Origin: Poseidonibacter parvus
GTDB lineage: Bacteria; Campylobacterota; Campylobacteria; Campylobacterales; Arcobacteraceae
Length of the DNA stretch: 64,000 nt
NCBI RefSeq assembly: GCF_001956695.1
Contig: NZ_CP019070.1
Location: 2,480,001-2,544,000 of the forward strand
Reading direction: 5' to 3'
Within the stretch, counting starts at the first letter, position 1. Each line of letters starts with the position of its first letter. The notes under the pieces are model-generated. The model ran no database searches. It was not told where the DNA came from and saw only the letters and a program-made list of their open reading frames with translations. Positions 1 through 64,000 of this stretch are shown piece after piece. The position numbers and the translations under genes are program-made.

Positions 1-16
1 TATTAAAATAAAACTA

Positions 17-586
17 TTATTTGATTTTTAAAGAATTTAAATAAAATTCTAACTGTGAAATACAAGAGATATAAATATCTGAAGAATTGGATTTTTTAGC
101 TGTTGCTAAGCATCCTTCAATAGAAGCTACAACAAAAACAGCTAAATCTTTAATATTTGGATGTGAGATTTCATTGTTTTTTACTGCCTTTATTAAAACA
201 GTTTCAATAATCTCTTCAAAGTGAAAATATACTTTTTCTAAAGCTATTTTAAACTCTTCATCTTTAGATGAAAGTTCTTGTACAAGATTATTTAACCTGC
301 AACCATAAGTGTAATTATATTTATCTCTTGTTGAAACTAGTTTGATTAAACCATCAATAATATTTTCTTCAAGTTTTAGTAAACTTGCATATTTATTTTC
401 AATATAATCGTTTATATGAACTTCAATAACCCCAAGAGTTAACTCTTTTTTAGATTTAAAAAAATGATACATCGAGCCTTTATTCATAGCGGCTTTTTTT
501 AAGATTTTATCAACTGAAGTAGCACTATAGCCATTTTCATATATCTCATTAAATGCTGTTTGAAGTAATTTACTTTTTGTATTCAT
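17..586 (-). CDS. TetR/AcrR family transcriptional regulator
   Basis: A 189-residue predicted repressor. Residues about 1-60 form the TetR-type helix-turn-helix (YSATSVDKILKKA, then KGSMYHFFKSKKEL, the usual recognition-helix pattern). The remainder is an all-helical ligand or dimer domain too divergent to assign a ligand. It is the last gene of a minus-strand group thyA-folA-tetR, starting 7 bases after the folA stop, so it is probably co-transcribed. The Shine-Dalgarno is weak. Family assignment is firm; the target is unknown, and a link to folate genes is only positional. Confidence 0.85.
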   Translation of the reverse strand: MNTKSKLLQTAFNEIYENGYSATSVDKILKKAAMNKGSMYHFFKSKKELTLGVIEVHINDYIENKYASLLKLEENIIDGLIKLVSTRDKYNYTYGCRLNNLVQELSSKDEEFKIALEKVYFHFEEIIETVLIKAVKNNEISHPNIKDLAVFVVASIEGCLATAKKSNSSDIYISCISQLEFYLNSLKIK

Positions 587-593
587 TTTTATT

Positions 594-1097
594 CTAATCT
601 TTTTTTACCCAAACTTTAAATTTCCAAGCAGGCGACTTTACCTTTCCATGTTCAAGTATTTCATCATAAGATTTTTCTTGCGCTAAATCCCAAGTTGAGA
701 AGTCAATAGGCTTTAAAAATGCATCAGCAACACCTTCAAAATCAACTTCACTTAAATACATTTTATCAACATAAGGAAAAAGTGTTTCATAAATATTAGC
801 ACCGCCAATTATAAAAAGTTCTTCTTCAGCATTAGCTCTTGCAAAATTAAAAGCTTCTTGGACATCATTAAAAGTATGTACACCCTCATGTTCAAAGCCA
901 GAATTTGATAAAACAAGTGAAGTTCTATTTGGAAGCGGTTTTCCGATACTTTCAAAAGTTTTTCTTCCCATTAAAATATGATGCCCTGAAGTTATAGTTT
1001 TAAAATTTTTAAAATCTTCACTTATATGCCATAACATTTCATTGTTTAAACCAATTTCCCAGTTCTTTCCGTAAGCTACTATCATTGAAATTTTCAT
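594..1097 (-). CDS. folA: Dihydrofolate reductase
   Basis: Reduces dihydrofolate to tetrahydrofolate with NADPH in the cytoplasm, regenerating the cofactor consumed by the upstream thyA product. The 167 residues match normal DHFR length. The N-terminal strand MKISMIVAYG, the acidic active-site region LWHISEDF, the NADPH-binding segment ILMGRKTFESIG and the IIGGANIY motif are all present. An AAGGA Shine-Dalgarno lies about 5 bases upstream of the ATG. It follows thyA by 20 bases and precedes the TetR gene by 7, giving a compact thymidylate/folate unit. Confidence 0.96.
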   Translation of the reverse strand: MKISMIVAYGKNWEIGLNNEMLWHISEDFKNFKTITSGHHILMGRKTFESIGKPLPNRTSLVLSNSGFEHEGVHTFNDVQEAFNFARANAEEELFIIGGANIYETLFPYVDKMYLSEVDFEGVADAFLKPIDFSTWDLAQEKSYDEILEHGKVKSPAWKFKVWVKKD

Positions 1098-1117
1098 AAT
1101 TTTCCTTTAAGTTTCTA

Positions 1118-1981
1118 CTATACAGCCATTACAGCTTTAATAGATTCATCACACTCATAATTAGTAAGTTCAAAATCACTCATTTTAAAATCATTAATAT
1201 CTTTTATATCAGGATTAATTTTCATACTAGGTTTTTTATATGGAGTACGAGAAAGCTGTAAATTAACTTGTTCCATATGATTAGAATAAATATGTGCATC
1301 ACCAAAAGTGTGAACAAAATCTCCTACTTCAAGCTCACAAACTTGAGCAATCATCATAGTTAATAATGCATAAGAAGCAATATTAAAAGGAACACCTAAA
1401 AACACATCTGCGCTTCTTTGATATAACTGACAAGAAAGTTTTCCATTTGCTACATAAAACTGAAAGAAAGTATGACATGGAGGAAGTGCCATTTTTTCTA
1501 ACTCAGCTACATTCCAAGCAGATAAAATTAATCTTCTAGAGTTTGGATTAGTTTTAATTTGTTCAATTAATTCAGCTAACTGATCAATACTACTTCCATC
1601 TGTACCCTTCCATGATCTCCATTGAGCTCCATAAACAGGGCCTAATTCTTTAATTGTATCTGTGTTTACATAACCTAAGTCTTTACCTTGTGCATCTGCA
1701 TTTGCAGTCCATACAGTTTTTTTGCCAATTAAATTTTCTGCCTTATCTCCAAAATTTATCTCAGCAAGTCTTCTTTCATCTGTGCTTCCTTCAATAAACC
1801 ATAAAAGCTCTGAAATAATTGCCTTTAAATGTGTTTTTTTAGTAGTAACTAATGGAAAACCTTCATTTAAATCAAATCTCATTTGATATCCAAATACAGA
1901 AGTAGTACCTGTACCTGTTCTATCACCTTTAAAAACACCCTTGTCTAATATATGTTGTAATAAATCTAAATATTGTTTCAT
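1118..1981 (-). CDS. thyA: Thymidylate synthase (ThyA type)
   Basis: Methylates dUMP to dTMP using methylene-tetrahydrofolate, producing the dihydrofolate that FolA recycles. The 287-residue protein is slightly longer than the roughly 264-residue enterobacterial enzyme because of an insertion in the first half. Visible landmarks are [10 protein letters not shown] near the N terminus, the catalytic cysteine in [11 protein letters not shown], the dUMP phosphate-binding [20 protein letters not shown], and HIYSNHMEQ. It heads the thyA-folA-tetR minus-strand group. The gene is intact and assignment is secure. Confidence 0.97.
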
Positions 1982-2044
1982 TTTCTACCTATTCTTTTAT
2001 CTTTGAAATTGTAGCAAATTTAAAATAAACATGCTATTTTTATA

Positions 2045-3022
2045 TTAATTTCTTCGCTGACCTGGCTTTGGTGCCGATACCTCTTTTTGTAAATCAAGGG
2101 ATAAATTATGGTAAAAAAGCTCACCGTAATCTGTAGTTCTATTTATTATCTCATAAGCTTGAACTAATGTATTATTGTATTTTATAGCATCTTGTAGTAT
2201 CTTAATTATCTTAACAGATTCTAAGAAATTCACATGAGATGGGGCTTCTATTGGTGAAGAGTAATACTTATGCATTCTTTCAACTAAGTTTTTATTTCTT
2301 ATTTCAATAAATACAGACTCAATTGGTGATTTAAAAAATAGTATTTTTTGCTTTACATTAATAGATATATATGTTGTTTCCATTCCATATATTTTTCTAG
2401 AAAAAGAATCAAATAAAAAAAGTTTTTTATTATAATTATTATTGAATAATTCATATATAAGTTCAAGTATTTTAATCTTTTCTTCTCTTGAATAAAAATT
2501 TCCAATACTTGCAAAACAAAAAGATAATACTGATTTAATAGAATACCATTCTGTTGTATCATAATCATATCTTAGCATCTGATCAATTCTTCCTTGTTTC
2601 AACTCTTCTATGTCTTTACTAGATTTTGTTCTGTACACTTCTTGTACAGCAGTATCTCTATACATAGGTCCAGGGAACTGTGCTTGAATAACAAATCTTC
2701 TGTTTTGTTCTAGTTCCATGATGTATTTTAAACGCCCATAATAGTCTTCATCTATAATTCGCACCTCTTTTTGAGGTATTTGAGTAATTGATTTTAAAAA
2801 CTCATCACTATGACAACCCTCTTCCCAAATATAATCAGGATATCTAAATATATTACAAATTTTATCTTTAATTTCATTACTTGGTTCAATATCTGTAACA
2901 TTATCAATCCACGATGTAACAGTTCTTCTATCTTTATTAATAAGTGATGCAAATTTTGAAATACTAAGATTTGACCTTTTAAATATTTCAATAAATTTAT
3001 CAATAGAGTTTTTATAATTCAT
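2045..3022 (-). CDS. HTH-domain protein of unknown function, divergent from the prp operon
   Basis: A 325-residue protein I do not recognise as a named family. I chose the start at 3022 because AAGAAGG sits 6 bases upstream; the reading frame stays open further up to 3100 but has no ribosome site there. Residues about 5-40 resemble an XRE/Cro-type helix-turn-helix (LSISKFASLINKDRRTVTSW). The rest is mixed alpha/beta with no clear catalytic motif; the arrangement of HTH plus a large unknown domain suggests a ligand-sensing regulator. It is transcribed away from prpB, with about 175 bases between them. Two TTGTAC boxes 30 bases apart flank its own TATAAT. Control of prp is a hypothesis, not something the sequence proves. 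Confidence 0.7.
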   Translation of the reverse strand: MNYKNSIDKFIEIFKRSNLSISKFASLINKDRRTVTSWIDNVTDIEPSNEIKDKICNIFRYPDYIWEEGCHSDEFLKSITQIPQKEVRIIDEDYYGRLKYIMELEQNRRFVIQAQFPGPMYRDTAVQEVYRTKSSKDIEELKQGRIDQMLRYDYDTTEWYSIKSVLSFCFASIGNFYSREEKIKILELIYELFNNNYNKKLFLFDSFSRKIYGMETTYISINVKQKILFFKSPIESVFIEIRNKNLVERMHKYYSSPIEAPSHVNFLESVKIIKILQDAIKYNNTLVQAYEIINRTTDYGELFYHNLSLDLQKEVSAPKPGQRRN

Positions 3023-3052
3023 CATTAACCTTCTTATTATCTTTAACAATAA

Positions 3053-3088
3053 TTGTACCATTATAAAACATAAAAACAAATATTGTAC
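3053..3088. promoter_or_regulatory. Repeated TTGTAC boxes around the HTH-gene promoter
   Basis: TTGTAC occurs at 3053-3058 and again at 3083-3088, each followed by a similar ATTAT-like stretch, with 30 bases between matching positions. The minus-strand TATAAT (3060-3065) of the HTH gene lies between them. Direct repeats spaced by about three helical turns around a promoter are what an autoregulatory operator often looks like. This is inference from pattern only. Confidence 0.4.
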
Positions 3089-3162
3089 ATTATGAGACAA
3101 TTGATGAAAAAGTTGCTATTTATAAAACAAAAATCATACAACAGCATAATCTATTAATGATG

Positions 3163-3168
3163 TATAAT
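3163..3168 (+). promoter_or_regulatory. -10 element of the prp operon
   Basis: A perfect TATAAT preceded directly by TG lies 31 bases ahead of the prpB start, leaving a short leader with an AAGGA ribosome site. No conserved -35 is visible, as is normal for sigma-70 promoters in Campylobacterota. Confidence 0.6.
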
Positions 3169-3198
3169 ATTTCAACAAAACTAATTTAAAGGATGCAC

Positions 3199-4083
3199 AT
3201 GAGCGCAGGAAAAAAATTTAGAGAAGCATTAGAGGCAGAATCACCTTTACAAATCGTAGGAACAATTAATGCATACCAAGCATTACAAGCTACAAAAGTA
3301 GGACACAAAGCAATTTACCTTTCAGGTGGAGGAATTGCAAATGCATCTTACGGTTTACCAGATTTAGGTATGACTATGATCGAAGACGTTTGTATTGATG
3401 TAAGAAGAGTTACTTCAATTTGTGACACTCCATTAATCGTTGATGCTGATACTGGTTGGGGACATGCATTTAATGTTGCTAGAACTGTTAAAGAATTTAT
3501 TAGATCTGGAGCTGCTGGTTTACATATTGAAGATCAAGTTGCTGCTAAAAGATGTGGACACAGACCAAATAAAGAGTTAGTATCTACTGAAGAAATGTGT
3601 GACAGAATTAGAGCTGCTGTTGATGCTAAAAATGAATTAGATCCAGATTTCTATATCATTGCAAGAACTGATGCACATGCATCTGAAGGTCAACAAGCTG
3701 CTGTTGATAGAGCATTAGCTTATGTTGAAGCTGGAGCAGATGCAATTTTTGCTGAAGCTGTTCATACATTAAAAGAATACAAAGAATTTACATCTCAAAT
3801 GTCTGTTCCTGTATTAGCAAACATTACTGAGTTCGGTGCAACTCCAATGTTTACAACTGAAGAATTAGCTGAAGTTGGTATTGATATGGTTCTTTACCCA
3901 TTATCTGCATTTAGAGCAATGAATAAAGCTGCTTTAGCTGTTTACCAAGAATTAAAAGACAAAGGTACTCAAGAAGGTGTTCTTGATACAATGCAAACAA
4001 GAATGGAACTTTACGATATGTTAGGTTACCACGATTATGAGCAAAAAATGGATGCATTATTTTCAAAAGGTAAAGCGAAGTAA
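3199..4083 (+). CDS. prpB: 2-Methylisocitrate lyase
   Basis: Splits 2-methylisocitrate into pyruvate and succinate, the last step of the methylcitrate cycle for propionyl-CoA. The 294-residue protein has the isocitrate-lyase/PEP-mutase barrel with the metal-binding VDADTGWG, the catalytic-loop KRCGH in [16 protein letters not shown], and the IIARTDA strand. I start at the ATG at 3199 rather than the in-frame ATG at 3193 because AAGGA is 5 bases from the former and touches the latter. It is the first gene of prpB-prpC-acnD-prpF. Codon use is strongly biased to a few codons, suggesting high expression. Confidence 0.95.
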
Positions 4084-4092
4084 TTCGCTTTA
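4071..4092 (+). terminator. Hairpin across the prpB stop codon
   Basis: TAAAGCGAA (4071-4079) and TTCGCTTTA (4084-4092) form a 9-bp stem with a GTAA loop. The stop codon of prpB lies in the loop and second arm. There is only a short T stretch afterwards, so it may be a processing or mRNA-stability element rather than a full terminator. Confidence 0.45.
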
Positions 4093-4137
4093 TTTAAACT
4101 AGAATAAAAATTAATTTAAAATAATAAGGGGAAATTT

Positions 4138-5286
4138 ATGAGTACTACTACAGGATTTAAACCAAAAAAATCAGTTGCATTATCAGGACAATCAGCGGGA
4201 AGTACAGCAATCTGTACAGTTGGGAAAAGTGGAAATGACTTACATTATAGAGGTTATGATATTTTAGAATTTGCTGATAAATCAGAATTTGAAGAAATTG
4301 CACACTTAATTGTATATGGTAAATTACCAAACAAAGCAGAATTAGCTGCATATAAAACAAAACTTCAAGGATTAAGAGATATTCCTGCTGGAGTTAAAGT
4401 TGCATTAGAGCAATTACCAAAAACTGCTCACCCAATGGACGTTATGAGAACTGGTTGTTCAGTTCTTGGAGCAATTATGTCTGAAGATGAAGCTCATCCA
4501 AAAGATGAAGCACAAGCAATTGTTGATAAATTAATGGCATCATTTGGTTCTATGTTATGTTACTGGTACCATTATGCATATAATGGAAAAAGAATTGATG
4601 TTGTAACTGATGATGATTCAGTTGGTGGTCACTTCTTACACTTATTACATGGTGAAAAACCAAGAGAATCTTGGGTTAAAGCTATGCATACTTCTTTAAT
4701 TTTATATGCTGAACATGAATTTAATGCATCTACATTTACTTCAAGAGTAATTGCTGGTACTAATTCAGATATGTATTCTTGTATTACTGGTTCTATTGGA
4801 GCTTTAAGAGGTCCTAAACACGGTGGTGCAAATGAAGTTGCATTCTATATTCAAGAAAGATACTCTTCAGCTGATGAAGCAGAAAAAGATATCTTAGAAA
4901 GAATGGCTAAAAAAGAAATTATTATCGGATTTGGACACCCAGTTTATACTTCTTGTGATCCAAGAAATGTAGTAATTAAAAAAGTTGCTGAAGATTTATC
5001 AAAAGAAAACAACAACACATTAATGTATGATGTTGCAGAAAGAATTGAAACAATTATGTGGGATAACAAAAAAATGTTCCCTAACTTAGATTGGTTCTCT
5101 GCTGTTTCTTACAACCAAATGGGAATTCCAACAGATATGTTTACTCCAATATTCATTATCTCAAGAGTTACTGGATGGGGTGCACACGTAATTGAGCAAA
5201 GAGAAGATGGAAAAATTATTAGACCATCAGCTACTTATACAGGACCTGAAGATTTAAAATTCGTTCCTTTAGAAGATAGAAAATAA
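4138..5286 (+). CDS. prpC: 2-Methylcitrate synthase
   Basis: Condenses propionyl-CoA with oxaloacetate to 2-methylcitrate. The 382-residue length fits the short citrate-synthase family used in propionate metabolism. Family features include LHYRGYDI near the N terminus, the catalytic histidine regions EHEFNASTF and GPKHGGANE, and GFGHPVY. It lies 54 bases after prpB behind a strong AAGGGG ribosome site, and a hairpin follows it. The operon context distinguishes it from housekeeping GltA, though such enzymes often show some activity with acetyl-CoA. Confidence 0.94.
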
Positions 5287-5338
5287 GAACTTAATCTTAA
5301 TCTAAAAAAATTCTAGCGCCACTTTGGCAAACAAAACT

Positions 5339-5364
5339 AAGGATGAGTTTCACTCATCCTTTTA
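5339..5364 (+). terminator. Hairpin between prpC and acnD
   Basis: AAGGATGAGT (5339-5348) pairs perfectly with ACTCATCCTT (5352-5361) around a TTC loop, followed by a short T run. It has the form of an intrinsic terminator but sits inside the operon, so partial termination or RNA-end protection of the prpBC part is the likely effect. Confidence 0.6.
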
Positions 5365-5388
5365 ATCTCAAATAAATGGATATACAAT

Positions 5389-7986
5389 ATGACAAATGAT
5401 AAATATCTTAAAAAATTAGAAGGTTTTGACACAAGCTTTTATGATGTAAAAGCAGCTGTTGAAGATATTACTCCTGGTTCTTTTGAAAAATTAAACTACA
5501 TTTCAAGAGTATTAGCAGAAAACTTACTTAGAAAATGTCCTAGTGAAGATTTAAAAGATTCTTTAATTCAATTAATTGAAAAAAGAACTGATAAAGATTT
5601 CCCATGGTACCCATCAAGAGTTGTAACTCATGATATTTTAGGACTTACTGCATTAGTTGATTTAGCTGGTTTAAGAGAAGCAGTTGAAGCTGGTGGTGGA
5701 GATCCTAAACAAGTTAATCCTGTTGTTCCTACTCAATTAATCGTTGATCACTCACTAGCAGTTGAATGTGGTGGATTTGATCCAGAAGCATTCCAAAAAA
5801 ATAGAGATATCGAAGATAGAAGAAATGCTGATAGATTCCACTTTATTAACTGGACTAAAGAAGCATTTGATAATGTAGATGTTATTCCTCCAGGGAATGG
5901 TATTATGCACCAAATCAACTTAGAAAAAATGTCTCCAGTTGTACATAATATTGATGGAATTGCAAGTCCAGATACATTAGTTGGAACTGATTCACATACT
6001 CCACATGTTGATGCTTTAGGTGTTTATGCACTTGGTGTTGGTGGATTAGAAGCTGAAAATGTAATGCTTGGAAACCCTTCATTTATGAGAGTTCCTGAAG
6101 TTATTGGTGTAAATGTAATTGGTGTTAGAGCGCCAGGAATTACTGCAACTGATATTGCATTAACATTAACATCTTTCTTAAGAGAAAATAATGTAATTTC
6201 TTCATTCTTAGAATTCTATGGTGAAGGATTAAAATACTTAAACTTAGGAGATCGTGCTACTATTTCTAACATGACTCCTGAATATGGTGCAAGTGCTGCT
6301 ATGTTTGGTATTGATGAGCAAACTTTAGATTACTTAACTTTAACTGGTAGAGAAGCAGAACAAGTTAAACTAGTTGAAGCTTATGCTAAAGCAAATGGTT
6401 TATGGGCAACAGAATTAACAAAAGCAACTTATGCAAGAGAATTAACTTTTGATTTATCAGAAGTAACAAGATCATTAGCAGGTCCTTCTAAACCTCATAA
6501 ATTAGTACCAACAAATACATTAGTATCAGAAGGTATTATTAAAGATTTCAAAGAAGAAGATGAAAATAAAATCCCAGATGGTGGTATTTTAATTGCTGCA
6601 ATTACATCGTGTACTAACACTTCTAATCCAAGAAATGTTATTGCTGCTGGTTTATTAGCTAAAAAAGCAAATGAATTAGGATTAAAAAGAAAACCATGGG
6701 TTAAATCTTCATTAGCACCAGGATCTAAAGTAGTTGAAACATACTTAAACGATGCAAAATTACTTCCTGAATTAGAAAAGTTAGGATTTGGTATTGTTGG
6801 ATTTGCATGTACTACTTGTAATGGTATGTCAGGTGCACTTGATCCAAAAATTCAACAAGAAGTTGTTGAGAATGATATTTATTCAACTGCTGTATTATCT
6901 GGAAACAGAAACTTTGATGGAAGAATTCACCCATACGTAAAAGAAGCATTTTTAGCTTCACCTGCATTAGTAGTTGCTTATGCATTAGCTGGTTCTATTA
7001 GATTTGATATTGAAAAAGACTCATTAGGAACAGATAAAAATGGTAATGAAATCACATTAAAAGATTTATGGCCAAGTGATGAAGAAATCAACGCAGTTGA
7101 AAAAGCATCAGTTAGGCCAGAAATGTTTGATGCTATTTATGATCCAATGTTTGCTAAGAACTCTTTAGACAATGTTGAGATTTCACCATTTTATAAATGG
7201 AATACTCAATCAACATATATTAATAAGCCACCTTATTGGGAAGCTGAGTATATGGAAATGCCAGCTCTAAAAGGTATGAGACCATTAGGTGTATTCCCAG
7301 ATAATATCACTACTGATCACTTATCTCCATCAAATGCGATTTTACCAACATCTGCATCTGGTGAATATTGTTTATCTAAAGGTCTTCCAGTTGAAGATTT
7401 AAACTCATATGCTACGCATAGAGGGGATCATCATACAGCTAGTAGAGCTACTTTAGCAAATCCAAAATTATTTAACGAAATGGTTAAAAATGAAGATGGA
7501 AGCGTTAAACAAGGTTCATTAACTAAAATCATGCCAGAAGGTACTGAATCTAGAATGTGGGAAGCAATAGAGACTTACACTACTAGAAAACAACCTTTAA
7601 TTATTGTTGCTGGTACTAACTATGGACAAGGGTCTTCTAGAGACTGGGCTGCAAAGGGTGTTAGACTTGCAGGTGTTGAAGTTTTAATTGCTGAATCAAT
7701 TGAAAGAATTCACAGAACTAACTTAGTTGGAATGGGTGTATTACCATTACAATTTAAAGATGGTGAAACTAGACATACTTACTCTATTGATGGAAGTGAA
7801 ACTTTTGATATTGAAGGTGAGATTACTCCTAGAACTGATTTAACAGTTGTAATGACAAGAGCAAATGGTGAAGTTGTTAAGTTTACTGTTCTTTGTAGAT
7901 TAGATACTTCTGCTGAAGTTGATGTTTACAAAAATGGTGGTATTTTACAAAAATTCGCTAAAGATGTTATTGCTTCTTCAAAATAG
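5389..7986 (+). CDS. acnD: 2-Methylcitrate dehydratase, Fe/S-dependent (AcnD)
   Basis: An aconitase-superfamily [4Fe-4S] enzyme of 865 residues that dehydrates 2-methylcitrate, replacing the unrelated PrpD. The cluster cysteines are visible in AITSCTNTS (about residue 407) and FACTTCNG (about 473-476), and the swivel domain carries the usual GTNYGQGSSRDWAAKG. Immediate linkage to prpF, the known accessory gene for this dehydratase, supports AcnD over the TCA-cycle aconitase AcnA. Methylaconitate, the presumed product, is then handled with PrpF. No prpD is present in the window. Confidence 0.93.
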   Translation: MTNDKYLKKLEGFDTSFYDVKAAVEDITPGSFEKLNYISRVLAENLLRKCPSEDLKDSLIQLIEKRTDKDFPWYPSRVVTHDILGLTALVDLAGLREAVEAGGGDPKQVNPVVPTQLIVDHSLAVECGGFDPEAFQKNRDIEDRRNADRFHFINWTKEAFDNVDVIPPGNGIMHQINLEKMSPVVHNIDGIASPDTLVGTDSHTPHVDALGVYALGVGGLEAENVMLGNPSFMRVPEVIGVNVIGVRAPGITATDIALTLTSFLRENNVISSFLEFYGEGLKYLNLGDRATISNMTPEYGASAAMFGIDEQTLDYLTLTGREAEQVKLVEAYAKANGLWATELTKATYARELTFDLSEVTRSLAGPSKPHKLVPTNTLVSEGIIKDFKEEDENKIPDGGILIAAITSCTNTSNPRNVIAAGLLAKKANELGLKRKPWVKSSLAPGSKVVETYLNDAKLLPELEKLGFGIVGFACTTCNGMSGALDPKIQQEVVENDIYSTAVLSGNRNFDGRIHPYVKEAFLASPALVVAYALAGSIRFDIEKDSLGTDKNGNEITLKDLWPSDEEINAVEKASVRPEMFDAIYDPMFAKNSLDNVEISPFYKWNTQSTYINKPPYWEAEYMEMPALKGMRPLGVFPDNITTDHLSPSNAILPTSASGEYCLSKGLPVEDLNSYATHRGDHHTASRATLANPKLFNEMVKNEDGSVKQGSLTKIMPEGTESRMWEAIETYTTRKQPLIIVAGTNYGQGSSRDWAAKGVRLAGVEVLIAESIERIHRTNLVGMGVLPLQFKDGETRHTYSIDGSETFDIEGEITPRTDLTVVMTRANGEVVKFTVLCRLDTSAEVDVYKNGGILQKFAKDVIASSK

Positions 7987-8005
7987 TAAAAAATATCTAT
8001 AAACA

Positions 8006-8068
8006 CTTTTAGGGTTCTTCCCTAAAAGTATTTAGAAGAAATTATCAAATTTTTTCTAAATACTTTTA
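8006..8068 (+). terminator. Two overlapping hairpins between acnD and prpF
   Basis: Hairpin 1 pairs CTTTTAGGG (8006-8014) with CCCTAAAAG (8020-8028). Hairpin 2 pairs TAAAAGTATTTAGAA (8023-8037) with TTCTAAATACTTTTA (8054-8068). The two share 8023-8028, so both cannot form fully at once. Neither ends in a long T tract. This could be an attenuator-like or stability element; the role is not known. Confidence 0.5.
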
Positions 8069-8099
8069 AATATCAAAAAATTAAACTCAAGGAAAATAA

Positions 8100-9275
8100 A
8101 TGTCTTACCAACCACAATTTAAAGTTAAAGCTACATATATGAGAGGTGGAACTTCTAAAGGAACTTTTTTCAATATTGCTGATTTACCAAAAGAGGCACA
8201 AGAAGATTCAAGAAAAAGAGATAAACTTTTACAAAGAATAGTAGGAAGTCCTGATGTTTATAAAAAACAAATGGATGGTATGGGTGGAGCTTCTTCTTCT
8301 ACTTCAAAAGCTATCTTAGTTGGGAAATCTGATGTAGAAAATCATGATGTTGATTACTACTTTTGTCAAGTTGCAATTGATAAAGATTTTGTAGATATGA
8401 GTGGAAACTGTGGAAACTTAAGCTCAGCTGTTGGTCCTTTTGCAATTCATGAAGGTTTAGTAGATAATGTTCCCCAAAATGGAGTTTGTTGTGTAAGAAT
8501 TTGGCAAGCAAATATCAAAAAAACTATTCTATGTTATGTAACAATGGAAAATGGAATGGTTAAAGAAATGGGTGATTATGAAATTGATGGTGTTGCATTT
8601 CCTGCTGAAGAAATTCAATTAGAGTTCGTAGAACCAGTTGATCCTAGTGAAGAATTATTCCCTACTGGAAACTTAGTAGATGATTTAGAAGTTGAAGGAG
8701 TTGGCACATTTAAAGCTACAATGATAACTGCAGGAATTCCAACTGTATTTGTAAATGCTGATGCTATTGGATATAAAGGTACAGAGCTTCAAGGTGATAT
8801 TAACTCTGACACTGAAGCTTTAGCTAGATTTGAAAAAATCAGAATTGCAGGTGCGCTTAAAATGGGTGTTATGAAAGATGCATCTGATGCACTAACTCAA
8901 CAACATACTCCAAAAATTGCATTTGTATCTCCTGCTCAAGATTTTACAACATCTTCAGGTAAAGAAGTAAAAGCAGCAGATATGGACTTACACGTACGTG
9001 CTTTATCAATGCAACAATTACACCATGCAATGATGGGAACAGCTTCTGTTGCTATTGGTGTTGCTGCTTGTATTCCTGGAACTCTTGTAAATATCGCTGC
9101 AGGTGGTGGAGATAAGGATACAGTTACTTTTGGACATCCAAGTGGTGCTATAAAAGTTGGAGCTGCATTATCACAAAAAGATGGGAAATATGTAGTTGAG
9201 AAAGCTTCAATGTCAAGATCTGCTAGAATTATTATGGATGGAAATGTTCATGTTCCAGCAGGAACTATGGATTAG
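8100..9275 (+). CDS. prpF: PrpF, AcnD-accessory methylaconitate isomerase family
   Basis: A 391-residue diaminopimelate-epimerase-fold protein of the PrpF family, known to be needed with AcnD and thought to isomerise trans- and cis-methylaconitate. The opening YMRGGTSKGTFF, the MGGASSSTSK segment and DMSGNCGNLSSAVGPFA (active-site region, with cysteine) are hallmark motifs, as is GHPSGAI in the C-terminal half. AAGGA precedes the ATG. It is the last gene of the operon, followed 25 bases later by a perfect terminator hairpin. Confidence 0.94.
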   Translation: MSYQPQFKVKATYMRGGTSKGTFFNIADLPKEAQEDSRKRDKLLQRIVGSPDVYKKQMDGMGGASSSTSKAILVGKSDVENHDVDYYFCQVAIDKDFVDMSGNCGNLSSAVGPFAIHEGLVDNVPQNGVCCVRIWQANIKKTILCYVTMENGMVKEMGDYEIDGVAFPAEEIQLEFVEPVDPSEELFPTGNLVDDLEVEGVGTFKATMITAGIPTVFVNADAIGYKGTELQGDINSDTEALARFEKIRIAGALKMGVMKDASDALTQQHTPKIAFVSPAQDFTTSSGKEVKAADMDLHVRALSMQQLHHAMMGTASVAIGVAACIPGTLVNIAAGGGDKDTVTFGHPSGAIKVGAALSQKDGKYVVEKASMSRSARIIMDGNVHVPAGTMD

Positions 9276-9300
9276 TAATTAATCAAAAATTACTTGCATA

Positions 9301-9338
9301 AAAAAAGGCTTATGATTTTAAATCATAAGCCTTTTTTA
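9301..9338. terminator. Bidirectional terminator after prpF
   Basis: An 18-bp perfect inverted repeat beginning AAAAAAGGCTTATGATTT ends in a T run on both strands. It can stop both the prp operon and the convergent minus-strand operon ending with the thioredoxin-like gene. Confidence 0.9.
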
Positions 9339-9356
9339 TTTGTTATTTTAAATATA

Positions 9357-9740
9357 TTAAAAATCATCATCACTATCTAAAATTTTAAGAATATTACTTC
9401 TTTTTTGATAACCTTGAAACTCATATCTAATATGTAATTCACCCTCTTCTTTTTTTACAATAAATGAAGTTGGATAAACTTCTATTGGAAAAGCATAATT
9501 TTCAATTAATTCTTCATAGATTATATTATCATCTTGAACTTTCATATATTCAAAATTATCTCTATTTTCTTTTATTTTTTTTAGTACTTTTAATTGTCGT
9601 TCGCACCATGGACAAGAAGGAATACTAAACATAATAAATATATCCTTATTTGAAGGCATTTCTTTTACACTGTTAAACTCTTTTGCTTGAACTGCTATTA
9701 ATAAACTAATAAAAAAACATAAAGTAAATACTCTTTTCAT
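9357..9740 (-). CDS. Periplasmic thioredoxin-like protein (CPWC)
   Basis: A 127-residue secreted protein with an N-terminal signal peptide (about residues 1-19, ending VQA) and a thioredoxin fold carrying a CPWC redox site at 43-46 within SIPSCPWCERQL. A cis-proline loop, YPTSF, is also visible. It resembles SoxW- or TlpA-like small periplasmic thioredoxins, but the specific partner is unclear. It is the last gene of the murI-dnaX-dsb-hemC-isochorismatase group, preceded by AAGAAGAG. The CxxC proteins here and at 11325-12167 may act together; that is inference. Confidence 0.75.
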   Translation of the reverse strand: MKRVFTLCFFISLLIAVQAKEFNSVKEMPSNKDIFIMFSIPSCPWCERQLKVLKKIKENRDNFEYMKVQDDNIIYEELIENYAFPIEVYPTSFIVKKEEGELHIRYEFQGYQKRSNILKILDSDDDF

Positions 9741-9753
9741 TTAACTCTTCTTT

Positions 9754-10296
9754 TTATTTCACTAATGATGAAATCTCTTTAAATACTGGATTCTTTGCAT
9801 TTACAGTTAATTCAAAAAGAAGTGATTCATAAGTAGTTGGAATCACACCTGCTTGAATTAATCTTTGTATTGCAACATCCGTATCTCTTTGTTTTCTTGA
9901 AGTTACACAATCTGTAACAAGTACAGGTTGTAAACCAGCTTCAAGTAAATCAATACAAGTTTGTAAAACACAAACATGTGTTTCAATACCTGCAACTATT
10001 ACTACTTTTTTATTAGCAGCTTTAATTGCATCCATTGTTGTTTCATTTTTACAACAAGAAAAAGTTGTTTTTTCAAAATGAGGATAATCATCAACAAGTT
10101 CTCTTAAACTTGGAATTGTTTCCCCTATTCCTTTTTTATATTGTTCATTTACAATAAAAGGAACATCATGAACTTTTAAACCTTTTACTAACGTAATTAA
10201 ATTCTTTTCAATTTCATCTTTATTTGTAACATGAGGATATAACCTCTCTTGAACATCTACTAAACAAAATACTGTATCTTCAACATTGATTCTCAT
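9754..10296 (-). CDS. Isochorismatase-family cysteine hydrolase
   Basis: A 180-residue hydrolase of the isochorismatase-like superfamily. The Asp-Lys-Cys catalytic triad can be read as D14 (LVDVQERL), K76 (FEKTTFSCC) and C109 (GIETHVCVLQTC), the last in the typical nucleophile motif. The closest general type is the YcaC/ISOC1 kind, whose natural substrate is mostly unknown. It lies between hemC and the thioredoxin-like gene in a minus-strand operon, 13 bases before the latter. Fold and chemistry are secure; substrate is not. Confidence 0.85.
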   Translation of the reverse strand: MRINVEDTVFCLVDVQERLYPHVTNKDEIEKNLITLVKGLKVHDVPFIVNEQYKKGIGETIPSLRELVDDYPHFEKTTFSCCKNETTMDAIKAANKKVVIVAGIETHVCVLQTCIDLLEAGLQPVLVTDCVTSRKQRDTDVAIQRLIQAGVIPTTYESLLFELTVNAKNPVFKEISSLVK

Positions 10297-10374
10297 TTGT
10301 ACTCCTTAATTTATATTATAAATAGTACTAAAATTTCATCTTTAATTCTTGGAAAATATTGCTAATTTTAACTT

Positions 10375-11313
10375 TTATTTAAAAGCTACTTTTTCTGCTC
10401 GCTCTAATAAATCTTTTGCACCTTGGTCTATAAAAGTTTGCGCTAAAATTTGTCCTACATTTTCATAATTTTTAATATCAGCTGTAATTTCTTCTGAAAT
10501 TGACTCACTACCATCAGGCATTCCAACAATTGCTTGAACTCTAACAGAATTCTCATCTGCAATTGTAGCTTTTACTCCAATTGGCACTTGACAACCACCT
10601 TCTAATGTATGAACAAAACTTCGCTCAATAGTTGATTCAATTTGTGCATCATTATCATTTAATACAGATATTAACTCAACAATCTTAGGATCTGTAGTTG
10701 TTTCAATACCAAGTGTTGCTTGTCCCATTGAAGGTATCATTAAATCCGTTGAAATAGGTTCAAAATATTTAACTTCATTCTCAATACCAAGTTTTTGTAC
10801 ACCAGTTGCTGCTAAGATAATTGCATCATACTCACCTGCATTTAATTTTGCAATTCTTGTATTGATATTCCCTCTTAAATCTTTAAGTTCAATATCAGGA
10901 CGTAAAAGTTTTAAAGCCATTCTTCTTCTTAAACTAGTAGTTCCAATTACAGCACCTTTTGGTAATTCATCAATTGATGAGTATTTATTACTTAATAAAG
11001 CATCTCTTGGATCATATCTTTTAGTAACTGCTGTAAGTTGTAAACCATCTTCAAATTGTGTAGGAACATCTTTTAATGAGTGAACAGCTAAATGTGCATT
11101 ACCTTCAAGCATTGCTACTTCTAACTCTTTTGTAAATAAACCTTTTCCACCAATTTTTGCTAATGGTACATCAAGAATTTTATCACCTTTTGTTACAAAT
11201 TCTTGTAATGTAATTTCCATATTGGGATAATGTTTTTTAAGTTCATCTCGTATAAATTCTGATTGCCATAAAGCTAATTTACTTCTTCTTGTTGCAATTA
11301 CTAGTTTTTCCAT
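10375..11313 (-). CDS. hemC: Hydroxymethylbilane synthase (porphobilinogen deaminase)
   Basis: Polymerises four porphobilinogen molecules to hydroxymethylbilane for heme and siroheme. The 312-residue length is standard. Recognisable are the opening LVIATRRSKLALWQSE, the catalytic region HSLKDVPTQ, DPRDALLSN, LRGNINTRIAKL, and the dipyrromethane-cofactor cysteine in LEGGCQVPIG. AAGGCA precedes the ATG. It begins 11 bases after the DsbC/G-like gene, suggesting co-transcription. Confidence 0.97.
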   Translation of the reverse strand: MEKLVIATRRSKLALWQSEFIRDELKKHYPNMEITLQEFVTKGDKILDVPLAKIGGKGLFTKELEVAMLEGNAHLAVHSLKDVPTQFEDGLQLTAVTKRYDPRDALLSNKYSSIDELPKGAVIGTTSLRRRMALKLLRPDIELKDLRGNINTRIAKLNAGEYDAIILAATGVQKLGIENEVKYFEPISTDLMIPSMGQATLGIETTTDPKIVELISVLNDNDAQIESTIERSFVHTLEGGCQVPIGVKATIADENSVRVQAIVGMPDGSESISEEITADIKNYENVGQILAQTFIDQGAKDLLERAEKVAFK

Positions 11314-11324
11314 ATTTTATGCCT

Positions 11325-12167
11325 TTATTTATTTTTACCTAATTGTTCAAATTTAGTTTTCATTGTATCTTTTTCTCCATTAACAAATATAGTTGGAGTT
11401 CCTTGAACCATTACATCTTCACCCATTTTCATATCATTTTCAATTAATTCTAAAAGTTCAATTGATGATAAGTCATCTTGAGTAAATGATGTATTAAACT
11501 CTTTATTAAATCCATTAATTATCTTTTTTTCATCTTTTTCTTTTGAATCAAAATAATCATCCCAATTGGCTTTATAAACTTTTAATTCAATATCTTTAAT
11601 ACCTTTTTGCTTTGCTAAGTCCATTAATTTAGATAAAGGACCTGCTGCTGGATGTATTCTTAATAATGGGAAATGATAATAATATAAAGCAATTGAATCT
11701 TTATTTTTATTTACATGCTTAATTACATCAGGAACATAGTCCATACAAAATGGACATAAGGGATCTGAGAAAATTACAATTTTATCTTTTGCATTATGAT
11801 TACCTGCAATTAATTTTGATTTATCATAATATTTTGAGCTTAAACTAGGACTTACTAAGTCTTTTAGAGATTTTCCATTTGTTGAATCTAATAAATCAAG
11901 TGAAATATATCTTCCGTCGGAAAATATAATATCTTTTGCATTTATAATTTTATCATCAATTTTAGCTTCAACATCTAAAACATAACCAAACCAACCTTTT
12001 ACAGGTAATTCTTTTTTTGTATTTATTGTTATATTTTTTACTTCTAAGTTTGGGTTTTGAGATATTCTTTTCTTTTCAAATTTTATTACATTATCATCAC
12101 TAACATTTGCAAATAAACTACTTGTTAATAAAACTGCAAGTGTTAATACTTTTGATACTTTTTTCAT
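11325..12167 (-). CDS. Periplasmic thiol:disulfide interchange protein, DsbC/DsbG-like
   Basis: A 280-residue exported protein with a signal peptide of about 20 residues ending SLFA. The N-terminal third resembles the DsbC dimerisation region. The C-terminal thioredoxin domain has its redox site C138-P-F-C141 in FSDPLCPFCMDYVP and a cis-proline loop GTPTIFVNG. In this lineage such proteins are usually annotated DsbC/DsbG-like or DsbA-like isomerases acting on cysteines of exported proteins, possibly including c-type cytochromes. It starts about 70 bases after dnaX, with AAGGA upstream. Confidence 0.85.
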   Translation of the reverse strand: MKKVSKVLTLAVLLTSSLFANVSDDNVIKFEKKRISQNPNLEVKNITINTKKELPVKGWFGYVLDVEAKIDDKIINAKDIIFSDGRYISLDLLDSTNGKSLKDLVSPSLSSKYYDKSKLIAGNHNAKDKIVIFSDPLCPFCMDYVPDVIKHVNKNKDSIALYYYHFPLLRIHPAAGPLSKLMDLAKQKGIKDIELKVYKANWDDYFDSKEKDEKKIINGFNKEFNTSFTQDDLSSIELLELIENDMKMGEDVMVQGTPTIFVNGEKDTMKTKFEQLGKNK

Positions 12168-12233
12168 ATATTTATTCCTTATAATTTAAAACTATTTATA
12201 TTTTAACTGCATAGTATTAATCAAGAGTTAATA

Positions 12234-14336
12234 CTAAGATCTTGATTTTACAGTAATTTTTTTAATATCAAAAAGCTCTTTTGCTCTATTTAACATAGGA
12301 GAATTAATAATATCATTTAATTGTAATTCTTGTTGTGCAGGAGTTTGAACTGCACTTTTATGCATATCAGCAACACAACCTGAACTCATTTCAACTTCTT
12401 CAATCATTGAACCTGATTCATTTTGGGTATTTACATTTTGATTTATTTCTTCTTTAATATCCTCGTTAACTTCTTCAACTTTTTTAATAGCTTCTTTTTT
12501 TAACTCAACGGAGGCTTCATCCTTTTTAAAATCTAACTCAACATCGTTTCCATAAACATCTTGGGCAAAGGTTCTAATTAATGCAAAGTGCTTATATAAA
12601 AACTTTCTATCTTCATCTTTAGCATAAGAAATAATTGATAATTTATTGTTTTCATAACCATTAAAGATAAAGTTTTTTTCAAAACACTCTCCTAAAGAGT
12701 AGTCTCTATCATAAACCTTTGATGTAAGTTGTTCATACATTTCATCTTTTTCTTCCATTTGTGGTTCATCAATGGGTACAACTTCAACTTCTTGAGATAT
12801 ATTAACTTCTTTATGCTCTTGAACAATTGGTTCTATTTGAACTTCTGCTGAAACTACAGGTGCTACTTCATTGAGATTTTTAACTTCTTTTTTTTCATTT
12901 GAATTTGTGTCTGTATTTATATTTGATAATGTCTCTTCTTTACTTGTAGGCAAATCATCAAAAGGTGTTGGATATGAAACTTCAGGAATTGAATCAATTA
13001 CAGATAAATCAACCATTGAAGTGCTTTCAATTAAAACTTTATCAGCTTCATTTACCTCTTCAATCTTTGTTTCTGGAATGTTTTCCATAATTTCTTCAGT
13101 CATATTACTTTCAAAAGGATTAGATTCAATTACCTCAGGCTTAGGTTCTTGTTGTGTTTTTATTACCTGAGGAGTTTTTTCAACTAATTTTTCAACTGGC
13201 TTTTCTACTACTTCTTCTATCGGCTTTTGTATTATTTTCTCAACTGGCTTTTGTTCAGCTTTTGGTTTAATATCTTCAACTTGTGAAATTATTTCTTCAA
13301 TTGTTTTAATATTTGTAGCTTCAATCATCTTCATTAAAGTTAAAATAAGAACAAAGCCACCATCAGAGTTAATCGATAAAAGATGCTTAGCATCTCCTAT
13401 TATTCTAAAAAATCTATCAAATAAAAGTAAATCAAATCTTGCATCTTTTTCAAGCATTTTATGTTTTAAATAAATTGACATTTCATCACATACTTGTGAT
13501 ACATCATAATTTTCTAAATCTTTAATTATAGGTGTAATATCAGCTTTATTTAGAACTATTGTAAATACATTATCCATTACTTTTGGGTCTATTAAACCTA
13601 ACATGTCAACTACAGTTGCTGTTGTAATTCTTCCACGCGAGAAAATAATAGCTTGGTCTAATAACGTTAGTGTATCTCTTAAGCTTCCCTGACCGCTTCT
13701 TGCAACAATTTCTAATGCATCTGTATCAAATTCAATATTTTCTTCATTTAAAATATGTGATAAATGATGAGTTACATCTGTATCTGATATTTTATTAAAT
13801 CTAAAATGCTGAGTTCTTGAAAGAATTGTTGCAGGTAATTTAAGTGGATCTGTAGTTGCAAGTATAAACTTTACAAATCCAGGAGGTTCTTCAAGTGTTT
13901 TTAAAAGAGCATTGAAAGCTTGAGTAGTAAGCATATGAACTTCATCGATTATAAATACTTTAAATCGTGCAGAGCTTGGTTTGTATTTTGTATGTTCAAT
14001 TAAATCTTTAATATCATCAATACCTCTATTTGAAGCAGCATCCATTTCAATTACATCTAGATGTCTATTTGCATTTGAGCTAACACAGTTATCGCAAACT
14101 TCACAAGGTTTTGAAGTTGGACCATTTGAGCATAAAAGTGCTTTTGCCATAATTCTAGCAGTTGAAGTTTTACCACTTCCTCTTAAACCTGAAAAAAGAT
14201 AAGCATGTGATAATCTATTTGAATCTAATGCCAAAGATAAAGTTTGAGAAACAGTACTTTGACCTACTAAATCTTCAAATCTATGAGGTCTATATTTTAA
14301 AGCTAATACTTTTGTCTCTTGTCTTAATTCACTCAT
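12234..14336 (-). CDS. dnaX: DNA polymerase III subunit gamma/tau
   Basis: Clamp-loader ATPase of 700 residues. It has Walker A GLRGSGKT (50-57), zinc-binding cysteines C69/C78/C81/C84, the DEVHML Walker B and the LSRTQHF sensor region. Residues about 370-570 form an acidic, low-complexity linker with several KPVEK/KPIEE-like units, followed by a C-terminal tau-like domain. I start at 14336 because its ATG overlaps the murI stop as ATGA, whereas the alternative ATG at 14345 nearly touches the AGGA. An A8 run at codons 481-483 (12888-12895) could allow slippage to a short gamma-like form. Confidence 0.95.
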   Translation of the reverse strand: MSELRQETKVLALKYRPHRFEDLVGQSTVSQTLSLALDSNRLSHAYLFSGLRGSGKTSTARIMAKALLCSNGPTSKPCEVCDNCVSSNANRHLDVIEMDAASNRGIDDIKDLIEHTKYKPSSARFKVFIIDEVHMLTTQAFNALLKTLEEPPGFVKFILATTDPLKLPATILSRTQHFRFNKISDTDVTHHLSHILNEENIEFDTDALEIVARSGQGSLRDTLTLLDQAIIFSRGRITTATVVDMLGLIDPKVMDNVFTIVLNKADITPIIKDLENYDVSQVCDEMSIYLKHKMLEKDARFDLLLFDRFFRIIGDAKHLLSINSDGGFVLILTLMKMIEATNIKTIEEIISQVEDIKPKAEQKPVEKIIQKPIEEVVEKPVEKLVEKTPQVIKTQQEPKPEVIESNPFESNMTEEIMENIPETKIEEVNEADKVLIESTSMVDLSVIDSIPEVSYPTPFDDLPTSKEETLSNINTDTNSNEKKEVKNLNEVAPVVSAEVQIEPIVQEHKEVNISQEVEVVPIDEPQMEEKDEMYEQLTSKVYDRDYSLGECFEKNFIFNGYENNKLSIISYAKDEDRKFLYKHFALIRTFAQDVYGNDVELDFKKDEASVELKKEAIKKVEEVNEDIKEEINQNVNTQNESGSMIEEVEMSSGCVADMHKSAVQTPAQQELQLNDIINSPMLNRAKELFDIKKITVKSRS
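12888..12895 (-). promoter_or_regulatory. dnaX: A8 slippery run inside dnaX
   Basis: On the coding strand the codons GAA AAA AAA GAA contain eight consecutive A. A -1 ribosomal shift, or a transcript with one extra A, would read AGA AGT TAA and stop at once, giving about 485 residues that keep the ATPase and collar domains but lose the tau tail. Thermus and E. coli make gamma by comparable slippage. No stimulatory hairpin was seen. Confidence 0.4.
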
Positions 14337-15130
14337 ATATTGCATTTCCTAATTATAATTTTATTTTTATATTCACTTTTTTCAAATATTTTATTTATCA
14401 TATTTTCATTAATATCATCTGTGGCATAGATTGTAATATCTAATGAACCTTCGTTAACATGACCTTTTTTACTACTTAGATCTATTAATCTTTTTGCAAT
14501 TGCTAAACCAGTTTGAATTACTGTAATATCATATTTCATAATATTTTTGATTTGTTTTTCAATTAATGGATAATGAGTACAACCTAAAACAATTGTATCA
14601 ACATTATATTCTATCATTGGCTTTAACCAAGATTCCAACATTGAATAAGTTAACTTTGAATCAGTTTGTCCTTTTTCAATTTGTTCAACTAATCCAGGGC
14701 AAGCTTGCTCATATAATTTAACTTTTTTATTCTCAAATAATTCATTAACAAGCAATTGATATTTATCACCTTTTAATGTAGCAGGAGTTGCTAAAACTCC
14801 AATATTATTTGTCTTCGTAGCTTCAATTGCAGGTTTAATACCAGGTTCTGTTCCTACTAAAATTAGCTTTGGAAATTTTTCTCTTAAATGTTTAACAGCA
14901 GCAGAAGTTGCAGTATTACAAGCAATAATTAAAGCTGATATTTGATGTTCTTTTATTAGAAATTCTGTTATATCAATACTACGCTTTAAAATCTGTTCTT
15001 GTGTCTTTTGTCCATAAGGTGCATATTTTGTATCAGCTACATAAAAAAGTTTTGCACCTTTAAATACTTCTGTTATAGAAGATACAACTGTTAATCCACC
15101 TAAACCAGAATCAAATACTCCAACTTTCAA
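14333..15130 (-). CDS. murI: Glutamate racemase
   Basis: Converts L- to D-glutamate for peptidoglycan. The 265-residue protein has both catalytic cysteines in their expected contexts: IIACNTATSAA near residue 70 and VLGCTHYPLIE near 180, plus the opening GVFDSGLGGLTV and YVADTKYAPYG. It is the first gene of the long minus-strand group and its stop overlaps the dnaX start by ATGA, implying translational coupling. Assignment is secure. Confidence 0.97.
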   Translation of the reverse strand: MKVGVFDSGLGGLTVVSSITEVFKGAKLFYVADTKYAPYGQKTQEQILKRSIDITEFLIKEHQISALIIACNTATSAAVKHLREKFPKLILVGTEPGIKPAIEATKTNNIGVLATPATLKGDKYQLLVNELFENKKVKLYEQACPGLVEQIEKGQTDSKLTYSMLESWLKPMIEYNVDTIVLGCTHYPLIEKQIKNIMKYDITVIQTGLAIAKRLIDLSSKKGHVNEGSLDITIYATDDINENMINKIFEKSEYKNKIIIRKCNI

Positions 15131-15215
15131 ATAAAACCTTAATATTATTTTTTAGATTATATCTAAATATGTTAAAATTCAATTAAAATTTTGTTTACCC
15201 AAAAGGTTGGTTTTC

Positions 15216-15878
15216 ATGTTTCATCATTTTCATCCATATGAGCCATTTATAAAAGAAGATACTAAAAAACTAATAGTAGGAACACTACCTCCTCCTAGAT
15301 TTTGTACAAAAGCGTATAAAGTAAATGATGTAGATTTTTGTTATGGTTCACAAGATGGATTATTATGGAAAGCTTTAGATGTAATTTTTGATTTAAAACT
15401 AGAATATTTAAATACAAAAGATGAAGTTACAAAAAGAAAAAACTTTTTAATAAAAGAAAAAATAGGGGTTTGTGATATTGTTAATTCTTGTAAAAGAGAA
15501 AAAATTGATGCAAGTGATTTAGGAATGAGTGAAGTTGAACTGCGTGATATTTTAAAATATATTAAAGAATTTAAAAACATTGAGACTATTATTTTTACAG
15601 GAGGAAATAGTAAGAATGGTCCTGAATATTTTTTAAGAAAAATTCTAAAAGAAAAAAATATAAAATTTATGCAAACTTCAAAAGAAATTCCAAAAGTTCA
15701 TGAATTTAGTTTTGACAATAGAGTAATTAAAACAATAAGTTTAACCTCTCCTTCAAATGCAGCAAATAGATTTATTGGTTCAAATTCTTTGTATAAAGAA
15801 AATAAGATTAAAAATCCTGCTTATACTACTTTTGATTTTAGAGTTGAGCAATATGAAAAAGTTTTCAAATGCTATTAA
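15216..15878 (+). CDS. Uracil-DNA-glycosylase-superfamily protein
   Basis: A 220-residue protein whose opening LIVGTLPPPRF and downstream GSQDGLLWKALDVIF fit the glycosylase fold, with a second-motif-like SLTSPSNAANR near the C terminus. This suggests base-excision repair, but I cannot place it in a numbered UDG family. The ATG at 15216 is favoured: AAAAGG lies 9 bases upstream, whereas the in-frame TTG at 15207 abuts it. Its 3' end overlaps the convergent desaturase by 14 bases. It could be a diverged relative without glycosylase activity. Confidence 0.55.
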   Translation: MFHHFHPYEPFIKEDTKKLIVGTLPPPRFCTKAYKVNDVDFCYGSQDGLLWKALDVIFDLKLEYLNTKDEVTKRKNFLIKEKIGVCDIVNSCKREKIDASDLGMSEVELRDILKYIKEFKNIETIIFTGGNSKNGPEYFLRKILKEKNIKFMQTSKEIPKVHEFSFDNRVIKTISLTSPSNAANRFIGSNSLYKENKIKNPAYTTFDFRVEQYEKVFKCY

Positions 15879-17030
15879 CTTTTAAAAGTTTAGTTTTTCC
15901 AACCATAAGTTCGATTGTCATATACATTCTTTTAAAAACACTTTCTTGTCTATATTCTAAGTTATGCTTTTTACATAAATCTTTTATAAGTGGTTGAAGC
16001 TTTTGATATTGACTTAGAGGTAAGTTTGGGAAAAGGTGATGTTCTATTTGATAGTTTAACCATCCATGTCCAAAATCAATTAAATTACTTCCTGTGTTGT
16101 AGTTTACACTTCCCATAATCTGTCTTAAGTAAAACTCACCTTGTGATTTATGAGGAGTATCAAACCTATATATATCTTCTGCTGAATGATTTGGAACAAT
16201 TACTAAAAATGAGTGTAAGTTTGCAATATATTCAGCTATTAATGTAATAATAAAAACATTAAATACTGCTTCTAAACCTAATGGTAAAAATAGAAAAGGT
16301 ATTAGTATAAATTTAACAGAAAAATATGGAAGTATATATTGTTTCCATAAAATTGCACCATTCTTTTTAAATGGACTTACTTCATAAGATTTAACTTCTT
16401 CTAGTTTTAACTTACGTCTTTTTTTATTCTCTAATATTTTCAAAGTATTTGGAGCATAATACGTAAGCTTCCAAGTTCCAGCAAAAGCATAAACAAAAAC
16501 ATATCTTAACCACATAGGAGTTTTTGATTGAATTAACCATTGCAAGTTATTCTCAACATTATCAGGATCTTCATCTTCCCCTAAATGATAGTGGTGCATA
16601 ATATTATGCTCATGAATCCAAGCTTCAGGTTTAATCCAATCTAACCAGTCAAGATATCTTCTATTGTCTTTGGCAAATCCAGCTTTTGTATATCTAAAAG
16701 GAATTCCAGGAACTTTATCATATGCACCATGAAGTATAGGATGAGCAACATTAGCCCATCTTGATACATTTCCAACTGCAATTAAAGTTGCTGAAAATAG
16801 TGCTAGAATCCAGAAAAGAAATCCACTTAAAGCAAAAGATGATATTTCTAAAAAGCTTATAAGAGCTACAAGTCCATAGCCAGAAAAGTACAAGCCCTTC
16901 CCCAACGTTCTAGTTTTAGTAAATGTAAGAAGTCATCATAAGTACTTCCGTTTAAACTTTTTTTTACTTCGTCAATATCTTTTTTAAGTTGATTTTTATC
17001 AATATCTTTATAGTTTGCATAGGTACTCAA
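15865..17030 (-). pseudogene. Fatty-acid desaturase with an apparent one-base frameshift
   Basis: Membrane di-iron desaturase. The frame 15865-16905 holds the membrane segments and histidine boxes (HPILHGAYD, HEHNIMHHYH, QIEHHLFP) but has no ATG and a stop just upstream. Another frame from a TTG at 17028-17030, which has AGGA 6 bases upstream, encodes a fitting N terminus ending LLKLERWGRACTF. It runs into a stop unless one T is added in the TTTT at 16884-16887; it would then join as ACTF-SGYGLVALISF, giving about 388 residues, a normal length. So the gene is either broken, subject to slippage, or carries a sequencing error. The substrate chain and bond position are unknown. Confidence 0.75.
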
Positions 17031-17080
17031 TAATTTTCCTGAAATAAGTTTTTGTAATAAGTTTTGATTTAAATAGTTAT

Positions 17081-17105
17081 AAAAAGTAGCCTAAAGCTAC
17101 TTTTT
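17081..17105. terminator. Terminator after rho
   Basis: AAAAAGTAGC and GCTACTTTTT form a 10-bp stem with a CTAAA loop; the T run on the minus strand overlaps the end of rho. It separates rho from the desaturase. Confidence 0.85.
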
Positions 17106-18426
17106 ATTCATTCATTCCAGCGAAGAATTCAGCGTTGTTTTTAGTTTTTTGCATTTTTGAATAAAGAAATTTTAAAGCTTCAACTTCATCCATTGAAGCA
17201 ATTGCATTTCTTAAAATCCATGTTTTTTGTAAAATTTCTGGAGAAAGAAGTAATTCTTCTTTTCTTGTTCCTGATTTGATAATATCTAAAGCAGGATATA
17301 CTCTTTTGTTAGCCGCATTTCTTGATAATACAACTTCAGAGTTTCCAGTACCCTTAAACTCTTCAAAAATAACTTCATCCATTTTTGAACCAGTTTCAAT
17401 AAGTGCAGTAGAAATAATAGTTAAACTTCCACCCTCTTCAATATTTCTAGCAGCCCCAAAGAACCTTTTTGGTTTATGTAAAGCATTTGCATCAACTCCA
17501 CCTGAAAGCACTTTTCCAGAAGATGGTGTAACAGTATTATAAGCACGAGCAAGTCTTGTAATAGAATCAAGTAAGATAACTACATCTTTTTTCATTTCAA
17601 CAAGTCTTTTTGCTTTTTCAATAACAATTTCAGCAACTCTTACGTGATTTTGAGCAGGTAAATCAAAAGTAGAAGAATAAACCTCACCTTTTACAGATCT
17701 TTGCATATCTGTAACTTCTTCTGGTCTTTCATCAATTAATAAAACCATCAAAGTAGCTTCAGGATGGTTTTTAGAAATACCATGAGCTAAATCTTTTAAA
17801 AGTTCAGTTTTACCAGTTTTTGGAGGTGCAACAATTAATCCTCTTTGACCTTTACCCATTGGAGCAAATAAATCAAGCATTCTTCCTGTCATTCTTTTTG
17901 AATCATATTCAAATTTAAATCTTTCTGTAGAATATAGAGGTGTTAAGTTATCAAATAATGGTCTATTTTTTGATTCTTTTATTGGTAAGTAATTAATTGC
18001 TTCAATTTTTAATAAAGCATTATATTTTTCACTATCTTTATTAGGAGGTCTAACTTGTCCTGAAACAATATCCCCTGTTCTTAATGCAAACTTTCTAATT
18101 TGAGTAGCACTTACATAAGAATCATTTGATGTATCAGAGAAGTTTCCATCAATTGCACGAAGGAATCCAAATCCACCATCTTTAATCTCAAGAATTCCAG
18201 TGAATAAGATAAATCCACCAGCATCAATTTGAGATTTTAAAATGTTAAACATTAAATCTTGTCTTTTTAATTCTTGAGGGTTTTCTACATCTAATTCTTT
18301 TGCAATATTTAAAAGTTCTTCTAATGTAAGTTCTCTTAACTGCTCGATTTTATAACCTTCTACAGGTACGTGAGTTCTAGCTTTTCTAGGACTTTTAGTT
18401 TTATTCTGAGTTTTTGACTCTTCCAT
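17104..18426 (-). CDS. rho: Transcription termination factor Rho
   Basis: Hexameric RNA-dependent ATPase that releases transcripts. The 440 residues contain the N-terminal helical region, the cold-shock-like RNA-binding domain ([12 protein letters not shown] and following), Walker A in [15 protein letters not shown], Walker [17 protein letters not shown], and the R-loop region [14 protein letters not shown]. The protein begins with a basic stretch rich in K/R. It is monocistronic by appearance: about 140 bases of leader before it and a hairpin after it. Confidence 0.98.
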
Positions 18427-18567
18427 AAGTAATTTTTGCCTTTTTGATTGTACATTTAAGTATGTAATTTGTAGTTTTTTTGTAGTTTTCTATTAAGTAT
18501 TATCGATATTGTAGTGTGAATTTTAAAATTTGTCAATAATTTTGACCTTTTATAAAATTAAAGACAT

Positions 18568-18602
18568 AAAAAAAGCTATCAATATATATTGATAGCTTTT
18601 TT
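18568..18602. terminator. Terminator after the peroxiredoxin gene
   Basis: A perfect inverted repeat (AAAAAAGCTATCAATAT and its complement) followed by a T run on both strands; it ends the peroxiredoxin transcript and separates it from the rho leader. Confidence 0.85.
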
Positions 18603-18621
18603 ATTTAATTAAAAATGATTA

Positions 18622-19218
18622 TTATAAATCACCCTCATGTTTTCCTAAGTATTCTGCAACACCTTCAGTTGAAGCTTTCATACCTTCGTCACCTTTTGAC
18701 CAACCAGCAGGACAAACTTCACCATGCTCATTAGTAAATAACATTGTATCTACCATTCTGATCATTTCGTCAATGTTTCTTCCTAATGGTAAATCATTAA
18801 CTACAGAGTGTCTAACAGTTCCATCTGCATCAATTAAGAAAGAACCTCTTAATGCAACAGCTTCACCAAATAATACATCGTAATCTTTTGAAATTTGTTT
18901 TGAAAGGTCAGCAACTAATGGGTATTTAATTCTTCCAATTCCACCATTATTTACATCAGTTTCTCTCCATGCAAAGTGAGAAAATTGTGAATCAACAGAA
19001 ACACCAATAACATTAACACCTCTTGAAGTAAACTCTTCGATTCTTTTTGAGAAAGCAATAATTTCAGATGGACATACAAAAGTAAAGTCTAATGGGTAGA
19101 AAAATAATACTGCACCTTTTTCTCCAATATTTTCATATAAATTAAAATCTGCTACTATTTGACCGTCTGCAAGTACAGCTGTTGCTGTAAAATCTGGAGC
19201 TTTTTTTGTTACTAACAT
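18622..19218 (-). CDS. 2-Cys peroxiredoxin (AhpC/Prx type)
   Basis: Reduces hydrogen peroxide and alkyl peroxides in the cytoplasm. The 198-residue protein has the peroxidatic cysteine in DFTFVCPSEI (about residue 50) and the resolving cysteine in GEVCPAGW near the C terminus, the pattern of typical 2-Cys peroxiredoxins. It is often labelled AhpC or TsaA in this group; the electron donor is probably thioredoxin. AAGGA precedes the ATG. It is divergent from the ferredoxin gene across a 301-base AT-rich region, and appears to be a single-gene transcript. Confidence 0.94.
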   Translation of the reverse strand: MLVTKKAPDFTATAVLADGQIVADFNLYENIGEKGAVLFFYPLDFTFVCPSEIIAFSKRIEEFTSRGVNVIGVSVDSQFSHFAWRETDVNNGGIGRIKYPLVADLSKQISKDYDVLFGEAVALRGSFLIDADGTVRHSVVNDLPLGRNIDEMIRMVDTMLFTNEHGEVCPAGWSKGDEGMKASTEGVAEYLGKHEGDL

Positions 19219-19519
19219 ATATATTCCTTTTATTTTTGTTTAATTTTTTTGTATTGACATTATATAACAAATATTATAAATAAAAACTACAAATTAGCTT
19301 AAATTCTAAAATTTATAAAAAATTTTATTCTTTGATAATTTTTATCTTTTGTTTGCTATAATAATGAGTTCTTTATACACGAAATTAACTATTATTTTTT
19401 ACATTTATTTAATTGTTTCAATTTTACTAATTTTTCTATTAATATTGATAATATATCTATTTTAAAGATAATTTTATAATTTGTGTGATAAAGTTTTTTA
19501 AAATTAAAAGGAGTTATAT
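19219..19519. promoter_or_regulatory. Divergent promoter region, peroxiredoxin/ferredoxin
   Basis: This gene-free stretch is extremely AT-rich. On the plus strand TATAAT occurs at 19357-19362 and at 19475-19480, the latter about 40 bases ahead of the ferredoxin ATG with AAGGAG in between. On the minus strand TATAAT (19259-19264) lies 41 bases upstream of the peroxiredoxin. A loosely symmetric TTATAAT/TTATATAA near 19259-19280 recalls a PerR site but is not convincing. No tRNA-like fold or open frame was seen. Confidence 0.5.
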
Positions 19520-19795
19520 ATGGCAGTAATAATTACAGATATTTGTATTAGTTGTGATGCATGTTTAGACGAGTGTCCTACAGAATCAATTGTAGACAAT
19601 GATGAGAACCCAACAGGTGAAGATATTTATTATGTAAACCCAGAAACATGTACTGAGTGTATTGGTGATAATGATGCACCTGCATGTGCAGACGCATGTC
19701 CTACTGAAGGATGTATTCAATGGGATAATAGAGATTCAGCAGCTAATCCAGTTAGAGATGGAAAAACAGCTGGTGAACCTTGTGTTGAAGACTAA
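19520..19795 (+). CDS. 2[4Fe-4S] ferredoxin (YfhL-like)
   Basis: A 91-residue electron carrier. The first cluster motif is CISCDACLDECPTES; the second is CTECIGDNDAPACADACPTEGC, with the extended spacing between its second and third cysteines that marks the YfhL/Allochromatium type. These ferredoxins have unusually low and separated potentials. The gene stands alone between its own promoter and a strong terminator, implying independent, probably high, expression. The redox partner cannot be told from the context. Confidence 0.92.
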   Translation: MAVIITDICISCDACLDECPTESIVDNDENPTGEDIYYVNPETCTECIGDNDAPACADACPTEGCIQWDNRDSAANPVRDGKTAGEPCVED

Positions 19796-19828
19796 TATTT
19801 AATTAGTTTTACACTTTTCACTACTTAC

Positions 19829-19868
19829 AAAAAGGCAAGTAATTTTTAATTACTTGCCTTTTTTTTAT
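19829..19868 (+). terminator. Terminator after ferredoxin
   Basis: AAAAAGGCAAGTAATT pairs with AATTACTTGCCTTTTT around a TTT loop (16-bp perfect stem), with a continuing T run. Confidence 0.92.
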
Positions 19869-19876
19869 TTTTTAGA

Positions 19877-19882
19877 TATAAT
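19877..19882 (+). promoter_or_regulatory. -10 element for ndk
   Basis: TATAAT preceded by TTTTTTAGA, 33 bases before the ndk ATG; GAGGA lies in the leader as ribosome site. Confidence 0.55.
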
Positions 19883-19914
19883 CCGCGACTTAATAAAAAT
19901 CGAGGAATAACACT

Positions 19915-20328
19915 ATGGAACAAACTTTATCAATCATTAAACCTGACGCAGTAGCAAAAAATGTTGTTGGAAAAATCTTATCAAGATTTGAAGACGCTGG
20001 ATTAAGAATCGCTGCAACTAAAAAGATGCAATTAAGCAAAGCTGACGCTGAAGCTTTTTATGCTGTACATGCTGAAAGACCATTCTTTGGTGACTTAGTA
20101 GAATTCATGATTTCTGGACCAGTTGTTGTAACTGTTTTAGAAGGTGATAATGCAATGGCTAAAAACAGAGACTTAATGGGTGCAACTAACCCTAAAGAAG
20201 CTGAAGCTGGAACAATTAGAGCTGACTTTGCTGAATCAATTGATGCAAATGCTGTTCATGGTTCTGATTCAGTAGAAAATGCAAATATTGAAATTAATTT
20301 CTTCTTTGCACAGAAAGAAATTTGTTAA
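19915..20328 (+). CDS. ndk: Nucleoside-diphosphate kinase
   Basis: Balances NTP/dNTP pools by phosphate transfer through a histidine. The 137 residues match the family. Key segments are the opening [29 protein letters not shown], and the catalytic [12 protein letters not shown] near residue 117. It is the first gene of ndk-DUF177-rpmF-plsX-fabH on the plus strand and has its own TATAAT. Codons are of the highly expressed type. Confidence 0.98.
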
Positions 20329-20354
20329 TTATTGATTAATTAACTTATTTTATA

Positions 20355-20732
20355 ATGAAAATAGAATTTAAAAAAGTACCACAAACTCCCAAAACTTTGG
20401 AAGCTGAGTTAAATTCAGTTAAAATTGAAGGTACTTTTTGTAAAATGTCGCAATCATTAGTAAAAATTGATGCAAAGTTAATTGGAAATACAAACATTGA
20501 TTGTTGCCGATGTGGAACAATTGATAATATTGAAGTTAATGAAAAGCTAGACTTTTTATTAAGTGATGGTATATTCAAAAATGACGATTGCGAAGATTTA
20601 GTAATTGAAATAGAAGATGGTTTAATAGATTTTGATGAAATAATTCAAAGTGAACTTGAAGCTATAAAGAGTGATTATCATATTTGTGAACAATGTTCAA
20701 AAGATAATGATGATTTTGAAAAAGAATTTTAA
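20355..20732 (+). CDS. DUF177/YceD family protein
   Basis: A 125-residue acidic protein with a C-C pair CCRCG in the middle and CEQC near the C terminus, the likely metal-binding arrangement of the DUF177 family. DUF177 genes are found beside rpmF across bacteria, as here (11 bases upstream of it), and the family has been tied to 23S rRNA accumulation and fatty-acid gene clusters. No Shine-Dalgarno is visible before its ATG, so translation may be coupled to ndk or depend on an unstructured AT-rich leader. The exact function is unsettled. Confidence 0.85.
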
Positions 20733-20743
20733 AAGGAAATAAA

Positions 20744-20896
20744 ATGGCAGTACCAAAGAGAAGAGTCTCTCATAGTAGAGCAGCTAAAAGAAGAACACAC
20801 TACAAGATTACATTAAAAAGACCTGTTAAAGACACTGACGGAACATGGAAAATGCCTCATACAGTTAATCCAAATACTGGTGAATACAAAAACTAA
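20744..20896 (+). CDS. rpmF: 50S ribosomal protein L32
   Basis: A 50-residue basic protein starting [20 protein letters not shown], the unmistakable L32 opening, and ending NPNTGEYKN. It has no cysteines, so it is the zinc-independent form. AAGGAAA lies 6-7 bases before the ATG. Its stop codon TAA overlaps the plsX ATG by one base (TAATG), so plsX is probably translated by coupling. It sits in the conserved DUF177-rpmF-plsX-fabH order. Confidence 0.97.
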
Positions 20897-21888
20897 TGCA
20901 TAAAATCGCAATAGATGCAATGGGTGGGGACTTCGGTCCTGAACCTATTATTGAAGGGCTTATTTCTGCTTTAAAAAGCAATAATAACTTTACTGCAATT
21001 GCAGTGGGAAAAAAAGATGTACTATTATCTTTAATACCTCAAAACTTTTTATCAAGAATAGAAATACTAGATACAGATGATGTAATTAGTATGAGCGATT
21101 CTGCTACTGATGCACTTAAAAGAAAAGAATCTACAATTTACAAAGCTATGGAATTAGTAAGAGATGGGAAAGCTGGAGCTGTTGTTTCTGCTGGTCATTC
21201 TGGAGCTTCTATGTCATTAGCAACTTTAAGAATTGGTAGAATCAAAGGTGTTTCTAGACCTGCTATTGCTACACTTATGCCTACAAGCGAAAATCAAAAT
21301 ACATTAGTATTAGATGTTGGAGCAAATGTAGACAGTGATGCAAAAAATTTATTCGAATTTGCTGTAATGGGTCAAGTTTATGCAGAAGATGTATTACAAC
21401 TTGAAGATCCAATTATTGGATTATTATCTAATGGTGAAGAAGAAAGCAAGGGTAATGAAGTTACAAAAGAAGCTTATGGCTTAATATCAAAAGTTCCAAA
21501 TTTCGCAGGTAATGTTGAAGGTAGTGATATCTTCAAGGGAACAGTTGATGTTGTTGTTTGTGATGGTTTTGTAGGGAATATCCTATTAAAAACTGCCGAA
21601 GGTGTTGCTGATACCATCGGAAAAATCATAAAGAAAAGTTTAAAGCGATCATTAATTTCAATTGCTGGTGCAGTACTAATGAGAAAAGTATTTAAAAACT
21701 TAAAAGTTAGAGTTGATTATGCTGAATATGGTGGAGCTCCATTACTTGGAGTAAAAGCACCTGTTATTATAGCACATGGTAAATCTAACCCAAAAGCTAT
21801 TCATAATGCAATTCTTCAAGCAATTAGTGCAGCAAGTTCAAACTTGAACGAAGATATTGAAGAAAGATTAGCTAAATATAGTAAATAA
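20896..21888 (+). CDS. plsX: Phosphate acyltransferase PlsX
   Basis: Makes acyl-phosphate from acyl-ACP, feeding glycerol-3-phosphate acylation in phospholipid synthesis. The 330 residues include the opening [28 protein letters not shown], and [12 protein letters not shown], all typical of the family. There is no good ribosome site of its own; the ATG overlaps the rpmF stop. fabH follows after 37 bases, linking fatty-acid initiation with membrane-lipid synthesis. Confidence 0.96.
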
Positions 21889-21925
21889 GTTTTATTTATT
21901 ATACTTTTATAATAAGGATATGTAA

Positions 21926-22924
21926 ATGGCATATGCAGCTTTTAGATCTATTGGAGCATACGTACCTCCAAAGATTATGACAAATGCAGATTTTGAAAAA
22001 ATAATTGATACTAGTGATGAGTGGATTACTAAAAGAACTGGTATTAAAGAAAGAAGAATCTCTGAAGAAAATGAAGCTTCATCTGATTTAGGTGCAAAAG
22101 CAGCAGAAGTTGCAATAAATAGAGCTGGAATCGCTAAAGAAGATATTGATTTAGTAATCTGTGCTACTGTTACACCTGACTATTTATGTATGCCTTCAAC
22201 TGCATGTTTAATTGCATCAAAACTTGGACTTCCAGCTGTAATGGCTTATGATGTTAGTGCAGCTTGTACAGGATTTGTTTATGCTACTTCTATTGCAAAA
22301 GCTTTTGTTGAATCTGGTATGAAGAAAAATGTATTAATTATTGGAGCTGAAACTTATAGTTCAATCCTTGATTATACAGACAGAGGAACTTGTTTTATCT
22401 TTGGAGATGGAGCAGGAGCTGCTATAATTTCTGCAACTGATAATAAAGATGAAGCTATTATAGATGTAAATTGTTCAAGTGATGGAAACTATGAAGATTT
22501 AATTAAAACTCCAGGTGGAGGTTCTAAACATCCTTGTAGTCAAGAAGTTTTAGAAAATAAAATGGCTTGTATTAAAATGAAAGGAAATGAAACTTTCAAA
22601 TTAGCTGTTAGAACTCTTACATCAGATGTAGAAGTAATGATGAAAAAACACAATATCACAAGTGAAGATATTAATCATTTTATTCCACATCAAGCAAATA
22701 TGAGAATTATTACAGCAGTTGGAAAAGCTTTAGGAATGACTGAAGAGCAAACTGTTGTTACTGTTGATAAATATGGTAATACTTCAGCTGCATCAATTCC
22801 AATGGCAATGAACTACGCATATGAGCAAGGAAAAATAAAAGCAGGTGATACTGTTTTATTTGATGCTTTTGGTGGTGGTTTAACTTGGGGAAGTGCTTTA
22901 TTTAAATTTGCACCAAATAAATAA
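21926..22924 (+). CDS. fabH: Beta-ketoacyl-ACP synthase III
   Basis: Condenses acetyl-CoA with malonyl-ACP to start fatty-acid synthesis. The 332-residue protein has the Cys-His-Asn triad in readable contexts: SAACTGFVYA (nucleophile, about residue 113), HFIPHQANMRI (His) and KYGNTSAASIP (Asn). The start is supported by AAGGAT before the ATG. It closes the ndk-to-fabH group and is followed by a bidirectional terminator. Confidence 0.97.
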   Translation: MAYAAFRSIGAYVPPKIMTNADFEKIIDTSDEWITKRTGIKERRISEENEASSDLGAKAAEVAINRAGIAKEDIDLVICATVTPDYLCMPSTACLIASKLGLPAVMAYDVSAACTGFVYATSIAKAFVESGMKKNVLIIGAETYSSILDYTDRGTCFIFGDGAGAAIISATDNKDEAIIDVNCSSDGNYEDLIKTPGGGSKHPCSQEVLENKMACIKMKGNETFKLAVRTLTSDVEVMMKKHNITSEDINHFIPHQANMRIITAVGKALGMTEEQTVVTVDKYGNTSAASIPMAMNYAYEQGKIKAGDTVLFDAFGGGLTWGSALFKFAPNK

Positions 22925-22940
22925 ACTTACTACTTAATAT

Positions 22941-22975
22941 AAAAAAGGTCAAGTTTCTAGCTTGACCTTTTTTTA
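22941..22975. terminator. Bidirectional terminator between fabH and azlD
   Basis: AAAAAAGGTCAAG and CTTGACCTTTTTT form a 13-bp perfect stem with a 7-base loop, serving the convergent fabH and azlCD transcripts. Confidence 0.9.
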
Positions 22976-22992
22976 TGTCTAAAATTTTCTAA

Positions 22993-23313
22993 TCAAATAT
23001 ACTGAACCAAAAACATATAAAAGATTGTTCCAACAAAAATAGATATCAAATAATTCTTAAGTATTAAATGCAAAATAGCTGTAAAAGCTATTGCACCCAC
23101 TTCTTTTAATCCATAAGGGAAAATCGAAAAATCAACATCTTTAACTGAATATACAATTAGTATTGTCATTATAATTGCAGGAAAGAATTTCTCAATAAAA
23201 ACTATATAAGCGGGAAGTTCATTTTTTCTAAAAAACAAAAAAGGAAATACTCTTGTAAAAATATTTACAAGAGCCATTATTGCAATTGCAATGTATATTT
23301 CATAGTTAGTCAT
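22993..23313 (-). CDS. azlD: AzlD-family branched-chain amino-acid exporter small subunit
   Basis: A 106-residue integral membrane protein with about four hydrophobic helices, including the opening IYIAIAIMALVNIFTRVFPF, typical of AzlD. AzlC and AzlD together form an exporter of branched-chain amino acids or analogues. It overlaps the 3' end of azlC by 8 bases, the usual coupled order. The transported substrate is inferred from the family and not proven. Confidence 0.88.
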   Translation of the reverse strand: MTNYEIYIAIAIMALVNIFTRVFPFLFFRKNELPAYIVFIEKFFPAIIMTILIVYSVKDVDFSIFPYGLKEVGAIAFTAILHLILKNYLISIFVGTIFYMFLVQYI

Positions 23314-23992
23314 TTTCTATTTTCTTTCTAAAACTAAACATTAAAACTAGTGCAATTATTATTGACGCAATTAGCATTTTATCACTTGGAATAAAAACTA
23401 GTGAAAATAAAGAAGCTATAAGTCCAATAATAAAAGGAATGCTATTTTGTAAGCTTTTATATTGTTCAATACATAAAACTACAAATAAAGCAGTAAGAGA
23501 GAATTCTAAGCCTGCTGTATCAAATTTTATACCAGATCCTACAATAGCTCCTAAAGTTGAACCTATAAACCAATATGATTGATTAAAAGCTGTTAAAAAA
23601 AAGTAGTACCATCTTTTTTTTAATTGTTCATCATCTTTAATTGTTGTTAATAAAGCATAAGTTTCATCAGTTAAACCAAAGATTAAATATGGTTTTAATT
23701 TTCCTGTTTTTTTAAATCTTTTAAGAAGAGATAAACCATAGAAAGATTGTCTAATATTTACAAAATAAGATGCAATTGCAATATCTACAAAACCAGCTTT
23801 TGCATTAAAAAAATTGATTGCAACAAACTGTAAAGCACCTGCATAAATAAATAGTGACATAATAGGTGCTAAATACCAATCATAATCAAAGGAAACTAGT
23901 AATAATCCAAAAGCAAAACCTAAAACGCCATATCCCATCATTACAGGGATTGATACTTCAAAAGCTTTTTTTATCTCTTTTTCATGTTTCAA
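23306..23992 (-). CDS. azlC: AzlC-family branched-chain amino-acid exporter large subunit
   Basis: A 228-residue membrane protein of the AzlC/YgaZ type with several hydrophobic helices. Family-typical text includes AFEVSIPVMMGYGVLGFAFG and the conserved FGLTDETYAL with acidic residues in a loop. It pairs with the overlapping azlD. The preceding SspB-like gene ends 9 bases before its start, so the three may share a transcript. Confidence 0.9.
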   Translation of the reverse strand: MKHEKEIKKAFEVSIPVMMGYGVLGFAFGLLLVSFDYDWYLAPIMSLFIYAGALQFVAINFFNAKAGFVDIAIASYFVNIRQSFYGLSLLKRFKKTGKLKPYLIFGLTDETYALLTTIKDDEQLKKRWYYFFLTAFNQSYWFIGSTLGAIVGSGIKFDTAGLEFSLTALFVVLCIEQYKSLQNSIPFIIGLIASLFSLVFIPSDKMLIASIIIALVLMFSFRKKIEND

Positions 23993-24001
23993 AGTTGTAA
24001 T

Positions 24002-24436
24002 TTATTTAAATTTTTTATTATTTGGATTATTTTTAAATACATTCATAGAATTTTGTTCTAAATTTTTATTAAATTTATCAACTGTTGCAACAGAGTTAAT
24101 ATATAAAATAGATTCTTCTACAACAATTTGGAATATTGAATGTAAAGGAATTTTTGCAACTGAACCAAAGTTTTCACTTCCATAACCTGCTTCAAAAGAT
24201 ATAAAACCATCATCAATTCCAACCGTAGTATAAGTATAATTACTTAAAACAAATAAAGAAAATTTTGCTAATTGCTCTTTAATAGGTTTTGGTAATTCTG
24301 GATTAAAAGTAATCCCATCAATATTTGCAGTAATTGAGAATTCATGATTATTTTCTAATAAATAATCAATAGTTTCTTTCACTTGTTTACACACTAAATT
24401 TTTGTATTCTTCATTTTCTATAATATCTGTAATCAT
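24002..24436 (-). CDS. Small protein resembling ClpXP adaptor SspB
   Basis: A 144-residue cytoplasmic protein without a signal or membrane segment. Its layout recalls SspB: an N-terminal helix with a YLLENNHEF element, a strand with a GITFNPELP element, then a beta stretch ending GFISFEAGYGSENFGSVAKIP and HSIFQIVVEES, matching the order of elements in SspB (visible-length Phe-Gly strand, then Pro plus hydrophobic helix). The tail is basic and asparagine-rich, where true SspB has an acidic ClpX-binding peptide. Adaptor function is therefore uncertain. It precedes azlC by 9 bases and is divergent from the LapG-like gene. Confidence 0.45.
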   Translation of the reverse strand: MITDIIENEEYKNLVCKQVKETIDYLLENNHEFSITANIDGITFNPELPKPIKEQLAKFSLFVLSNYTYTTVGIDDGFISFEAGYGSENFGSVAKIPLHSIFQIVVEESILYINSVATVDKFNKNLEQNSMNVFKNNPNNKKFK

Positions 24437-24467
24437 TTATTTAACTTTCATTTATAAATTTTACTGC

Positions 24468-24478
24468 TATTATAACTT
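24468..24478 (+). promoter_or_regulatory. Extended -10 directly ahead of the LapG-like gene (leaderless candidate)
   Basis: TG-C-TATTAT (TATTAT at 24468-24473) ends 5 bases before the ATG, so transcription would begin at or next to the start codon. No Shine-Dalgarno is present. Confidence 0.5.
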
Positions 24479-25126
24479 ATGAAACAAATAATTATGCTTA
24501 TTTTTATAATATTTACTATTAGCAATTCTTACGCCTATGAGTTTAAACTAAATAAAAAAGATTATGAATATATAAACAACTCTTCAAAAAAGAAATTTAT
24601 TGAAAATAGACTAGGTAAATATCAAACTTTAAAAGAAAAAGTTATTGATTATGAATTAATAAGAAAGCTCTCTCATGTAAATTCATTTATAAATAAAATA
24701 TTTTCTAAACAAGATATTGATTCAAAGTCATCTCTTGATCATTGGGCAACACCAAAGGAATTTTTATTACAAGGTCATGGAGATTGTGAAGATTATGCTA
24801 TTTCAAAATACTTCACACTTTTAGAGTTAAATATACCAAAAGAAAAACTATACTTTGGCGTTGTAAAAGTAAAAGGTTCAACTACTGCACATATGGTATT
24901 AATGTATTTAGAAAATAAAAACTCAACTCCATTAGTATTAGATAATTTAAGCTTTAGAGTAATTCCTCTGACAAAAAGAAAAAAACTTATTCCAAAATTT
25001 GCTTTTAATGAAATTGATGCTTATAAATTTACAAAAGAGAGATTTACACAAAAAGTAAAAGTCAACTGGGGAAAAGAAGATAAATGGAATAAATTACTAA
25101 AAAGAGTTTATAAACTTAAAGAGTAA
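24479..25126 (+). CDS. LapG-like periplasmic transglutaminase-fold cysteine protease
   Basis: A 215-residue exported protein (signal peptide about 1-19) of the bacterial transglutaminase-like cysteine protease family. The triad can be read as C103 (GHGDCEDYA), H138 (TTAHMVL) and D155 (LVLDNL). The well-known member LapG cuts the N terminus of LapA-type giant adhesins and is held by the c-di-GMP receptor LapD. Neither lapA nor lapD is in this window, so the substrate is unknown. The gene has an extended -10 next to its ATG and overlaps the 3' end of the convergent pabC-like gene by 19 bases. Confidence 0.85.
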   Translation: MKQIIMLIFIIFTISNSYAYEFKLNKKDYEYINNSSKKKFIENRLGKYQTLKEKVIDYELIRKLSHVNSFINKIFSKQDIDSKSSLDHWATPKEFLLQGHGDCEDYAISKYFTLLELNIPKEKLYFGVVKVKGSTTAHMVLMYLENKNSTPLVLDNLSFRVIPLTKRKKLIPKFAFNEIDAYKFTKERFTQKVKVNWGKEDKWNKLLKRVYKLKE

Positions 25127-25674
25127 TCACTTATTTCATCAAAATCTATCATTGCATTCATTAATGCAATTTTTTCTGCTTTTTTTAACATTTCTAAAGT
25201 TATATCTTTTTCTATAATTTGGGTTTCATTTAAATATCTACTTCTTGTAGTTCCCTTTAACAAATATGACTTTGAAGTAATCCATGTACCTTCATATAAA
25301 ATTGCTATATTTGCAATACTTGTATCTGTTACAATATTATTCTTAATAATTATGATTTCATCACTATTTTGTCTTTGATTAAATAGCTTATTTAACTCAT
25401 CTCTATTTACAGTTTTTTTTGAATATGAAATATTATCATCATAAATTATTTTAAAAGATTTAATTTGTCTTTTTTTATATTCATCATATTGAACATCTAA
25501 TATTCCACTTTCATCATAAATTACTTTACATTTTAATAACTTATTTGATGGAGGATAAATATATTCACTAAGATTAATATTTAAAGCTATTGTATTTGCA
25601 ATTCTCTTACAATGATAATCAAGATTAAATATTTCATAATCATCGCATTTTATTGTTTCAAAATATTCTTGCAT
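25108..25674 (-). CDS. Aminotransferase class IV, probable 4-amino-4-deoxychorismate lyase
   Basis: A short (188 residues) class-IV PLP enzyme. The family motif KGTTRSRYL and the active-site-loop sequence IIIKNNIVTDTSIANIAIL are visible. Its place 20 bases behind a chorismate-binding PabB homologue suggests it releases p-aminobenzoate from aminodeoxychorismate for folate synthesis. It is shorter than the usual 250-270 residues of PabC, apparently lacking part of the N-terminal domain, as in other Campylobacterota. Branched-chain aminotransferase activity is less likely. Confidence 0.75.
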   Translation of the reverse strand: MQEYFETIKCDDYEIFNLDYHCKRIANTIALNINLSEYIYPPSNKLLKCKVIYDESGILDVQYDEYKKRQIKSFKIIYDDNISYSKKTVNRDELNKLFNQRQNSDEIIIIKNNIVTDTSIANIAILYEGTWITSKSYLLKGTTRSRYLNETQIIEKDITLEMLKKAEKIALMNAMIDFDEISDYSLSL

Positions 25675-25694
25675 TAAAAACCTTTTTTTATTTT

Positions 25695-26660
25695 TTAGAA
25701 GGGTAAATATATTTTATCAAGCAGTTCTTGGTACTCATCTTTTACACTTGAATCACAAGTAATTCCACCACCACTTTTATAATATTTTTGAGCATTCTCA
25801 TCTTCTTGAATAAATCTAATCATTACAGAAGAATCAAGATTCTTTCCATCAAAAATACCAAAAATACCTGTATAGAACTCTCTATCATACTCTTCAATTT
25901 CTTCTATGATTTCTATAGTTTTTTTCTTTGGAGTTCCTGTAATTGAGCCAGCTGGTAATAAAGAGGTAAGAATTGTTCCAATATTTTCATTCCAATTATC
26001 TTCTAAATGTCCAGAGATTTTAGAACTTACTTGTAGTAGTTTTTTATCTCCTGCATTTATTTTATCAATGTACCTGAACTTATCAACTCTAACTTTTGAA
26101 GAAACTATTGCTAAATCATTTCTTAATAAATCAACAACCATAGTGTGCTCAGCCATTTCTTTTATATCACCTAAAATTTTTGCTTGAGCATTTGCAATTG
26201 ATGCATCAATTGTCCCTTTCATAGGATATGTTGATATTTTATTTTTTTTAATTTCAATAAAACGTTCAGGTGAGAAACAAACAAAGTTTTCATTTTCATT
26301 TTTAAATCTTAATTTAAATTTTGCATTTACTTTTTCATAAATTTCATCAAGAGAATATTCTGTTTTTATTTTTGTTCTAGCAGTTAAATTTGAAAGATAA
26401 GTATTTCCCATTTTTATTTGTTCTTGTAAAAAATCAAACTTTTTTTCATACTTTTTAAAGCTAATAGGATATTTTTCTATTTTAGTTTTATGTTTTATTT
26501 TTGAAGAAATATTAGTATTTATTTCAAATTTTATTCCTTTTGGAATTTTTGAAAGTTCTTTTACATAAAATTTTTTTAAATCATAAGAGATTACAAACAA
26601 AAAAGGCTCTTTTAAAGAGCCTAATTCATTAAGTTTTTTTTCTAGTTCTTTATTTTGCAA
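25695..26660 (-). CDS. pabB: Aminodeoxychorismate synthase component I (PabB-like)
   Basis: A 321-residue chorismate-binding enzyme, consisting of the catalytic domain with little of the N-terminal region found in 450-residue PabB. Conserved elements are FVCFSPERFIEIK, STYPMKGT, EMAEHTMVVDLLRNDL, PAGSITGTPKKKTIEII and SGGGITCDS. PabB rather than TrpE or MenF is preferred because of the neighbouring pabC-like gene. It begins 3 bases after pyrB, indicating co-transcription. Confidence 0.85.
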   Translation of the reverse strand: MQNKELEKKLNELGSLKEPFLFVISYDLKKFYVKELSKIPKGIKFEINTNISSKIKHKTKIEKYPISFKKYEKKFDFLQEQIKMGNTYLSNLTARTKIKTEYSLDEIYEKVNAKFKLRFKNENENFVCFSPERFIEIKKNKISTYPMKGTIDASIANAQAKILGDIKEMAEHTMVVDLLRNDLAIVSSKVRVDKFRYIDKINAGDKKLLQVSSKISGHLEDNWNENIGTILTSLLPAGSITGTPKKKTIEIIEEIEEYDREFYTGIFGIFDGKNLDSSVMIRFIQEDENAQKYYKSGGGITCDSSVKDEYQELLDKIYLPF

Positions 26661-26663
26661 GTT

Positions 26664-27539
26664 TTATTTTACTAGTTTTTTAAGAATTGCCATTCTAACT
26701 GCAACACCATTTGTTACTTGTTCTAAAATTTTATTTCGGGGATCCTTTAACATTTCATCAGAAATATCAACATTTCTATTTACAGGACCTGGATGTAATA
26801 ATAAAATATCTCTATTACCAAATGTTTCACTAGTAATACAATAATCATTTGCATATTCTTGAATTGATTCAAAGAAAATTTCATTATGTCTTTCAAGTTG
26901 AGTTCTTAAACTCATAACAACATCAACTTCATCAATGATTTCACGAATATTATCATATTGCTTGTGCTCATTATGTTCAGCTTTAAAACAATCAGGTGCA
27001 ACAAAAACTACTTCCATACCAAATCTTGGAAGTAACCTTCTATTTGAACCTGCTACTCTTGAAGTTCTTACATCTCCAACAATTGCTATTTTTTTACCTT
27101 CAATATCATCATTAAAATGTTCTCTAATTGTATAAAGGTCTAGTAAGGCTTGTGTAGGATGAGCATGTTTTCCATCACCTGCATTTATAATTGGGCAATC
27201 AACATGCTCAACTAAAGTTCCAGGTAATCCACAATCACTATGTCTCATAATAATTGCATCAGGTTTCATTGCATTAATATTTGCAACTGTGTCAAAAATA
27301 GTTTCACCTTTGCTTCTTGAAGATGTTCCAACATCTAAAGAAACTACTTCAGCTCCTAATCTTTTTGCAGCAATTTCAAAAGCACTTCGTGTACGAGTTG
27401 AGTTTTCAAAAAATAGTGTAACTATTATTTTACCATCTAAAATTTTATTAGATTTCATATTTTTAAACTCTTTGGCATCCTTGAAAAGTTCAATAATCTC
27501 TTCTACACTAAAATCGGCTGTTCTAATTAAATGCTGCAT
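26664..27539 (-). CDS. pyrB: Aspartate carbamoyltransferase catalytic subunit
   Basis: Forms carbamoyl-aspartate from carbamoyl phosphate and aspartate in pyrimidine synthesis. The 291 residues carry the carbamoyl-phosphate motif FENSTRTRSAFE, the HPTQALLDLYT segment, and LLHPGPVNRNVDIS near the C terminus. It leads the pyrB-pabB-pabC-like unit. No pyrI regulatory gene is adjacent, consistent with the simpler form in this lineage. Confidence 0.97.
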   Translation of the reverse strand: MQHLIRTADFSVEEIIELFKDAKEFKNMKSNKILDGKIIVTLFFENSTRTRSAFEIAAKRLGAEVVSLDVGTSSRSKGETIFDTVANINAMKPDAIIMRHSDCGLPGTLVEHVDCPIINAGDGKHAHPTQALLDLYTIREHFNDDIEGKKIAIVGDVRTSRVAGSNRRLLPRFGMEVVFVAPDCFKAEHNEHKQYDNIREIIDEVDVVMSLRTQLERHNEIFFESIQEYANDYCITSETFGNRDILLLHPGPVNRNVDISDEMLKDPRNKILEQVTNGVAVRMAILKKLVK

Positions 27540-27636
27540 TTTATTCCTTCAATTTTAGTTTGAATTGTAGCAAAAAGCTCTTTAAAAATTAGAAACTTTA
27601 TGTATAATAATAAACTTTATTTTAGGAAAATATTAT

Positions 27637-29964
27637 ATGAAACTTCACTTACTTTTTTTAATTTTTATTACATTTCTTTTTACTGCTTGTTCTATCAAAC
27701 CACTTGAACCAATAAAGTTTGAAAGTGTTAATAAAAAGATTTCTTTTGTTGATGATATTAAACCAATACTTGATAATAGATGTGTTTCATGTCACTCTTG
27801 TTATAACTCACCTTGTCAATTAAAACTATCATCTTTTGAAGGTCTTCAAAGAGGTTCTACAAAAGAAGATATTTATGCAAATAGATTAAGTGCAGCAAAT
27901 CCTACAAGATTATTTACAGATGCAATAAATGAAAAACAATGGAGAGAAAAAGGTTTTTTCTCTATTGCTGATAAAATAAAAGACTCTGATGAATCTATAA
28001 TGATGAGATACTTATTTCAAAAAGAAAAAAATCCTCTAAACATAGGAGAGTATTCTCCTGAAACTGATGAATTATCATGTGCAAAAGATAAAGATGAGTT
28101 AAATGAGTTTTTTAATGATAATCCACATAAAGGAATGCCTTATGGTTTTCCTGCACTTGAAAAAAATGAGTACAATCTTCTTTTAACTTGGTTAAAACAA
28201 GGATATAAAGATGATAGTATAAAAAATATTATTCCTAAAAAAGAACAAATACAAATATCAAAATTTGAAAAATTCTTAAATAATAATAGCTTAAAACATA
28301 AAGTAAGTGCTAGATATATTTATGAACATCTGTTTTTAGCTCATATTTCTTTTGATGATAAAAGCGAAAACTTTTATGAATTAGTTCGTTCAAAAACTCC
28401 TAGTGGAAAAGATATAGAAATTATTGCTACAAAATTTCCTTATGATAAAGTCCAAGGAGAATTTTTCTATAGATTTAGAAAAATAGAGTCTACAATTGTT
28501 CATAAAACTCATATGGTTTATAGCCTTAATGACAAAAAACTTTTAAGATATAAAGAACTATTTATAGATAAAAAATGGGATATTAATCCCTATCCAACAT
28601 CTTACGACCCTAAAATTGCAGCTAATGCTTTAAAAGTTTTTGAACAAATCCCTGCACAAAGTAGATATGAATTTATGCTTGATAATATTCACTATACAAT
28701 TATGACATATATTAGAGGTCCTGTTTGTAAAGGTCAAGTAGCTCTTAATGTAATACAAGATCACTTCTGGGTTATGTTTATGGATCCAAAATATGATGTA
28801 TCAATCAATGATAAGTTCTTTTTACATGATAATATTGAAAATTTATTTATCCCAAATCAATACGGTGATAATCCAAGTATTTTGAAAACTGCCACAATTT
28901 TAGATAATTATGATTTAGCAAAAAAATACCAAAAAAATAAATCAGAAATATATAAAAGGTATTATCCAAAAGGATTAGATTTAAACTCTATTTGGAAGGG
29001 TAATAAAAATAGTAATGACTCAATTTTGACTATATACAGACACTTTGATTCAGCATCTGTTCATAAAGGTGCTTTAGGAAATATTCCTAAAACATTATGG
29101 GTAATTGATTATCCACTATTAGAAAGAATCTATTACTCTTTAGTTGCAGGGTTTGATGTTTTTGGGAATACTCCTCACCAACTATTAGTTAGAAAACATA
29201 TGGACAGATTAAGAATTGAAGGAGAGAGTAATTTTTTAGAATATCTTCCAAAAGAGTCTAGAACAAACTATTTTAATTCTTGGTATCAAGGTTGGTTAGC
29301 ATCTCAATTAAGTGTTTATATTCCATCACAAGTTCAAAGTAAAATAAAATATGAAACAAAAAACTATAAAGAAGAGTTTATTGAAAAAGTATTTGACTAT
29401 ACAAAGGTAGAAAAAGATTCAATAAATTACATAAATACAGATTATGTAGCAAGTAAAATAAAAGAAAAATATACAACAAAAGAAGAGATTGAAGAGACAT
29501 TAAAAACTTTAACCCTCCCAAATTCTTCAAAATTGATAGAAACTTTTACAGGTTCAAAAGCTAATCTTGCGCATATTAGAATTAAAATGAATGATGGAAA
29601 AGATTTAGTTTATTCTATGGTAATAAATAGGTGGCATAAAAATGTTGCTTTATTATTTTCAGAAGAATCAAGGCTTGATGCTTCAAAGGACACAATTAAT
29701 TATATAAAAGGATTTGTAGGTTCTTACCCAAATGCATATGCTGAAGTAAAACAAGATGATTTAAAAGATTTCTTCAATCTTTTAAAAAACTATAATGATT
29801 CTGTTTTAGATAAAAAAGAGATCTTAAAATATGTTATAAATAGAGCTAATCCTGATTTTTGGAAAAGCTTTGATTGGTTTAATGAAGAATTTAAAAAACG
29901 TGATAGTCTAAATTATGGATTAATGGATTTAAATAGATATATAAGTAAAGCAATTAATCAATAG
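27637..29964 (+). CDS. cti: Fatty-acid cis/trans isomerase, heme-containing
   Basis: Converts cis- to trans-unsaturated acyl chains in membrane phospholipids, a fast response to solvents and heat. The 775-residue length fits Cti. The N terminus is hydrophobic and ends FTACS, suggesting a lipoprotein with C18. The c-type heme motif C49-VS-C52-H53 follows, with two further cysteines close by. FTLDN-type interior features include a long soluble periplasmic region. AGGAAA lies 8 bases before the ATG. It is not part of an obvious operon: argD starts 88 bases later with its own promoter. Confidence 0.9.
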   Translation: MKLHLLFLIFITFLFTACSIKPLEPIKFESVNKKISFVDDIKPILDNRCVSCHSCYNSPCQLKLSSFEGLQRGSTKEDIYANRLSAANPTRLFTDAINEKQWREKGFFSIADKIKDSDESIMMRYLFQKEKNPLNIGEYSPETDELSCAKDKDELNEFFNDNPHKGMPYGFPALEKNEYNLLLTWLKQGYKDDSIKNIIPKKEQIQISKFEKFLNNNSLKHKVSARYIYEHLFLAHISFDDKSENFYELVRSKTPSGKDIEIIATKFPYDKVQGEFFYRFRKIESTIVHKTHMVYSLNDKKLLRYKELFIDKKWDINPYPTSYDPKIAANALKVFEQIPAQSRYEFMLDNIHYTIMTYIRGPVCKGQVALNVIQDHFWVMFMDPKYDVSINDKFFLHDNIENLFIPNQYGDNPSILKTATILDNYDLAKKYQKNKSEIYKRYYPKGLDLNSIWKGNKNSNDSILTIYRHFDSASVHKGALGNIPKTLWVIDYPLLERIYYSLVAGFDVFGNTPHQLLVRKHMDRLRIEGESNFLEYLPKESRTNYFNSWYQGWLASQLSVYIPSQVQSKIKYETKNYKEEFIEKVFDYTKVEKDSINYINTDYVASKIKEKYTTKEEIEETLKTLTLPNSSKLIETFTGSKANLAHIRIKMNDGKDLVYSMVINRWHKNVALLFSEESRLDASKDTINYIKGFVGSYPNAYAEVKQDDLKDFFNLLKNYNDSVLDKKEILKYVINRANPDFWKSFDWFNEEFKKRDSLNYGLMDLNRYISKAINQ

Positions 29965-29993
29965 GTATTAATAAATCGTTTAAATATTTTTGA

Positions 29994-29999
29994 TATAAT
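29994..29999 (+). promoter_or_regulatory. Extended -10 for argD
   Basis: TG-A-TATAAT lies 53 bases ahead of the argD ATG, downstream of cti. It supports independent transcription of argD and the TolC-like gene. Confidence 0.6.
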
Positions 30000-30052
30000 C
30001 CATTTATAAATAAAGTATAAATATAAACAAGTATATAAAATTAGGAAAAAGA

Positions 30053-31237
30053 ATGATTGAACAAATAGATAAAGAATACGTATTACAAACATATGCAAGA
30101 AATTATGTTAATTTCAAAAAAGGTATAAATGCAACACTTTTTGATGAAAATGAAAAAGATTATATAGATTTCACAGCAGGTATTGCTGTAGTTTCAGTTG
30201 GACATGGAAATAAAAGAGTTGCTGATGCTATTTATAAGCAAGTTAGTAATATCACACATATGTCAAATCTTTATGCAATTGAACCACAGGCGCTATTAGC
30301 TAAAAAAATTGCCCAATTTTCAAATATGGATATAAAAATATTCTTTTCAAATTCAGGAGCAGAAGCAAATGAAGGTGCCATTAAAATTGCAAGAAAATAT
30401 GGACAAACTCAATTTGAAAAGAAAAGATATAAAGTAATCACTTTAACACACTCTTTTCATGGAAGAACAATAACAACTGTAAAAGCAACTGGCCAAAAAG
30501 CTATGCATACACAAAATTTTGAACCATACCCTGAAGGGTTTTCTTATAATCACAGTATAAAAGATGTTTATGATGCAATTGATGATGAAACTGCTGCTGT
30601 TATGATTGAGCTAGTTCAAGGTGAAGGTGGAGTTCAACCTTTAGATAAAAAAGAAGTTCAAGATTTAGCTAATTATTTAAAAGAAAGAAAGATTCTATTA
30701 ATAGTTGATGAAGTTCAAACAGGTATTTACAGAACTGGTGAATTTCTAGCTTCAAATCTTTATGAAATTACACCTGATATTGTTACATTAGCAAAAGGTT
30801 TAGGAGGAGGAGTTCCTATTGGTGCTGTCTTAACAACACATAAAGATATTTTAACATATGGAGATCATGGATCTACATTTGGAGGAAATTTCTTAAGTAC
30901 AACAGCCGCTCTTGAAGTTCTTGATATTTTAGAAGAAACTAAAAATTCTGGAGCTTTAGATGAAACTATAATTCATTTCCAAAATAAACTAAGTGAAGTT
31001 TACGAAAAATTTACAAACTTATTTACAAAAGAAGTTGGTCTTGGTTTAATGAGAGGACTAAGAGTAAAAGATGGCGAAACATTAACTCAAATAATTAATG
31101 AAGCATTTACGCAAGGTGTTTTAGTTTTAAAAGCAGGAAAACATACATTAAGATTATTACCTCCTTTGACAATTTCAAAAGAAGAAATTAATGAAGGATT
31201 TAAAAGGTTAGAAAATGCACTTTCAAAAATCAAATAA
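30053..31237 (+). CDS. argD: Acetylornithine aminotransferase
   Basis: PLP enzyme of arginine synthesis, which in many bacteria also acts as succinyl-diaminopimelate aminotransferase. The 394-residue subgroup-II protein has FSNSGAEANEGAIKIARKY, HGRTITTVKATGQ, IVDEVQTGIYRTG and the PLP lysine in TLAKGLGGGVPIGA. AGGAAA precedes the ATG. Its 3' end overlaps the start of the TolC-like gene by 23 bases. Confidence 0.95.
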   Translation: MIEQIDKEYVLQTYARNYVNFKKGINATLFDENEKDYIDFTAGIAVVSVGHGNKRVADAIYKQVSNITHMSNLYAIEPQALLAKKIAQFSNMDIKIFFSNSGAEANEGAIKIARKYGQTQFEKKRYKVITLTHSFHGRTITTVKATGQKAMHTQNFEPYPEGFSYNHSIKDVYDAIDDETAAVMIELVQGEGGVQPLDKKEVQDLANYLKERKILLIVDEVQTGIYRTGEFLASNLYEITPDIVTLAKGLGGGVPIGAVLTTHKDILTYGDHGSTFGGNFLSTTAALEVLDILEETKNSGALDETIIHFQNKLSEVYEKFTNLFTKEVGLGLMRGLRVKDGETLTQIINEAFTQGVLVLKAGKHTLRLLPPLTISKEEINEGFKRLENALSKIK

Positions 31238-32411
31238 TATTAAACTACTATTATGTAGTTTAATATCTATAAATTTATTTGCAAATGAGTTCTCTTTAAA
31301 TAATCAAGAAATTTTATCTGACACTAGAAAAAAGAGTATTGATTTATCACAAGAAAAAGCTAATGAAGATAGTGAAAAACTCAAAAAAGATTGGGTAAAT
31401 CCAATTACATATAACTATACAAAAAACTTTGGAGAAGAGTATAAAAATGAAAAATCTGTTATTTCTATTGATCAGCCTATTTTTAGAAGTGGTGGAATTT
31501 ATGAAGCTATTAAATATGCAAACTCTACACAAAAATATGCAAACCTAGAAATATCACAGCAAAGAAAAGAGTTGATTTATACTGCAACTAATCATCTTTT
31601 TTTAATAAAAAAAACAGACTTAAATATACAAAAAGCTAAGCTTTCTTTAATGAATGCAAAAATTGATGTTACAAGAAAAAAAGAGCAAGTTCTAAATGGC
31701 TTTTTAGATAGTTCATATTTAGATAATGCACTTTTAACTCAAAATGAAGCTAAGCATTCTTTAGTTGATTTAAAATATCAAAAACAAGAATTAATAAATA
31801 ACTTCAATAATATTTCATCAAAAGATTATACAAATTTTTCTCTGCCAACATTAAAAATATTTAATGAAAAAGAGTATTTAGATAATAATATTGAAATTAA
31901 AAAAGCACAAGCAGATATAGAAAAGAAAGATCACTTCAAAGGTGTAACACAAGCAAATTATTTACCTAGTTTAAGTGCTTTTTATACATATACAAATAAT
32001 CATTTTAAAGATGGTATTTCATCATTAGATGACAATTCTCAAACTTATGGATTAAGAGTTACTGTACCTTTTGATATAAGAACCTTTAATGATATTGAAA
32101 GTAAAAAGCTTGATTATTTAAAATCAAAAGTTGATTTACAAAATAAAATTACTGATGAAAAAACTTACTTTAAATCAAAACTTGAAAAGATAAGTATGCT
32201 TGATGATAGAATAAATATTACTAAAGAAGATTTAAATATTTATGACTCAATTTTAAGTATAATTTATGAAGAAAAAGAAGCACAATTAAAAACACAAAGT
32301 GATTTGGATACTTTACAAAACTCTCAAAAAATTAAAGTGATTGATTTGAAAACTTATGAAATTGATAAGCAAATTGAATTATTAAGCGTATATACAAAGT
32401 TACACAACTAA
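31215..32411 (+). CDS. TolC-like outer-membrane efflux protein
   Basis: A 398-residue exported protein with a signal peptide (LLLCSLISINLFA, about residues 11-23) and long coiled-coil helices of the outer-membrane-efflux family. The two-fold pattern, each half with helices and a beta stretch such as LPSLSAFYTYTNNH, is present. No inner-membrane pump or adaptor is adjacent, so the partner is unknown. The start lies inside argD, giving a 23-base overlap in another frame. A convergent terminator follows. Confidence 0.8.
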   Translation: MHFQKSNNIKLLLCSLISINLFANEFSLNNQEILSDTRKKSIDLSQEKANEDSEKLKKDWVNPITYNYTKNFGEEYKNEKSVISIDQPIFRSGGIYEAIKYANSTQKYANLEISQQRKELIYTATNHLFLIKKTDLNIQKAKLSLMNAKIDVTRKKEQVLNGFLDSSYLDNALLTQNEAKHSLVDLKYQKQELINNFNNISSKDYTNFSLPTLKIFNEKEYLDNNIEIKKAQADIEKKDHFKGVTQANYLPSLSAFYTYTNNHFKDGISSLDDNSQTYGLRVTVPFDIRTFNDIESKKLDYLKSKVDLQNKITDEKTYFKSKLEKISMLDDRINITKEDLNIYDSILSIIYEEKEAQLKTQSDLDTLQNSQKIKVIDLKTYEIDKQIELLSVYTKLHN

Positions 32412-32423
32412 TTTAACTATTAA

Positions 32424-32464
32424 AAAAACAAAGAGTCAAAGAATAACTTTAACTCTTTGTTTTA
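32424..32464. terminator. Bidirectional terminator between the TolC-like gene and pyk
   Basis: AAACAAAGAGTCAAAG and CTTTAACTCTTTGTTT pair with one mismatch (a G-T wobble on the minus strand) around a short loop; T runs flank both sides. Confidence 0.8.
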
Positions 32465-32468
32465 AAAT

Positions 32469-33914
32469 CTACTTCTTTCCCTTAAAATTCAAATAATATT
32501 CAATCTCAGACTCAGTTAAAATCTTAATTGTATTTGTACTTCCTGGCATTCCTACTGGATACCCTACTGTTGCTACATAAGGTCCTTCTTTTTGAAGTAA
32601 GCCTTTTTGCTCTAATGATACTAACATCTTTTGAAACATTTTAGAGGCATGTGCTTCTTTTATTGTTCCTATTGGTTGTACTCCCCAAACTGCTGTTAAT
32701 GAATTTAATACTTTTTTCTTATGTGTAAATGTTAAGATTGGAGTTTTTGGTCTATATCTTGACATTTTTATTGCTGATTTTCCTGAGCTTGTTAGAGCTA
32801 GAATTCCTTTTGCATTTAAATCATCTGCTAATTTTGTTACAGTTGCTTGTATTACATCAAATTCATCTAAGTATTCTAATTTACTTTGTTTATCAAAGTT
32901 ATAAATATCTTCTGTTTTTGAAATAATATTACTCATTGTTTCAACTACATTTATTGGATCTTCACCAACTGCACTTTCTTCAGATAACATTACTACATCT
33001 GTTCCATCTAGAACTGCATTTGCAACATCAGATATTTCTGCTCTTGTTGCTCTTTCATTTTGTGTCATTGATAAAAGCATTTGTGTTGCTGTAATTACAG
33101 GCATTCCTACATTATTTGCTTTTTTAATTAGCATCTTTTGAATAGTTGGCACATCATAGTAAGGTACTTCAATACCTAAATCCCCACGTGCTACCATTAG
33201 ACCATCAGATTGTTCTATAATATCATCAATATTTTCAACAGCATCAAACTTCTCTATTTTTGCTATTAATTTACCTTTATAGCCATTTAGAAGTTCTCTT
33301 GCTCTTTTCATATCATTACCATTTTGAACAAAAGAGATTGCAAAGTAATCTACATTATTCTCTACACCCCAAGCAATATCTTTTTCATCTTTTTTTGTAA
33401 TTACATTAATATCAATTACTGTATTTGGGAAATTTACACCTTTTTTTGAAGATAGTATTCCATGGTTTTCAATACGAGCTATTACTTCACCTTCTATTTG
33501 AATTACTTTTGCTCTAATAGTTCCATCATAAAGGTAAATATATTCATCTATTTTTACTTTATCTAGAATATCAGGATAATTAATAGAAACTACATATTTT
33601 TTATCTTCTTTTTTATATCCTACAATTTCTTCTTTTAGAAAAGTGATTTCATCACCACGTAAAAGTTCAAAAGGTTCTTTTAAATCCCCTACTCTAACTT
33701 TCGGTCCTGAAATATCTTGTAATACTCCTACTGTTGTATTAAGGTTTTTCATAGCAGTTCTAATATTATTTAAAGTATCTAAGTGATATTCATGACTTCC
33801 ATGAGAAAAGTTTAATCTAAACATATTTGCACCTGCTTTGATTAAGCCTTCTATTGTCTCTATGCTATGGCTTGCTGGGCCTAAAGTTGCTAATATTTTT
33901 GTTCTTTTTTCCAT
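32469..33914 (-). CDS. pyk: Pyruvate kinase
   Basis: Transfers phosphate from phosphoenolpyruvate to ADP. The 481-residue protein has the opening TKILATLGPAS, the nucleotide/metal contacts MFRLNFSHGSHEYH, the MVARGDLGIEVP and MPVITATQMLLSM segments, and the allosteric C-terminal domain with TSSGKSA. It appears to be transcribed alone, with AGGAATT upstream and a terminator downstream. Its presence indicates the lower part of glycolysis runs in the catabolic direction here. Confidence 0.96.
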   Translation of the reverse strand: MEKRTKILATLGPASHSIETIEGLIKAGANMFRLNFSHGSHEYHLDTLNNIRTAMKNLNTTVGVLQDISGPKVRVGDLKEPFELLRGDEITFLKEEIVGYKKEDKKYVVSINYPDILDKVKIDEYIYLYDGTIRAKVIQIEGEVIARIENHGILSSKKGVNFPNTVIDINVITKKDEKDIAWGVENNVDYFAISFVQNGNDMKRARELLNGYKGKLIAKIEKFDAVENIDDIIEQSDGLMVARGDLGIEVPYYDVPTIQKMLIKKANNVGMPVITATQMLLSMTQNERATRAEISDVANAVLDGTDVVMLSEESAVGEDPINVVETMSNIISKTEDIYNFDKQSKLEYLDEFDVIQATVTKLADDLNAKGILALTSSGKSAIKMSRYRPKTPILTFTHKKKVLNSLTAVWGVQPIGTIKEAHASKMFQKMLVSLEQKGLLQKEGPYVATVGYPVGMPGSTNTIKILTESEIEYYLNFKGKK

Positions 33915-34040
33915 ATATAATTCCTTAATTTAATAAAATAATTATAACACAAGTTTGTTACATACTAATTACTATTTTGTATAACTTTTATTTCACAATA
34001 ATATGTTAAAATAATAAAATAAAATATTTGAGGACTTAAA

Positions 34041-34763
34041 ATGAAACTAAATTTAAAATTAATGATATCTTCTCTTGTAGCAGCTACTATGATAAGTGGA
34101 TGTGCAACAGGAACAGGAAATCCAACTATTGACGATAATCAAAAAGCAATTATTGGTACAACTTTAGGAGCACTTGCAGGTATTGCACTTGGGAATAATG
34201 TTGGTGGAGGAAGCAAAAGTAGAAATAAAGTAATTGGTGCAGTTGCAGGTGCTGCAATTGGTGGAGCTATTGGTTATAGTTTAGATAAACAAGCAAAAGA
34301 AGTAGCTGATAGTTTAAATACAAATGTTAATAATAATCCAAATGCTGTTTTAGATCCAAATCAAGATTTAATTGTATCAAATACTGATAATTACGTAAAA
34401 ATAATGTTCAGAGATGCAATGATGTTTGAAACAAACTCAGCAACTCCAACTATGAGTGCAAGCTCAAAAATTTCTAAAGTTACAAGTGTACTTGAAAAAT
34501 ATCCAAACACTTTAGTTCAAGTAACAGGTCATACAGATAGCAGAGGTTCTCATTCTTATAATAAAACTTTATCAGAAAAAAGAGCTTCAAATGTGGGTAA
34601 TATTATTTATAATGCAGGGGTACAAAATCAAATCTTTTCAAAAGGGTGTTCTTTTGATAAACCTGTAGCTCCTAATGATAATAATACAAATATGGCTTTA
34701 AATAGAAGAGTTGAAGTTTACTTATATCCAAACCAAGAATCAGTAATCGACACTTGTAAATAA
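34041..34763 (+). CDS. OmpA-family lipoprotein with glycine-zipper segments
   Basis: A 240-residue outer-membrane lipoprotein. The lipobox MISGC is near residue 21. Two glycine-zipper hydrophobic stretches follow (LGALAGIALGNNVGGG and IGAVAGAAIGGAIGYSLD), then a C-terminal OmpA peptidoglycan-binding domain with VTGHTDSRGSHSYNKTLSEKRA. The architecture is that of YiaD/Pal-like anchors tying the outer membrane to the wall. GAGGA precedes the ATG. It is followed by a short hairpin and appears single. Confidence 0.9.
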   Translation: MKLNLKLMISSLVAATMISGCATGTGNPTIDDNQKAIIGTTLGALAGIALGNNVGGGSKSRNKVIGAVAGAAIGGAIGYSLDKQAKEVADSLNTNVNNNPNAVLDPNQDLIVSNTDNYVKIMFRDAMMFETNSATPTMSASSKISKVTSVLEKYPNTLVQVTGHTDSRGSHSYNKTLSEKRASNVGNIIYNAGVQNQIFSKGCSFDKPVAPNDNNTNMALNRRVEVYLYPNQESVIDTCK

Positions 34764-34780
34764 AAAGAGAAATCTTTTTA
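34761..34780 (+). terminator. Weak terminator after the OmpA-like gene
   Basis: TAAAAAGA and TCTTTTTA form an 8-bp AT-rich stem with a GAAA loop, followed by a T-containing stretch. It overlaps the stop codon. Confidence 0.45.
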
Positions 34781-34821
34781 TTTACACCTCTCTTTCTTTA
34801 TATCTCTCAAACAAATTTTGA

Positions 34822-34832
34822 TACAATTACCA
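34822..34832 (+). promoter_or_regulatory. Extended -10 directly ahead of the MidA-like gene (leaderless candidate)
   Basis: TG-A-TACAAT (TACAAT at 34822-34827) ends 5 bases before the ATG at 34833. No ribosome-binding site is present. Confidence 0.55.
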
Positions 34833-35840
34833 ATGATAAAATTTAGTGAATACTTTAATCAATGGCTTTACGATAGTGATGGCTATTATGCTACATATAA
34901 ACAAATAGGAAAAGATGGGGATTTTTATACATCCGTTTCTACCTCATCATTTTTTGGTGGTGCAATTGCAAAAAAAATTATAAAAACAATAGAAGATGGT
35001 TTTTTACCTAAAAATACTACTATTTTAGAAATTGGTGCTCATCATGGATATCTACTTGCAGATATAATTCAATTTATTTATACTCTTAAACCACAACTTC
35101 TTGAAACTTTGAATTTTTCAATAGTTGAAAGGTTTCCTAAACTTCAAGAAAAACAAAAAGAATATATTAAAGAGTCTTTTGGAAATACAATAAACTTAAA
35201 GCATTACAATGATTTAAATGAAGTTAAACTTGATAACGCTTATGTAATAGCAAATGAAATATTTGATGCTTTTGCATGTGAGTTAGTTTATACAAATGAG
35301 AAGGATGTTTTACAACAAGCTTTTGTAGAAAATCATAAAATCAAGTTTATTGATTGTATTGATAAAAATATTATAAATCATTGTAAAAAATATCAAATTA
35401 CAAAAGGTGAGGTAGGTTTATCTTATGAAAGTTTTGTAAATACGCTATGTTCTAATATAAATAGTTTTGAATTTTTAAGTTTTGATTATGGAGATAGATA
35501 TCCTAGAAATGACTTTTCTGCTAGAATTTATGAAAAGCATGAAGTATTTCCAATATTTGAAGAAGAATTAGATTTACAAAAACTATATAAAAATTCTGAT
35601 ATTACTTATGATGTTCACTTTAATCATTTAAGGGATTGTTTTAAAAATAATAAATTAGAAAATATAATATTTAATACTCAACTAAAAGCTTTAGTTGAAT
35701 TTGGTATTATTGAATTATTAGAAATTCTTAAAGCAAATGTCGATGAATCAACATATTTAAGACAAACACAAAAAGTTAAAACACTACTTGAACCAACTGG
35801 AATGGGAGATAGATTTAAAATTATAAATGTTAGAAAATAA
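34833..35840 (+). CDS. MidA/NDUFAF7-family SAM-dependent methyltransferase
   Basis: A 335-residue protein of the COG1565 family, whose mitochondrial member NDUFAF7 methylates an arginine in respiratory complex I. The SAM-binding motif is TILEIGAHHGYLLADI (near residue 70) and the acidic post-motif includes ANEIFDAFACE; VGDRF-like GMGDRFKI ends the protein. I use the ATG at 34833 rather than the in-frame TTG at 34818: the latter overlaps the -10 element. The bacterial substrate is not established, but complex I is a reasonable guess. Confidence 0.8.
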   Translation: MIKFSEYFNQWLYDSDGYYATYKQIGKDGDFYTSVSTSSFFGGAIAKKIIKTIEDGFLPKNTTILEIGAHHGYLLADIIQFIYTLKPQLLETLNFSIVERFPKLQEKQKEYIKESFGNTINLKHYNDLNEVKLDNAYVIANEIFDAFACELVYTNEKDVLQQAFVENHKIKFIDCIDKNIINHCKKYQITKGEVGLSYESFVNTLCSNINSFEFLSFDYGDRYPRNDFSARIYEKHEVFPIFEEELDLQKLYKNSDITYDVHFNHLRDCFKNNKLENIIFNTQLKALVEFGIIELLEILKANVDESTYLRQTQKVKTLLEPTGMGDRFKIINVRK

Positions 35841-35855
35841 CATAGTATATTATGA

Positions 35856-35866
35856 TATAATCGATT
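35856..35866 (+). promoter_or_regulatory. Extended -10 directly ahead of the FIST kinase gene (leaderless candidate)
   Basis: TG-A-TATAAT (TATAAT at 35856-35861) ends 5 bases before the ATG. There is no Shine-Dalgarno, so the mRNA would start at or beside the initiation codon. Confidence 0.6.
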
Positions 35867-37774
35867 ATGAAAACCTATAATTATAAGCTAAAAAATGAAA
35901 ACATTCAAGATATTATAAACTTTGATTTATTTAAAAATAAAGAGAATATTCTTATACAAGTTTTTTGCGGTCAAGAAAAATCAAGATTACAAGAAACGGT
36001 AGATTCATTATTTAGCTTTTTACCTAATGCATTTTGTATTGGAACTACAACTAATGGTGAAATTTATGAAGGTGAAGTAACTTCTTTTTCTATTATAATT
36101 TCTATTTCAATTTTTGAAGAAACATTTATAAAAGAATCTTTCCAAACACAAAAGAGTAGTTTTCAAAAAGGCTTGCAATTAGCAAAAGAATTAATCACTC
36201 CAAATACTAAACTTCTGATTTTATTTACAGATGCTTTACATACTAATGCAGATGAACTCTTAAAAGGAATAAAGGAAATAAATCCTTCAGTAATGATTGC
36301 AGGTGCAATAGCAGGAGATAATTCAAACTTTAAAAACACTTATATATCTTCAGGAAATAAAGTTTTTGATAATGGAACAGTTGGAATTTCTTTAAACTCA
36401 GATAACTTAAATGTTCAAAATGATTCAAGATTTAATTGGTCTCCTATTGGAATTGAGCATAAGATTACAAAAGCAGTAGACAACAGGGTTTATGAAATCA
36501 ATAATATCAAAGCAATAAGTTTTTATGAAAAATATTTAGGAAAAGAATTTTCAGATTTATTTTTGCAAAATTCAATAGCCTTTCCTCTTTTAATAAAAAA
36601 CAATAATTCATATATAGCAAGAGCAGCATTAAAGCTATTTGAAGATGGAAGTTTAGAATTTTCAGGCAATCTAAAAGAGGGTCAAAAAGTAAAGTTTGGG
36701 TTTGGTAATGCTGAAATGATTTTAAAAGACCCAATAATTCCTTATGATAAAGATTATAGTGATATACAAAGTTTTTTTATTTATTCATGTGTTGCAAGAA
36801 AAATTTTTGTTGGGGATTCAATAAATAAAGAAAATAGTGCTTATTCAAGTATTGCAAATACTGCTGGATTTTTTTCTTATGGGGAGTTTTACTATGAAAA
36901 AGAAAATACTAAACTACTTAACCAATGTTTTACAATGGTTGCTTTAAAAGAATCAATCACAAACAAAAATATTAACTCAAATTTAAATCAAAAAAATAAG
37001 AATATTACTTCTAGTAAGTATTCTAAAACTATGCAAACATTAACTCATTTAATTGAACAATCATCAAAAGATTATGATGAGCAATCAAAACACTTAGAAA
37101 TAGAAAAAATAAATTCACAAATGCTATTAACCTCTCAAAAAATATTCTTAAGACATGCTGTACATGAAACAAATACACCTATATCAGTTATTATGAGTAA
37201 TATTGAACTTTATGAAATGGAACATGGGAAAAATAGTTATTTATCAACAATTGAAGTTGCTTTAAAAAATATTTTTAACATTTACGATGATTTAAGTTAT
37301 TTAGTAAAAAAAGATCAGTTTAATTATCCTAAAAGAGATATTGATTTTGTAGACTATATTCGTTCAAGAATAGATTTCTTTAATTTATCTGCAAAGCAAT
37401 TTGGTTCAAACATAGTTTTTAATTCTATGTTTAAAACATTAACTTTTAATTTTAATGAAACTAAACTACAAAGAATTATTGATAATAACTTAACAAATGC
37501 GATAAAATACACTCAAGAGAATTCAAATATTTACATTACTTTGACAAAAGAAGAAAATAGTCATATTCTAACGTTTTCTTCTTGTTCTCAGTATATTCAA
37601 AACCCACAAAAAGTATTTAAAGAGTATTATAGGGAAGAATCTATAAAAGAAGGTTTTGGATTAGGCCTTAGTTTAGTAAAAAGAATTTGTGATGAAGAGA
37701 ATGTAGATATAAAAGTTGAATCAAATGAATTTTATACCTCATTTAACTATATTTTTAATTTGGAGGCAAAATGA
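35867..37774 (+). CDS. FIST-domain sensor histidine kinase
   Basis: A 635-residue soluble two-component kinase. Residues about 25-210 and 220-365 form the FIST N and C sensory domains (ITPNTKLLILFTDALH, MIAGAIAGDN), thought to bind small molecules such as amino acids. A short coiled linker leads to the H box RHAVHETNTP with H433 as phospho-acceptor, the N box DNNLTNAIKYT (539-549), and the G2 box EGFGLGLSL (595-603). The G1 box is unusual: SSCSQYIQNP stands where DxGxG is expected. It overlaps the response-regulator start by 4 bases, so they form a pair. No membrane segment is seen. Confidence 0.88.
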   Translation: MKTYNYKLKNENIQDIINFDLFKNKENILIQVFCGQEKSRLQETVDSLFSFLPNAFCIGTTTNGEIYEGEVTSFSIIISISIFEETFIKESFQTQKSSFQKGLQLAKELITPNTKLLILFTDALHTNADELLKGIKEINPSVMIAGAIAGDNSNFKNTYISSGNKVFDNGTVGISLNSDNLNVQNDSRFNWSPIGIEHKITKAVDNRVYEINNIKAISFYEKYLGKEFSDLFLQNSIAFPLLIKNNNSYIARAALKLFEDGSLEFSGNLKEGQKVKFGFGNAEMILKDPIIPYDKDYSDIQSFFIYSCVARKIFVGDSINKENSAYSSIANTAGFFSYGEFYYEKENTKLLNQCFTMVALKESITNKNINSNLNQKNKNITSSKYSKTMQTLTHLIEQSSKDYDEQSKHLEIEKINSQMLLTSQKIFLRHAVHETNTPISVIMSNIELYEMEHGKNSYLSTIEVALKNIFNIYDDLSYLVKKDQFNYPKRDIDFVDYIRSRIDFFNLSAKQFGSNIVFNSMFKTLTFNFNETKLQRIIDNNLTNAIKYTQENSNIYITLTKEENSHILTFSSCSQYIQNPQKVFKEYYREESIKEGFGLGLSLVKRICDEENVDIKVESNEFYTSFNYIFNLEAK

Positions 37775-38436
37775 AAATCTTATTATTAGAAGACGATGTA
37801 ATGCTAAATCGTGCAATTACTCAGTATCTTCAATCAACTAATCATGAAGTAAGAACAGCAAGAGATGGAACAAATTGTCTTAGAATATTGGATGAAGAAG
37901 CTTTTGAACTTTTAATACTTGATATTAATGTTCCAGATATTAATGGTTTTGAAGTCCTTGAAACACTTCATGGAAAGAATATAATTATTCCTACTATTTT
38001 TATATCTGCATTAATTGATATTGAAGAGATTTCAAGAGCTTTTGAACTTGGCTGTTATGATTATTTAAAAAAACCTTTTCACTTAAAAGAGTTAACTTTA
38101 CGAATAAATAAAATATCGCAATCACAAATAGTTCCACAACAAAATAAAGTACTTTCACAATGTTATAGTTTTAACTCAAACTCTTTAACACTTATGTATA
38201 ACAACACTACTCATACTCTTACAAAAAGACAATTACAAATTATTCAACTACTTGCAAGATATAAAAACGCTACAGTTAATTATGATATGTTTAGAGAATA
38301 TGTTTGGAGAGATGATAATATTGATAACGCAACAATAAGAGCAGAAGTTAATAGACTAAAAAAAGTATTAAAAGAAGATTTTATTACAAATATTAGAGGT
38401 CTTGGTTATATGATTGAGTATGAAAAAGAAGAATAA
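37771..38436 (+). CDS. OmpR-family response regulator
   Basis: A 221-residue DNA-binding regulator. The receiver domain has acidic residues E7/D8/D9, phospho-acceptor D51 (LLILDINVPDINGFEVLE) and the conserved lysine in YLKKPF. The C-terminal winged helix (TLTKRQLQIIQLLARYKN, then RAEVNRLKKVLKEDFITNIRGLGYMIEYE) is OmpR/PhoB-like. GGAGG lies 6 bases before the ATG, which overlaps the FIST kinase stop (ATGA), so this is its cognate output. Target genes are not known. Confidence 0.93.
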   Translation: MKILLLEDDVMLNRAITQYLQSTNHEVRTARDGTNCLRILDEEAFELLILDINVPDINGFEVLETLHGKNIIIPTIFISALIDIEEISRAFELGCYDYLKKPFHLKELTLRINKISQSQIVPQQNKVLSQCYSFNSNSLTLMYNNTTHTLTKRQLQIIQLLARYKNATVNYDMFREYVWRDDNIDNATIRAEVNRLKKVLKEDFITNIRGLGYMIEYEKEE

Positions 38437-38441
38437 AATTT

Positions 38442-38774
38442 ATGAGTAAGAAAAAAGGTGATGAAGCAGAAGAAAAAGCTAAATCTTTTTTGCAAAATTT
38501 AAAGTATGAGATAATTGAACAAAATTTTTATGCCAAGAAACTTGGTGAAATAGATATTATTGCAAAAAAAGATAATGTTTATTTCTTTTGTGAAGTAAAA
38601 TCTGCAAATGATTATGAAGTTGCAGTAAATAATATAACTCCTTCAAAGCTATCAAAAATCAAAAGAAGTCTAGATTATTATTTACAAATTAAGAAGCTAA
38701 ATGTTGCTTACTGCATACATGTCATTATTGTTACACCTTCAAGTATAGATTTACTTGAAAATGTAACACTTTAA
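38442..38774 (+). CDS. YraN/UPF0102 family endonuclease-like protein
   Basis: A 110-residue protein with the family's restriction-endonuclease-like core: KKGDEAEEKAKSFLQ at the start, GEIDIIAKKDNVYFFCEVK (the D-ExK-type motif) in the middle, and a short basic C terminus. YraN proteins are common and poorly defined; some evidence links them to DNA repair or recombination in other bacteria. It starts 5 bases after the response regulator, suggesting co-transcription without implying shared function. Confidence 0.88.
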   Translation: MSKKKGDEAEEKAKSFLQNLKYEIIEQNFYAKKLGEIDIIAKKDNVYFFCEVKSANDYEVAVNNITPSKLSKIKRSLDYYLQIKKLNVAYCIHVIIVTPSSIDLLENVTL

Positions 38775-38784
38775 TCTTCAAGTT

Positions 38785-39969
38785 TTACGAAACATAACTT
38801 TTAAATTTTTTTGCACCTAAAAGCATTAAAACTCCAGAAAATACAATAGCTGCAGTTACATATAAAGCATAATCATAATTTCCAGTCCAATCAGTTAAAC
38901 TAACAGCATATAAAGGAGCAGTAACTTGACCTATTCCATATGCAGTTGTAAGTGCTCCCATAAGCATAACTGGATTCTTTCCAGCTAATTTACCACCTAA
39001 GTTCATAAATAGTGCAACAAGTCCAGTAAACGTTCCACCGTATAAAATTCCACAAAATAAGTTTAAATACATATTTGTAGTCATTGTAGGTATTAATATT
39101 CCAACTATTTGTATAGACATTGCAATTATAATTATATTTATACTTCCATATTTATGTGCAAGTTTCATCCAAATAATTGCAGCAGGAATTCCAGCAAGTC
39201 CAACTAGTAACCAAGATAAACCAGCAACTGCTTCTAAACCTGAAATTGATTTTAAAATAGTTGGAAGAAAAGTTCCTTGAATTACAAACCCAACACCTTC
39301 TGTAAAATATGCTGCAATTAATATTATAACAAAGGGTGAAAATAAAGATTTATTTAATGGATGTTTTTCATTACTAGAAGCTATTTGCTTATCAAAAGAT
39401 AATATATACAAAGGATAAAAAGTCACAAGTGCACCTATAATAGTTAAAACAATCCATGATGTTTGCCAAGAAGAAATAGATAAAATAAATCTACTTATAA
39501 TATCAGAAGAAGCCAAGGCAATTCCAATACCTGAAAAGTATATTCCCATTGCTTTTGTTTTATCTTCGAAATCTAATTTAGTCATTACAATAGCAGCACC
39601 AACAACTAAAGCCATAGCTGAACCAAAGCCTGCAATAATACGACCTATTGACCATAAAATATCATTTGTTGTAATACCCATAATTAAAGTTGTTAAAATA
39701 CAAAGAACTGTACCTATTCTAAAATATTTAACTTTTGTATTAATATCTTTTATAAAAATAGCAAAAATTGAACCTGATAAATATCCAACATAATTCAAAG
39801 AAGCCAAAACTCCTGAAAAAGTTAAAGACAAAGTTTGGTCTTCAAGCATTGAAGGAAGAAGCGAAGTATATGAAAACCTTGCAACTCCAACTCCAATAAA
39901 GAGTCCAATTATTCCTGCTAATAAAATATTGAAATTATTGTTTTTATCTAATAAATTAAAACTACTCAT
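38785..39969 (-). CDS. MFS transporter, YbfB/YjiJ-like
   Basis: A 394-residue integral membrane protein with twelve predicted helices and MFS character, beginning in NILLAGIIGLFIGVGVARFSYTSLLPSML, which matches the YbfB/YjiJ group. The substrate is unknown. It overlaps the end of the AraC-type regulator gene by 8 bases and so lies downstream of it in one operon, which suggests that the regulator senses a compound moved by this transporter. Confidence 0.85.
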   Translation of the reverse strand: MSSFNLLDKNNNFNILLAGIIGLFIGVGVARFSYTSLLPSMLEDQTLSLTFSGVLASLNYVGYLSGSIFAIFIKDINTKVKYFRIGTVLCILTTLIMGITTNDILWSIGRIIAGFGSAMALVVGAAIVMTKLDFEDKTKAMGIYFSGIGIALASSDIISRFILSISSWQTSWIVLTIIGALVTFYPLYILSFDKQIASSNEKHPLNKSLFSPFVIILIAAYFTEGVGFVIQGTFLPTILKSISGLEAVAGLSWLLVGLAGIPAAIIWMKLAHKYGSINIIIIAMSIQIVGILIPTMTTNMYLNLFCGILYGGTFTGLVALFMNLGGKLAGKNPVMLMGALTTAYGIGQVTAPLYAVSLTDWTGNYDYALYVTAAIVFSGVLMLLGAKKFKSYVS

Positions 39970-40801
39970 CTTTTTCCTTTTTTCTACTTTTATTTATATC
40001 ATTTTGATATGCTTTTGGTGTTAATGCAAAAACTTTTTTAAATACATTTGTTAAATGACTTTGATCATAAAAACCTACTTCAACAGCAGCTTCTGAAATA
40101 TCGACACCTTGGCTAATTAATTTTTTTGCTCTATGAACTCTTTTGTTTACAATATAAGCATTAGCTGATAATCCAAAATCTTGGTTGCAAATTCGTATAA
40201 TATGATAGGGACTCACTTTTAACTCTTTTGAAATACTAGTTAATGTCAATTTTGATGAAATGTTTTTTTCAACATATTCTTTAAAATCTTTTGCAATTTT
40301 TGTTGTTTCATCAATTTTTAAAAATGTTTTTTCAGAAACATATTTATTAAAAATATTTTTCAAAAAAGTTAACAATTCTAACTCTTTTTTTATTACATCA
40401 CTTTTCTCATATAATATATTAAATAATTCAAAAAACTCTTTATTTAAATCCAAGTCATCTATTATATTTGATAAGGCAATAATGTCTTTTGTGTCAAATA
40501 ATTGATTTTGCAAATTTTTATACCAATCTCTTTGAATATAAATCACATAATAATCTTTGTTTTCATCATCACAAATTGAATAATGAACTTCATTTGGATT
40601 AATAATAATTAATCTCTTTTCTTTTAAAATAAGTTCTTTATCATTAACAATAAATTTTGCTCTACCTTCTTTTAATCCTATTATACATATCATATTATGA
40701 TAATGTTTTTGTGGACATTCAAAAAATCTTGTACTGTATTTTAACTCTAGATATGAAAGTTGGGGTATTTTAAAAATTCTGTTATTTGTATTTTCTATCA
40801 T
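39962..40801 (-). CDS. AraC-family transcriptional regulator
   Basis: A 279-residue regulator. The N terminus has a cupin-like sensing domain (HNMICIIGLKEGRAKFIVND, with HYS/ICDDENKDYYVIYI). The C terminus has two AraC helix-turn-helices: LTSISKELKVSPYHIIRICNQDFG and ISEAAVEVGFYDQSHLTNVFKKVFALTPKAYQ. It is transcribed with the MFS transporter just downstream, with coupling by 8-base overlap. The inducer is unknown. Confidence 0.92.
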   Translation of the reverse strand: MIENTNNRIFKIPQLSYLELKYSTRFFECPQKHYHNMICIIGLKEGRAKFIVNDKELILKEKRLIIINPNEVHYSICDDENKDYYVIYIQRDWYKNLQNQLFDTKDIIALSNIIDDLDLNKEFFELFNILYEKSDVIKKELELLTFLKNIFNKYVSEKTFLKIDETTKIAKDFKEYVEKNISSKLTLTSISKELKVSPYHIIRICNQDFGLSANAYIVNKRVHRAKKLISQGVDISEAAVEVGFYDQSHLTNVFKKVFALTPKAYQNDINKSRKKEKDE

Positions 40802-40861
40802 TTTGCTATCTTACATAATAAAAGTTTAAAAGTCTTGGAAAATATTGCTATTAGTGATTTA

Positions 40862-40897
40862 AAGGTGAAAGAAAAGTTGTTAGTAAACTTTCACCTT
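40862..40897. other. Long-range hairpin upstream of the AraC gene
   Basis: AAGGTGAAAG (40862-40871) and CTTTCACCTT (40888-40897) form a perfect 10-bp stem with a 16-base loop, 61-96 bases upstream of the AraC start. There is no T run on either side. It may be an RNA structure, a terminator relic, or a dyad operator. Confidence 0.4.
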
Positions 40898-40956
40898 GCG
40901 TGTTTTAGCTTGTATATAAAAATTAGTGGAAAAAGTATAACAACAATTAGTAGCAT
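40891..40956 (-). CDS. Possible 21-residue membrane peptide
   Basis: A short frame between the AraC regulator and bioF. The peptide is one hydrophobic helix starting MLLIVVILFPLIF with a basic end (KLKHAR). That composition is typical of small single-span membrane proteins. However, there is no Shine-Dalgarno, the stop lies in the hairpin stem, and AT-rich DNA easily makes such frames by chance. Low confidence. Confidence 0.18.
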   Translation of the reverse strand: MLLIVVILFPLIFIYKLKHAR

Positions 40957-41016
40957 TAAACTAGCATGATTATTACTTTTTAATTATTCAACGATTATTT
41001 AGCAATTTTAAGTTAA

Positions 41017-41022
41017 TATAAT
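41017..41022 (+). promoter_or_regulatory. -10 element for the bioF-like operon
   Basis: TATAAT lies 21 bases before the TTG start of the bioF-like gene, with GGAG between them. Confidence 0.5.
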
Positions 41023-41043
41023 TAAACACTAACGGAGAACTTT

Positions 41044-42138
41044 TTGTATTCAAAAGAACTATCATCTATCAAAAAATCAAATCGTTTTAGAACTCGAGAA
41101 ATATTTTCAAAAGATATAATTGATCTTGCATCAAATGATTATTTAGGCTTATCTACGAATAAAGATATTTTCCAAAAAGCTTATGAAAGAGTACTAAAAG
41201 AGCAATACACTTCACCAAAAGCTTCTATGCTTGTAAATGGCTACAATCAAATTCATAAAGATTTTGAAGATCTTTTATGTAAAACAAATAAGTTTCAAGC
41301 AGGTGTAGCTGTTGGTTCTGGATTTCTAGCAAACATTGCAATGATTGAAGCATTATGTAGAAAAAATGATACTTTATTTATTGATGAAGATTATCATGCA
41401 AGTGGAATACTTGCCACTAAACTTTTAAAACCAGAACAAGTAGTTGTATTTAAACATAATGATTCACTTGACTTAGAAAATAAAATTTTACAAAACACTA
41501 GAAGTGGTAGAAATATCGTAGCAATTGAAGGTGTTTATTCTATGGGTGGAGATTTAGCACCCATAGAATTATTTCATATTCAAGAAAAATATAATACCCT
41601 ACTTTTAGTTGATGAAGCTCATAGTTCAGGTGTAATTGGCGATAATTTACTAGGTATATTTGACCATTATAAAATTAAACCTAATAAGTATCATATTAAA
41701 ATGGGCACACTTGGTAAAGCTTATGGCTCTTATGGTGCATATATATTAGCTTCAAATGAAATCATAGATTTTTTAGTAAATAGAGCAAAGCCAATAATTT
41801 ACTCAACTGCTCCTTCCCTTTTTGATATAGCACTAGGCTTTGAATCATTAAAATATATAATTGAAAATAAAAAAACTCTAAAAGAAAAGATAAATGAGAA
41901 TTTAACTATTATACGTACTATATTAGGTATAAAATCTAATAGTTTAATTATCCCTATTGATATAGGTGATAATAAAAAAGTAAAACAAATACAAGCTGTT
42001 TTACAAGAAAAATCATACCTAGTTGGTGCAATTAGACAACCGACTGTTAAAAGTGCGATTATACGGCTAATTGCAAAAATAGATATTAATGAAAATGACT
42101 TAACCAAGGTATGTCAAGTTTTAAAGGAATTAAAATGA
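41044..42138 (+). CDS. bioF: 8-Amino-7-oxononanoate synthase-like alpha-oxoamine synthase
   Basis: PLP enzyme of 364 residues that most likely condenses pimeloyl-ACP (or -CoA) with alanine for biotin. Recognisable are LASNDYLGLS, the FIDEDYHAS region, VDEAHSSGVIG and the PLP lysine in MGTLGKAYGSYGAY. The start is a TTG supported by GGAG 6-7 bases upstream; no ATG is better placed. No other biotin genes are nearby, so a glycine-acetyltransferase-like role is a minor alternative. Its stop overlaps the next start as ATGA. Confidence 0.85.
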   Translation: MYSKELSSIKKSNRFRTREIFSKDIIDLASNDYLGLSTNKDIFQKAYERVLKEQYTSPKASMLVNGYNQIHKDFEDLLCKTNKFQAGVAVGSGFLANIAMIEALCRKNDTLFIDEDYHASGILATKLLKPEQVVVFKHNDSLDLENKILQNTRSGRNIVAIEGVYSMGGDLAPIELFHIQEKYNTLLLVDEAHSSGVIGDNLLGIFDHYKIKPNKYHIKMGTLGKAYGSYGAYILASNEIIDFLVNRAKPIIYSTAPSLFDIALGFESLKYIIENKKTLKEKINENLTIIRTILGIKSNSLIIPIDIGDNKKVKQIQAVLQEKSYLVGAIRQPTVKSAIIRLIAKIDINENDLTKVCQVLKELK

Positions 42139-42371
42139 GAATAGTATTAATTAGTTTACTAACATTATCTGCAGCTTTTGCTCAAAATACTATAAATATG
42201 AAAAAATGTGAACTACTAGAAATTTCTCCATATACAAAATTATTCTCATGTCATAAAATTGACTACTTAGTTGAATATAAAATAGAAGTAGATTTAAGCG
42301 AAGCAGATAGTATTAAAAAAATTACAATGATTACACCAACTTCACAAACAGTAATCAAAACAGGAAAATAA
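42135..42371 (+). CDS. Small exported protein of unknown function
   Basis: A 78-residue protein with a short signal peptide (MRIVLISLLTLSAAFA) and two cysteines in the mature part (KCELLE and FSCHKI) that could form a disulfide. I start at 42135, where AAAGGA is well spaced and the ATG overlaps the bioF stop; the longer frame from 42111 lacks support. The carbonic anhydrase starts directly after its stop. I do not recognise the family. Confidence 0.7.
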   Translation: MRIVLISLLTLSAAFAQNTINMKKCELLEISPYTKLFSCHKIDYLVEYKIEVDLSEADSIKKITMITPTSQTVIKTGK

Positions 42372-43025
42372 ATGATAATAAATGATTTAGTAAAAGGTAA
42401 TAAAAAATTTAGAGAAGTTAACTTTCCTAGATTTCAAGGAAATATTAAAGAGCTAGTTGAACATGGACAAAAACCAGAAATTCTTTTTGTAGGATGTAGT
42501 GATAGTAGAATTACACCTGATTTAATGCTTGATACAAAGCCTGGAGATATGTTTATTTTAAGAAATGTAGGAAACTTTGTTCCTCCATATAGTCCTGATG
42601 AAGATTACCATGGTAGCTCAGCTGCAATTGAATACGCAGTTTCAGTTTTAGGAGTTAAACATATTATTATTTGTGGTCATTCACATTGTGGTGCTTGTAA
42701 AAGTTTATACAAAGATATAGGTGATTCACCTGATTTAATTCACGTAAAGAAATGGTTAGAACTTGGTAAGAGAGCTAAAGAATATACACTTTTAGCAATT
42801 CAAGATAAAAGTGATAAAGAGAAATTATATAGAGCAACTGAGAGAATTTCAGTAGTCCATCAATTAGAAAACTTACTTACATTTCCAGATGTTGAAAGAA
42901 AAATAAAAAGTGGTGAATTACAAATTCACGGCTGGTATTATAGAATAGAAGATGGTACATTAGAGTCTTATGATGGAGAAAAATGTTCATTTGTTCCATT
43001 AATGGAAGATAATTATGGAAAATAA
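42372..43025 (+). CDS. Beta-class carbonic anhydrase
   Basis: Interconverts CO2 and bicarbonate, important for capnophilic and microaerobic growth. The 217-residue protein has zinc ligands C42 (GCSDSRITPD, with D44 and R46 as the catalytic dyad), H103 and C106 (CGHSHCGACKS). It begins immediately after the upstream stop and overlaps the following membrane-protein gene by 11 bases, so translation is coupled along the operon. No signal peptide, hence cytoplasmic. Confidence 0.95.
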   Translation: MIINDLVKGNKKFREVNFPRFQGNIKELVEHGQKPEILFVGCSDSRITPDLMLDTKPGDMFILRNVGNFVPPYSPDEDYHGSSAAIEYAVSVLGVKHIIICGHSHCGACKSLYKDIGDSPDLIHVKKWLELGKRAKEYTLLAIQDKSDKEKLYRATERISVVHQLENLLTFPDVERKIKSGELQIHGWYYRIEDGTLESYDGEKCSFVPLMEDNYGK

Positions 43026-43335
43026 TGAAGTAAGAAGATTACCAAAAAAAACCATTATAATAATTGTCATATTATTTCTTGCAGGTTTTGCAGTATTCAT
43101 GACATTAAAAATATTAAAACAAGACAAAATGACCGAAATTCTTGCAACCTTAGGACATAAAAATATAGATAAAATTGAAGTAATAAATAAACTAAGTGTT
43201 GAAGATAAAGAAACAAGATATAAAAGTAAAGTGTATAAAGTTATGTTTCACGATATTGATTTAGATAAAACATGTATTGGTTTTATTCATATGGGTAGAT
43301 ATAACAAAAATACTAAAGACCTTGATTGTAAATAG
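43015..43335 (+). CDS. Small membrane-anchored protein of unknown function
   Basis: A 106-residue protein with a single N-terminal membrane helix (about residues 12-33, IIIIVILFLAGFAVFMTLKI) after a short basic cytoplasmic end. The remaining 70 residues face the periplasm and include two cysteines (KTCIGFI and DLDCK at the end). It overlaps carbonic anhydrase upstream and lies 8 bases before mqnE. I do not recognise the family; it may serve an envelope role. Confidence 0.7.
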   Translation: MENNEVRRLPKKTIIIIVILFLAGFAVFMTLKILKQDKMTEILATLGHKNIDKIEVINKLSVEDKETRYKSKVYKVMFHDIDLDKTCIGFIHMGRYNKNTKDLDCK

Positions 43336-43343
43336 GAATAATT

Positions 43344-44405
43344 ATGAGTATTATAGAAAAATTAGAAAACAATGAAAGATTAAATTACGAAGATGCCATT
43401 AAACTTTATGATTTAGATTTATTCATACTTGCAAAATATGCAAATAGAATAAGAGAAGAGAAACATGGTAAAAAAACATATTTCAATATTAATAGACATA
43501 TAAACCCAACAAATATTTGTAAAGATGTTTGCCAATTTTGTGCTTATAGTGCAAGTAGAAAAAACCCTTTACAATATACATTAACACATGAAGAGATTTT
43601 AGAAATTGTAAAAACTTCATCAAAAAAGGATATTAAAGAAGTACATATTGTATCAGCACATAATCCAAATACTGGCTTACAATGGTATATGGATGTATTT
43701 AAAAAGATAAAAGAAAACTTTCCATCAATTCATGTAAAAGCTTTAACAGCTGCTGAGATTCATTTTTTAAGTACAGAGTATAATCTTACATATGAAGAAT
43801 TGATTGCAAAAATGATTGAGCATGGAATTGATTCAATGCCAGGTGGTGGAGCTGAAATTTTTGACGAAAAAGTACGTAAAAAAATCTGTGGAGGAAAAGT
43901 TACTTCACAACAATGGTTAGATATTCATAGAACTTGGCATAAAGCTGGGAAACAAAGTAATGCTACTATGCTTTTTGGACACGTTGAAAGTAGAGAACAT
44001 AGAATTGATCATATGATTAGACTTCGTGATTTACAAGATGAAACAGGAGGTTTTAATGCCTTTATTCCACTTGTATATCAAACAGAAAACAATTACTTAA
44101 AAATTGATGCACCATTAACAGGTGTTGAAATTTTAAAAACTTATGCAATCGCAAGAATTGTTTTAGATAATATTTCAAACATCAAAGCATATTGGGCAAC
44201 TTCAACTGTAAAACTTGCTTTAATAGCACAAGAATTTGGCTCAAACGATGTAGATGGTACAATTGAAAAAGAATCAATTCAAAGTGCTGCAGGAGCAACA
44301 AGTGCAAAAGGAGTTGCATTAAAAGAGTTTGTTGACTTAATAAGAAATACTGGATTTACTCCTGTTGAGAGAGACTCTGTTTATAATGAACTAAAAACTT
44401 GGTAA
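43344..44405 (+). CDS. mqnE: Aminodeoxyfutalosine synthase (radical SAM)
   Basis: Joins the enolpyruvyl benzoate unit with adenosine in the futalosine route to menaquinone. The 353-residue protein has the radical-SAM cysteines C59xxxC63xxC66 (ICKDVCQFC), then LPGGGAEIF-type text (DSMPGGGAEIFDEKVRKKICG) and TMLFGHVESREHRIDH. These features fit MqnE better than the related cyclase MqnC. AGGAA lies before the ATG. It is the last gene of the bioF-like operon, without a clear terminator. Confidence 0.93.
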   Translation: MSIIEKLENNERLNYEDAIKLYDLDLFILAKYANRIREEKHGKKTYFNINRHINPTNICKDVCQFCAYSASRKNPLQYTLTHEEILEIVKTSSKKDIKEVHIVSAHNPNTGLQWYMDVFKKIKENFPSIHVKALTAAEIHFLSTEYNLTYEELIAKMIEHGIDSMPGGGAEIFDEKVRKKICGGKVTSQQWLDIHRTWHKAGKQSNATMLFGHVESREHRIDHMIRLRDLQDETGGFNAFIPLVYQTENNYLKIDAPLTGVEILKTYAIARIVLDNISNIKAYWATSTVKLALIAQEFGSNDVDGTIEKESIQSAAGATSAKGVALKEFVDLIRNTGFTPVERDSVYNELKTW

Positions 44406-44433
44406 AAGTTTTTAGTTTATCTTTTTCAAATTA

Positions 44434-45993
44434 TTATTTAGGTTGATTAAATACTAATTTAAACTCTATTTCTAAACCATTTAAAGTTTTTAACATACTT
44501 ATAGGATACATAATATTTATTGAATAAAGTTCATTGTTTAACATTTCTATTGTTTTAAATAATTCAACAGGACTTTTAACTAGCATATTAACTGAATAGT
44601 AAAACTTAGTAATATCTTCATTTTTACTAGAATTAAATTTAATAATTGTATCTTCTGGGAATAAAATTTTCAATTGCTCAGTTACCCTAGAAATTGGCAT
44701 AAACTCATCTGTGATATATTTATCAGTATAAGTTTTATAAACCACATCTTCAAGTTTTAGAGCACTTAAAGCTATAATTTTTGCATCTAACATATTCTTT
44801 TTATTTTTATTATTTTCATCTATGTTAATTTCTATTTTATTATAAATATCTTCTAATGCTGGTTGAACCGATTTGATAAAAGTGTCATCATTTAAAAGTG
44901 TAGCATTAATTTCTAAACTATTTTCTTGAAGTTTTAAATCTTTTAATACAATATCATAAGGTATTCTTTTAAAAATAGATTTTATACGTTTCTCGATTTT
45001 ATCATTGATATTAACATGATCTGGTAGCTTAATAAATTTTCTAACTTCTTGTTTTTCTTCTTGCTTTTGTTCATTTATATTTAAATATAATTTATATAAA
45101 CCAAAAAATGCTAAAACAAAAAATACCAAAATAAACAAACTGTTAAAGTTGGTTTTTTTAGCTTTCTTTCTAGGCTTGATAAAACTCTTTTTTAAATGTT
45201 TATCTTTAGTTAGTTCAAAAATTTCTTCATCGATATTTATTGGATGATAATCAATTGGTAAAATTAATTCATCACTTAATTGAGTAATTTGTTCACTTGA
45301 TAATTGTTTAACTACATATAAAATTACAATTTTTTCAACAAATACATCTTTTGATTCTTCATAAAATTTATTAAGTGTGTTATGAATTATTTCATTTAAT
45401 TCTAAATAATAAATTTCATCAAAAAGCTTTTGTCCTGTAATATCATCTTCATAAAAATGTGTTTTTTTAATTGATTCAAAATTTGGTAAATCAACTGTTT
45501 TATTAAATACTATAGAAGCATCGTTTCCTAAAATTAATATAAAAGCTTTATTATTAAATAGAAAAATTAATAATTGATTTTTACAAATATTTTGTTCTAA
45601 ATGCAAGTTTAAAATATGAAATGCTGAATAAATATAATCAATACCCGTTTTTTCAAAATAGTTTTTTGTTTCAAATAATGTTGTTTTTAAAACTGCTATA
45701 TCAAAATCTGCATTTAACTCAGAAATTTCACAATCTTTTAATTTAGAAGATAAAGTCTTAGGAACAAGTTTAGTAGTATCACTTATCAATAAAGTTGAAA
45801 TATAAGTATCTGCAATCTCTTTTTGTGAAGCATTTAATTTTAGGGCAATATCACGTGAAAGAATTTCATCATCAACTAAAAAAACAGAATTATTAGCTTC
45901 TACAATTTGATTGTCACTTAATTTTTTATAATCAAGTTTAAGTTGAGTATCATATTTAATAGCATTGATATATAAAGACTCTTTAGTAAACAT
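44434..45993 (-). CDS. PilM/PilN- or GspL-like single-span membrane protein
   Basis: A 519-residue protein I cannot name. Residues 1-260 look like a diverged actin-like PilM/GspL-type cytoplasmic domain; 261-282 are strongly basic; one membrane helix spans about 284-305; residues 306-519 are periplasmic and resemble the coiled, ferredoxin-like PilN/PilO class. That layout is known in type II secretion and type IV pilus assembly platforms and in Campylobacterota transformation systems, but no other such gene is here. It begins 20 bases after the acyltransferase gene, with AGGAAA upstream. Function is inferred from layout only. Confidence 0.5.
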   Translation of the reverse strand: MFTKESLYINAIKYDTQLKLDYKKLSDNQIVEANNSVFLVDDEILSRDIALKLNASQKEIADTYISTLLISDTTKLVPKTLSSKLKDCEISELNADFDIAVLKTTLFETKNYFEKTGIDYIYSAFHILNLHLEQNICKNQLLIFLFNNKAFILILGNDASIVFNKTVDLPNFESIKKTHFYEDDITGQKLFDEIYYLELNEIIHNTLNKFYEESKDVFVEKIVILYVVKQLSSEQITQLSDELILPIDYHPINIDEEIFELTKDKHLKKSFIKPRKKAKKTNFNSLFILVFFVLAFFGLYKLYLNINEQKQEEKQEVRKFIKLPDHVNINDKIEKRIKSIFKRIPYDIVLKDLKLQENSLEINATLLNDDTFIKSVQPALEDIYNKIEINIDENNKNKKNMLDAKIIALSALKLEDVVYKTYTDKYITDEFMPISRVTEQLKILFPEDTIIKFNSSKNEDITKFYYSVNMLVKSPVELFKTIEMLNNELYSINIMYPISMLKTLNGLEIEFKLVFNQPK

Positions 45994-46013
45994 ATATTTC
46001 CTATTTAAACTTT

Positions 46014-46628
46014 TTAAGACATTGCATTTATCATCATCTTATCTTTTATAAACTCTTTCGCTTCATCAAATTCTAAACCTTCAATACTATAAGGTTCAGA
46101 TAAATAAAAGTCAATTCTTCCAAAAGGTTTTGGTAAAACAAATTTATCCCAAGAATTAAACTGCCAATATTTTGAGGGTTTTGAGTTTAATACAATAATT
46201 TTAGCATTACTTTTCTTGGCAATTGCTACAACACCATCTGCAATAGTATACCTAGGACCTCTTGGGCCATCAGGAGTAAGTGCAACATCACAACCATTTT
46301 TTATTTCTTTTATTGTACTAATTAAAGCTTTAGCCGCACCTTTAGAAGATGAACCTCTAATTAATCCAGTTCCTAAAAGAGCATATATTTTTGCAATTAT
46401 TTCGCCATCTTTATTATGACTAATCATTGCTTTTACATTTCCATTGGGTCTGAATTTAAAGTAATTTGTAGGTTGTGCTAGCAAATCGCCATGCCAAGCA
46501 ACAAAGATAAAAGCTTCATCACTGCTAACTTTAGAGTGATGAAAAACTTTTTTGTTTGTAGAATAAATGAATTTTACTAAAAAGTAAAGTATATAAGGTA
46601 AAATATTTAACTTAAAATATTTTTTCAT
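46014..46628 (-). CDS. DUF374/LpxL-like lysophospholipid acyltransferase family protein
   Basis: A 204-residue inner-membrane-associated acyltransferase. A hydrophobic N terminus (ILPYILYFLVKFIYS) leads into FVAWHGDLLAQP, containing the catalytic H-x-D-like element, and TPDGPRGPRYTIADGVV, the hallmark of DUF374. Family members are thought to acylate lipid A or other lipids. It overlaps miaB by one base at its start and precedes the PilM/PilN-like gene. The lipid substrate is unknown. Confidence 0.82.
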   Translation of the reverse strand: MKKYFKLNILPYILYFLVKFIYSTNKKVFHHSKVSSDEAFIFVAWHGDLLAQPTNYFKFRPNGNVKAMISHNKDGEIIAKIYALLGTGLIRGSSSKGAAKALISTIKEIKNGCDVALTPDGPRGPRYTIADGVVAIAKKSNAKIIVLNSKPSKYWQFNSWDKFVLPKPFGRIDFYLSEPYSIEGLEFDEAKEFIKDKMMINAMS

Positions 46629-47938
46629 TACTCTACAATTTCACCTTTAAGTGAAGTTCTAGTATTTGATGTAATTTTAACATTTACAAATTTTCCAAGT
46701 AAAGAATCACTTCCACTTGTAAATACTTGTAAGTAATTATCAGTGAACCCACAAACTTCACCATTTGGTTTTAAACTTTCAACTAATACGTTTAAAGTTT
46801 GTCCAACATAAGATGGCATTACAGCTTCTAAATGTCTTTTGTGTAATTCGATTAAATCAATTAATCTTTTGCTTCCAATTTCATCAGGAACTTCTTTTTC
46901 TTTCATATTAAGAGCTTCAGTTCCAGGTCTAGGAGAATATTTAAAGTTGAAAATTTGATCAAATTTTACTTGATTTACAACATCTAAAGTATCTTCATAA
47001 TCTTCTTGCGTTTCTCCTGGAAATGCAACAATAATATCAGTTGTAATTCTTAAATCAGGAACTAGTGATCTTAATTTTGTAGCTCTGTTTATAAACCACT
47101 CTTTTGTATATCCACGCTTCATTGCTTTTAAAATTTCAGTTGAACCACTTTGTAATGGCATATGAATACATCTAGATATTTTTTTATTTCTTGCAAACTC
47201 TTCAATAAAATCATCATCCATATGCAAAGGATGAGGAGATGTGAATCTAATTCGCTCTAAACCTTCAACTTTTGAAACTTCTTGTAAAAGTTTAGTAAAA
47301 GTTGATTTTTCTCTACCATCTGAAAATCTTCTTCCATAAGAGTTTACATTTTGCCCTAGAAGCATAACTTCAACAGCACCTAAATCAACTGATTTTTGAA
47401 CTTGGTCAACAATCATTTCAATAGGTATAGAAATCTCTTCACCACGTGTACTAGGAACGATACAGTAAGTACACTTTTTATCACAACCAATTGAGATATT
47501 TACACTTGCTCTGTATTTATTTGTTTTTGCAGTTGCAAATTCGTATGTTGATTCATCATGGTCAATACTGATTTCAACTGAACCTTTTACATCAACAACA
47601 TCTTTAATTTTAGAAATATTTCTTGCACCTACAACAAAATCAACATATGGAGCTCTTTTGATAATATCTCTACCAAGATGAGATGCCGTACAACCACAAA
47701 CACCTATTTTAGCTCCATCTTTTTTCTTTTTATTAAACTGACCAATTTCAGAAAATAGTTTCTGAACTGGTTTTTCTCTTACAGAACATGTATTTATGAT
47801 AATTAAATCAGCATCTTCCATTTTATCAGTTTGTGAATAATCTTTATGTTTTTCTAACTCAGCTGCGATATGTTGACTATCTGTGTCATTCATTTGACAA
47901 CCAAGTGTTTGAATAAATAGTTTTTTATTTGAACTCAT
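46628..47938 (-). CDS. miaB: tRNA-2-methylthio-N6-dimethylallyladenosine synthase
   Basis: Adds methylthio to i6A37 in tRNA. The 436-residue protein has the N-terminal MTTase domain (FIQTLGCQMNDTDS, INTCSVREKP, GVCGCTASH), the radical-SAM cluster CDKKCTYC and the TRAM domain at the C terminus. I favour the ATG at 47938, with AAGTGA upstream; a GTG in frame at 47950 would add four residues. It lies 15 bases after the HP0268-like gene and overlaps the acyltransferase gene by one base. Confidence 0.96.
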   Translation of the reverse strand: MSSNKKLFIQTLGCQMNDTDSQHIAAELEKHKDYSQTDKMEDADLIIINTCSVREKPVQKLFSEIGQFNKKKKDGAKIGVCGCTASHLGRDIIKRAPYVDFVVGARNISKIKDVVDVKGSVEISIDHDESTYEFATAKTNKYRASVNISIGCDKKCTYCIVPSTRGEEISIPIEMIVDQVQKSVDLGAVEVMLLGQNVNSYGRRFSDGREKSTFTKLLQEVSKVEGLERIRFTSPHPLHMDDDFIEEFARNKKISRCIHMPLQSGSTEILKAMKRGYTKEWFINRATKLRSLVPDLRITTDIIVAFPGETQEDYEDTLDVVNQVKFDQIFNFKYSPRPGTEALNMKEKEVPDEIGSKRLIDLIELHKRHLEAVMPSYVGQTLNVLVESLKPNGEVCGFTDNYLQVFTSGSDSLLGKFVNVKITSNTRTSLKGEIVE

Positions 47939-47953
47939 AGTTTTTATCACTTA

Positions 47954-48196
47954 TTAAAGTGCATGAACCTCATACATATACTCATCATCAGCTAATCCAT
48001 ATTTTACTTCTCTAAAATATACGTTCACACCTTCATCTTCTAAAGCATCAACTAATGCCATCATGTCTTTATGTGAATTATCTCTATCAAAATAGAATAT
48101 TTTTTCACCATCTTTTTGTAAATCTTCTTTAATCTTATCTAGTTGGACTTTTTTAGGTTTTTCACTTAATTCAGTTCTTGCAAATAATAATTCCAT
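47954..48196 (-). CDS. HP0268-family small protein (putative nuclease)
   Basis: An 80-residue protein matching the length and pattern of Helicobacter pylori HP0268, a small Smr-like fold described as having nicking and RNase activity. The shared core is IFYFDRDNSHKDMMALVDAL followed by an EYMYEVHAL end. HP0268-like genes lie beside miaB in this phylum, as here. Family membership is from recall of the motif; activity in this organism is not shown by the sequence. Confidence 0.7.
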   Translation of the reverse strand: MELLFARTELSEKPKKVQLDKIKEDLQKDGEKIFYFDRDNSHKDMMALVDALEDEGVNVYFREVKYGLADDEYMYEVHAL

Positions 48197-48272
48197 ATAT
48201 TAAACCTTTTGTTTTAATTAGCCAATTATTTTATCCAAAAATTACTTTTATTTTTATAAAAGGAGATTTAGA

Positions 48273-48278
48273 TATAAT
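48273..48278 (+). promoter_or_regulatory. -10 element for nusA-cysS
   Basis: TATAAT preceded by TTTAGA lies 76 bases before nusA, leaving an AT-rich leader that could hold structure; no clear hairpin was found in it. Confidence 0.5.
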
Positions 48279-48353
48279 ATCTATCTACACTACATTGAAT
48301 TCAAAACATTACATTTCAATGTCAACAAATAAAAAGATATTAGAGGGTTATTA

Positions 48354-49526
48354 ATGGACAAAATTATAGATATTTTAGACTCAATTGCATATGAAAAAGG
48401 TCTACAAATCAAAGATGTTGAGAATGCATTAAAAGAAGCATTGATTAAAACAGCAGAGAAAATGGTAGACGAAACATTAAGATTCGATGCAAATATAGAT
48501 AGAGAAAATAAAAGATTACAATTATCACAAAAGATTGAAGTATTAGCAGTTGGAGATGAGAAACTAACTGGTGAAGTAGAAGATGAATACGGAAATGAAA
48601 TGAATGCTGAAAACTTTATAGATTTAGATGAAGCAAAAGAGATTGATGAAGATTTAGAAATCGGTGATTTTATTGACTACGATTTAGAGTTTGAAAATAT
48701 GGGAAGAAATGCAGCAACTATCTTACATAGTAATTTTGAATATAGAATACAAAGATTTATAGAAGAAAACCTAGTTGGAAAATATCAAGATAAAATAGGA
48801 AAAATTGTATCAGGTGTTGTTACAAGAGTAGATAGACAAGAAAACACTTATATTGAAATCGGTGAAGTTAAAGGTATGCTTCAACGAAAAAGTAGAATTA
48901 AAGGTGAAGTATTTAAAGTAGGAGATACTGTAAAAGCTGTTGTTCGTGGTGTTAATATTGATAAAACAAATGGTTTATTAATTGATATTTCAAGAACATC
49001 TCCTAAATTCTTAGAGTGTTTACTAGCTCTTGAAGTTCCTGAACTTAAAGACGAAAAAGTAACAATTGAAGCTAGTGCTAGAATTCCTGGATCTAGAGCA
49101 AAAATTGCATTAACAAGTATTGACCCTCAAATTGACCCAATTGGTTCAGTAGTTGGTGTAAAAGGTGTAAGAATTTCATCTGTATCATTCCAATTAAATG
49201 GTGAGAATATTGATTGTGTTGAATATTCTACTATTCCTGAAATGTTTATATCTCGTGCACTTTCACCTGCAATTATTTCATCTGTTAAAATTGAAAAAGC
49301 ACCAGAAGGAAATGAAAAAGGTAAAGCAATTGTAACAATTCCAAGTGACCAAAAGTCAAAAGCAATTGGAAAATCTGGTTTAAATATAAGACTTGCTTCT
49401 ATGCTTACTAAATATGAAATTGAACTTGTAGAAATTGAAGGTTCAACTCCTACTGATGAAGGTAATAATAAAAGAAATGAAGAAAGAACAACTGATACAT
49501 CGTCATTAGAAGCGTTATTTAAATAA
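48354..49526 (+). CDS. nusA: Transcription termination/antitermination protein NusA
   Basis: RNA-polymerase-binding factor controlling pausing and termination. The 390-residue protein has the N-terminal RNAP-binding domain (1-125), an S1 domain (GKIVSGVVTRVDRQENTYIEIG, about 140-200), and two KH domains (VVGVKGVRISSV and KAIGKSGLNIRLASMLTKYEI). The acidic C-terminal repeats of E. coli NusA are absent, as expected for this lineage. cysS follows one base after its stop. Confidence 0.96.
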   Translation: MDKIIDILDSIAYEKGLQIKDVENALKEALIKTAEKMVDETLRFDANIDRENKRLQLSQKIEVLAVGDEKLTGEVEDEYGNEMNAENFIDLDEAKEIDEDLEIGDFIDYDLEFENMGRNAATILHSNFEYRIQRFIEENLVGKYQDKIGKIVSGVVTRVDRQENTYIEIGEVKGMLQRKSRIKGEVFKVGDTVKAVVRGVNIDKTNGLLIDISRTSPKFLECLLALEVPELKDEKVTIEASARIPGSRAKIALTSIDPQIDPIGSVVGVKGVRISSVSFQLNGENIDCVEYSTIPEMFISRALSPAIISSVKIEKAPEGNEKGKAIVTIPSDQKSKAIGKSGLNIRLASMLTKYEIELVEIEGSTPTDEGNNKRNEERTTDTSSLEALFK

Positions 49527-49527
49527 C

Positions 49528-50931
49528 ATGAATAAGATATATATTTATGATTCAGTAAAAAAAGAAAAAGTTTTATTTGAAGCAATAGAAGAAAAAAAAG
49601 CAAAAATCTATGTGTGTGGACCAACAGTTTATGATGATTCACACCTAGGTCATGCAAGGTCTGCTATTGCTTTTGATTTACTTCATAGAGTTTTGAAAAA
49701 TAATGACTATGAAGTAACAATGACAAAAAACTTTACTGATATTGATGATAAAATCATAAAGAAAATGTATGAAACATCTAGAAGCTTAGAAGATATTACA
49801 AGTGAATATATAAAAGCATATAAAGCTGATATGAGAGAACTTAATGTCTTAGATAATACTATTGAACCAAAAGCTACACAAAATTTAGAAATTATGAAAG
49901 ATATGATTAATAATCTAATTTCAAAAGATATTGCTTATGTAATTTCTAATGGTGTTTATTTTGATACTTCAAAAGATTCTACTTATGGTTGTATTTCAAA
50001 TCGTGCTAGTGATGAAAATTCACAAGCAAGAGTTGAAGTAAATACTGAAAAAAGAAACCCATCTGATTTTGCTTTATGGAAATTTGCAAAAGACGAAGAT
50101 GTAATATTTGAAGCAAGCTTTGGTAACGGTCGTCCTGGTTGGCACATAGAGTGTTCAGCTATGATAGAAAAGCATCTTGCGTATAAAAATACAGCTTACC
50201 AAATCGATATTCATGGTGGTGGAGCAGATTTACTTTTCCCTCATCATGAAAATGAAGCAGCACAAACTAGATGTTCTTCAAATCAAGAAATTGCAAAATA
50301 TTGGATGCACAATGGTTTTGTAAATATTGATGGAGAGAAAATGAGTAAATCTCTTGGAAACTCTTTTTTCCTAAAAGACGTTCTTAAATCTTATAGTGGT
50401 GAAGTTATTAGATTTTATCTTTTAACTGCTCACTATAGAACAGATTTTAACTTTAATGAAGAAGATTTACTTTCATCAAAAAAGAGACTTGATAAACTTT
50501 ATAGAGTTAAAAAAAGAGTTTACGGTGGAGCTTCAAGCACTGTAAATAAAGAGTTTAAAGAAAAAATGATTAATGCATTGAATGATGATATAAATACTTC
50601 AAAAGCAATATCTTTTATTGATGAAATGATTGCAAATGCAAATGATAAACTAGATATTAACCCTAAAGACAAAGCTTTGAAAAAAGAACTTGTATCAAAT
50701 ATAGAGTTTATTTCAGATGTTCTTGGAATTGGAAATAGTGATGCATATTCGTACTTTCAGTTTGGAATTTCAAATGAAGAAAAAACAAAAATTGAAGAAT
50801 TAATAGAAAAAAGAAATGTAGCTAAAAAAGCAAAAGATTTTGATACTGCAGATAAAGTAAGAGATGAAATTTCTGCTTTAGGAATTTCACTTATGGATAC
50901 ACCATCAGGTGTTGTTTGGGAAAAAGTTTAA
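49528..50931 (+). CDS. cysS: Cysteinyl-tRNA synthetase
   Basis: Charges tRNA-Cys. The 467-residue class-I enzyme has the HIGH-type motif in DSHLGHARSAI, the zinc-binding ECSAMIEKHL region, HGGGADLLFPHHENEAAQ, and the KMSKS loop EKMSKSLGNSFF. It follows nusA by one base, so its translation is probably coupled. A strong bidirectional terminator follows. Confidence 0.98.
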   Translation: MNKIYIYDSVKKEKVLFEAIEEKKAKIYVCGPTVYDDSHLGHARSAIAFDLLHRVLKNNDYEVTMTKNFTDIDDKIIKKMYETSRSLEDITSEYIKAYKADMRELNVLDNTIEPKATQNLEIMKDMINNLISKDIAYVISNGVYFDTSKDSTYGCISNRASDENSQARVEVNTEKRNPSDFALWKFAKDEDVIFEASFGNGRPGWHIECSAMIEKHLAYKNTAYQIDIHGGGADLLFPHHENEAAQTRCSSNQEIAKYWMHNGFVNIDGEKMSKSLGNSFFLKDVLKSYSGEVIRFYLLTAHYRTDFNFNEEDLLSSKKRLDKLYRVKKRVYGGASSTVNKEFKEKMINALNDDINTSKAISFIDEMIANANDKLDINPKDKALKKELVSNIEFISDVLGIGNSDAYSYFQFGISNEEKTKIEELIEKRNVAKKAKDFDTADKVRDEISALGISLMDTPSGVVWEKV

Positions 50932-50957
50932 TACTTTTTTCTAAACTATGTAGGCAT

Positions 50958-50995
50958 AAAAAAAGGGAAGAAGTTAAAACTTCTTCCCTTTTTTT
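50958..50995. terminator. Bidirectional terminator between cysS and rpsR
   Basis: AAAAAAAGGGAAGAAGTT and AACTTCTTCCCTTTTTTT pair over 18 bp with a two-base nominal loop; T runs on both strands stop the convergent transcripts. Confidence 0.93.
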
Positions 50996-51011
50996 GTGCT
51001 TTAACTAGAGA

Positions 51012-51269
51012 TTATCTAGCAAATGCTGCATCAGTAACATTTTTAGTGTTAACGATGTATGGAACTAGTGCCATATGTCTAGCTCTTTTGATTGCTTTTT
51101 CTACCATTTCTTGAGAATTCTTAGAGTTTCCTGTAAGTCTTCTAGGCATAATTTTACCTCTTTCACTCATAGAAATCTTTAATAAATCAGAATTCTTATA
51201 ATCAATGAAATCAACTTTCATTTCAGTATATTTACAATATTTTTTTCCGTATTTTCTTCTTTCAGCCAT
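51012..51269 (-). CDS. rpsR: 30S ribosomal protein S18
   Basis: An 85-residue basic protein with the S18 pattern [46 protein letters not shown] (read in parts: the IMPRRLTGN and [14 protein letters not shown] segments). It is the last gene of rpsF-ssb-rpsR, 18 bases after ssb. The cysteine near residue 12 is retained. Confidence 0.97.
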
Positions 51270-51287
51270 GTCGTTTTCCTTTAATTT

Positions 51288-51818
51288 CTAAAACGGTATT
51301 TCGTCTTCGTCGATATCTATTTCAGGTATTTTTTGCTCAGGCATTGAAGCTGCTTGAGGTTTATTACCACCATAGTTGTTCTGTCCATTTTGAGCATTAG
51401 AAGTTTTGTTATATTGATTTTCTGCTGGTTGGCTATACGATCCTTGAGGATTATAACCTTGGTTATCCCCAGCATTATTATTCATTGAATCACTTTTTGA
51501 ATCTAACATTTTCATAGTTTCAACTCTTAAAGAGTGTCTATTTCTGTTAGTTCCATCTTGAGCAGTCCACTGTTCAAATACAAGTCTACCTTCTAATAAA
51601 ACTTTTGAACCTTTTCGTAAGTATTGATTAGCAACTTCAGCAGATCTACCAAACATATTAAAATCTAAAAAACAAACTTCATCTTTTTGTTCTCCAGCAG
51701 CAGATTTATACTTAAAAGATGTTGCAAGAGCAGATTTTGCAATTGCTGCACCAGATGGTAAATATCTTAATTCAATATCTCTAGTTAGGTTTCCTACCAT
51801 AATTACTTTATTATACAT
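51288..51818 (-). CDS. ssb: Single-stranded DNA-binding protein
   Basis: A 176-residue SSB. The OB fold covers about residues 1-110 (MYNKVIMVGNLTRDIELRY, GSKVLLEGRL), followed by a flexible Q/N/G-rich linker and the conserved acidic tip DIDEDEIPF that recruits partner proteins. It lies 25 bases after rpsF and 18 before rpsR in the classical ribosomal-protein/SSB trio. Confidence 0.97.
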   Translation of the reverse strand: MYNKVIMVGNLTRDIELRYLPSGAAIAKSALATSFKYKSAAGEQKDEVCFLDFNMFGRSAEVANQYLRKGSKVLLEGRLVFEQWTAQDGTNRNRHSLRVETMKMLDSKSDSMNNNAGDNQGYNPQGSYSQPAENQYNKTSNAQNGQNNYGGNKPQAASMPEQKIPEIDIDEDEIPF

Positions 51819-51843
51819 ACTTAAGTCCTTAGTTTATAATTTA

Positions 51844-52200
51844 CTACTTAGCAGCTTTTGCAGCAGCAGCATCACTCATTTTTGTCCATGCAGCAATTTC
51901 TTTTTTATTTTCATATTTAATGAAAATGAATCTCATGATATTTTCATTGATTCTATAGTTTCTTTCGATTTCAGCAAGTCCAGCTGGTTCACCTTTGAAA
52001 TAAATAACGAAGTAGTAACCTCTTTTATTTTTTTCAATTTCGTAAGCTAATTGCTGAGAACCCATATCGTCGCATGCAGCGATTTCTCCACCATTCTTTT
52101 CAATTGTTGCTTTAACAGCATCGATTTGTGCTACAGTTTCTTCTTCAGTTAATGTAGGCTTAACAATAAACATTGTTTCGTAATGTTTTAATTTAGACAT
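51844..52200 (-). CDS. rpsF: 30S ribosomal protein S6
   Basis: A 118-residue protein with S6 features [16 protein letters not shown] and the central [35 protein letters not shown] region, ending in an alanine-rich tail. AAGGAG lies before the ATG. It is the first gene of the rpsF-ssb-rpsR operon. Confidence 0.97.
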
Positions 52201-52284
52201 CTAATTTTCTCCTTATAGATTATGCCGGTATTTTTAGTTTTAACTAATATCAGCAAGGGTACTTTTTTTATAAAGTCATGGATT

Positions 52285-53265
52285 TTATCCAAATAAAACT
52301 GTAAACTTTCTTAGAGTTGCTTGTAAATATAAATTAGTGTTATCAATTTTAGAACTTTTTAATTCTAACTCTAAATTTAAAAGAAACTCTAACATCTCTT
52401 GGAACATCTGAGGTTTTATATTAATAGCTAGTTTTGATTTTTTTTCCCAAACAGCTTTAGGAGGAATAAAACCTAAAATTTCTTTTGGATTAGGAGCTCC
52501 ATATGCTCTTGCATATGATGCTATCAAAAACAATTGCTGTACAAATGATGTAACTTGAGTAACTAAAAACACTTCATTTACACCCTCTTCTAGTAATAAG
52601 TTCAAATCATTACTTATATCTTTTCCTGATAATAAATTATGTAAGAAATCTTCAAAAGAGACTATTCCTATTCCAAAACAATGCGTATTTATTATATTAG
52701 ATGTTATCTTTTCTTCTAAAATTGCAAGTTTTGATAAATCATTTATACATAATGATAAATCATTTTTATGCATAAAGTATAAGTGATTTAATGCAGACAT
52801 TTCATAATTTATATTATGTTTTTTTGCTTCATTTTCTAAAAGTCTTACTGCTTCATTGTCATTTGGAGCAAACATTCTTACAACTGCAGAGTTTGTTTTA
52901 GCTGTAAAACTCTTTTCCATAGTTTTAAAATCACCATCTCCCATACATGAAAAAATAACTGTGCTATCCATGTTTGTATTGCAAGCATCGATTAAAGCAT
53001 CAACTTCTTTTTTTGGAAGTTTTTTCTCGCACTTTATTAATAGAATATTATTAGATGAGAATAGTGAAGATTGAAGAAGTTTATCTTTTGCATATTTAAA
53101 ATCATATTCATCAAAATATAATTTTTCAATCTCATCAGCCAAACCAAGTGAAGTAGCAACAATATTAGTGTAAAGTTCAACTAAATATGTTGACTGTCCA
53201 TAAAACATGTAGGCATTAAATTTCTTATTTTGTCTTAAATGATTATCAAATTCGTTTTTATACAT
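52285..53265 (-). CDS. holA: DNA polymerase III subunit delta
   Basis: A 326-residue clamp-loader subunit, recognised by overall pattern rather than a catalytic motif: an opening AYMFYGQSTYLVELY, the SNNILLIKCEKKLPKKEVDALI stretch (in two parts), helical collar sequences and FLLNLELELKSSKIDNTNLYLQATLRKF near the end, typical of HolA in this phylum. With dnaX at 12234-14336 it is the second clamp-loader gene in the window. AGGATA lies upstream of the ATG. Confidence 0.85.
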   Translation of the reverse strand: MYKNEFDNHLRQNKKFNAYMFYGQSTYLVELYTNIVATSLGLADEIEKLYFDEYDFKYAKDKLLQSSLFSSNNILLIKCEKKLPKKEVDALIDACNTNMDSTVIFSCMGDGDFKTMEKSFTAKTNSAVVRMFAPNDNEAVRLLENEAKKHNINYEMSALNHLYFMHKNDLSLCINDLSKLAILEEKITSNIINTHCFGIGIVSFEDFLHNLLSGKDISNDLNLLLEEGVNEVFLVTQVTSFVQQLFLIASYARAYGAPNPKEILGFIPPKAVWEKKSKLAINIKPQMFQEMLEFLLNLELELKSSKIDNTNLYLQATLRKFTVLFG

Positions 53266-53326
53266 AGGATATATCTTATCCTAAGTTATCTTTTAATATT
53301 ATTCATAATCTAACAAAAGGTTTATA

Positions 53327-53704
53327 ATGTATAAAATAGAACTACCACTATTAGGTTTTGAAAATATTAAAGAATTAAATATAAAAACTATTGATAATAA
53401 TTTTTCCACTTTAATTTTAAATGAAAATAAAAAACTAAATATAAACATTGTAGATATATCTTATTTTAAAAAAATGAATTTTAATTTTAATATTGATGAT
53501 GAAGTATTAAAAAAACTACATATACATGAACAAAAAGATTTTAAAATATACTTTTGTGTTGTAATGCAAAATCCAATTGAAGACTCAATTGTAAATTTAG
53601 CAGCACCTATTTTAATAAATGAAAAACATAAATTAATAGGTCAATATGTTATTAAAAATAAAATACCTAAGTTACTTACAACTTTAAAAGATAACATACT
53701 TTAA
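53327..53704 (+). CDS. fliW: Flagellar assembly factor FliW
   Basis: A 125-residue protein with the FliW signature near the C terminus (VNLAAPILINEKHKLIGQYV) and the opening ELPLLGFENI. FliW binds flagellin and antagonises CsrA, so it couples filament assembly to flaA translation in Campylobacterota. No other flagellar gene is near. AAAGG precedes the ATG. The divergent holA gene starts 61 bases away. Confidence 0.9.
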   Translation: MYKIELPLLGFENIKELNIKTIDNNFSTLILNENKKLNINIVDISYFKKMNFNFNIDDEVLKKLHIHEQKDFKIYFCVVMQNPIEDSIVNLAAPILINEKHKLIGQYVIKNKIPKLLTTLKDNIL

Positions 53705-53843
53705 ACATTAATATTTTTAACTTCTAAAACTCAACACTACACAAACAATAAACGAACTCTTTACGCAAGATACACATAAAAAATCTATAATACACTTATC
53801 AAACAAACGAAAATAAAAAATTAATATTTAAAAGGATTTTAAA

Positions 53844-54206
53844 ATGAAAAAATTATCAACAACTATTATAGGATTAAGTTTATTAGCAGGAAGTGCATTA
53901 TCAGCACAAGATACATTTGCAAGTTTTTACCCAGTTGAGAACGATGACACTCCAAGTTATCTTTCTTCAGTTCAAGATGATTCAAAAGCTTATCAAACTT
54001 TAGCAGTAGCAACTAGTGATAACAAAGTATTTGCATCTTTTTATCCACTAGAAAATAGTGATACACCAGATTATTTAAGTTTTAACAATACACAAACATC
54101 AGCAGCAAGTACTAATATTTTAGCAGCATCTGCTATTAGTCATTGTACACTAGCTTCTTTCTATCCAGAAGAAGATACTGATACTAGACTTCATACTTCT
54201 TGTTAA
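53844..54206 (+). CDS. Small secreted protein with three FASFYP repeats
   Basis: A 120-residue protein I do not recognise. A signal peptide (1-21, ending ALSA) precedes three repeats at residues 25-41 (FASFYPVENDDTPSYLS), 63-79 (FASFYPLENSDTPDYLS) and 103-119 (LASFYPEEDTDTRLHTS), spaced 38 and 40 residues. The spacers are Ser/Ala/Thr-rich. Two cysteines occur, C101 and C120, bracketing the third repeat. AAAGGA precedes the ATG and TATAAT lies at 53786-53791. A terminator follows, so it is a single-gene transcript, likely well expressed. Confidence 0.75.
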   Translation: MKKLSTTIIGLSLLAGSALSAQDTFASFYPVENDDTPSYLSSVQDDSKAYQTLAVATSDNKVFASFYPLENSDTPDYLSFNNTQTSAASTNILAASAISHCTLASFYPEEDTDTRLHTSC

Positions 54207-54240
54207 TATTTTAACAAGAAACCCCTCTCCTTAATTTAAG

Positions 54241-54270
54241 AAGCTAGCAATTTATTTTGTTAGCTTTTTT
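54241..54270. terminator. Terminator after the repeat protein
   Basis: AAGCTAGCAA and TTGTTAGCTT form a 10-bp stem with one wobble, followed by TTTT. It overlaps the 3' end of the convergent RNase gene. Confidence 0.8.
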
Positions 54271-56122
54271 AATATTTAACCGAACATATTACTTGTTTAG
54301 TAATAATATCAACCTCTTTAATTTTTACTCTTAATTTTGTGAAAAGTTTCTGACCTTTCATATTATCAATAGTCACTTTTAATCCAGAAATAGTATCATA
54401 TGAAACTGCCCTATTTCTATCAGTATCTACTATTTTTACTTTTATTTCACTTCCAATATTATCATTTGCCCAACGTGCATATTTTCTATCTTCATAATCC
54501 CAAACTAATTGAGCTACTTTTCTTTCATTTAAAGAGATATGCTCACAAATTTCATCAATATTTTTTGGAGTTTGCTTTGATTTTAAAATTCTATGTAAAA
54601 CTAAATCCGAATATCTTCTAATTGGAGATGTAAAGTGAGAATATGAAGAAAAACCTAAACCAAAGTGACCTAGATTTTTTGAGCTATATTTTGCTTGAGT
54701 TTGTGATTGAATAATAAGTTCATCAATCTCTTCACTCATCATTGAAGCTTTTGCTTTTTTCTGAATATGTGTAATTGTATCATGAACATCATTTTGTACT
54801 TTTACTTTTACACCTAAAATATTTACATCATCAACTAATCTTGAAATTGCTTTTAAAGATGGCTCTTCATGAATTCTATAAATTCCTACATTATTAACTT
54901 TTTTACTAGCTTCAATATTTGCTAAAAGCATACACTCCTCGATTAATTGATGAGAAGCAGTTGAACTTTCACTATCAACTGATACGATTTTGAAGTTTTT
55001 AAGTTTTTGTCGCAATTCTGTAGTTCTAAAGTCATAACCATTTTCTAATCTTTTAGCTCTAAAGTTTTTAGTAATTTCATATAAAGGTAATATATAATCA
55101 AATATTGTTTTATCTACATCTCCATATTGATCCAATTTACCTTCAAGAACTCTATCTATTCTTCCATAGGAATATTTTCTATGTGAATTTATAATAGCTT
55201 CAAAAAGTTGTGATTTTTTAGCACATTTATTTTTTAAATCTAATTGGATTTTAAAAACATAAGAGTATCTGTCAACTCCTTCTTTTAGTGAACACATCTC
55301 TTCACTTAATTCATTTGGAAGCATTGGTAAAACTTTTCCTGGCAAATAAATTGAAGTTGATTTTAAAAATGCTAATTTATCTAAAGCACTTCCCTCTTTT
55401 ACAAAATAAGAAACATCAGCAATTGCTACATATAAAACTTCTTCATCTTTATCATAATAAATAGCATCATCGTGATCTTTTGCAGAATTTGGGTCAATTG
55501 TACAAAAAGGTAAATGTGTTAAATCAACTCTTTGATTTTCATCATTCATTTTTGCGTCAACTTCTAAAGGTTTTTGTGTTCTTATTACTTCATTATATAA
55601 ATGTAAAGAGATAAGTTCATCTATTTTTGGATCAGCAATATTTCCTAAACTTTTTATTAGTTCAATAGATTTATTATCAACTAATAAAACCTCACCTTCT
55701 TCATATGAAGATGCACCTTTATTTTCTAATTTGATATTTTCTTTTACAGTATAAAAAGATTTCTCTTTTATATAAACTAAAATATCATTTTTCTTTCCAT
55801 CTAAAACTTCAATGATATTAGCTTTTACTCTTGACCTTGGATTAAAAACTCTTTTTGCTAATACTAAGTCACCATTATAAGCTCCATTTAATTGATCAAA
55901 CTCTATTTTTATGTTTTTATGTTCACTTATTAAATCTTCAAGTATTACTAAGTTTTTTCCAACATTAACAATTGCGACTTTATATTTTGAATTAAGTTCA
56001 TAAGTTTCATCATCTAATTTAATGACAATACCTTTTTTAATAAACTTTTCTATTTCGATTAATTCAGTTTTATTATATGTCTTATCTGCACTTTGTATCT
56101 TTTTAAAAAGCTCTTTTAGCAA
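54269..56122 (-). CDS. rnr: RNase R/RNase II family exoribonuclease
   Basis: A 617-residue 3'-5' exoribonuclease. It has cold-shock domains in the first 190 residues, the RNB catalytic block with CTIDPNSAKDHDDAIYYD (metal-binding aspartates), and an S1 domain at the C terminus. Length is shorter than E. coli RNase R (813) because the helical N-terminal and the basic C-terminal tails are missing, which is usual for Campylobacterota. AAGGAATT lies before the ATG. It degrades structured RNA; the holA gene lies further along the same strand. Confidence 0.93.
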   Translation of the reverse strand: MLKELFKKIQSADKTYNKTELIEIEKFIKKGIVIKLDDETYELNSKYKVAIVNVGKNLVILEDLISEHKNIKIEFDQLNGAYNGDLVLAKRVFNPRSRVKANIIEVLDGKKNDILVYIKEKSFYTVKENIKLENKGASSYEEGEVLLVDNKSIELIKSLGNIADPKIDELISLHLYNEVIRTQKPLEVDAKMNDENQRVDLTHLPFCTIDPNSAKDHDDAIYYDKDEEVLYVAIADVSYFVKEGSALDKLAFLKSTSIYLPGKVLPMLPNELSEEMCSLKEGVDRYSYVFKIQLDLKNKCAKKSQLFEAIINSHRKYSYGRIDRVLEGKLDQYGDVDKTIFDYILPLYEITKNFRAKRLENGYDFRTTELRQKLKNFKIVSVDSESSTASHQLIEECMLLANIEASKKVNNVGIYRIHEEPSLKAISRLVDDVNILGVKVKVQNDVHDTITHIQKKAKASMMSEEIDELIIQSQTQAKYSSKNLGHFGLGFSSYSHFTSPIRRYSDLVLHRILKSKQTPKNIDEICEHISLNERKVAQLVWDYEDRKYARWANDNIGSEIKVKIVDTDRNRAVSYDTISGLKVTIDNMKGQKLFTKLRVKIKEVDIITKQVICSVKY

Positions 56123-56219
56123 GTTAATTCCTTGTTTATATATAATGTAATCCTATCTAAAATATCTTGAGTATTACTATTTTTTATCTTTAGTTACTAT
56201 GTTTTTAGCTTTTTTTGGG

Positions 56220-56225
56220 TATAAT
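56220..56225 (+). promoter_or_regulatory. -10 element for ilvC
   Basis: TATAAT preceded by TTTGGG lies 30 bases before the ilvC ATG, with AGAGGGA as ribosome site. No leader peptide or attenuator is seen. Confidence 0.6.
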
Positions 56226-56242
56226 CTCTAAAATTTTACTAG

Positions 56243-57277
<1,035 letters not shown>

Positions 57278-57287
57278 TAAAAGAATT

Positions 57288-57306
57288 AAGGAAGATTTTC
57301 TTCCTT
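57288..57306 (+). terminator. Hairpin after ilvC
   Basis: AAGGAAGA and TCTTCCTT form an 8-bp stem with a TTT loop, with no T tract. It probably attenuates or protects the end of the abundant ilvC message rather than ending transcription. Confidence 0.4.
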
Positions 57307-57321
57307 GATTTATAACTTACT

Positions 57322-58464
57322 ATGAGTAATAAAAAAACTAAACGAAAAACTAAAAAATCATCACAAGTTTCAAAATCTAAATTAGCAAAGATTTTCCTAC
57401 TAATATTTTTATTTGCATTTATAGCTAGTGGCTTAAGCTATTTTATAATGAAAAATGAGAATTCAAATAAAACTATTAATAATGACATTCTAAAATCAGA
57501 AAAAAAAGAAATTACTGAACTCAAAAAATTCCAAAATGAAAAACTAGATGAATATTTTGATAAGCTTGAAACACCAAAAGAAAAATTTGAAGAATTAACA
57601 GAAGAGTTAAAAAAAGATTACGATCAACATGAAAAAGAAGATCATCAAACAGTAAAAGAAAATAAAGAACCTAAAAAAGTAGTAAAAAAAGAAACACCTA
57701 AAAAAGAACCCTCACCAAAAGAAAACCAAGTAATAAAAAAAGAACCTGTAAAACAAAAACCTAAATCTACTGTAAAAACTAAAAAAGAAACTTATCATTA
57801 TAACAAAAAGAATAAAGCAAAAATTGCTATTGTAATTGATGATGTAAGTAGTAGCAAACAGAAGAAAGCAATTTTAGATATTGGTTACGATGTTACAATG
57901 GCTTTTCTTCCCCCTCAAAAAGGTCATATAAATTCTGCAAAAATAGCACAAGACCAAAAAGTACATATGATACATTTTCCAATGCAAGCAGGACCTGGAT
58001 TTAAATCAACAGAAAAAATCACTTTAACAATAAATGATTCTTATGCAAAAATTGAAGGAATTGTGAAAAACTTACGAAAATGGTATCCAAATGCTGTATA
58101 TACAAATAATCATACAGGTTCAGTATTTACCCAAAATGATGCTGCTATGGACAAACTATTTCGTGCATTAAAAAAATACAACTTTATTTTTGTGGATAGT
58201 AGAACAAGTGCTAAATCAGTTGCAAAAAAATATGCTTTAAAATATGGTATGCCTTATATCGTAAGAAATACTTTTTTAGACAATAAAAAAGATTATGATT
58301 ACATTCAAAATCAACTTAAAAAAGCAATAAAAATTGCTAAAAAAAGAGGCTATGCAATTGCAATTGGTCATCCTCATTCAATGACTATAAAAGTTTTAAG
58401 AGAATCAAAACATTTATTAAAAGATGTTGAACCTATATTTATAAATAAACTTCCATATCTTTAA
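57322..58464 (+). CDS. Divergent polysaccharide deacetylase family protein (DUF610/YibQ-like)
   Basis: A 380-residue envelope protein. A basic cytoplasmic end leads into one membrane helix (about 23-44), then a Lys/Glu-rich linker with many KKEP-like units (about 60-155) and a C-terminal divergent NodB-type domain (AKIAIVIDDVSSSKQKKAIL, FPMQAGPGF, HTGSVFTQN, AIAIGHPHS). The catalytic metal ligands seem only partly kept, as usual in this family. No Shine-Dalgarno is seen; a TATAAC ends 5 bases before the ATG. The substrate glycan is unknown. Confidence 0.8.
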   Translation: MSNKKTKRKTKKSSQVSKSKLAKIFLLIFLFAFIASGLSYFIMKNENSNKTINNDILKSEKKEITELKKFQNEKLDEYFDKLETPKEKFEELTEELKKDYDQHEKEDHQTVKENKEPKKVVKKETPKKEPSPKENQVIKKEPVKQKPKSTVKTKKETYHYNKKNKAKIAIVIDDVSSSKQKKAILDIGYDVTMAFLPPQKGHINSAKIAQDQKVHMIHFPMQAGPGFKSTEKITLTINDSYAKIEGIVKNLRKWYPNAVYTNNHTGSVFTQNDAAMDKLFRALKKYNFIFVDSRTSAKSVAKKYALKYGMPYIVRNTFLDNKKDYDYIQNQLKKAIKIAKKRGYAIAIGHPHSMTIKVLRESKHLLKDVEPIFINKLPYL

Positions 58465-58518
58465 GCTTTAAAATATATAACTAATAATATTATTAAATAA
58501 AATATTATTAGGCTATTT

Positions 58519-59295
58519 ATGATTAATCAAATTTCATTTAATATTCCCGAATTAGAAAATATGAAAAAATATCCAAGTGAACTTTTTTATATTGGAAATA
58601 CAAATCTTTTAAAAAAGAAAAAAATATCTATAATAGGTACTAGAAGACCCTCAACTTACACAAAAGAGTTTACTCATAAACTTGCATCAAAATTATCAAG
58701 CTTTGATATTTGTATAGTTAGTGGTGCTGCTATGGGTGTTGATGCTATTTCTCATATTGCAGCAGGTTATGATAATACAATTGCTGTTGTTGCAAATGGC
58801 TTAGATATACGTTATCCAAGTGTAAATAAAAACTTAATCTCAGGAATCGAGCAAAAAGGATTAATGCTTTCAGCTTATAAAACAGGTGAAAAAGCACGTA
58901 ACTATACTTTTGTTTTAAGGAATGAAATAGTCGTAGCTTTAGGAGATATTTTAATAGTAACCCAAGCTGATATTAAATCAGGAAGTTTAACTTCTGTTAA
59001 TTATGCTCTTAAAATGGGGAAGAAAGTATATACTTTATCTCATAGAATTAATGAAAGTTTAGGAACACAAGAACTTGTAAAAAAAGGCTTAGTTGAAGTT
59101 ATTTATGACATTGATGAATTTCTACAAACTATTACGAATAAACTTCCATCATTAAAACAAAATGATGAAATACTTCACTTTTGTGATACAAATCCAAGTT
59201 ATGAAGAAGCTATAAGTAAGTTTGGTGATGCAATATTAGAATATGAACTTGAAGGTAAAATAAGAATTGAAAATGCAAAAGTGTCAATAATATGA
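58519..59295 (+). CDS. dprA: DNA-processing protein DprA
   Basis: Loads RecA on incoming single-stranded DNA during natural transformation. The 258-residue protein is the short form: the Rossmann domain (IIGTRRPSTYT, IVSGAAMGVDAISHIAA, IAVVANGLDIRYPS, KSGSLTSVNYALKMGKKVYTL) with a small C-terminal winged-helix-like part. It lies 54 bases after the deacetylase gene. RuvX/YqgF often follows dprA in this phylum; here a GGDEF gene does. Confidence 0.93.
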   Translation: MINQISFNIPELENMKKYPSELFYIGNTNLLKKKKISIIGTRRPSTYTKEFTHKLASKLSSFDICIVSGAAMGVDAISHIAAGYDNTIAVVANGLDIRYPSVNKNLISGIEQKGLMLSAYKTGEKARNYTFVLRNEIVVALGDILIVTQADIKSGSLTSVNYALKMGKKVYTLSHRINESLGTQELVKKGLVEVIYDIDEFLQTITNKLPSLKQNDEILHFCDTNPSYEEAISKFGDAILEYELEGKIRIENAKVSII

Positions 59296-59345
59296 TTTTT
59301 TATAAAAAATAGTTATAATCAAATACTATATTACAGAGGCAGCTT

Positions 59346-60758
59346 ATGAAAAGAAGAATTTATTTCTATTATCTTATATTTAATATAATCGTTGTTTCTT
59401 TCTTTTCTATTTATTTATACGCTTCTTATATTCAAAAAAAGTCTCTTGTAACTGAACAAACAAAATTAACAAGTCTTCTAATAAGTGAATGGATAAAAGG
59501 CTCATTTTTAGCATCTGATTATGTACTAAGAGATATTATTGATAAGGTTCCTGTTTCTGCATTAAAATATCCAGCAAGTAATCTTGTTGAGCATGATAGA
59601 ATATCAAAACTTATAGTTAAAAAAAGTCAGACTTTAGCTCATTCAAATGGTGTAGGACTTAATGATGAGAACTGCATTATTACACACACTCCATCAATTG
59701 TAGGTTTTGATGCTAGTAAACGTGAATGGTGTTATAAACCTATGAGTAATCCTAAATTTGAAACTTATGTTTCTAATATGTTCATGAGTAATATCAATGA
59801 AATGATGGTTATTCAAGTACGTAAATTTCCAGACAATAAAGGCTTAGCTGGTATTGGTGTTAATTTATCATTCTTTTCACAATGGGTAGAAAAAGTTAAG
59901 TTAGGTAGAAATGGAATAATCAGTATAGTTGATAGTAATTTAAATCTTTTAGCTAGACAACCTTTAATCTTAGAAGCTTTAGGAAAAGAAGTAAAATCAT
60001 CAATTGTAAAAAATTTTATCACTTCAAATGAAAAAAGTATGATATATTCAAATGCATCACCCCTTGATAATAAAGAAAGATTATATAGCGTTAGAAAAGT
60101 TGAAAACCTTCCTTTTATAGTTGTTGTAGGTGAAGCAAATGAAGATTGGCTTGATAACTGGCATATGCAAGTATTTATTTCTATATTAATTACTCTTTTA
60201 TTATGGGTAATGGCTTGGATAATCTTACGTCATTATTCACATATCTTAAGTCAAAAGAGTGAACTTGAAAGAATTTCAATAACAGACCAACTAACTAAAT
60301 TATACAATCGGCACAAGCTAAATGACGTCCTTCAAAGTGAGTTTAATCGTGCCCAAAGAATTGATTATTCATTTACTGTAATAATCATAGATATAGATGA
60401 TTTTAAACTTATAAATGATACTTATGGCCATAATGCTGGAGATAATATTCTTAAAGAATTAGCACAATTACTTAAAGATAATATCAGGATTACAGATACT
60501 TTAGGAAGATGGGGAGGAGAAGAATTCTTAATTATTATTCCACAAGGTGAAAATAAAAATGAAGAAATTCTAGCTCAAAAACTTAGAAGTAAAATTGAAA
60601 AGCATTCGTTTTCTAATGTTCCAAAACTTACAGCAAGTTTTGGAATTTCACAATACAAAAAAGGTTATAGTATAAATGATCTAATTAAAAATGCAGATGA
60701 TGCACTTTATGAAGCCAAAGGAAATGGTAGAAATCAAGTTAGAATAAAAAACATCTAA
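59346..60758 (+). CDS. Diguanylate cyclase with periplasmic sensor domain
   Basis: A 470-residue membrane enzyme making cyclic-di-GMP. A first membrane helix near residues 8-28 and a second (VFISILITLLLWVMAWIIL, about 277-295) enclose a periplasmic Cache-like sensor. The GGDEF domain follows, with signature GRWGGEEFLI. An RITD motif sits five residues before GGEEF and is a candidate product-inhibition (RxxD) site. GAGG precedes the ATG. Its 3' end overlaps the convergent nhaA by 4 bases. The ligand is unknown. Confidence 0.9.
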   Translation: MKRRIYFYYLIFNIIVVSFFSIYLYASYIQKKSLVTEQTKLTSLLISEWIKGSFLASDYVLRDIIDKVPVSALKYPASNLVEHDRISKLIVKKSQTLAHSNGVGLNDENCIITHTPSIVGFDASKREWCYKPMSNPKFETYVSNMFMSNINEMMVIQVRKFPDNKGLAGIGVNLSFFSQWVEKVKLGRNGIISIVDSNLNLLARQPLILEALGKEVKSSIVKNFITSNEKSMIYSNASPLDNKERLYSVRKVENLPFIVVVGEANEDWLDNWHMQVFISILITLLLWVMAWIILRHYSHILSQKSELERISITDQLTKLYNRHKLNDVLQSEFNRAQRIDYSFTVIIIDIDDFKLINDTYGHNAGDNILKELAQLLKDNIRITDTLGRWGGEEFLIIIPQGENKNEEILAQKLRSKIEKHSFSNVPKLTASFGISQYKKGYSINDLIKNADDALYEAKGNGRNQVRIKNI

Positions 60759-61942
60759 TTTTTAAACCTTTTACGACTTTTAACTTTCAATAATATTAAA
60801 TATCCAAGTACTCCAGAAAGAACAGAACCTATTAAAATAGCTAGTTTATCAGTATATGAAAACATAGCCGAGTCTTGAAAAGCTAGTGAATCTATAAATA
60901 AACTCATCGTAAATCCAATTCCTGTTAAAACACTAACTCCATAAATTTGTGCCCAAGTAGTACCTTTTGGCAAAGACGCAAATTTAAATTTAACAGCTAA
61001 GTAAACAAAGAAAAATACTCCTAATTGCTTACCAATAAAAAGACCAAAAATAATTCCAAGAGATACAGGGTTTATAATTAAATCCAAAGATAATGATCTT
61101 AAATCAATTCCTGCATTTACAAAAGCAAATATAGGTAAAATATAAAAAGCAACCCAAAAATGTATATAATGCTGTAAACTTTTTACAGGAGAAATTCTTT
61201 TTCTTTTCTCATTTATAGCATTTAGTGGAATTGTAAAAGCTAGAATAATACCAGCTAATGTTGCATGAACACCTGATTTTAAAACAAAAACCCATAAAAT
61301 TACTCCAACAAAAGCATAAGTACTAACTAATGTAATTTGCATTTTATTCATAGTAATTAAAACAATAATACAAACTAGTGCCATAAGTAAAGACATAGTA
61401 GAAACATCTGAAGTATAAAAGAATGCGATAATTAAAATAGCACCTAAATCATCAAAAATTGCTAGTGCCATTAGAAATATTTTAAGTGAAACAGGAACTC
61501 TTTTTCCTAAAAGTGATAAAATTCCCAAAGCAAAGGCAATATCAGTAGCAGTTGGAATTGCCCAACCTCTTAATGCAAACTCATTATCATAATTAAAAGC
61601 AACATAGATTAAAGCAGGGACTAGCATTCCTCCAATAGCAGCAATACCAGGAAGTGCGATTTTAGAAAGAGATGATAAATGTCCTAATATCAACTCTCGT
61701 TTTATTTCTAAACCAATAAGTAAAAAGAAAATTGCCATTAATCCATCATTTACCCAAAGTATCAAAGGTTTTGAAATATCAAGAATAGTACCTATTTTAA
61801 ATTCAATAGGAGTGTGTAAAAAGTTATTGTAAAACTCAGATAGAAAGGTATTGCTAAATATTAATGCAAGTAGAGTAACAAGCATTAATATAATACCAGC
61901 TGTTGATTCTTTTTGTAAAAATTTTCGTACTAATACTTTCAT
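60755..61942 (-). CDS. nhaA: Na+/H+ antiporter NhaA
   Basis: A 395-residue integral membrane antiporter with about twelve helices. Family elements include NDGLMAIFFLLIGLEIKRELI, the paired aspartates in ALAIFDDLGAILIIAFFYT, and PTATDIAFALGILSLLG. It expels sodium and controls pH, in line with a marine or brackish habitat. It is transcribed alone, 79 bases after murC. Confidence 0.96.
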   Translation of the reverse strand: MKVLVRKFLQKESTAGIILMLVTLLALIFSNTFLSEFYNNFLHTPIEFKIGTILDISKPLILWVNDGLMAIFFLLIGLEIKRELILGHLSSLSKIALPGIAAIGGMLVPALIYVAFNYDNEFALRGWAIPTATDIAFALGILSLLGKRVPVSLKIFLMALAIFDDLGAILIIAFFYTSDVSTMSLLMALVCIIVLITMNKMQITLVSTYAFVGVILWVFVLKSGVHATLAGIILAFTIPLNAINEKRKRISPVKSLQHYIHFWVAFYILPIFAFVNAGIDLRSLSLDLIINPVSLGIIFGLFIGKQLGVFFFVYLAVKFKFASLPKGTTWAQIYGVSVLTGIGFTMSLFIDSLAFQDSAMFSYTDKLAILIGSVLSGVLGYLILLKVKSRKRFKN

Positions 61943-62021
61943 AATATTTGCCTTTAAAGCTTAATATATTATTTTAGTATAAAGTACTTTATTAAATATT
62001 AAAACGAATTTTTAGTATTAC

Positions 62022-63326
62022 CTAGTGTCTTAACTGGTAAGTTATATCTCCAGCACCAACACCTAAGAAAATACCTTCATCATAACTTTTTATGATTTTT
62101 TCATCTTTTATTAAATCTATTCTTCCAGCAGTTGAAGAGATTCTATCTGCAAAGATTGGATTATATGCTGCAAACTCTTTTTCAAAATCTATATCAATTT
62201 TTTGTTCACCTGGAATTGTCCAAATAGGAAGGATAATTAACTCATCACATCTTCTAAAACACTTTTTGAAACCTTCAAGATTATCACTTGTTCTTGAGTA
62301 TTTATGAGGTTGCCATAGAACTATTCTATTATTTAGATTTGTTAAGTTGTCATATAACTCAACTGATTTCATTGTAACTTCAATCTCTGTTGGATGATGA
62401 GCATAATCATCAATTACAACAAATTTATCATTTGCTTGAACTACATCAAATCTTTTTTTAATACCTTTATATTTTAAAAGGTTAACTCTTATACTTTCAA
62501 TATCAAGTTCATTTAGTGCTGCTAAAATTGCTAAAGATGCATCAACTGCAATATGATAACCAAATCCCCATACTTCAAATGTTCCTAAGTCTTTTAAATC
62601 AAATCTAGTACAAGGCTCTTTATCTTTTAATGTATATGATAAGTTTTTAATATCCTTGCTTGGATAAAGATAAGTAGCCTCTTGAATTTTTAACTTAGCA
62701 ATATCTTTATCTTCACCATTTAAAACTCTTTTTTTAGCAAGTCCTATAAAACTTTCATAAGCAGAGTAAAACTTATCATAATCATAGTGATAATATTCCA
62801 TATGCTCTGGTTCTGCATTTGTAACAATTGCACAATATGGATTTGAAAGTAAAAAAGATGCATCTGATTCATCCGCTTCAAAAGCAACTAAATCGTTCAC
62901 ATACCTAAAGTTTGAACCAAAATCTTTTGAAATTGCACCAATTAGTGCTGAACTTTGTAAAATTGAAGCTAAAATCGCTGTTGTAGTTGATTTACCATGA
63001 GCCCCTGCCACACAATAATTTTTCTTATCACCTAAAACAATAGGAAGTGCTTCTTTTCTTGAAAGTGTTCTTGTTTGATTAAGTCTTGCTTGAATTAATT
63101 CAGGATTTTCATCTGTTACTGCTGCTGAATATATTACTAAATCAAAATCATCTTTAATGTTCTTTGCTTCTTGAGGACAAGAAACTTGTATACCTTCATT
63201 TTGAAGCTCTTTTGTAATTGGTGAGTCTTTCATATCAGAACCAGATATTTCATGACCATCGTTATTTAAAAATCTTGCTAGAGCAGAAAGTCCAATTCCA
63301 CCTATTCCTATAAAATGTACTTTCAT
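62022..63326 (-). CDS. murC: UDP-N-acetylmuramate-L-alanine ligase
   Basis: Adds L-alanine to UDP-MurNAc in the cytoplasm. The 434-residue Mur ligase has the opening HFIGIGGIGLSALARFL, the ATP-binding GAHGKSTTTAIL, FEADESDASFL, and VVIDDYAHHPTEIEVT. Its ATG shares one base with the stop of the preceding acidic protein gene (TAATG), implying coupling. Confidence 0.97.
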   Translation of the reverse strand: MKVHFIGIGGIGLSALARFLNNDGHEISGSDMKDSPITKELQNEGIQVSCPQEAKNIKDDFDLVIYSAAVTDENPELIQARLNQTRTLSRKEALPIVLGDKKNYCVAGAHGKSTTTAILASILQSSALIGAISKDFGSNFRYVNDLVAFEADESDASFLLSNPYCAIVTNAEPEHMEYYHYDYDKFYSAYESFIGLAKKRVLNGEDKDIAKLKIQEATYLYPSKDIKNLSYTLKDKEPCTRFDLKDLGTFEVWGFGYHIAVDASLAILAALNELDIESIRVNLLKYKGIKKRFDVVQANDKFVVIDDYAHHPTEIEVTMKSVELYDNLTNLNNRIVLWQPHKYSRTSDNLEGFKKCFRRCDELIILPIWTIPGEQKIDIDFEKEFAAYNPIFADRISSTAGRIDLIKDEKIIKSYDEGIFLGVGAGDITYQLRH

Positions 63327-63907
63327 TAGCTATCCAATAAGTGTTTTAAATTTTTGTATTCTTTTTCTAAGGTGTCTTTATTATCATTTAAAAATTCATC
63401 AGTATTAAACTTGAAATTCATAATAAAGTAACCATATTTTTCTTCATCATTTTCTTTTTCATGATCAACACTAGTATCATAAAAAAAGTCTAGTTGATTT
63501 CTAGTAGATAAAACTATAATTAAAACATTTAAAGCTTTTTCAAGTTCAACATCTTCTATAATATTTGCTAGTACAAAAATTAATTCTTTTGCACCATCAA
63601 AATTATCATAAGACCATTTTTCAATTGCATGTTCATAAAATGCTCTTACATAAAGTAAATTATCATCTTCAAGTTTTAATTTTACATTTTCATTTACAAT
63701 TTTTTCAACATTTGCAAATGATGTTTTTAAAATTTGCTCATAAAGTTTATTGATTTTTTCTTCTTCTAAATCTAAAACTAACATCGAATCTAATGTCTCA
63801 TACATTGCTGAAATATTTTCTTCTTCCATTGATTTAACTCTAGTTTCTTCAAGATACTTTATAAAATCAGGGTTAGTTCTTGCTTCATTTAATTGTTCTT
63901 TATCCAT
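63326..63907 (-). CDS. Acidic all-alpha protein of unknown function
   Basis: A 193-residue cytoplasmic protein rich in Glu, Asp, Lys and Leu, predicted almost wholly helical (MYETLDSMLVLDLEEEKINKLYEQIL, read in two parts). It has no catalytic motif I recognise. Its stop overlaps the murC start and its own start overlaps the aminotransferase end by 8 bases, so three genes are tightly packed. I favour the ATG at 63907; a TTG at 63910 is equally spaced to AAAGGA. A link to cell-wall synthesis is suggested only by the context. Confidence 0.75.
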   Translation of the reverse strand: MDKEQLNEARTNPDFIKYLEETRVKSMEEENISAMYETLDSMLVLDLEEEKINKLYEQILKTSFANVEKIVNENVKLKLEDDNLLYVRAFYEHAIEKWSYDNFDGAKELIFVLANIIEDVELEKALNVLIIVLSTRNQLDFFYDTSVDHEKENDEEKYGYFIMNFKFNTDEFLNDNKDTLEKEYKNLKHLLDS

Positions 63908-64000
63908 CAATAAAATCCTTTAATCTTTTTAATACTTCTTCAGTTTTTTTTGCATTTTCTACAAGAGCTATTCTTACATAACCTTTTCCAATTCCTTCTC
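63900..64000 (-). CDS. C-terminal end of a class I/II PLP aminotransferase (cut by window)
   Basis: Reading leftward from the edge, the last 32 residues are EGIGKGYVRIALVENAKK and TEEVLKRLKDFIDG, the usual ending of DapC-like and aspartate-type aminotransferases. The stop codon is at 63900-63902 and overlaps the next gene by 8 bases. Position ahead of murC makes a succinyl-diaminopimelate transaminase plausible, but the PLP domain is outside the window. Confidence 0.6.
   Translation of the reverse strand, partial: EGIGKGYVRIALVENAKKTEEVLKRLKDFIDG

Follow-up and report, generated by a model that had tools for sequence, protein, structure and literature searches.

The window analyzed here, a stretch of 64,000 nucleotides with a GC content of 27.8%, covers positions 2,480,001–2,544,000 of the single-contig genome of Poseidonibacter parvus (2,866,429 bases). 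On its minus strand, two overlapping reading frames encode the two parts of a fatty-acid desaturase. The main desaturase piece (15865–16905) is an ORF of 346 amino acids, the frame of which is open for 355 amino acids from stop to stop. It contains the first histidine box HPILH (16729–16743), in which both histidines and the proline are invariant in alignment A1, as well as the second, HEHNIMHHYH (16585–16614), and the third, QIEHH (16036–16050), both recognized in the sequence and in A1. A TTG opens this ORF, which lacks both an ATG and any ribosome-binding-like motif and is without a credible start of its own. Inspection of the sequence agrees here with an earlier note on this DNA, which had described the frame as holding all histidine boxes with neither an ATG nor a ribosome site.

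The N-terminal desaturase piece (16866–17030, minus strand) starts at TTG 17030–17028 and comprises 54 codons. An AGGA resembling a Shine-Dalgarno motif (17037–17040) lies six bases upstream of this TTG, and in a DNA alignment a comparable purine-rich motif occurs at this position in most of 14 relatives, picked from loci already collected. The frame reads ...LERWGRACTFLAMDL and then reaches the stop codon TAG 16868–16866. A frame ending in LERWGRACTF had been reported by the earlier note; the frame exists, but that quotation stops at ...ACTF while the frame runs on to the TAG. A run of eight As on the minus strand (16958–16965) lies within the N-terminal frame and, as judged from the DNA alignment, leaves it unbroken. 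The point of frame change is the TTTT at 16884–16887.

The upstream neighbor of the two pieces is rho (17104–18426). At the other end, an ORF in reverse orientation on the plus strand (15207–15878) covers the last 14 bases of the desaturase. This ORF weakly matches the DNA-deoxyinosine glycosylase profile TIGR04274 (41.8 bits, where the cut-off is 80), and no counterpart of it was found at the locus of the intact orthologue L014.

Family membership and distribution in the genus

The main piece matches the fatty-acid desaturase family PF00487 (FA_desaturase) over its residues 32–320 with 94.1 bits against a cut-off of 29.7 (E 1.5e-26), and this profile score above the curated cut-off together with the three histidine boxes places the gene in the family. 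Searched alone, the 54-amino-acid piece gave no PF00487 match. It is identical to residues 4–52 of L014 at 40 of 49 positions (82%; E 6e-28 in a single comparison), and in view of this identity it is not a chance frame; the claim that the second frame, starting at the TTG behind the AGGA, encodes the missing N terminus is thereby borne out. The main piece aligns with residues 47–391 of L014, with 301 of 345 positions identical (87%). The P. parvus genome yielded no further PF00487 locus.

A more specific assignment was sought in other collections. The NCBIfam model NF052549 (Delta(10) desaturase DesB) matched weakly, with 21.7 bits for the main piece and 25.1 bits for the intact L014, neither of which reaches the curated cut-off of 500 bits; the intact copies L015 and L068 gave no match to this model. 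A sequence search of the PDB returned no match at E 0.01. A fold search gave two weak matches (E 1.4e-4 and 6e-4, TM about 0.48) to chains of the Orf2971-FtsHi and Ycf2-FtsHi complexes, and a third to the alkane monooxygenase FtAlkB (E 0.048). Searches of the published literature on the species and strain, and on Arcobacter with fatty acid desaturase, showed nothing on this gene and no sequencing method for the strain among the papers listed. The gene is an ordinary membrane fatty-acid desaturase that is common in the genus.

Among ten genomes of the genus searched, including that of P. parvus, the gene is present in seven and absent from three. In the six congeners with a copy it forms one open frame of 399–417 amino acids, while no desaturase was found in G002 (rated 100% complete), G004 (88%) and G008 (86%). 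A wider search across 60 genomes from the genus, its family and its order, P. parvus among them, gave a match in 10. The desaturase gene looks dispensable, as three of the nine congeners are without a copy, one of them rated 100% complete. The P. parvus genome also contains a FabA/FabZ-family gene (147-amino-acid frame) and a gene of the nitronate-monooxygenase family (369-amino-acid open frame), which may be the FabX of Campylobacterota. The latter gene may provide an alternative route to unsaturated fatty acids.

The placement of the gene varies. Within the stretch corresponding to window positions 12234–19795, the desaturase is found next to rho and ahead of murI and dnaX both in P. parvus and in G007, the genome that carries L014. 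In G009 it is located about 0.7 Mb from rho, and G002 has rho and no desaturase; given these differences, the gene has moved or been gained within the genus.

The frame junction in relatives

In the DNA alignment with the 14 relatives, the only gap of the window within the coding part is a single base at TTTT 16887–16884, the site that the earlier note had pointed out. A whole-genome search with the intact L014 protein recovered two pieces in P. parvus and one piece in all six congeners with a copy. We further collected 91 loci with a desaturase core, drawn in part from the best 80 of 339 relatives; two of the loci were P. parvus itself and five were duplicates, leaving 84 distinct relatives. 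The weak paralogues L012 and L013 fell below the threshold of this list. The queries used to fetch the relatives did not contain the upstream piece, hence there was no selection for an intact N terminus.

The frame is open across the junction in 83 of the 84 distinct relatives (drawn in part from the best 80 of 339), as established by pattern for 77 and by eye for 6. In the exception, the metagenome-assembled L073, an in-frame TGA takes the place of the Trp codon of ERWGR, some five codons upstream of the position equivalent to the break, and there is no frameshift. Around positions 2700–3150 of that locus, the desaturase frame is otherwise open apart from the TGA at this conserved codon. L021 starts at a contig end, with the junction still covered, and the frame of L079 is just 248 amino acids long. 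Orthologues that likewise start at the 16905 frame, which the earlier note had named as a refuting result, were looked for among the relatives and none was found. The alignment gap, the one-piece congeners and the open junctions agree on a net difference of one base, and the addition of a single T at the TTTT joins the two frames, as previously proposed. The orthologues are thus intact and the P. parvus copy is broken in frame, as expected of a frameshift pseudogene.

Origin of the frame break

Both pieces are strongly conserved. Compared with its closest copy L003, which has the same sequence as L014 in this region, the core shows a pS of 0.52, a pN of 0.066 and a dN/dS of 0.078. All 16 N-terminal residues that are invariant in 12 relatives are kept in P. 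parvus, whereas 2 of the 187 such residues in the core are changed; in a leave-one-out control with four intact relatives of the 12, 0–3 N-terminal and 0–4 core changes were counted. Selection has not visibly relaxed on either side of the junction, and the break is therefore either very young or not real.

An AlphaFold2 model of the intact L014, based on an alignment of 37 sequences from 77 usable loci, reached a mean pLDDT of 85.3. Its N terminus forms helices at residues 15–28 and 34–66, with block means of 89–96 over residues 11–60. The break corresponds to about residue 52 and falls inside the second of these helices. The model suggests that truncation removes a structured part of the protein, and we infer that the main piece alone would be unlikely to work.

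That the N terminus is dispensable and a shorter protein started near 16905 is a working enzyme is scarcely credible: although all three histidine boxes lie within the main piece, there is no ATG or ribosome site near 16905, and the lost part holds six columns without any variation among the 37 relatives of alignment A1 and is helical at high confidence in the L014 model, in which the break cuts helix 34–66. Ribosomal slippage, by which the ribosome would step back one base on U-UUU and make some full-length enzyme, so that the break would be tolerated or regulatory, is very unlikely. The codons of the N-terminal frame at the break are ACT TTT CTG, and a one-base backward step is needed to enter the downstream frame. 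The tRNA reading UUU (tRNA-Phe) can re-pair one base back on UUUU, and the register found here permits such single re-pairing; the conservation of both pieces would also fit, but is accounted for by recency. The codon before UUU, however, rules out a classical tandem slip, and no examined relative requires a shift, as the orthologues stay in a single frame across the junction; a shift conserved in orthologues, by which programmed frameshifting is recognized, was not found among them. It is a long shot that a slippery UUUU, newly arisen in this lineage, yields a little full-length desaturase, perhaps depending on conditions, leaving an apparent pseudogene that is partly alive. Homopolymer phase variation is known in Campylobacterota, and a reversible change of repeat length at the T4 or the A8 had been raised for this gene. 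The T4 is short, known switching tracts usually exceeding four bases, and no long repeat tract was found at the break. Moreover, runs of four (7,813, counting all four bases) and of eight (78) are common within the in-frame alignments of the P. parvus genome. The A8, named by the earlier note as a second unstable site at about 16960–16967, is indeed present, two bases away at 16965–16958, but it is read in the correct frame and eight As also occur in the intact L028 and L042. We regard on/off switching as a most improbable explanation. Explanations beyond recent mutation or consensus error are improbable in general.

These two explanations were addressed by a frameshift survey, in which 786,429 bases of P. 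parvus were compared with stretches of three congeners totaling 1.98 Mb. Matches were obtained for 561 of the 1,884 reference ORFs, covering 427,214 P. parvus bases of 2.87 Mb, and no convincing frameshift other than that of the desaturase was found in these bases. The survey detected 281 of 360 random simulated one-base deletions (97, 92 and 92 of 120) and thus missed about a fifth. Its output consisted of five candidate rows at four P. parvus places, two of the rows being the desaturase. The three other places looked on reading like ORF-calling artefacts and were dropped: one at window positions 47954–48196 and a further one arose from reference frames extended upstream, in the first case beyond the likely start, and one lay in a stretch that by eye reads as tRNA genes. 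In an earlier survey, 400-kb portions of G003 and of G009 had given only 3 and 2 comparable genes because gene order differs.

In the opposite direction, three candidates came up, each of them in G009, which is also a single contig: one reads as a real break, in another dnaX is split in its C-terminal part, and the third probably does not represent a gene. One more G009 candidate emerged from the comparison of G009 with G003. The C-terminal part of the G009 dnaX (L158) lies in two frames relative to P. parvus, and one internal TGA was reported in each of the dnaX matches of G005 (L155) and G001 (L156). Isolated breaks at about one per few hundred kb are ordinary, for either cause.

It is entirely possible, if short of probable, that the organism carries an intact gene and that one base was lost from the published consensus. 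The break falls on a short homopolymer in a single-contig genome, as would be obtained from long reads, and selection is unrelaxed in both pieces, which carry no further lesion; the absence of other decay would be explained equally well by such an error, which counts against a recent mutation. On the other side stand the survey without another convincing frameshift and thousands of longer runs that are in frame, where a consensus prone to errors should fail first. Within the in-frame alignments, 4,732 homopolymer runs of at least five bases were counted, 533 of them of at least seven, which indicates that indel errors are not abundant in the assembly. The survey leans slightly to a genuine mutation. 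Of the three causes listed by the earlier note, mutation and sequencing error are both retained, with this slight lean, while on/off variation fares poorly against the 7,813 four-base runs read in frame.

Our favored reading, in which we place modest confidence, is that an ordinary desaturase gene now carries a real single-base frameshift. The gene would have been intact until very recently, and the frameshift would have arisen in this strain. Ribosomes starting at TTG 17030 would then produce a 54-amino-acid dead-end peptide and, with no credible start for the catalytic part, little or no active enzyme would be expected. If the frameshift is real, P. parvus has freshly lost the one PF00487 locus that its genome was found to contain, and the case is relevant to membrane fluidity; if it is an error, the annotation would be corrected. 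Neither outcome alters general understanding.

The window gene resembles the intact PF00487 copies of congeners (L014, L015 and L016) in its Pfam match and its three histidine boxes, and its main piece is 87% identical to L014; those copies are in one frame, whereas the window gene is split in this record. With frameshifted pseudogenes and with genes fragmented by consensus errors alike, it has in common that a single base breaks the frame of a gene conserved in all other respects. Gene-fragmenting consensus errors are named as a problem in the abstract of PMC12007338; the frame break described here differs in being isolated within the 427 kb surveyed.
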